In this document: in pieces, positions 1 through 22,131 of the stretch
Numbering within the stretch: position 1 is the stretch's first letter
How the letters are laid out: each line of letters starts with the position of its first letter
Virus record (IMG/VR): IMGVR_UViG_3300011254_000027
Coordinates: 1 to 22,131 of that record
Reading direction: 5' to 3' (one strand)
DNA length: 22,131 nucleotides
Origin: a virus
Position numbers and translations under genes: made by a program
The notes under the pieces: model-generated
Databases searched by the model: none
What the model saw: the letters and a program-made list of their open reading frames with translations, nothing else
Told to the model about the DNA's origin: nothing

Positions 1-56
1 TTGTGGTGTGCTGTACTATACTCTGCTGTTTCCTTGCTAGATCGCTGATATTTTCC
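1..56. other. Unassignable leader sequence before adapter
   Basis: These bases lie outside the sequencing adapter at 57-114. They do not continue the tail-fibre reading frame, and I see no phage feature in them. They are probably read noise or a chimeric fragment joined during library preparation or assembly. Confidence 0.7.
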
Positions 57-114
57 ATTGATACCGCGACGACCTAGTTCTTCACTCTTTCCCTACACGA
101 CGCTCTTCCGATCT
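57..114 (+). other. Illumina P5/TruSeq adapter contamination
   Basis: Positions 57-114 align without gaps to the 58-base Illumina P5/universal adapter. I count 6 mismatches, all in the first 26 bases, and the last 32 bases (83-114, ending in CGCTCTTCCGATCT) are exact. Read on the minus strand, the adapter gives RSEERRVGKE, a known contaminant peptide in translated databases. Read on the plus strand it gives SSLFPYTTLFRS, also a known artefact. Real insert sequence starts at 115. Confidence 0.97.
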
Positions 115-3100
115 GGTGCCGTCTTTGCTAAAACTGACAATCTCGCCATCAGAGATTCCACGATTAAACCGTGCTGTTGCAGCACCACTACGAGAAAACT
201 GTGCGTTACCGTCTGCACGAAGTGCAATACCGCTTACGTCATTATTGGTGACAGGCAGGTTATCAGTAGTCCCCACCAGCAAGTTACCGCTGCTGTCGAT
301 GCGCATACGTTCTGCGTTTGCGGTCATGTCTTTAAACTCAAACTGACCGTCATTGCTGCTTATGTTTGTGCCAATCTTGTATCGTTTTGAAGAGCCACCT
401 TTATCATCAAAATCAATAGAACTTTCAGTGAGGCTATCTATTTTGAGGGTGGTGGGGGTTCCACCACTGTCTAGAGTAAGGGTTGTTGTAGGCGAACTCG
501 TGCCAATCCCAACATTACCGCTGCTGTCGATGCGCATGGCTTCATCCGCAGCGTTTAAACCGCCAGTTCTGAACTGCAAATCTGTTGCAGACATTAAATA
601 AGTACTATTACCAAATACGCTAAAACGTCCTTGCTGCCCCTCAGAATCATGAATTTGAACAGAGTTAGAGAGGTAGAGGTCTTTGAAGCGTTGTGATGAA
701 TGGCCTAGAGTAACAGTGCCATCTGCGGCTGCACCAGTGTTGCTTAGTGGCCTGACAGAAACATTTGAGTAAATACCTAATCCTGCGCCACTTGCAAATG
801 CACCGTACCACTTAAATTCGTTGCCAGAACTTCCAGAAGCAATACTCCCCACCGTGGTGCCGTCTTTCCAAAACTGAACAATGTCCCCATCTGACGTGTT
901 CCTGCGAATGTATACTGGAACACCATCATTTCTAGTAATATTTGTTTCACCGCTACTTTTTAATGCAATACCATTATTTGCAAAAGTAGTAACACTCTTA
1001 CCTACCAAGAGATTACCGCTGCTGTCTATGCGCATCTTCTCAGTGGGGGTATCAAGGTTGTTCGTTGTATAAAAAGACAATCCAACTTGATTAGATGTAC
1101 CACCCCTGTTTAAACCAATAGCACTGTACCTGTCTGTTGGCCTCCCGGCAGAAAGAGCAATATAGGGTGCGTCTGCATTTGCCCCTACAACACCTTCAAC
1201 AGAAATTAATTCACTAGGCGAACTCGTGCCAATCCCCAAGTTACCGCTTGTAATATTAAGACCACCAGTCATAGTATCGCCAGCTACTTCAACATAACGT
1301 GCATCTGACTGTAGTTTGGTATAGTGATCTGCAACTACGAATGTACCGTAAGCTACGATGTCCACTACGTCATTGACTGCAGCACCTGTGGTAAGCGTAA
1401 TGCTTGTACCGTTAGTGGCAGTGAAGTCAGTACCAGCAATAAGTTTAACACCGTTGAGGTACACATCTACATAGCCAGTGTCATAGGTAGCAGCAAAGAC
1501 TGTCTGACCTGCAGTGGCAGTGTAAGTGTTACGATCAGATGTACCATTGACAGCAGAACCAGCAGACTGCCAACCACTAGAACCATATACGTTCATAATA
1601 TTTGTAGTACTGTTAAAGTACAAAGCACCAATAACAAGTGCATCACCGTCATTATCTACTGTTGGTGCGGTAGACTTAGCTCCAAGGTAACGGTCATCAA
1701 AGTTATCATAGGATGCAGCGGCATTAGCTTCACTGGTAGCTGCAGCACTAGCTGAGTTACTTGCATTAGTTTCGCTTGTTGCTGCATTGCTTTCAGATGT
1801 AGCTGCTGCAGCGGCACTTGCACTAGCGGCAGTGGCACTACCAAGGATACCATCAACGTATGTCTTAGATGTAGCATCGTTAGCATCTGTAGGAGCAGCC
1901 AAGCCAGTTACTTTGTTGGAACCCATTGCAAGGTTGCCAGACATAGTATCACCAGCTTTAGCTACACGGGTATCACGCTGTGTGTCTGTATATACTTTTG
2001 TAGCTACGTCCTGTGCCGCTGTAGGATCACCTGCACCAGTGATCTTATTAGTGGACATGGCAATAGCACCAGTCATTGTACCACCAGCAAGAGGAAGCTT
2101 AGTGGCAATGCTGTTGGTTACTGTAGTAGCAAAGTCAGGGTCATCACCCAAAGCTGCAGCAAGCTCATTAAGAGTATCGAGTGTACCCGGTGCTGAATCT
2201 ACGAGGTTAGATACTTGTGTGTCTACATAGCCCTTAGTGGCTGCATCATTTGTATTAGTAGGTGAGGTAAGGTTAGTGATGGTAGCAGTTGTACCAGCAT
2301 TCATGTTCAGTGTACCATCAATGGTCACGTTGTTGAATGTGGATGTACCAGCAGAAGTTACATTACCTGTAAGGTCACCTGTTACATTTCCTGTTACAGT
2401 ACCACCCGACAGGTTACCCGTAACATTACCAGTCACGTTACCTGTTAGGTTAGCTGTAACACCACCAGAGGCCGTTACTGTAGTGAAGGCACCAGTAGAC
2501 GCAGAGCTTGCACCGATAGTGGCTCCGTCAATAGTACCGCCATTAATATCCGCTGTAGCTAGTGTAGCTTGACCAGAGGTAGTCAGTGTAGTGAAGCTAC
2601 CAGCGGCAGTACCTACAGCACCGATTACAGTACCGTCAATGTTACCACCGTTGATGTCTACAGTATTAAGTGTAGCTTGGCCTGTGGACTGCAGTGTAGT
2701 GAACTTACCAGTAGTGTGGCTAGTAGCACCAATAGTAGTACCATCAATAGTACCACCGTTAATGTCTGCAGTAGCTGCAGTCAGGCTTGTGTTAGCGTTA
2801 AGAGTAGTGAATGTACCAGCGGCAGGTGTAGCTGCACCAATAACTGAGTTGTCAATAGTACCAGAGTTAATGTCACCAGATGTAATGACTGTTGTACCTG
2901 TGGCAGAAAGGTCAACTGCATCAAGATCAGAGAAGGTAGAAGTGCCAGTGGATGTAACATTACCAGTCAAATCACCAGTAATATCACCTGTTACGTTACC
3001 TGTCAAGTTACCTGTGATATTAGCTACGACACCAGCAGGTGCAGTGATAACGCCAGTTACGTTAAGAGTGCCAGCTACTGTAGCATTTTCATGTACTGCA

Positions 3101-3474
3101 AGTGTGTCAATGTAACCGATGCCATCAATGTACAAGTCTTTAAACTCAGAACCTGTAGCACCAAGGTCAATGTCATTGTCTGTGATAGGGCGGATAACAC
3201 CATCACGAATACTAATCTGTTCTACAGGTACACCAGCTACTTCAACGTAGAAGTCTACAGTGTTTGAACCTGTGTTTACCTGTACTTTATTGTTAGCATC
3301 TAGGTCAGCAATCAGGGGTACGTATTCACCTTCACCTGTTGTACCGTCATGCTTGTGACCGCCTGTAGCAGCAAAGGCATCACGTAGAGCGTTATACTCA
3401 GCGTTAATAGGAGCAGCACGTACCGTTGCGGTAGGAATGATGTCTGCTGTAGATTGTCTTGTATAACCTGCCAC
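115..3474 (-). CDS. Tail fibre protein, C-terminus missing
   Basis: This is the distal tail gene, cut at the adapter junction, so about 1,120 residues remain and the true C-terminus is unknown. The start is GTG at 3474 with GGAG seven bases upstream, inside the end of the preceding gene. The N-terminal ~60 residues (MAGYTRQSTADIIPTATV, then GGHKHDG) look like the virion-attachment part of podovirus fibres. Residues 151-181 are TGN[VL]/TGD repeats. Residues 201-344 are four 36-residue repeats. Then come two NDAATK/YVDTQ-like segments, an Ala/Ser-rich coiled-coil-like stretch (about 550-600) and repeated MRIDSSGN[LV] blocks. The last phage residues, SDGEIVSFSKDGT, match an upstream copy (SDGDIVQFWKDGT) that continues with TVGSI, so at least one more repeat is probably lost. 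It presumably binds the host surface. The receptor cannot be inferred. Confidence 0.85.
2443..2874 (-). repeat. Four tandem 36-residue (108-bp) repeats in tail fibre
   Basis: Residues 201-344 of the fibre are four consecutive 36-residue units beginning DINSGTIDNSVIGA, DINGGTIDGTTIGA, DINGGNIDGTVIGA and DINGGTIDGATIGA. Each contains a FTT[LV] motif near unit position 22. The units diverge in DNA but keep exact length, as expected for a repetitive beta-structured shaft. Confidence 0.85.
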
Positions 3475-3477
3475 GGT

Positions 3478-5016
3478 TTATCTCCTGTCTGCTGTGCCAT
3501 ACGTAAGCGTAATAGCTTGAATAGTATGACTTGCACTTTGATTATTGGTTACGTAACTAATAGAAACAGAGTTACCTGAGCCAGATACATTGGTTAGTTT
3601 TTTAGGTGAAGGGTTACCATCGAAGATGTCACCAGAGTCATAAATGGCTGTACCGTATAGTGCTGCCGCACCTTCTGTAGAGAAGTCATATGTAGTTGGG
3701 TTGTTAGTGTTTACATCATCATAGTCATACGAAACGCCTACAAAGACTTCTGTAGTACCCTCTGATCGTAGGTACGTGTGGATGTTATAGATATTCTTAC
3801 GTATCTCTGGGTCTTCCATGTAGTAGTAGGGTGTTTGATAAAGACTAAATACATCCTGCCCATCAAATGATGTACCACGTTCTTGTCTGTGTACTTTACC
3901 TGCTGCATCACCATGTATAACATATTCGTACTGACCGATAAAGCCACTAGATACACAGTTAGCTTCAATGCCGATAAGCTGACTATACTCAAAGATACTC
4001 TGTTTGTTTTGGCTTTTACGTATAGCGCCAATCAAAGACAAAGAAGCATCGTTCTTAAAGAAGAACCTGAACTGAGACTTACGCTGGATTACAGCAATAC
4101 TAACATCTACAATATCTTCTGACAAGTAGTAATTATCAAAGATGTCTTGTATTTCTTTAGATATGGGAGCAAGCTCAACGTCACCAATACGATCCGTACC
4201 AGAAATAGGGCGTATACCATCTGGCCCTAAGAACAGGAGGTCACCACCAAATTCTACTACAGTATCAGGAGCAACACAACCTAAGTTAGATGTAACACTC
4301 TGTAATTGAAAGTCAGCTAAGTTAGTACCTACTACTTTCTTAATAGTGTTAGCACCAAAGACAAACAACTCATTACGGAATTTCTTAATAGCTGTAATGG
4401 TATAGCCTACGTTAATAACACCAGCCCCATTTGCAGGGCTAAAGTCTACAGCATTCAAAGGAGCACTAAAGTGTAGGTTGTATGGGTCGCTAGAATCACC
4501 AGCTAAGAATATGTGAGAGGCAAACTCTTCTGCGAACTTAGGATTAGTAGGGGCATTTGCATGAGTAAGCTGAGTGTAAGTAGTGCCATCATAAGTAGCT
4601 GCAGGGTTCTGACCATCTGTGAGAAGCATAACTTCACCAGACCAGTTGTAGTTAACAAACCGTACACGACTAACATTTGTCATGTCTGGTGTACCAGCAG
4701 AAGTTACAGCATCCCAGCTAGTCGTTCCATTGTTCCACTTGTGTAGATAGTTATACCCAGAAGTAGGTTTTCTGCAAGCAAAAATACCATCATGAATGTT
4801 ACCATTTACATTAACACCAAGAACCTGGCCTGTGCCTGTAACTGTACCAAAGTCATTCTGAAAGCCACTGATACGGCGATACCCACCAGACAGAGCAGGT
4901 TCGTAGTTAATCATACGAATAGCACTACCGCTTAGCGCAGACGCTTGCGTGATAGGGTCTACGTTAGTGACCAAACCACCAGCGCAAACAGTAAGGTGCG
5001 TTCTGAGATTATCCAT
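3478..5016 (-). CDS. P22 gp10-like tail/DNA-stabilisation protein
   Basis: This 512-residue protein sits between the gp4-like adaptor and the tail fibre. That is the position of the P22 gp10 hub protein, which plugs the portal channel and carries the tail. It is rich in aromatic beta-strand segments (LFVFGANTIKKVVG, DLLFLGPDGIRPISG, YEYVIHGDAAGKVHR) with spacing like a beta-propeller. Its N-terminus has a GLVTNVDPI-type opening that I associate with this family. The start is ATG at 5016, directly after the preceding gene's stop at 5017. It ends in TAA at 3478, four bases before the fibre's GTG, so the two are probably translationally coupled. The family call rests on pattern memory and gene order. 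Confidence 0.7.
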   Translation of the reverse strand: MDNLRTHLTVCAGGLVTNVDPITQASALSGSAIRMINYEPALSGGYRRISGFQNDFGTVTGTGQVLGVNVNGNIHDGIFACRKPTSGYNYLHKWNNGTTSWDAVTSAGTPDMTNVSRVRFVNYNWSGEVMLLTDGQNPAATYDGTTYTQLTHANAPTNPKFAEEFASHIFLAGDSSDPYNLHFSAPLNAVDFSPANGAGVINVGYTITAIKKFRNELFVFGANTIKKVVGTNLADFQLQSVTSNLGCVAPDTVVEFGGDLLFLGPDGIRPISGTDRIGDVELAPISKEIQDIFDNYYLSEDIVDVSIAVIQRKSQFRFFFKNDASLSLIGAIRKSQNKQSIFEYSQLIGIEANCVSSGFIGQYEYVIHGDAAGKVHRQERGTSFDGQDVFSLYQTPYYYMEDPEIRKNIYNIHTYLRSEGTTEVFVGVSYDYDDVNTNNPTTYDFSTEGAAALYGTAIYDSGDIFDGNPSPKKLTNVSGSGNSVSISYVTNNQSASHTIQAITLTYGTADRR

Positions 5017-5718
5017 TTAGAATGTACTTTTTGTTACAGTGTTATTGCGTACTGTAGAGTATAGCTCAGTAGGACTATCCACGATAAGCCTACGCATAGT
5101 CTTAATGCCTTTAAGGAATTTATCTTGATGCACATTTGCAGACTGCTCATTGGAGCGGAAACGCATCATGTACATCATAGCACCATCAGTAATAATGTGT
5201 TTAAACCGATCTGGGATAACACACACATCTTCTGCCAAGGTTAGGTCTGTAGGGTACTTCCAATAGCGAAACTCTACCTCGTAAGCCTTATCAGGCACGG
5301 GAGTTACACCAAACTTGTCTTCCATAGTCTTGTATACTCTAGTGGGTACACCACGTCCATCTGAACCACTGCTATCCTCTGCAGCACGGTACATGCGTGT
5401 GTACATCTCATAAGTGAGTACAGGAAGTGTGCTAGGGGCAGCGCCCTCAACAGCTTTAAGATAGAATGTTTCCCAGTCTGCTTTAGAGAAGTCAGCGGGG
5501 AAGTCGTAAGTGTTAGTACCTGCAGCTAGAACCTGTGTATACGTAACTAATGTAAAAGGCCACTCTTGTGCCTCTTGCAATATCTCACGTACAGATGAGT
5601 TAACAGCATCTTTAGCAATAGCTTGTACGTTTCTAACACCGTCAAAGTCGGACACGTTAATAGTGACTTCATTAAGCCTACGAAGTAATTCGTTTACCAA
5701 TGTAATGTAAGTTGCCAT
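5017..5718 (-). CDS. P22 gp4-like head-tail adaptor
   Basis: This 233-residue protein lies between the capsid and gp10-like genes, as gp4 does in P22-like phages. The N-terminal half is helical (TLVNELLRRLNEV, then AIAKDAVNSSVREILQEAQE), followed by WPFTLVTYTQVLAAGTNTYD. This resembles gp4 connector proteins that form a ring under the portal. I start it at ATG 5718 (MATYITLV). The frame could extend to a TTG at 5769, but that extension (LALRWPLPSYYRAYE) is encoded by the hairpin after the capsid gene and looks non-coding. The ribosome-binding site before 5718 is weak (AGGG). The protein is longer than P22 gp4 (about 166 residues). Confidence 0.6.
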   Translation of the reverse strand: MATYITLVNELLRRLNEVTINVSDFDGVRNVQAIAKDAVNSSVREILQEAQEWPFTLVTYTQVLAAGTNTYDFPADFSKADWETFYLKAVEGAAPSTLPVLTYEMYTRMYRAAEDSSGSDGRGVPTRVYKTMEDKFGVTPVPDKAYEVEFRYWKYPTDLTLAEDVCVIPDRFKHIITDGAMMYMMRFRSNEQSANVHQDKFLKGIKTMRRLIVDSPTELYSTVRNNTVTKSTF

Positions 5719-5744
5719 TTCATATGCCCTGTAATAAGAGGGAA

Positions 5745-5767
5745 GGGGCCAGCGTAAAGCCAGCCCC
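5745..5767 (-). terminator. GC-rich hairpin after capsid gene
   Basis: On the minus strand this reads GGGGCTGGC, loop TTTAC, then GCTGGCCCC: nine pairs including two G-U pairs that form only in minus-strand RNA. It sits 13 bases past the capsid stop. The following bases (TTCCCTCTT) are pyrimidine-rich but not a clean U-tract, so it may be a weak terminator, attenuator or 3'-end-protecting structure. Confidence 0.5.
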
Positions 5768-5780
5768 AACTCTAGGTAGT

Positions 5781-6830
5781 TTAAGCAGCGTTGTAACGTG
5801 CTGTGAGGAGTGCCTCTGGACGCAGGATCTTGCGGCCATAGAGGTGCATACCACGCACGATGTCAGCAAAGCTGTCTGGGTCACGGTAGTTCTCAACTTT
5901 GTTGATCTGCTCAGCAGAAGCAACAGCATCGTCTTGACCAGCTACGATAACACCGTAGTTAGTGGACTGTGCAGTTGTACCGGATGTACCAGCACCTGTA
6001 CCAGCAGCAGGCAAAGCGTTGGACTGATAAACACGGAAGCCGTGAATGTTGTTCAACACCAGACCGTTTTGCAGGCCAGCACCACCGAAGTCACCGTTCA
6101 GCATACGTGAGTCTTCATCTTTCAGCATCTCAATAAATACTGGATCGAGAACAACCCAACGACCACGGGATTCTACATTTGCTTGATCCATTTTACGAGC
6201 CATACGTGCAAGTACGGTCAATGGGGAAACAGTTGTAGCTGACAGGGCAGTTGCACCTGGCAAACGTGGAGCCAATGGAACGGAGTCGCCTGCAGTAGCT
6301 GTACCAGAAATGGTCAAGTTACCGAAGTCAGTTGCGTCCAAGTGGTTGGCAGTGAAGTATTCACCAGTCAAACCAGCAGTACCTTGTGCATCACCGGAAG
6401 TAGTAGTGATGAAAGCACCAGCAGTTGTGTGACCAGAAAGGTAAGACAATACGTCTGTGTCCATTGCGTCTGCCATTTTATATGCAGCACGGTCAGCGGC
6501 CAAAGATGTGAAGTCAACATTTGCGAACTGCTCTTCAATGTCATCCATCTTGAATGCAAAGTAGTTTGCTTTGTCGATGGTCAAAGAGAAGTCAGAGTCA
6601 TCAAGCTTCTCTACTGAGATGCCTGTGTGACGCTGCAGAGCGTTGACGGTTACGTCTGGCTCTTTTTGAATGCGAACTGTATCGCCTTGGTTTGCAATCT
6701 CACCAAAGTAAGAGTTGTTTGTGATTGCGTTAGTTACAGCTGCACGGCGAAGTGCAATCTGTGCTTGTTTGGAGTAGATAATCGGGGAGAAGTTCCCGTC
6801 AAAGCCACCACCAGCGGTTCCAATAGCCAT
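5781..6830 (-). CDS. Major capsid protein
   Basis: This 349-residue protein directly follows the scaffold gene and precedes the gp4/gp10-like tail genes, the usual place for the coat protein. The start is ATG at 6830 (MAIGTAGGGFDGNF) behind a strong GGAG at a spacing of seven. Features common in phage coat proteins are an N-terminal helix with QAQIALRRAAV, a GDTVRIQKEP segment, a DMDTDVLSYLSGH-like helix, RWVVLDPVFIEMLKD, and a C-terminal GRKILRPEALLTARYNAA. The gene has its own structured leader and is insulated from the scaffold by a terminator, consistent with separate high-level expression. Confidence 0.85.
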   Translation of the reverse strand: MAIGTAGGGFDGNFSPIIYSKQAQIALRRAAVTNAITNNSYFGEIANQGDTVRIQKEPDVTVNALQRHTGISVEKLDDSDFSLTIDKANYFAFKMDDIEEQFANVDFTSLAADRAAYKMADAMDTDVLSYLSGHTTAGAFITTTSGDAQGTAGLTGEYFTANHLDATDFGNLTISGTATAGDSVPLAPRLPGATALSATTVSPLTVLARMARKMDQANVESRGRWVVLDPVFIEMLKDEDSRMLNGDFGGAGLQNGLVLNNIHGFRVYQSNALPAAGTGAGTSGTTAQSTNYGVIVAGQDDAVASAEQINKVENYRDPDSFADIVRGMHLYGRKILRPEALLTARYNAA

Positions 6831-6902
6831 AATAATTCTCCTTTATAGATATGGCGTGAGATTTAGACACTACATATCCACAATAAAAGAGGCTCGTTGT
6901 TT

Positions 6903-6954
6903 TAGGGTAGTCAGCGTTGCTATCAGGATGGCCGTCCTTCAAGCGCTGGGCCTA
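6903..6954 (-). ncRNA. Candidate structured leader upstream of capsid gene
   Basis: Three nested stems are visible. TAGG (6903-6906) pairs with CCTA (6951-6954), CAGCG (6912-6916) with CGCTG (6944-6948), and AGGAT (6925-6929) with GTCCT (6934-6938) around a GGCC loop. The element lies between the terminator at 6997-7033 and the capsid start. I do not recognise it as a known riboswitch or ribozyme. It could be a translational control or RNA-stability element. Confidence 0.4.
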
Positions 6955-6996
6955 TACTCAGAGGTAGTTCTTCGTGTGGCTAGTGCTTATTGAAAA

Positions 6997-7033
6997 GCAT
7001 GTACAGGCAGTTAATGCCTGACACTGTACATGC
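6997..7033 (-). terminator. Intrinsic terminator between scaffold and capsid genes
   Basis: Minus-strand RNA folds as outer stem GCATGTA/TACATGC (7 bp) and inner stem CAGGCA/TGCCTG (6 bp) with loop TTAAC and a six-base bulge, followed at once by UUUU (6996-6993). It lies 35 bases beyond the scaffold stop. This suggests partial termination before the capsid gene, or a boundary between two transcription units. Confidence 0.75.
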
Positions 7034-7067
7034 CTATAGTTTTATCTACGATACAAGTATTGTCAAC

Positions 7068-7994
7068 TTATTTCTTTGATACATCGTAAATAAATTTACC
7101 AGAGCGCTGAGCATCAAAGATCTCTTCCATGCGCTTCTCGTATTCCTTCATGGACATTTTAGCTACCTGTGACTCCCTGATGTACTTAGCTGAGTCATCT
7201 GTGTCAGGTGTAGAACGTCCTTTAGCTTTAACTGAGGATGCAGCTGCTTTGTCTGAGCTAGAGCTTACCTTAGTCTTAATACCTTGATCTGCTTTATAAA
7301 GATCAATAACACGTGCAACAGACTTAGCGTCTTCACTATTCTCGTAGAGGGCATCCTGTACAACTTTAGGTTGCTTCTCTGCCCAAGCGTGAAACGCATC
7401 ATCAGCACGAATCTCTTGAAAGTCAGGGTGCATAGAGATTAACTCTGCTTCTGCCTTCTCTCGTTTAGCTGTAGCTCGTAGAGCTTCAATCTCCTTTAAA
7501 CGCCCATCTAGGTCTGAGGAACGCTCACTAGCTTTTTTATCAGCGATTGCTTCTACGATACCTGCAATGTCTGGGTACTTCTTAGCCCAAGCCTCTACTT
7601 CGTCTTCTGACTTAGGTAGTACAAGCTCATTCTTAGTAGCCGCCTCAAGTTGAGACTGTAGCTTATCAAGCTGAGCCTGAAACTCTTTCTCTTTCTCTTG
7701 AGTGTGGCGGCGTAGATCACCATAACGCTTTTTGAAGTTCTTTTCTTCAGCACTCAGATCTTCTTCTTGTGCTTCAGCTTTTGGTTCTTCTTCTTGTTTG
7801 GTAACACTCTCTGCCTGAACTGAGGGTTCGCTAGGCTCTGAGCTATCGGGTTCCGCTTCAACAGCTTCTTCTTCTGTTTCATCTTGTGTTACACCTGCTT
7901 GTTTAAGCAGTTCCCGTAGCTCATCCTCATCACGTTGTACACGAGACAAGTTCCGTTTGTGAGACATTGAGTTGGTTTGAATGGCTTCCGACAT
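7068..7994 (-). CDS. Scaffolding protein
   Basis: This 308-residue, highly charged protein is encoded just upstream of the capsid gene, where tailed phages place the scaffold that directs procapsid assembly. It has an acidic N-terminal third (TQDETEEEAVEAEPDSSEP), a long predicted coiled coil (about residues 75-125 and 155-190, Glu/Lys/Gln-rich), and a basic C-terminus ending SGKFIYDVSKK, which could bind coat subunits. The start is ATG 7994 behind AAGGAG at a spacing of seven. A second in-frame Met (residue 10) is possible but has no comparable ribosome-binding site. Confidence 0.8.
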   Translation of the reverse strand: MSEAIQTNSMSHKRNLSRVQRDEDELRELLKQAGVTQDETEEEAVEAEPDSSEPSEPSVQAESVTKQEEEPKAEAQEEDLSAEEKNFKKRYGDLRRHTQEKEKEFQAQLDKLQSQLEAATKNELVLPKSEDEVEAWAKKYPDIAGIVEAIADKKASERSSDLDGRLKEIEALRATAKREKAEAELISMHPDFQEIRADDAFHAWAEKQPKVVQDALYENSEDAKSVARVIDLYKADQGIKTKVSSSSDKAAASSVKAKGRSTPDTDDSAKYIRESQVAKMSMKEYEKRMEEIFDAQRSGKFIYDVSKK

Positions 7995-8015
7995 GTTTTT
8001 CTCCTTATGTTGGGG

Positions 8016-8029
8016 CCAGCCTTAGCTGG
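8016..8029 (-). other. Small hairpin before scaffold ribosome-binding site
   Basis: CCAGC (8016-8020) and GCTGG (8025-8029) form a 5-bp stem with a four-base loop about 16 bases upstream of the scaffold AAGGAG. Its sequence context (GGGGCCAGC) resembles the hairpin after the capsid gene at 5745-5767. It may stabilise or process the transcript. Confidence 0.35.
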
Positions 8030-8063
8030 GTAGCCTTATAGTTATATGGTAGTCTAGTAGTTG

Positions 8064-9686
8064 TTAGTCAAAGTATCCTGATTTAGAACCTGCAAGGCTA
8101 CCCTTCTTAGTTTGTGCGCCTAAGCCTGCAGCTTTGTTTCTTTCTCTAGTAGCTGCAGCTGCTCTAGCATTAGCCATGGCTGTTTGATATGTATCAGTAT
8201 CGTTGTTATTGTTGTTGGAAGCTGCAGCCCTAGCCAAGGATGCCTGAGCGCTTGCTTGTGCTTGTGCGGCGGCTGCTGCTCGTGCTCGTGCTTGTGCGGC
8301 GGCAACAGCTTTTTCCTGTGCTTCTATTTGGGCCTCGATCTCTGCTATTTTAGCCTCACGTTCTGCTTTCTTTTCAGCCATAAGTTTATTAATAGTATCT
8401 CTGCGTTGATCTGCAATTACTGCATCTTCAGAAGCTAGGAAAGCACTTGCGTTATCTGTTTCTGGTGTTGTAACTGTAGGTGCTTCTGGCTGATATACAT
8501 AAGGCTCAGGTGTTCCACCTTTAGTATCTAACATAGGGGAAAGACCTGCTAATGGGCCTTTGTAGTCTCTAGCACCAGGCTCATCATCTAAAGAGGTAAC
8601 CTCAATAGGTTCATCTGGAGCAATAGGTGCCATACCAGTAGGCATCTCTCCTGCAAACGCTGCTCTTACACTAGCATCAATAGCTTCAGCGTCTACTTGA
8701 GCAGGTGAGAGATAGTCCCTACCTAGAACAGCCTCTGCTTCACTCTGATCTTTAAACAGCTTATCAGCTAGGCTAGGCTTATCCCCTTCCTGTATTTCTA
8801 GGAGGTCTTCATAGAAAGTTTTATCGTAGTCAGATAAATCCTCTTCTTTAAGCCTACGCTTTAATTCATTCTCAACTTGAGTTGATTGGTGCCACATAGC
8901 TGCTTTAATAGCTAGTCCTGCAAAAGGGTTAAGCAAGCCTGCAATCATAGGTATTGTGCGAGGTGCTAGTTCTTGGCCTTGCTTAACCATATCTCGTAAC
9001 TCGTCAGGTGTCAACTCTTTATAGTTAATCGCTTCTGGTTTAGGCATGTCAGCGACAGTTCTATCATCACTGTCCCCGCCACTAGGTTGAGCCTGCTCTG
9101 CATAGATGGGTTGCTGTTCTGCAACACTAGATGCAGCAACATTACCTTCTTCTGCAGCTTCTGCTTCAGCAATGTCGGTGTCTGTAACAACAGGTACATA
9201 ACCCTCTGGTATGAGAGACATAGGCATACCATTAAAGAACATGATGGTAATCTCTTCTCCAGCAGGGTTTTTATACAGGCGGTACTCCATAAGACCACCA
9301 GCTTGACCAGAGAGGATGTCAGAAGCTGCACTCACTACACCACCTTCTGCATAACCATCTACTACTTCAAAGTCAGAATCTTCAAACATAATGTCTAGGT
9401 CATCTTGAGGTTCGACAACCTCCATACCGATAGGCTCACCACCGATACGACCATTAGCTTCCATTTCAGAAAAGCCCATCTTAGCATCATTACGTAGATC
9501 TTCAAAGAACTTAACGCCATAGTAACGTACTACGTCAGCAGGTACAACATACTCACCTTCACTCAGTTGAGCGGGGATATCATCACGTACTTCTTCTGGC
9601 ATAGAGCCGATGGGTACTTCATTGCCTGACACAGGATCTACACGTTCACCTTCATCACCGAAGGCCATTTCCATTTGTTCATCCAT
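8064..9686 (-). CDS. Putative internal virion / virion-associated protein
   Basis: This 540-residue protein is encoded between the portal and scaffold genes. About residues 36-88 hold a block (IPAQLSEGEYVVPADVV, then RYYG, FFEDLRNDAKMGF and GRIGGEP) that I recall as a recurring signature in marine podophage structural proteins. It is followed by GYAEGGVV, a peptide motif shared with two small proteins elsewhere in the window. Around residues 243-264 is a hydrophobic stretch (IPMIAGLLNPFAGLAIKAAM). The C-terminal ~110 residues are an Ala/Gln/Glu-rich coiled coil with a five-Asn run. Acidic composition, a membrane-active-looking segment and gene position fit a DNA-ejection or inner-core protein, but this is inference. 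ATG 9686 overlaps the upstream gene by eight bases, and the ribosome-binding site (GAGGGA) is modest. Confidence 0.55.
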   Translation of the reverse strand: MDEQMEMAFGDEGERVDPVSGNEVPIGSMPEEVRDDIPAQLSEGEYVVPADVVRYYGVKFFEDLRNDAKMGFSEMEANGRIGGEPIGMEVVEPQDDLDIMFEDSDFEVVDGYAEGGVVSAASDILSGQAGGLMEYRLYKNPAGEEITIMFFNGMPMSLIPEGYVPVVTDTDIAEAEAAEEGNVAASSVAEQQPIYAEQAQPSGGDSDDRTVADMPKPEAINYKELTPDELRDMVKQGQELAPRTIPMIAGLLNPFAGLAIKAAMWHQSTQVENELKRRLKEEDLSDYDKTFYEDLLEIQEGDKPSLADKLFKDQSEAEAVLGRDYLSPAQVDAEAIDASVRAAFAGEMPTGMAPIAPDEPIEVTSLDDEPGARDYKGPLAGLSPMLDTKGGTPEPYVYQPEAPTVTTPETDNASAFLASEDAVIADQRRDTINKLMAEKKAEREAKIAEIEAQIEAQEKAVAAAQARARAAAAAQAQASAQASLARAAASNNNNNDTDTYQTAMANARAAAATRERNKAAGLGAQTKKGSLAGSKSGYFD

Positions 9687-9867
9687 TTACTTTGTCCCTC
9701 AAGTATTGTAGATTGCGTAAGGCACGTAAAGCACCCTGATGCCTGTATAGCTCTGCTGGATCTGTTACAGTTTCCATGCTACGATGTTGTACGGAGATGC
9801 GCTCCTCAATCTCAACAAGAAACGCATCCCATATCTGTTTATCGTTAACTAGCTTTTTAAGCGACAT
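9679..9867 (-). CDS. Small conserved protein after portal gene
   Basis: This 62-residue soluble protein (MSLKKLVNDKQIWDAF, then LYRHQGALRALRNLQYLRDK) is predicted mostly helical. I start it at ATG 9867, overlapping the last codons of the portal gene (stop at 9857). A GTG at 9888 would add seven residues. I recall similar short proteins next to the portal in other podophages, but no function is known to me. Its position between portal and virion protein suggests an assembly or head-completion role. Confidence 0.65.
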   Translation of the reverse strand: MSLKKLVNDKQIWDAFLVEIEERISVQHRSMETVTDPAELYRHQGALRALRNLQYLRDKVNG

Positions 9868-11986
9868 TACCAGTGAACCCTTGCTCACCCGGTGTAGGCG
9901 CAGTACCGATACCTATCTGAGAGCCACCACCGCCTGAGGTGTCCTGTACGCCCTGTGGAGCCTGTCCTTCTGGTGCTGGGCTACCTTGGGGCATGTTTAC
10001 ACCTTCCGGCCCTGCAGGGGGCTGTGCGGGAGCCTGAAAGCCTTTTAGGATCTCAGCTTGGATAGCAGCATCCTGCATGGAGTTGGTAACCTTGTCTGGG
10101 TCAAGATCCATAGACTTAGCAATCTCACGGATGATGTAGTCCATCTTAGCGAAGGGGGCTAGTACTGGGTTCTGTGCAACCTGCAAGAACTGCATCAAGC
10201 GCTGTGACCGTACTTCGTTAGCCATCAAGCTCTCTGTACCAGAAGCGTGTACCTCTAAGTCACCACGAATCTGACTATCAAAGTCAAACTGCATGTTAAA
10301 TGAGAAGAAAGCTTTACCTAAGGGGCGGATAAGATAGTCATCTACGTTCTTAACTACCGTCCGAATAGAACCGTTAGCAGCAGACATAAGCATACTAATA
10401 CCAGAAGCTGTACGCCCAACGCCAGATACTCCGGTTTGTCCGTGAGCGAAGCTAGGGAATCCAGTACTCTCATCTGCTAATACTCGTGCCTTATCAAACA
10501 GTTGCATGTTCTCTTGTGCAACATTCGGGAACTTAGTACCGAAGATGCCTTGACCCGGAGCACCACCTTGGCGGCGGAAGACCTTGCCTGGGTACACAGA
10601 TAAGTCTTGACCGGGAACCATGTTAGTCTCATCTACTTCAATGATAAGGTTACCAGACAGTGCAGCGTTGTCAATAGCCATACGCATAAAGCCATTCATC
10701 AACGTCTGTGTGTCATCCATGTTCTCAGCGATACCTACACCAAAGAAGCTGTAAGGGTTATGCTCATAAGGTACAGCATAGTAAGGGATACGTGTAGGTT
10801 TGAATGGGTTAAGTACAAAGCGCAGTACCTCACCGTTACATACCCATACGTTACAGTTTACCTCATCCAAGTCTTTCAATGACTTAGGGATGTCTACGCC
10901 ATGCTCTTCAAGAACGTCTACGTCTACAAAGCCCCAGAACTCCAGTACTTCCCAACGCTCAGAGGACGGCTGTGTATCGTCATCCTCCATAGTCATTTCC
11001 CAGTACTTCTGAATATAGTCTGGCCCTTTATCAACAGCCATACCAATAGAGTCAGACATGAAGTAAGGACGCCCTTTAAGCGCACGTAATTGCGTACGTG
11101 ACATCTTGTGGCGCTGTACTACGTACTCTGCATCGTTCATAGACTTAGCTTCTGGGTCAGGATAGAAGTCCCACACAGAAACGTGGCTACACTCAGGTAC
11201 AGTCTTTACGAGAGGTTCATACTCACCTTCATCATTCCAATTAGGGTATTCCTTATCTACAGCGAATGGGCCTTTCATGACACCTGTGCCAAGTAGAGCC
11301 ATCTCAAACGCCATAGAGCGTAGGTGTGTAGAAGCGCCAGATTCTTGTAGCTGATCATGGATCTTCTTTTCCATCTTCTTAGCTGCAATCATAGCAGGAT
11401 GGAATGTAATAGTAGTAGGTGTAGTACCGTCACCTTCAACAATCTTATCTGAGACAGCTTCAAGTTTAGTAGTTAGTGGGCCTAAGCGCCGAGAAAGATC
11501 CGTAAGAGTTTCACCCGGTTTTAACTTGGTTTGCCCATCTAACAAGTAAGGCTTTGCAGTCTGTGTTTGCATTACATCAGTTAGAGCCGTACCTGCTGCT
11601 TTAGCGTTAGGGTCTAGGTTGATGTGTACAGATTCAGATACTCCGTCAGGTAGTACAGAAGGGTTTACGGATAGAGGAAACTTGTTGTTACCAAACAGCA
11701 CATCCACAATCTGACCATACGCAGCAAGTGTCTTTGTCTTAGTAACCTTAACAAATACACGAGACTTCTCAGTATCTGTAAACTGTACGTCTTTACCATA
11801 CAAGCCACGATAGTTGCGATAGGCTTTAAGCCACCGCTCTTCGTCTGCATAGCGAGAGTCTTCTGCACGTTTATAGCGCTCAGCTACAAATGCTACTACA
11901 CTAGATTTAGTTTCAAAGATTTTGTCTTCGCTATCTTCAGCAGCTACGACTTCATCTGTTTCAAACATTTCTTCTTGTTCTGCCAT
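9857..11986 (-). CDS. Portal protein, P22-like
   Basis: This 709-residue protein directly follows the large terminase. Its length is close to the P22 portal (725 residues). The N-terminus has a helical region (VVAFVAERYKRAEDSRYADEERWLKAYRNYRG) typical of podovirus portals that form the dodecameric DNA channel at the head vertex. A segment HVSVWDFYPDPEAKSM and a long central helical region (FGVGIAENMDDTQTLMNGFMRMAID) also fit. The C-terminal ~60 residues are Pro/Gly/Gln-rich and probably disordered. The start ATG 11986 lies four bases after the terminase TGA, with no clear ribosome-binding site, so translation is probably coupled. Confidence 0.85.
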   Translation of the reverse strand: MAEQEEMFETDEVVAAEDSEDKIFETKSSVVAFVAERYKRAEDSRYADEERWLKAYRNYRGLYGKDVQFTDTEKSRVFVKVTKTKTLAAYGQIVDVLFGNNKFPLSVNPSVLPDGVSESVHINLDPNAKAAGTALTDVMQTQTAKPYLLDGQTKLKPGETLTDLSRRLGPLTTKLEAVSDKIVEGDGTTPTTITFHPAMIAAKKMEKKIHDQLQESGASTHLRSMAFEMALLGTGVMKGPFAVDKEYPNWNDEGEYEPLVKTVPECSHVSVWDFYPDPEAKSMNDAEYVVQRHKMSRTQLRALKGRPYFMSDSIGMAVDKGPDYIQKYWEMTMEDDDTQPSSERWEVLEFWGFVDVDVLEEHGVDIPKSLKDLDEVNCNVWVCNGEVLRFVLNPFKPTRIPYYAVPYEHNPYSFFGVGIAENMDDTQTLMNGFMRMAIDNAALSGNLIIEVDETNMVPGQDLSVYPGKVFRRQGGAPGQGIFGTKFPNVAQENMQLFDKARVLADESTGFPSFAHGQTGVSGVGRTASGISMLMSAANGSIRTVVKNVDDYLIRPLGKAFFSFNMQFDFDSQIRGDLEVHASGTESLMANEVRSQRLMQFLQVAQNPVLAPFAKMDYIIREIAKSMDLDPDKVTNSMQDAAIQAEILKGFQAPAQPPAGPEGVNMPQGSPAPEGQAPQGVQDTSGGGGSQIGIGTAPTPGEQGFTGNVA

Positions 11987-11989
11987 TTA

Positions 11990-13597
11990 TCAATACCCGA
12001 ATGATGGATCACTAGCTTGAAAACCAGTGCGTTGTTTTGCTGGGTTGTAATCCCATATGCTGCTACGTGGACGTGTCATAATACCATATCGTAAAGCGTC
12101 ATACAGGTGATCCTCTGCGTGAGTATCAACATCTTCTGGGTTTTTCTTATCCAGAGGAATACTAGGAATCTGTGCTATAGTATTAGTACAGTTGTTCATA
12201 AACACCAGTTGAGGCTTTTCAGTAAACTCATCTACCTTTAAGCGCCTGTGTATTTCGTTTTTACCCGCGACACGTGAGCCTCTTGACCTGTCAGACGGAC
12301 GCCAGCGGCACCCCTTGTGATTCATCTGCTCTGCCAAGCTAGGCCCAGTGTCGCCACGGTTGTGCCATAAAGAACTATCGAGCACCCCGTATCTTATTGT
12401 ACCATCTTTTGCTTCTGCTTCCAAGATTAATTCTGCTAAGTCAGAAGCTGTAACTTTAGAGACATACATCTCACGGTACACAATTACTTGTTCGTCAGGG
12501 GCTACAGCAAACCAGAGAACACCAGTGTAACTACCATAACCGTAATCACAAGCCCTAAACTTTGCCCAAGAGTCAGGGATCTCGAATGCGTCCACGACAT
12601 GTACTTTTCTGTCAAACTCTGGAAAAGCGGCACCCTCATTAATGTCCCAATTACCTTCAAGTAGCTGCTTACGCTGATGCTCCGGCAGAGAGAGAAGCAT
12701 TGCTTCATAGTCGCCAGAGTCAGATAAGTACGGATTGTCAAATAGAGAGGCTGGAATAAAACGTCTTTTAAATAGAGGCTGACCTTCTTTACTGTGGCCT
12801 TTAGGGAAGGTGATTGTTTCACCTGATTCAATATCCGTTGCCCAAAAAGCTTTACCTGCTCTTTCAGGGTCAATAAACATTTTCTTAACCCAAGCATGTC
12901 CAGATCCTCCGGGGTTTGTTGTGGCTCTCATATATAAACCTAAGTCTGACGCATGTGCAGAACGTAGGCGAGATCTCATATAACCCCAAGCGTAAGGGCT
13001 AGACCATTGTGTAAGTTCGTCAAAACCAATCCAGTTAAACGCCTGCCCTTGGTAACGGGTAACATCTGTGTCTTTATCCAAGTACGACATCCAGAGGCGA
13101 CCACCTCTAGGAGATATCCATTGCGACTTACGCTCTGACCATTTGATTCCTGGTACTGCACGTGGGTATAACTCCTGTGACTTCTGTATTAGTTCTCTTA
13201 GTTCTTCTGTAGTGTGACGTACAAGTAGACCCGAGAAGTTAGGATCATTCAAACCGTGTAATGGATCAGCCAACATAGCGTAGGACTTACCACCACCAGC
13301 TGCACCGCCATAAAGTACTTCACGTTCAGCTGCACTAAGGAAGCTGGTTTGGGGGCCGGGGTTTGGCTTGAATACCACTTCCATAGCCGCATCTACATCA
13401 TACTCAGGAGCTTTGACTTGTGCAGGAACAGTCTCTACTTTGGGGGTGGCGACTGCTTCAACTGTCTCTGTCAATTTCTGCGTATGCCCCGACCCCTTTG
13501 GCTTCAAGTTTTTCGATTTCCTCAAGGGTTTCTTTGAGCCACTTGGCAAGCTTGCGTTTAATTGCAATTGTTTTTTTACGTCTTTGCTCAACTTCAA
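11990..13597 (-). CDS. terL: Terminase large subunit
   Basis: This is the ATP-driven DNA-packaging motor and headful nuclease. Motifs visible are Walker A GGAAGGGKS (residues 97-105), Walker B FNWIGFDE with D193/E194, coupling motif TTNPGGSGHAW (226-236), and nuclease acidic residues D351 (ACDYGYGS), D407 (YGVLDSS) and D500 (LYDALRYG). The listed start is a TTG at 13597 with a weak AAGG upstream. It overlaps the helix-turn-helix frame upstream by 140 bases. The only ATG before Walker A is at 13384 (residue 72, MEVVFKPNPGP), which has no clear ribosome-binding site. The conserved core begins there, so the first ~70 residues may not all be translated. Confidence 0.9.
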   Translation of the reverse strand: MKLSKDVKKQLQLNASLPSGSKKPLRKSKNLKPKGSGHTQKLTETVEAVATPKVETVPAQVKAPEYDVDAAMEVVFKPNPGPQTSFLSAAEREVLYGGAAGGGKSYAMLADPLHGLNDPNFSGLLVRHTTEELRELIQKSQELYPRAVPGIKWSERKSQWISPRGGRLWMSYLDKDTDVTRYQGQAFNWIGFDELTQWSSPYAWGYMRSRLRSAHASDLGLYMRATTNPGGSGHAWVKKMFIDPERAGKAFWATDIESGETITFPKGHSKEGQPLFKRRFIPASLFDNPYLSDSGDYEAMLLSLPEHQRKQLLEGNWDINEGAAFPEFDRKVHVVDAFEIPDSWAKFRACDYGYGSYTGVLWFAVAPDEQVIVYREMYVSKVTASDLAELILEAEAKDGTIRYGVLDSSLWHNRGDTGPSLAEQMNHKGCRWRPSDRSRGSRVAGKNEIHRRLKVDEFTEKPQLVFMNNCTNTIAQIPSIPLDKKNPEDVDTHAEDHLYDALRYGIMTRPRSSIWDYNPAKQRTGFQASDPSFGY

Positions 13598-13877
13598 TTC
13601 GCCTTTTTAAGCCTGTATGGCCTATACTACGACCAGTTTCTCTGCTTAGCCAGTGGGCTACTGCACGATAACTATACTGCTTTAAGTGGCGCTTGGCAAG
13701 TTCTAAAGCTTCTAGTTCAGACTCAATAGGTACAAGTAGTTTGTCGTTGTCAGGATGCAGCTCGTAACCAAAGGGGATACGTTTTGTTACCCTTACAATG
13801 GTATGCCACTTCTTGTTATGGTTCTTTGGCGGTAACGGTAGCTGCCAAAAACCTAGATCTCTTTCAGGTATTATTAT
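13458..13877 (-). CDS. Helix-turn-helix protein lacking a standard start codon
   Basis: Between the terminase subunits a 139-codon frame reads like a real protein. It has an N-terminal segment ERDLGFWQLPLPPKN, a resolvase-like helix-turn-helix (YSYRAVAHWLSRETGR, then IGHTGLKRRI), and a basic coiled-coil tail (KLAKWLKETLEEIEKLEAK). I recall similar proteins next to terL in other podophages. It contains no ATG, GTG or TTG. A run of three ATA codons begins at 13877, overlapping the small-terminase stop, nine bases after AGAAGG (13892-13887). Options are initiation at AUA, a -1 frameshift from the small terminase (this frame is open from 13946), a sequencing error in ATG, or loss of the gene. It could be a DNA-recognition packaging factor or a regulator. 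Confidence 0.65.
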   Translation of the reverse strand: MIIPERDLGFWQLPLPPKNHNKKWHTIVRVTKRIPFGYELHPDNDKLLVPIESELEALELAKRHLKQYSYRAVAHWLSRETGRSIGHTGLKRRIEVEQRRKKTIAIKRKLAKWLKETLEEIEKLEAKGVGAYAEIDRDS

Positions 13878-14242
13878 TCGTTTGAACCTTCTTTTGGTGG
13901 CAGGTAGAATATGCCCCCGCCAGATGTTACGTCTACTTTGTCTACCTTACCAAGTCCTGCACGATCAAGCAAGTCTTTTGCTGCAATCATCTTCTCTTTA
14001 ATGCCTAACTCTGTAGGGTCATACAAAGCACCTACCATAGCCATAGCAGCCTTAGGGGCAGTACGAGCAAAGTAAGTACGTGTCTTGTCACCAATCTCAT
14101 CCTTGAGAGCCTCAACAATAGCAGAAGTGCTTGAAGCAGGATCATACCCTGCAAGCTTCTTAGCTGCTACTGCATCACCGTTAGCCTCATCAAAGAGTAC
14201 TTCTAAGAAGCGTTGCTGCTTTTCTGTTAATGCTCGTGCCAT
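13874..14242 (-). CDS. terS: Terminase small subunit
   Basis: This 122-residue protein sits two genes upstream of the large terminase. The N-terminal region (LTEKQQRFLEVLFDEANGDA, then AAKKLAGYD) resembles the DNA-binding helix-turn-helix of small terminases that recognise the packaging site. The middle (IKEKMIAAKDLLDRAGLGK) resembles the oligomerisation helices. The tail GGGIFYLPPKE is a C-terminal pattern I associate with this protein in podophages and could contact the large subunit. The start ATG 14242 has AGGA at a spacing of seven. The stop overlaps the possible AUA start of the next frame. Confidence 0.7.
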   Translation of the reverse strand: MARALTEKQQRFLEVLFDEANGDAVAAKKLAGYDPASSTSAIVEALKDEIGDKTRTYFARTAPKAAMAMVGALYDPTELGIKEKMIAAKDLLDRAGLGKVDKVDVTSGGGIFYLPPKEGSNE

Positions 14243-14252
14243 TGGTACTTCC

Positions 14253-14834
14253 TTATAGTGGATTATCGGCTAGTTCATCATACGCTTTCCAGATATCATC
14301 TACTTCTGTTTGTAGAGTGTCTAGCGTATCGCCTAGTCCATCTGTAATAGTTGTAGCCTTATCCACTTGGCTACGAAGGTCTAGTAGCAGCTTCTGCTGC
14401 TCTAGGATCTGCTGCATGTTTGTAGTAAGCTGGGCAAGCTTCTGGTTCAAACCACGTACATCGTTATCTGCGATAGCCTGCTCTAATGTTTGTATACGAG
14501 ATACGAGCTTAGCTTCTAGCTCCTGAGACTTAGATAGCAGTAAGGAGTCAAGCGCTACAATCTCACCACTAAGGTTATTGTTAACCTGTGTAAGGTTGCG
14601 CTGGGCGTCTGTCTCTACAGATGTAACACGCTTGTCTAGCTGACCAGCTTTAGCGTCAAAGGATGCAGACTTATCTACAACCTCTGCAATACCAGCCTCA
14701 ACACCGTAGAAGCGTTGCAGTGTATCGTAAGACCACCACACACCACCTGCAACGGAAGAAAGAACTGGAAGTGCTACTGCAACCATCCAGCCCTTAATGT
14801 TGTAACCGCCTACGCTAAACTCAAAGTCCATCAT
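14253..14834 (-). CDS. Membrane-anchored coiled-coil protein (possible spanin)
   Basis: This 193-residue protein has one N-terminal membrane segment (about residues 16-34, WMVAVALPVLSSVAGGVWW). A long periplasm-facing coiled coil follows (about 40-180) with regular Leu/Gln/Ser spacing (LSGEIVALDSLLLSKSQELE, NQKLAQLTTNMQQILEQQK). The N-in, single-pass, coiled-coil architecture is that of an inner-membrane spanin, though phage Rz is shorter (about 153 residues) and no lysis enzyme is adjacent. ATG 14834 overlaps the upstream stop as ATGA. It could also be a holin-associated or superinfection-related membrane protein. Confidence 0.55.
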   Translation of the reverse strand: MMDFEFSVGGYNIKGWMVAVALPVLSSVAGGVWWSYDTLQRFYGVEAGIAEVVDKSASFDAKAGQLDKRVTSVETDAQRNLTQVNNNLSGEIVALDSLLLSKSQELEAKLVSRIQTLEQAIADNDVRGLNQKLAQLTTNMQQILEQQKLLLDLRSQVDKATTITDGLGDTLDTLQTEVDDIWKAYDELADNPL

Positions 14835-15667
14835 TGTGTTGGCATTGCCCCATACTCATTAATGTATTCACCTGCAGCGTAGATCTCTGCGGCGTTCTTC
14901 ATGTCAGGAGTCAAGTAACCCTGAAAGCCTGTACCAAACCCGGAGTCATTCCAAGTAATAACGAACTCATCAACTGACTGAGTGTAGGTGATAGCTGTGT
15001 AGCTACCTACCATGTAGTTACCCTGTGCGGCATAGGTGTCTACAGTAGCAGTAAGTTCATCGTTATTAGCAGCAGCCATGAAAGCACCTGCTTGTTGTGC
15101 AAATGTCTCAACAGCGACTACAGCTTCATTGTATTCATTAACTTCTGCTGAGTCAAGGCTGTATGCGTCTGTCTCTAACATACCCTGTAGTTCAACCTGT
15201 TCAGGTTTAGTATCTGCCTCTGCTGCTGTAGAAGCTACTTCAACCGCTGTCATAACTACAGCCGTAGCAGCAGTAAGATTATCTACTGCAGTGTCCAAGC
15301 TGTTCATGTTAGCTGCGTGTTCCTGCATAAACATCTGCTCTGCTGTCTCAGCAATAGCGTAGTCATGCTGCAGTACAAGATCTTTAGCTTCTAAGTATGC
15401 ACCTAGTTCCTCTGTAGTAATGATACCAGCATTGAGTGCATCATCATTAATAACACCACCAATAGCAGCATAACCTACAGCACCTACAGTTAAAACTGCA
15501 CTATCCGTTATGCGGTCTTGGATATCACTAATAGAAGCGATAAGCATGTCGATCTTTTCTTGTCCCGTCAGTGAATAATCAGGGGGTGGCAACGACTCTG
15601 CGTTTACTGCTACGGAAACGGTCACTAAGGCTGAGCTTAGGAGTATCGTCTTCAATGTTCTCTTCAT
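14831..15667 (-). CDS. Exported protein with signal peptide
   Basis: I do not recognise the family. This 278-residue protein begins with a clear Sec signal peptide (MKRTLKTILLSSALVTVSVA, likely cleaved after VNA, residue 23). The mature part is acidic and Ala/Thr/Val-rich, with helical stretches (about 85-200) and an aromatic C-terminal region (YTAITYTQSVDEFVITWNDS). No membrane anchor or catalytic motif is visible. It is probably periplasmic or outer-membrane associated. Start ATG 15667 has AGAGGA at a spacing of eight and lies 89 bases inside the upstream gene in another frame. Its stop is coupled by ATGA to the coiled-coil membrane protein, so the two may act together at the envelope. Confidence 0.7.
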   Translation of the reverse strand: MKRTLKTILLSSALVTVSVAVNAESLPPPDYSLTGQEKIDMLIASISDIQDRITDSAVLTVGAVGYAAIGGVINDDALNAGIITTEELGAYLEAKDLVLQHDYAIAETAEQMFMQEHAANMNSLDTAVDNLTAATAVVMTAVEVASTAAEADTKPEQVELQGMLETDAYSLDSAEVNEYNEAVVAVETFAQQAGAFMAAANNDELTATVDTYAAQGNYMVGSYTAITYTQSVDEFVITWNDSGFGTGFQGYLTPDMKNAAEIYAAGEYINEYGAMPTQ

Positions 15668-16301
15668 CTGTGTCTTCCTCTCCTACCCTTAAAAGGGTAT
15701 CCCAAAACTCTGTGTCAAGTTCATACCCAACTATGTAAAGCGCTGGACTCTCTCTGTACTTTTTTATTGCTGCCTTCCCCATGAGCAGCTTTCCCGTCTT
15801 ACTGTCGTTGATAGGGCATGGTGTATTCGCTAACATCATACTCCTGAACACGACAGGATCTTGGCATAATACAGATATAGCTGATACCTGTAATCCTAAG
15901 CCACCTACTTGCTGTGGTGCGCCTAAGAGCCTAGCATTCTTGCGTCTGTTACAAGACTCATCCTGTTGCATAGCGCCACGAGATATACCAATGATGCTAA
16001 CCTGTATTCCTGTAGAGCTAGGCAGTAAGCAACTATCGTTACCTCCACCGCCCATCATAGTAGGTGCTATCGCACTCATGACAGGAGCAGCACTCCCAGC
16101 ACCAGTAGCATTGTAGTTGTTAGTCACAGTCTCGTCAGTGTTGTTACTGTCTACAGTAGAGTTATCGTAACCATTAGAGAAGTCACCAGTAACATCACCA
16201 GCCTGCGCAGTCATCCCCAATAACATCACGGAGATCAGGGTCACTGCACATAAGCTGTAGAGCGGCATCTTTCTGACCGATGTATGTAAGAGTTTGTGCA
16301 T
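15579..16301 (-). CDS. Exported Cys-containing protein
   Basis: This 240-residue protein has an N-terminal signal peptide ending TAQA (cleavage after residue 34). I keep ATG 16301 rather than Met12 because the Lys/Arg residues of the n-region lie before Met12. After an Asn/Thr/Asp-rich spacer (about 40-65) and a GGGG run comes a Cys-bearing domain (about 85-165: SCLLPSSTGIQVSIIGISRG, CNRRKNARLLG, AISVLCQDPVVF, NTPCP). A charged C-terminus ends it. The Cys pattern resembles that of the upstream small lipoprotein. I recall loosely similar exported proteins in marine podophages with unknown function. It overlaps the upstream gene by 107 bases and the downstream gene by 89 bases, all out of frame. 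Confidence 0.65.
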   Translation of the reverse strand: MHKLLHTSVRKMPLYSLCAVTLISVMLLGMTAQAGDVTGDFSNGYDNSTVDSNNTDETVTNNYNATGAGSAAPVMSAIAPTMMGGGGNDSCLLPSSTGIQVSIIGISRGAMQQDESCNRRKNARLLGAPQQVGGLGLQVSAISVLCQDPVVFRSMMLANTPCPINDSKTGKLLMGKAAIKKYRESPALYIVGYELDTEFWDTLLRVGEEDTDEENIEDDTPKLSLSDRFRSSKRRVVATP

Positions 16302-16434
16302 CTAAGTTCCGTTGGCATTTGCTATCATTAGCAGGGCAAGAGGAAGGCAAGACCACATTTGAATTACTACATGCTGTAGTTATACTCATACAAATCAGTA
16401 ATGCAAGACTATTTGAACGATTCAGCCACGACAT
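16195..16434 (-). CDS. Small putative lipoprotein with Cys motif
   Basis: This 79-residue protein has N-terminal positive charge (Arg6), a short hydrophobic segment (SLALLICMSI) and TTAC at residues 19-22, a possible though atypical lipobox (Thr rather than Leu at -3). The mature part carries SSCPANDSKCQ, LQLMCSDPDLRDVIGDDC and ends GW. The start chosen is ATG 16434 with GGTGA at a spacing of eight. The frame is open further upstream to 16512, but that extension lies within the DUF1127 gene. It overlaps that gene by 26 bases and the next by 107. It could be an outer-membrane spanin-like or immunity lipoprotein. Confidence 0.5.
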   Translation of the reverse strand: MSWLNRSNSLALLICMSITTACSNSNVVLPSSCPANDSKCQRNLDAQTLTYIGQKDAALQLMCSDPDLRDVIGDDCAGW

Positions 16435-16579
16435 TGCGGATGTCACCACGTGCGATACCGATGTCATGAAGTTCTTTGTCTGACATGTTAGTGAGAATCC
16501 AGTAGTCTGCACGAGCTTGTTGTGCCTTTTGTAAGCTTGCCAAGAAGTCTGTGAATGTTTTGATGATAAGTGCGAACAT
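16409..16579 (-). CDS. DUF1127-like (YjiS-like) small protein
   Basis: This 56-residue protein has an amphipathic N-terminal helix (MFALIIKTFTDFLASLQKAQ) and the C-terminal core LTNMSDKELHDIGIARGDIR. The core matches the DUF1127 pattern of L..L.D..L.DIG..R.DI. Such proteins are mostly bacterial and abundant in alphaproteobacteria. CcaF1 of Rhodobacter sphaeroides is reported to bind RNA and affect RNA maturation and turnover. A phage copy might alter host RNA metabolism, which is inference. The start is ATG 16579 behind AGGAAA. An upstream ATG at 16639 would add 20 unrelated residues spanning a hairpin, so I reject it. Confidence 0.7.
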   Translation of the reverse strand: MFALIIKTFTDFLASLQKAQQARADYWILTNMSDKELHDIGIARGDIRNVVAESFK

Positions 16580-16600
16580 TGTAGTGTTTCCTATGTTAAG

Positions 16601-16618
16601 CCTAGCTTCATTGCTAGG
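16601..16618 (-). other. Hairpin before DUF1127 gene
   Basis: CCTAGC and GCTAGG form a perfect 6-bp stem with a six-base loop, 22 bases upstream of the DUF1127 ATG and just before its ribosome-binding site. There is no U-tract on the minus strand, so this looks more like an RNA-processing or stability element than a terminator. Confidence 0.4.
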
Positions 16619-16689
16619 GACGTACATAGTTATACACATATGTCAGACAGTTACCTCTACTAAGTTTGCATACCCGCTATTCGTTATAC

Positions 16690-17064
16690 TCAGGAGGGTA
16701 AGCGATTAGGGTTGTAAAACTCTCTTACAGAGATAAACACTTCTATGTTACCACTTGAACCATCAAAAGCAGAAATACTGTCCCCTGCATGTAAGTGTAT
16801 TCTGTCAGAAGTAATGATATTGTAGACATCCTTACCAGGTATAGCCTTATCATTTAGTATGTGGTGATAAGTATTTGTGTCTGCATGATACCACTGAAGC
16901 GTTATGTGTTGTGTAGCAGTAGCTCCATTACTAACGTGCAAGAAATCTATCGTAGCATCATGACGTGGAGGGCACGTATATACAAGATTAGCACTGGCAC
17001 CACCTGCAGTAGCGGTAACAGTTATAGCTGCTGTATCTGTAGTGAAGTTACGCTCCGTAGTCAT
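16690..17064 (-). CDS. Beta-rich hypothetical structural protein
   Basis: This 124-residue protein alternates short hydrophobic strands and turns (AAITVTATAGGASANLVYTC, ATIDFLHVSNGATATQHITL, IHLHAGDSISAFDGSSGNIE). It ends VREFYNPNRLPS, consistent with a beta-sandwich. I recall similar small proteins of unknown function in marine phages, possibly virion decoration. Start ATG 17064 overlaps the upstream stop (TAATG), indicating coupling. Confidence 0.65.
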   Translation of the reverse strand: MTTERNFTTDTAAITVTATAGGASANLVYTCPPRHDATIDFLHVSNGATATQHITLQWYHADTNTYHHILNDKAIPGKDVYNIITSDRIHLHAGDSISAFDGSSGNIEVFISVREFYNPNRLPS

Positions 17065-17366
17065 TACTCATCAACCCACGCTTCATTCTCTGGTGTGTTA
17101 GGGTCATCCTTAACGTAGTGACCTTTAGCTGTACGAGCACGTTTCTTGCCAGGAGGAGGTGTAGCTTTCTTAGTCTTCTTAGGCTTAGTAGCTGCCATTT
17201 CAGCTTCTGCACAGATGTAGTTAACATTCTCATCTTTACTCTGCACGTTACCATAGTTGTCTTCACCAGCAGACTGGTTACCTGCAGAGTCCCACACGTA
17301 GCCATGCTCATCTACACGGTAGCCCTTAGCTTCTAGGGCATCTTTGTATTTAAGATAATACTTCAT
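17064..17366 (-). CDS. Small hypothetical protein with basic linker
   Basis: This 100-residue protein has an N-terminal KYYLKYKDALEAKGYRVDEH segment. A Lys/Pro-rich linker follows (about 60-76, TKPKKTKKATPPPGKKR) and then a C-terminal motif RTAKGHYVKDDPNTPENEAW. The last motif resembles a short block I have seen at the ends of phage proteins of unknown role. Both ends overlap neighbours as TAATG, so it belongs to the coupled small-gene cluster. Confidence 0.6.
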   Translation of the reverse strand: MKYYLKYKDALEAKGYRVDEHGYVWDSAGNQSAGEDNYGNVQSKDENVNYICAEAEMAATKPKKTKKATPPPGKKRARTAKGHYVKDDPNTPENEAWVDE

Positions 17367-17617
17367 TACTTACTCTTCTTCATTGGACGTGCTGGTTTTA
17401 CATCTGCACCACAAGCCAAGCCACCATGAGCGTAACCCATCTTCTTAGTCATACCACCCTTCATGTAACCCATCTTCTTAGCTACTTCTGGTGCTTCTTT
17501 CTTTAGAGCTTTCATACCTTTGTTCATCATACCACCTTTGTTCATACCTTCATGATAACCTGTTCCACCACAGTGAGAACAACCTTTACCCTTACACTTA
17601 GGACACACCTTCTTCAT
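17366..17617 (-). CDS. Zinc-finger-like, Met/Gly-rich small protein
   Basis: This 83-residue protein begins MKKVCPKCKGKGCSHCGGTG, a compact CxxCxGxG...CxxCxGxG pattern like half of a DnaJ zinc-binding domain. Met/Gly/Lys-rich repeats follow (MNKGGMMNKGMKALKK, MGYMKGG, MGYAHGGLACGA). Start ATG 17617 has GGGAG at a spacing of eight and overlaps the upstream stop as ATGA. A start at 17650 would fall within the upstream gene and has no support. It might bind zinc or nucleic acid. The GYAxGG motif is shared with two other proteins here. Confidence 0.65.
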   Translation of the reverse strand: MKKVCPKCKGKGCSHCGGTGYHEGMNKGGMMNKGMKALKKEAPEVAKKMGYMKGGMTKKMGYAHGGLACGADVKPARPMKKSK

Positions 17618-17937
17618 GTTCGTTTTCTCCCTGATGCTGTTGTAGACCACTTAACTTTCTTTGGGCCTGTCTTCTTTGCTGCTTCTTTCTTACTTATCTT
17701 AGAAGCTACTGCCTTTGGTCTACAAGCTGGATAAGATCTACTCTCACCCTTCTGTCTCCCACAAGGCTTACCTGTCTTAACGTCAGTCCACTCTTCACCA
17801 AACCACTTACCTAAGCCGCCTTTAGCATAACCAGAAGCACGAATAGCTTTACCTTGGCGCTCTGCTGCAGCTTTAGTCTTGTAGACCTTACCAGTCTTAC
17901 CCCACTGGTATCCACCCTTTACTTTATGTACAGGCAT
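17614..17937 (-). CDS. Basic hypothetical phage protein
   Basis: This 107-residue, Lys/Arg-rich protein has an N-terminal block (YQWGKTGKVYKTKAAAERQG, then KAIRASGYAKGG), a middle block WFGEEWTDVKTGKPCGRQKG followed by YPACRP, and a basic tail. The CGR...YPACRP pattern resembles a phage domain of unknown function I recall from marine genomes. ATG 17937 (MPVHK) lies inside an exact 38-bp repeat. The intact gene starts in the copy proximal to it, while the distal copy makes only a 12-codon frame (MPVHEVPATIFL). Confidence 0.65.
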   Translation of the reverse strand: MPVHKVKGGYQWGKTGKVYKTKAAAERQGKAIRASGYAKGGLGKWFGEEWTDVKTGKPCGRQKGESRSYPACRPKAVASKISKKEAAKKTGPKKVKWSTTASGRKRT

Positions 17938-18107
17938 TATTTCTTCTTAACCTTGTTAGCTGTTTCGGAACGGACAGTGGGAGTTCGTAACTTCCCACTG
18001 CCGCTCTATGCCGCGTCATTAAAGGTTAGCAGACCTAGACGCTTATAAGAAGATGGTAGCCGGCACCTCATGTACAGGCATTATTTCTTCTTAACCTTGT
18101 TAGCTGT
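17926..18107. repeat. 106-bp insert flanked by exact 38-bp direct repeats
   Basis: The 38-bp segments 17926-17963 and 18070-18107 are identical. Each carries the 3' end of the upstream gene and the first four codons (MPVH) of the downstream gene. Between them lie 106 bases (17964-18069) not obviously coding. These include a strong hairpin at 17971-18003: CGG, CAGTGGGA and GTT pair with AAC, TCCCACTG and CCG around loop CGT, with one unpaired base on each side. Both flanking genes stay intact. This looks like an insertion with junction duplication. An assembly join is also possible. Confidence 0.75.
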
Positions 18108-18257
18108 AGTACCACTGTATTTACCGCCACGTGCTTTGTATGTCTTAGTGAGCCAAGCAGAGCCATAAGCGCTGGGCCATACGTCAAACTTCTTCTTAGC
18201 TTCAGCCTTTACTTTAGCATACAGCTTTTTGTTTGTTGGAGTAGGAGACTTAGCCAT
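18081..18257 (-). CDS. Small basic protein, DUF5872-like
   Basis: This 58-residue, Lys-rich protein has the block KKLYAKVKAEAKKKFDVWPS followed by AYGSAWLTKTYKARGGKY. I associate it with a small phage/bacterial domain of unknown function (DUF5872, from memory). The start chosen is ATG 18257, overlapping the upstream stop as TAATG. GTG 18263 would add two residues. Its 3' end lies in the 38-bp repeat, and the second repeat copy duplicates only the last few codons. Confidence 0.65.
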   Translation of the reverse strand: MAKSPTPTNKKLYAKVKAEAKKKFDVWPSAYGSAWLTKTYKARGGKYSGTTANKVKKK

Positions 18258-18535
18258 TACCACTTTTCCCTGTCAGCCCAATACGCAGCAGACATCTTAC
18301 CCTTCTTGATATTCTTAGCGTGTCTAGCTTTGAAGCTTGCACGTTTCTTCTTCATCTTGTCAGACTCACCTGCTTTAGGCTTACCTGCTGTTGATGCTCC
18401 CTGCTCACCAAAGCGGATGAGCTTGATGGTGTCACCCTCCTTGGCAAGTACTGCGTGGGATTTAGTTGGATGCTTGGGTGTACGCTTGGGTTTGTTGTAA
18501 CCTTCAAAGGTCTCACCACGATAATCAATCGGCAT
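18257..18535 (-). CDS. Conserved small basic phage protein
   Basis: This 92-residue protein contains SHAVLAKEGDTIKLIRFGEQ, GASTAGKPKAGESDKMKKK and ARHAKNIKKGKMSAAYWADR. I recall this block as highly conserved in many tailed phages without an assigned function (possibly DUF6321). It is basic and may associate with DNA or the virion. The start is ATG 18535. It overlaps the upstream gene by 11 bases and the next as TAATG. Confidence 0.7.
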   Translation of the reverse strand: MPIDYRGETFEGYNKPKRTPKHPTKSHAVLAKEGDTIKLIRFGEQGASTAGKPKAGESDKMKKKRASFKARHAKNIKKGKMSAAYWADREKW

Positions 18536-18785
18536 AGGGTCTCTTCCTATCAGGGTCTAACACATCACTACGTCTTAGCATCCCCTCTAAGTACATAGCT
18601 CTCTCTACGTGATCTAAAGAGTACCGCACACCAGTGTCAGCCTCTATAGCAGCACGTACATAGAATACATCACTACGTGGGATGTGAATACGGCGTATAC
18701 GATGCGCACTACCGTCAGCTAAAGCAGAGTAAAACTCTTCAAGTACGTTATCATCTGCGTATAGTTGTACGGGTTTAGAAGGCAT
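18525..18785 (-). CDS. First gene of the late operon, hypothetical
   Basis: This 86-residue protein has the pattern IPRSDVFYVRAAIEADTG followed by YSLDHVERAMYLEGML, a helical segment I recall from marine phage proteins of unknown role. I start at ATG 18785. A GTG at 18794 in the same frame adds three residues. The ribosome-binding site is weak (AAGAAAAG). It lies about 146 bases downstream of the predicted transcription start of the minus-strand promoter, behind a large inverted repeat. Confidence 0.65.
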   Translation of the reverse strand: MPSKPVQLYADDNVLEEFYSALADGSAHRIRRIHIPRSDVFYVRAAIEADTGVRYSLDHVERAMYLEGMLRRSDVLDPDRKRPYAD

Positions 18786-18812
18786 TGTCAACACTTTTCT
18801 TGGTAAAGAAGT

Positions 18813-18887
18813 GGTACGTGTCGCAAACTACGTGTTAGGAGAGAGGAGACAGAAGGAGAGTTACACATATCGTTTGTAACACGTACC
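18813..18887. repeat. Long inverted repeat in the late-operon leader
   Basis: GGTACGTGTCGCAAAC (18813-18828) and the reverse complement of 18872-18887 (GGTACGTGTTACAAAC) match at 14 of 16 positions with a 43-base spacer. The spacer is purine-rich on the plus strand (AGGAGAGAGGAGACAGAAGG). In the minus-strand transcript this makes a large stem-loop with a pyrimidine-rich loop just upstream of the first gene. Confidence 0.55.
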
Positions 18888-18937
18888 AGTAGTGTAACAC
18901 TTATATTTATACAAGTTTATGTGTGTTACATACGTAT

Positions 18938-18966
18938 AGTGTACAAACTATAAAGAAGAGTGTCAA
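18938..18966 (-). promoter_or_regulatory. Sigma70-like promoter for minus-strand operon
   Basis: On the minus strand there is a perfect -35 box TTGACA (18966-18961), a 17-base spacer and a -10 box TACACT (18943-18938, 4 of 6 matches). It faces the late gene block. The predicted transcription start is near 18931. AGTTAAACT repeats abut the upstream side of the -35 box. Confidence 0.6.
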
Positions 18967-18968
18967 CA

Positions 18969-19092
18969 CTATAGTTAAACTTTCTATAGTTAAACTCTTC
19001 CTATGTCCAGTATCTTTATTAACACACTCTTTATATAGTTAAACTATTTATTATTTATTACTTGTATTAAGTTAAACTAAGAAAGTTAAACT
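18969..19092. repeat. AGTTAAACT repeat cluster upstream of late promoter
   Basis: Exact copies of AGTTAAACT lie at 18973-18981, 18988-18996, 19037-19045, 19070-19078 and 19084-19092. The first two are part of CTATAGTTAAACT repeated with a 15-base period. A further copy is at 19681-19689 and an inverted one at 20517-20525, just before a plus-strand gene. The placement next to a promoter suggests binding sites for a regulator, or replication iterons. Confidence 0.7.
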
Positions 19093-19447
19093 CTGTCTGC
19101 TCCTGCTCCGCAGTTATACTCACCAAAACACCCTAGTCAACCCCTAAAATGTGTATAATCACAAAGATGTTACTAAATGTTACAACTCTGTAACGTACTG
19201 TGATGTAAATACCACATATGTACTACCAAATAAGGCAAAACTAGGGCAAAGCTAAAAACCCCGTGTGTGTATTTGTGTATATACGTATACCTAGTACCCG
19301 CCACTGGCCCTCGCGCCCCCTCGTTTTTACCCATGCCGCGCATTATGCGGGTGCCTTTCCTTGTAAGCGCTTGATTTTGTTGTGCTCCTTAACTGTTACC
19401 TCGTCAGATTATGCGTGAAATAGGGCTTTTTTAGGGTGGTTTAAAAG

Positions 19448-19514
19448 TTTGTGATCACAAAAGCAAAAGGGATGCATAACCATACACCCACCACCCCTAT
19501 TTTGTGATCACAAA
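19448..19514. promoter_or_regulatory. Two copies of palindrome TTTGTGATCACAAA
   Basis: The perfect 14-bp palindrome TTTGTGATCACAAA occurs at 19448-19461 and 19501-19514, 53 bases centre to centre (about five helical turns). It resembles CRP/FNR half-sites (TGTGA/TCACA) without the usual central spacer. A dimeric repressor that loops DNA could use such a pair. No adjacent repressor gene is seen. Confidence 0.6.
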
Positions 19515-19716
19515 TATGCCACCCCCTAAATGCCATGCCGATTGCGTTAGGTAATAGATTCGCGCGTGTAGTATTACATCCGCGAGGCAGTAATTAGTTT
19601 ATCAAGTAAGATCAACGCCTTAGCTAAACTCTGCCTAAGTCCAAATGAAATGTTACAGTTTAAACCTAAACAAAACAAAGAGTTAAACTTATTTCGTGAT
19701 CAGACAAAGTTTTTTC

Positions 19717-19745
19717 TTGAGTATTTGAAAACCCATTGCTAATTT
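19717..19745 (+). promoter_or_regulatory. Possible plus-strand promoter
   Basis: TTGAGT (19717-19722), a 17-base spacer and TAATTT (19740-19745) form a weak sigma70-like promoter pointing at the early genes. Matches are 4 of 6 and 3 of 6. It lies 28 bases after the AGTTAAACT copy at 19681-19689. Confidence 0.3.
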
Positions 19746-19844
19746 GAATCATCGAAAGCGACAAGGCGAAACGCACAAGGTTCAGACCTAGCACAAGTCA
19801 GCGTCCTAGACGATCAAGCCGCATAGAAGAGCCGCACAGAATAC

Positions 19845-19874
19845 AAGACCGAATAAAACTAAGACCGAATAAAA
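19845..19874. repeat. Tandem 14-bp repeat AAGACCGAATAAAA
   Basis: AAGACCGAATAAAA occurs at 19845-19858 and 19861-19874 (16-base period), with a third partial match (AAACCGAAT) about 24 bases on. It may be an iteron or protein-binding site in the early leader. Confidence 0.55.
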
Positions 19875-19993
19875 AACTTGACTAACTAAACCGAATCTGC
19901 CCACGATAGGGCAACACAACAGGCCAACAGACTTCAGGCCAAGCGAATGGGCGGTTTAAGCATCCGCCGTGACGATACCCGATTGGATCAGGC

Positions 19994-20110
19994 ATGACAA
20001 AACCTGTGACATTGAGCAAGGGAAGTAGGCACAGAATGTCCTTGAGAACGGGGCTTGAGAGCGGTGACTTGAATCAGTCCGCCTATAGTGCTGGTCAAAG
20101 ATATAGCTAG
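19994..20110 (+). CDS. Possible 38-residue leader peptide
   Basis: An open frame of 38 codons (MTKPVTLSKGSRHRMSLRTG, ending SAGQRYS) starts at ATG 19994. It overlaps as ATGA the stop of a 16-codon frame that begins near 19947. No good ribosome-binding site precedes either (only AGG). It could be a small basic early protein or simply chance within a structured leader. Confidence 0.25.
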   Translation: MTKPVTLSKGSRHRMSLRTGLESGDLNQSAYSAGQRYS

Positions 20111-20138
20111 GATAGGTGCAGCCAGGATTGTGCCTATC
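20111..20138 (+). other. Hairpin in early-gene leader
   Basis: GATAGGTGCA pairs with TGTGCCTATC (10 bp, two wobble pairs) around an eight-base loop, about 70 bases before the first plus-strand gene. It has no U-tract, so it is more likely a structured leader than a terminator. Confidence 0.45.
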
Positions 20139-20205
20139 TCGTGGTGTATCTTCACCAATCTATGACCGACCAAACCTAACCACTAGACATAAGATAGGAA
20201 ATACC

Positions 20206-20472
20206 ATGTATAAAATCGAAAAGAACGTACAGCTTCACAACGCAATACGCAATGGACGCGCATTCTATAAATACCCTTTCTTCGATATGAAAGTGAATGA
20301 TAGCTTTGCTGTGCCAGTAGACCCGACCACCACGCTAAACTATATCCGTGTGGCCGCTCGTGTAAGGGTAGCAATCCAAGCTCAATGCAAGCGACCCAAT
20401 AACAACGGGATGCAATTCTGCTACCGCACAGATAAAGACAACCGCGTGATCCGTGTCTGGCGCACAGCATAA
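20206..20472 (+). CDS. First plus-strand gene, conserved small protein
   Basis: This 88-residue protein (MYKIEKNVQLHNAIRNGRAF) contains KYPFFDMKVNDSFAVPV and a C-terminal FCYRTDKDNRVIRVWRT. It is a widespread phage small-protein pattern (YPF..M.VGDSF..P ... R.WR) that I recall without an assigned function. The start is ATG 20206 with AGGA at a spacing of seven. The frame extends upstream to 20116, but that part covers leader hairpins and is unlikely to be translated. It is probably an early gene, possibly nucleic-acid binding given its basic charge. Confidence 0.75.
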   Translation: MYKIEKNVQLHNAIRNGRAFYKYPFFDMKVNDSFAVPVDPTTTLNYIRVAARVRVAIQAQCKRPNNNGMQFCYRTDKDNRVIRVWRTA

Positions 20473-20480
20473 AAACTTTC

Positions 20481-20510
20481 TTGACAGGTAGGCGCTCCGG
20501 TGCCTACTCT
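20481..20510 (+). promoter_or_regulatory. TTGACA box with stem-loop before microprotein gene
   Basis: A perfect TTGACA (20481-20486) is followed 18 bases later by TACTCT (20505-20510, 3 of 6 to the -10 consensus). The spacer forms a hairpin (GTAGGC 20488-20493 with GCCTAC 20502-20507). It could be a promoter, or a processing hairpin between genes. An inverted AGTTAAACT copy follows at 20517-20525. Confidence 0.35.
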
Positions 20511-20539
20511 CTGGATAGTTTAACTTTGGAGAGAGACCC

Positions 20540-20647
20540 ATGTTTAACATTTGCACCCGTAAAGTAGGCGGCATCCGCTTTGTAAAGATTGGCAAGCTAT
20601 GTTTTAGCTTTTGTATTACCGCTAAATATAAACCGATTGGAGGTTGA
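20540..20647 (+). CDS. 35-residue conserved phage microprotein
   Basis: This short gene reads MFNICTRKVGGIRFVKIGKL followed by CFSFCITAKYKPIGG. It has a strong GGAGAG ribosome-binding site. The pattern [RK]KVGGIRF.KIG.L..SFC.. recurs in many phage genomes in my memory, with no known role. It is basic, with a hydrophobic Cys-containing core that may pair beta strands. It ends three bases before the next ATG and carries that gene's ribosome-binding site (GGAGG). Confidence 0.7.
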   Translation: MFNICTRKVGGIRFVKIGKLCFSFCITAKYKPIGG

Positions 20648-20650
20648 CCC

Positions 20651-21373
20651 ATGTCACATTATAAATTGCTAGGCGTAGGCACTAACGCAAAAACTGTCAA
20701 AGGTGACGGTGATGAATACCTTACTGCCATTCTTTACATGACGCCATGGAAAGTAATGGTCGATGGTAAATCATTCAACTCTTGCAGCATGGCAGAACAA
20801 GCTGGGTGTATTGACGCTTGCCTGAATACCGCTGGACGTGGCGCAATGAATAGCGTTCAAGCTGCCCGTGAACGCAAAGCGCAATGGTTTTATCGTGATC
20901 GTGATGGTTTTATGAACCAGCTTGTCACCGATATAAATAAGTTTGTCGCCTACTGTAACAAGAGGGATATTCAGCCTGTGGTCAGACTAAATGGCACAAC
21001 AGACATTCGCTGGGAATTGATAAAGATTGATGGCTATACCATCTTTGAGCTATTCCCACGGGTGGAGTTTTACGACTACACAAAGATCAGCAATCGCAAG
21101 GTCTCACATATACCAAACTACCATCTGACTTGGAGCTATAGCGGTGCGAATGCTACCTATGCGGCACAGTTGGACAAAGCTTTGGCGGCTGGCATGAATG
21201 CGGCTGTGGTATTCCGTGAAGCAATGACCAAAGAGACTTGGAAGGGCTTGCCTGTGGTCAATGGTGACGCTGATGACCTGCGCATATTAGATCCTAAAGG
21301 TGGTCACATCGTGGCGCTGTATGCCAAGGGCAAGGCAAAGCGTGATACATCCGGCTTTGTGGTGGAGGTGTAA
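20651..21373 (+). CDS. Gene 88-like protein
   Basis: This 240-residue protein has the opening LLGVGTNAKTVKGDGDEYLT and AILYMTPWK. A Cys-containing block follows (SCSMAEQAGCIDACLNTAGR then GAMNSVQAARERKAQWF), matching the phage 'gene product 88' family as I remember it. The family's role is unknown to me. The three nearby Cys residues suggest metal or iron-sulfur binding, which is inference. Later conserved-looking parts are DIRWELIKIDGYTIFELFP, HLTWSYSGAN and KGGHIVALYAKGKAKRDTSG. The start is ATG 20651 behind GGAGG. Confidence 0.7.
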   Translation: MSHYKLLGVGTNAKTVKGDGDEYLTAILYMTPWKVMVDGKSFNSCSMAEQAGCIDACLNTAGRGAMNSVQAARERKAQWFYRDRDGFMNQLVTDINKFVAYCNKRDIQPVVRLNGTTDIRWELIKIDGYTIFELFPRVEFYDYTKISNRKVSHIPNYHLTWSYSGANATYAAQLDKALAAGMNAAVVFREAMTKETWKGLPVVNGDADDLRILDPKGGHIVALYAKGKAKRDTSGFVVEV

Positions 21374-21377
21374 CACG

Positions 21378-21476
21378 ATGGCAACACTTTTAATCTTTGC
21401 CCTATGCTTGGGCTTATCAATCGCTGGGGCTGCGTTTATGTATTTCCCACTTAGTGACAACAATGAGGATGAATAA
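21378..21476 (+). CDS. 32-residue single-pass membrane microprotein
   Basis: ATG 21378 is preceded by GAGG at a spacing of nine. The protein is MATLLIFALCLGLSIAGAAF followed by MYFPLSDNNEDE: one membrane segment (about residues 3-23) and an acidic tail. It sits one base before the next ATG and is packed like a true gene. It might be a small inner-membrane regulator or superinfection-exclusion peptide. No function is recognised. Confidence 0.65.
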   Translation: MATLLIFALCLGLSIAGAAFMYFPLSDNNEDE

Positions 21477-21477
21477 C

Positions 21478-21789
21478 ATGCAAACTATAATGACAAAATA
21501 CCTTGGCCCTACAGCTACCAAAGATGCACGAGTAAAGGCCATGACTTCCAGTGGTCACAGGGGTTCAACCTATACTGTGGAATGGGATCATAGCCTTGAT
21601 GTAGAGGGCAACCACGCATATGCGGCTCAGAAGTTACTTGACAGGCTGGGATGGCGTGGTGAGTGGCGCATGGGTGGCACAGACAGGGGCTATGTATTCG
21701 TGAACGTACATGACCACAACTCGCCAAAGCTAATGGCAAAACAATTGGATGCTGAGCTTATGGCAAAGTATTCTAGAGAGGCGGTGTAA
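21478..21789 (+). CDS. Conserved small hypothetical phage protein
   Basis: This 103-residue protein begins MQTIMTKYLGPTATKDARVK and contains TYTVEWDHSLDVEGNHAYAA, QKLLDRLGW and GGTDRGYVFV. I recall this arrangement (KYLGPT..K..R.KA, then W/YDH.L....NH..AA..L..KLGW) from many phage and prophage genomes, without function. I start at ATG 21478 with GAGG upstream. The frame extends to 21397, but that overlaps the membrane microprotein. Confidence 0.75.
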   Translation: MQTIMTKYLGPTATKDARVKAMTSSGHRGSTYTVEWDHSLDVEGNHAYAAQKLLDRLGWRGEWRMGGTDRGYVFVNVHDHNSPKLMAKQLDAELMAKYSREAV

Positions 21790-21790
21790 C

Positions 21791-22120
21791 ATGATCTACG
21801 CTATCGCAGACGTACCGCACCAAAACTATGACAATTATGACACACTCAACAAACTCTTTCACGCATTGTCACCGCTGGGCTGGAAGAATAGCTCATGTAA
21901 GTATGAGAGCAGCCCATCACTCCAGAAAGATGAGCTTCATGGCAACACCTGTCAGATCTTTGTGGACTATATGAACCCTAAGTTACGGGATTATCAAGAT
22001 CTTCCAGAGTGTGCTGTATTACGATACACATGTAGAGATGCCGATGGTAGGCCCACATTCCACGAAGAGTTTGACAACGTGGACAAGCTCATAATCTTCC
22101 TGACAAAGAGGCTAAACTAA
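21791..22120 (+). CDS. Hypothetical small protein
   Basis: This 109-residue, acidic protein (MIYAIADVPHQNYDNYDTLN, CQIFVDYMNPKLRDYQDLPE, FDNVDKLIIFLTKRLN) starts one base after the previous stop. I do not recognise the family. Mixed alpha/beta composition and no signal peptide or membrane segment suggest a soluble cytoplasmic protein. It ends with TAATG, coupling it to the next gene. Confidence 0.65.
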   Translation: MIYAIADVPHQNYDNYDTLNKLFHALSPLGWKNSSCKYESSPSLQKDELHGNTCQIFVDYMNPKLRDYQDLPECAVLRYTCRDADGRPTFHEEFDNVDKLIIFLTKRLN

Positions 22121-22131
22121 TGACCTATAAA
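22120..22131 (+). CDS. Start of next early gene, cut by window edge
   Basis: ATG 22120 overlaps the previous stop as TAATG and has GAGG about ten bases upstream. Only MTYK is visible, so the product cannot be named. Confidence 0.6.

Follow-up and report, generated by a model that had tools for sequence, protein, structure and literature searches.

The block of overlapping genes beside the terminase small subunit gene (TerS) of a marine phage encodes proteins that appear to be destined for the host envelope, and it raises the question of what such a set of proteins would do during infection. The window, by which we mean the whole stretch of 22,131 nucleotides that was analysed, is part of a 25.6 kb virus record (IMG/VR IMGVR_UViG_3300011254_000027) of an HMO-2011-type roseophage, and its TerS is 90% identical to that of Roseobacter phage CRP-207. 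Illumina TruSeq adapter sequence (an exact 20-base match) lies within the record at window positions 83-115, and the first ~82 bases have probably been joined artificially, which would make the 3' end of the tail-fibre frame 82-3474 an artefact. A preliminary description had reported five consecutive frames that overlap out of frame, had read them as one envelope module, and had suggested a role in lysis or in blocking superinfection. Recomputation recovered all five frames on the minus strand with overlaps of 26, 107, 89 and 4 bases (Table 1). Signal peptides were called by rule, requiring a charged n-region, a hydrophobic core and an AXA or lipobox site; by this rule g3 has the site AQA, g2 the site VNA, and g4 a lipobox. 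We propose, with a probability of roughly 0.55, that four of these genes, g4 to g1, encode a spanin-like envelope module of marine phages that acts at lysis.

Table 1. Features of the module and its borders in the window.
Feature	Coordinates	Strand	Remarks
DUF1127 protein	16409..16579	-	Pfam PF06568, E 6e-8; neighbour, outside the module
g4, small outer-membrane lipoprotein (putative), 79 aa	16195..16434	-	lipobox ITTA|C at residue 22, then four-cysteine domain
g3, Sec-exported cysteine-domain protein (predicted), 240 aa	15579..16301	-	signal peptide MHKLL...GMTAQA|GD
g2, Sec-exported, mostly helical periplasmic protein (predicted), 278 aa	14831..15667	-	signal peptide MKRTLKT...SVAVNA|E
g1, membrane helix (~17-33) and long coiled coil, 193 aa	14253..14834	-	ends in conserved NPL
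g4/g3 overlap, 107 bases	16195..16301	-	g4 C-terminal Cys domain and g3 signal peptide, in different frames
g3/g2 overlap, 89 bases	15579..15667	-	g3 C terminus and g2 signal peptide, in different frames
Terminase small subunit (TerS)	13874..14242	-	PHROG 2538, E 8.5e-5; downstream border of the slot

The module consists of four genes, g4-g3-g2-g1, and not five. In the relatives examined these four remain together at two alternative sites. At the first (46 of the 73 loci, the window among them) the module lies between DUF1127 and TerS; at the second (27/73, CRP-207 included) it is ~2 kb away from TerS, with a series of small genes downstream of it, and DUF1127 directly adjoins TerS. Because DUF1127 stays beside TerS when the module is displaced, it belongs to the TerS neighbourhood, and a five-gene unit that includes it is ruled out. 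Its overlap with g4 varies across loci, from -2 to 35. The site of the module has switched about three times, whether read from the tree of the module or from that of TerS, and the window and CRP-207, which hold it at different sites, share 81% identity in g3 and 86% in g2. The earlier reading of these genes as an exported envelope module conserved as a unit is thus upheld for four genes, with DUF1127 excluded. The position of the module among structural and packaging genes would also accommodate virion proteins of the tail or of DNA ejection, but the block moves independently of the structural genes, and two cleavable Sec signals and a lipobox are unsuited to cytoplasmic virion assembly; we regard this reading as extremely unlikely.

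The long overlaps within the module exceed chance. Of 85 loci, 80 have a g4/g3 overlap of exactly 107 bases; g3 and g2 share 68-161 bases in all but one locus (where g3 is broken), a length that is always 2 mod 3, and the g2/g1 overlap is 4 or 1 bases in all but one. When the upstream gene was shuffled synonymously and the downstream frame scored for openness, that frame was open in 7.7% of the g4/g3 shuffles against 49 of 50 distinct overlaps observed, and in 20% of the g3/g2 shuffles against 53 of 53, a contrast that is large though the related sequences compared are non-independent. The hydrophobic core of the overprinted signal likewise lies above the shuffle expectation, at 2.39 versus 1.70 for g4/g3 and 2.12 versus 1.31 for g3/g2. 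The signal peptide of g3 is coded wholly inside g4 and that of g2 inside the 3' end of g3. Overlaps of ~70 bases that code for the next signal peptide recur where three other families, F21, F26 and F55, occupy the middle position, and are absent from most loci whose middle gene is of the pelagiphage family F28. Overprinting of a signal peptide on the 3' end of the gene before it recurs from protein to protein, its phase being constant in the group of the window, and long overlaps occur with four unrelated middle-gene families. A promoter scan of the module region gave a result no better than shuffles. At one locus (L081 2988-3912), g3 is broken after 27 codons and its remainder is open in another frame, reflecting a frameshift or a sequencing error.

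The protein families provide further definition of the module. One g3 copy occurs in each of 36 records, and residues C91, C117, C146 and C162 are invariant in 64 sequences. The family corresponds to PHROG 20531 (function unassigned), which 62 of 64 relatives match and whose entry carries no link to g4, g2 or g1. Profile comparison identifies g4 as paralogous to the cysteine domain of g3 (prob 95.9, E 6e-9); the lipobox cysteine of g4 and four further cysteines are invariant in 23 relatives. The lipobox of g4 passes the PROSITE PS51257 rule together with a hydrophobic core. Under the strict rule, and with the start codons as we chose them, 38 of 82 g4 relatives pass, and the g4 of CRP-207 does not. 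The AlphaFold models of g3 (pLDDT 59) and g2 (pLDDT 74, helical) gave no fold match in the PDB, their profiles gave no match among PDB sequences, and the matches of g2 in BFVD are unnamed or uncharacterised viral proteins. The g1 family ends in NP[LM], with N-P invariant in 20 diverse members. A literature search did not find the module described.

Beyond the close relatives of the window, the second of the two exported proteins is exchangeable. Of 163 g3 loci, 137 have a member of the g1 family nearby, in 121 cases at position +2, and the gene between is swapped among loci: g2, always directly after g3, in 111, F21 in 12, F26 and F28 in 9 each, and F55 in 4. This wider core of g3, an exchangeable exported protein and g1 recurs in SAR11, T4-like and freshwater phages. 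Cultured carriers of g3 include CRP-207, CRP-810, HTVC023P, HTVC033P, HTVC115P, HTVC202P, Baldr and the T4-like Mosig; the gene is also present in the uncultured Autographiviridae genome S28-C10, and a scan of a genome collection gave 12 loci, mostly in metagenome bins. Such swapping among at least four unrelated exported families would suit a larger apparatus in the outer membrane or at the surface (for secretion, or a pore or appendage) that serves egress or late functions and has g3, the middle protein and g1 as its core. Some middle proteins are very long and acidic or have annotated carbohydrate-binding domains, F26-type loci carry the further exported proteins F27, F34 and F35, and envelope apparatus in pelagiphages has a precedent in phage curli pores (PMC9599517, PMC9004378). 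However, no secretion or pilus family was matched in Pfam, and an apparatus of this kind seems to us unlikely, if worth keeping in view. The curli/T8SS genes of pelagiphages (CsgG, CsgF) resemble the module in encoding exported envelope proteins in marine phages, and were once proposed to act in lysis timing, but they are different genes with a different architecture; a curli/CsgGF link was rejected for want of a Pfam match in the module proteins or in the pelagiphage middle and coiled-coil proteins. In the F26-type loci (L165 7170-8457; similar L156, L159, L162), the three additional genes follow the middle gene and precede or lie near g1. By eye F27 is like a spore-coat-U pilin and F34 like a fimbrial chaperone, neither with a Pfam match, and these loci possibly encode a larger envelope structure.

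The guess of a lysis function made in the preliminary description was a good one, as seen from the TerS slot and from the lysis genes near the module in relatives. A role in lysis is suggested, first, because lysis genes fill the slot in close relatives that lack the module, these relatives having been picked by TerS and not by their lysis genes. In HMO-2011, a holin-like protein and a Phage_lysozyme (PF00959, 1.5e-12) are encoded just upstream of TerS. The slot of CRP-345 holds genes for an EF-hand membrane protein, a protein with a lipobox and a C-terminal TM (gp68, annotated spanin2) and an endolysin, and that of CRP-1 an EF-hand protein, an endolysin and the same lipobox/TM type (gp54); the Peptidase_M15_4 match of both endolysins falls below the family cut-off. 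DUF1127 stands just before the lysis cassette in CRP-345, as it does before the module in the window. Not every slot can be recognised as a lysis cassette: in CRP-2 and CRP-235 it encodes other small membrane proteins.

A lysis role is suggested, second, because holin and endolysin genes directly adjoin the module in more distant relatives. In L106 a GTA_holin_3TM (3e-16) and a GH108 endolysin (7e-27) come after the four genes, and L108 is alike; in L100 the four genes precede an EF-hand protein, a holin-like protein and GH108 (6e-30); in L127, g3-g2-g1 precede an M15 endolysin and a GTA holin. Lysis genes also lie within a few genes of the module in L128 (M15), L168 and ctXG6705 (holin, lysozyme), HTVC033P (amidase), HTVC023P (M15) and Mosig (GTA holin). 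The earlier statement that no endolysin or holin lies beside these genes is correct for the window, where none was recognised near the module, and does not extend to relatives such as these. Third, a holin or endolysin domain lies within 3 kb of g3 more often than under the null: in 12 of the 20 records having one (null mean 3.4, P < 5e-5) and, after removing relatives, in 8 of 15 (null 2.0, P 4e-4), families having been picked for this statistic after some neighbourhoods were already seen. A recognised lysis gene is far from the module in the other 8 of the 20 records. In CRP-810 a holin and a GH108 endolysin are 25 kb away, and no spanin was seen beside them.

The slot and the neighbourhood would also fit an accessory of lysis timing or wall modification, in which g2 and g3 would act on peptidoglycan or restrain lysis in an antiholin-like manner and the outer membrane would not be the target. 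In its favour, no stand-alone endolysin was recognised in phages of the window type (the window and CRP-207). Against it, g2 and g3 match no hydrolase family, and an outer-membrane lipoprotein would not be required; we consider it quite improbable. The only peptidoglycan-hydrolase candidate found in CRP-207 is gp43 (L095 24210-25826), a structural-module protein with a weak GH19 (chitinase-type lysozyme) match, E 1.2e-5, below the family cut-off.

Among the proteins known for superinfection exclusion are small periplasmic ones and lipoproteins, and the secreted proteins and lipoprotein of the module could protect the envelope by blocking the adsorption or DNA entry of competing phages. That the module is accessory, being missing from several HMO-2011-type phages, is consistent with exclusion. 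Its place among late packaging, structural and lysis genes speaks against this, as does its presence in single copy per phage across very different phages, and a four-part complex would be unusual for this purpose; exclusion is in our judgement improbable.

The reading that we favour is a spanin-like one. The g1 protein would be held by the inner membrane and extend its coiled coil into the periplasm, to which g2 and g3 would be secreted, and g4 would be a lipoprotein of the outer membrane. Co-expressed and used at the end of infection, these proteins may form a complex that spans the periplasm and, after the inner membrane and wall have been breached, helps to open the outer membrane as well; the role would be like that of a spanin, divided over four proteins instead of one or two. 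This reading is further favoured because a lipoprotein, an inner-membrane coiled coil and out-of-frame overlaps are typical of spanins, and because g4 is the only ORF of at least 50 aa, in any frame of the window, that satisfies PS51257 with a hydrophobic core, complete CRP-207 having no lipobox CDS besides g4 that we could find.

The two-component spanins (lambda Rz/Rz1, T7 gp18.5/18.7, P2 LysB/LysC) share with the module an outer-membrane lipoprotein, here the g4 of the window as identified by PS51257, that contains cysteine, a coiled-coil protein of the inner membrane (in the module g1, putatively), out-of-frame overlaps, and a lysis-cassette neighbourhood, which the module has in relatives and in the slot of close kin and not inside the window. 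With a single N-terminal hydrophobic helix followed by a coiled coil, g1 may take the N-in/C-out topology of the inner-membrane subunit of spanins, whose periplasmic domain is often a coiled coil. The module differs in that the lipoprotein gene comes first and two more genes for exported proteins, which known spanins do not need, precede the coiled-coil gene. As a consequence g4 and g1 are separated by ~1.4 kb, with g3 and g2 between, and are neither adjacent, overlapping nor embedded as spanin genes are; the widest gap between subunit genes in a published spanin survey is ~1 kb (PMC6139136). The matches of g4 to O_Spanin_T7 (E 0.055) and to PHROG 456, Rz-like (E 0.048), are weak and driven by the lipobox, g1 matches no known spanin family, and neither by sequence nor by fold was the module as a whole matched to a spanin. 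As judged by sequence match and gene adjacency, then, the module would fall outside the known spanin families, and we do not claim membership. Proteins resembling unimolecular spanins (T1 gp11 type), namely CRP-345 gp68 and CRP-1 gp54, fill the slot at TerS that holds the module in the window. They differ from g4, which has no C-terminal membrane helix, in that anchoring in the module is divided between g4 and g1, and no ORF combining a lipobox with a C-terminal membrane helix was found in the window or CRP-207.

In a survey of phages with Gram-negative hosts about 13%, many of them marine, had no identifiable spanin, and spanin starts are known to be missed by gene callers (PMC6139136). Tentatively, and with the odds somewhat against it, the module may represent an unrecognised but widespread class of phage lysis system, in which a complex of three to four proteins spans the periplasm and takes the place of spanins in phages that infect SAR11, roseobacters and freshwater bacteria. 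Such a complex would comprise a cysteine-domain protein, sometimes accompanied by its lipoprotein paralogue, an exchangeable exported middle protein, and a coiled coil that is anchored in the membrane and ends in NPL. The module is a concrete and testable candidate for opening the outer membrane in abundant ocean phages.

The module also accounts for genes that have been overlooked in public genomes and for 'lysozyme' labels that are incorrect there. The g4 of CRP-207 is unannotated (L083 about 1728-1940), and the annotated g2 starts of CRP-207 and CRP-810 omit the signal peptide. The g1 coiled coils of CRP-207 (L083 3292-3873) and CRP-810 (L084 12647-13069) are labelled 'lysozyme', which we reject, as no lysozyme (PF00959) match was obtained in those records; the 'OmpA family' label of the CRP-810 g3 was likewise set aside, its homologue in the window being without Pfam support. 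Finally, a small EF-hand protein with a membrane helix, F20 (L083 3870-4226, L185 3862-4182, L182 2766-3080), recurs beside holins, endolysins and the module in roseophages, has relatives in Melnitz phages and HTVC008M, and is a possible holin or calcium-responsive lysis factor.
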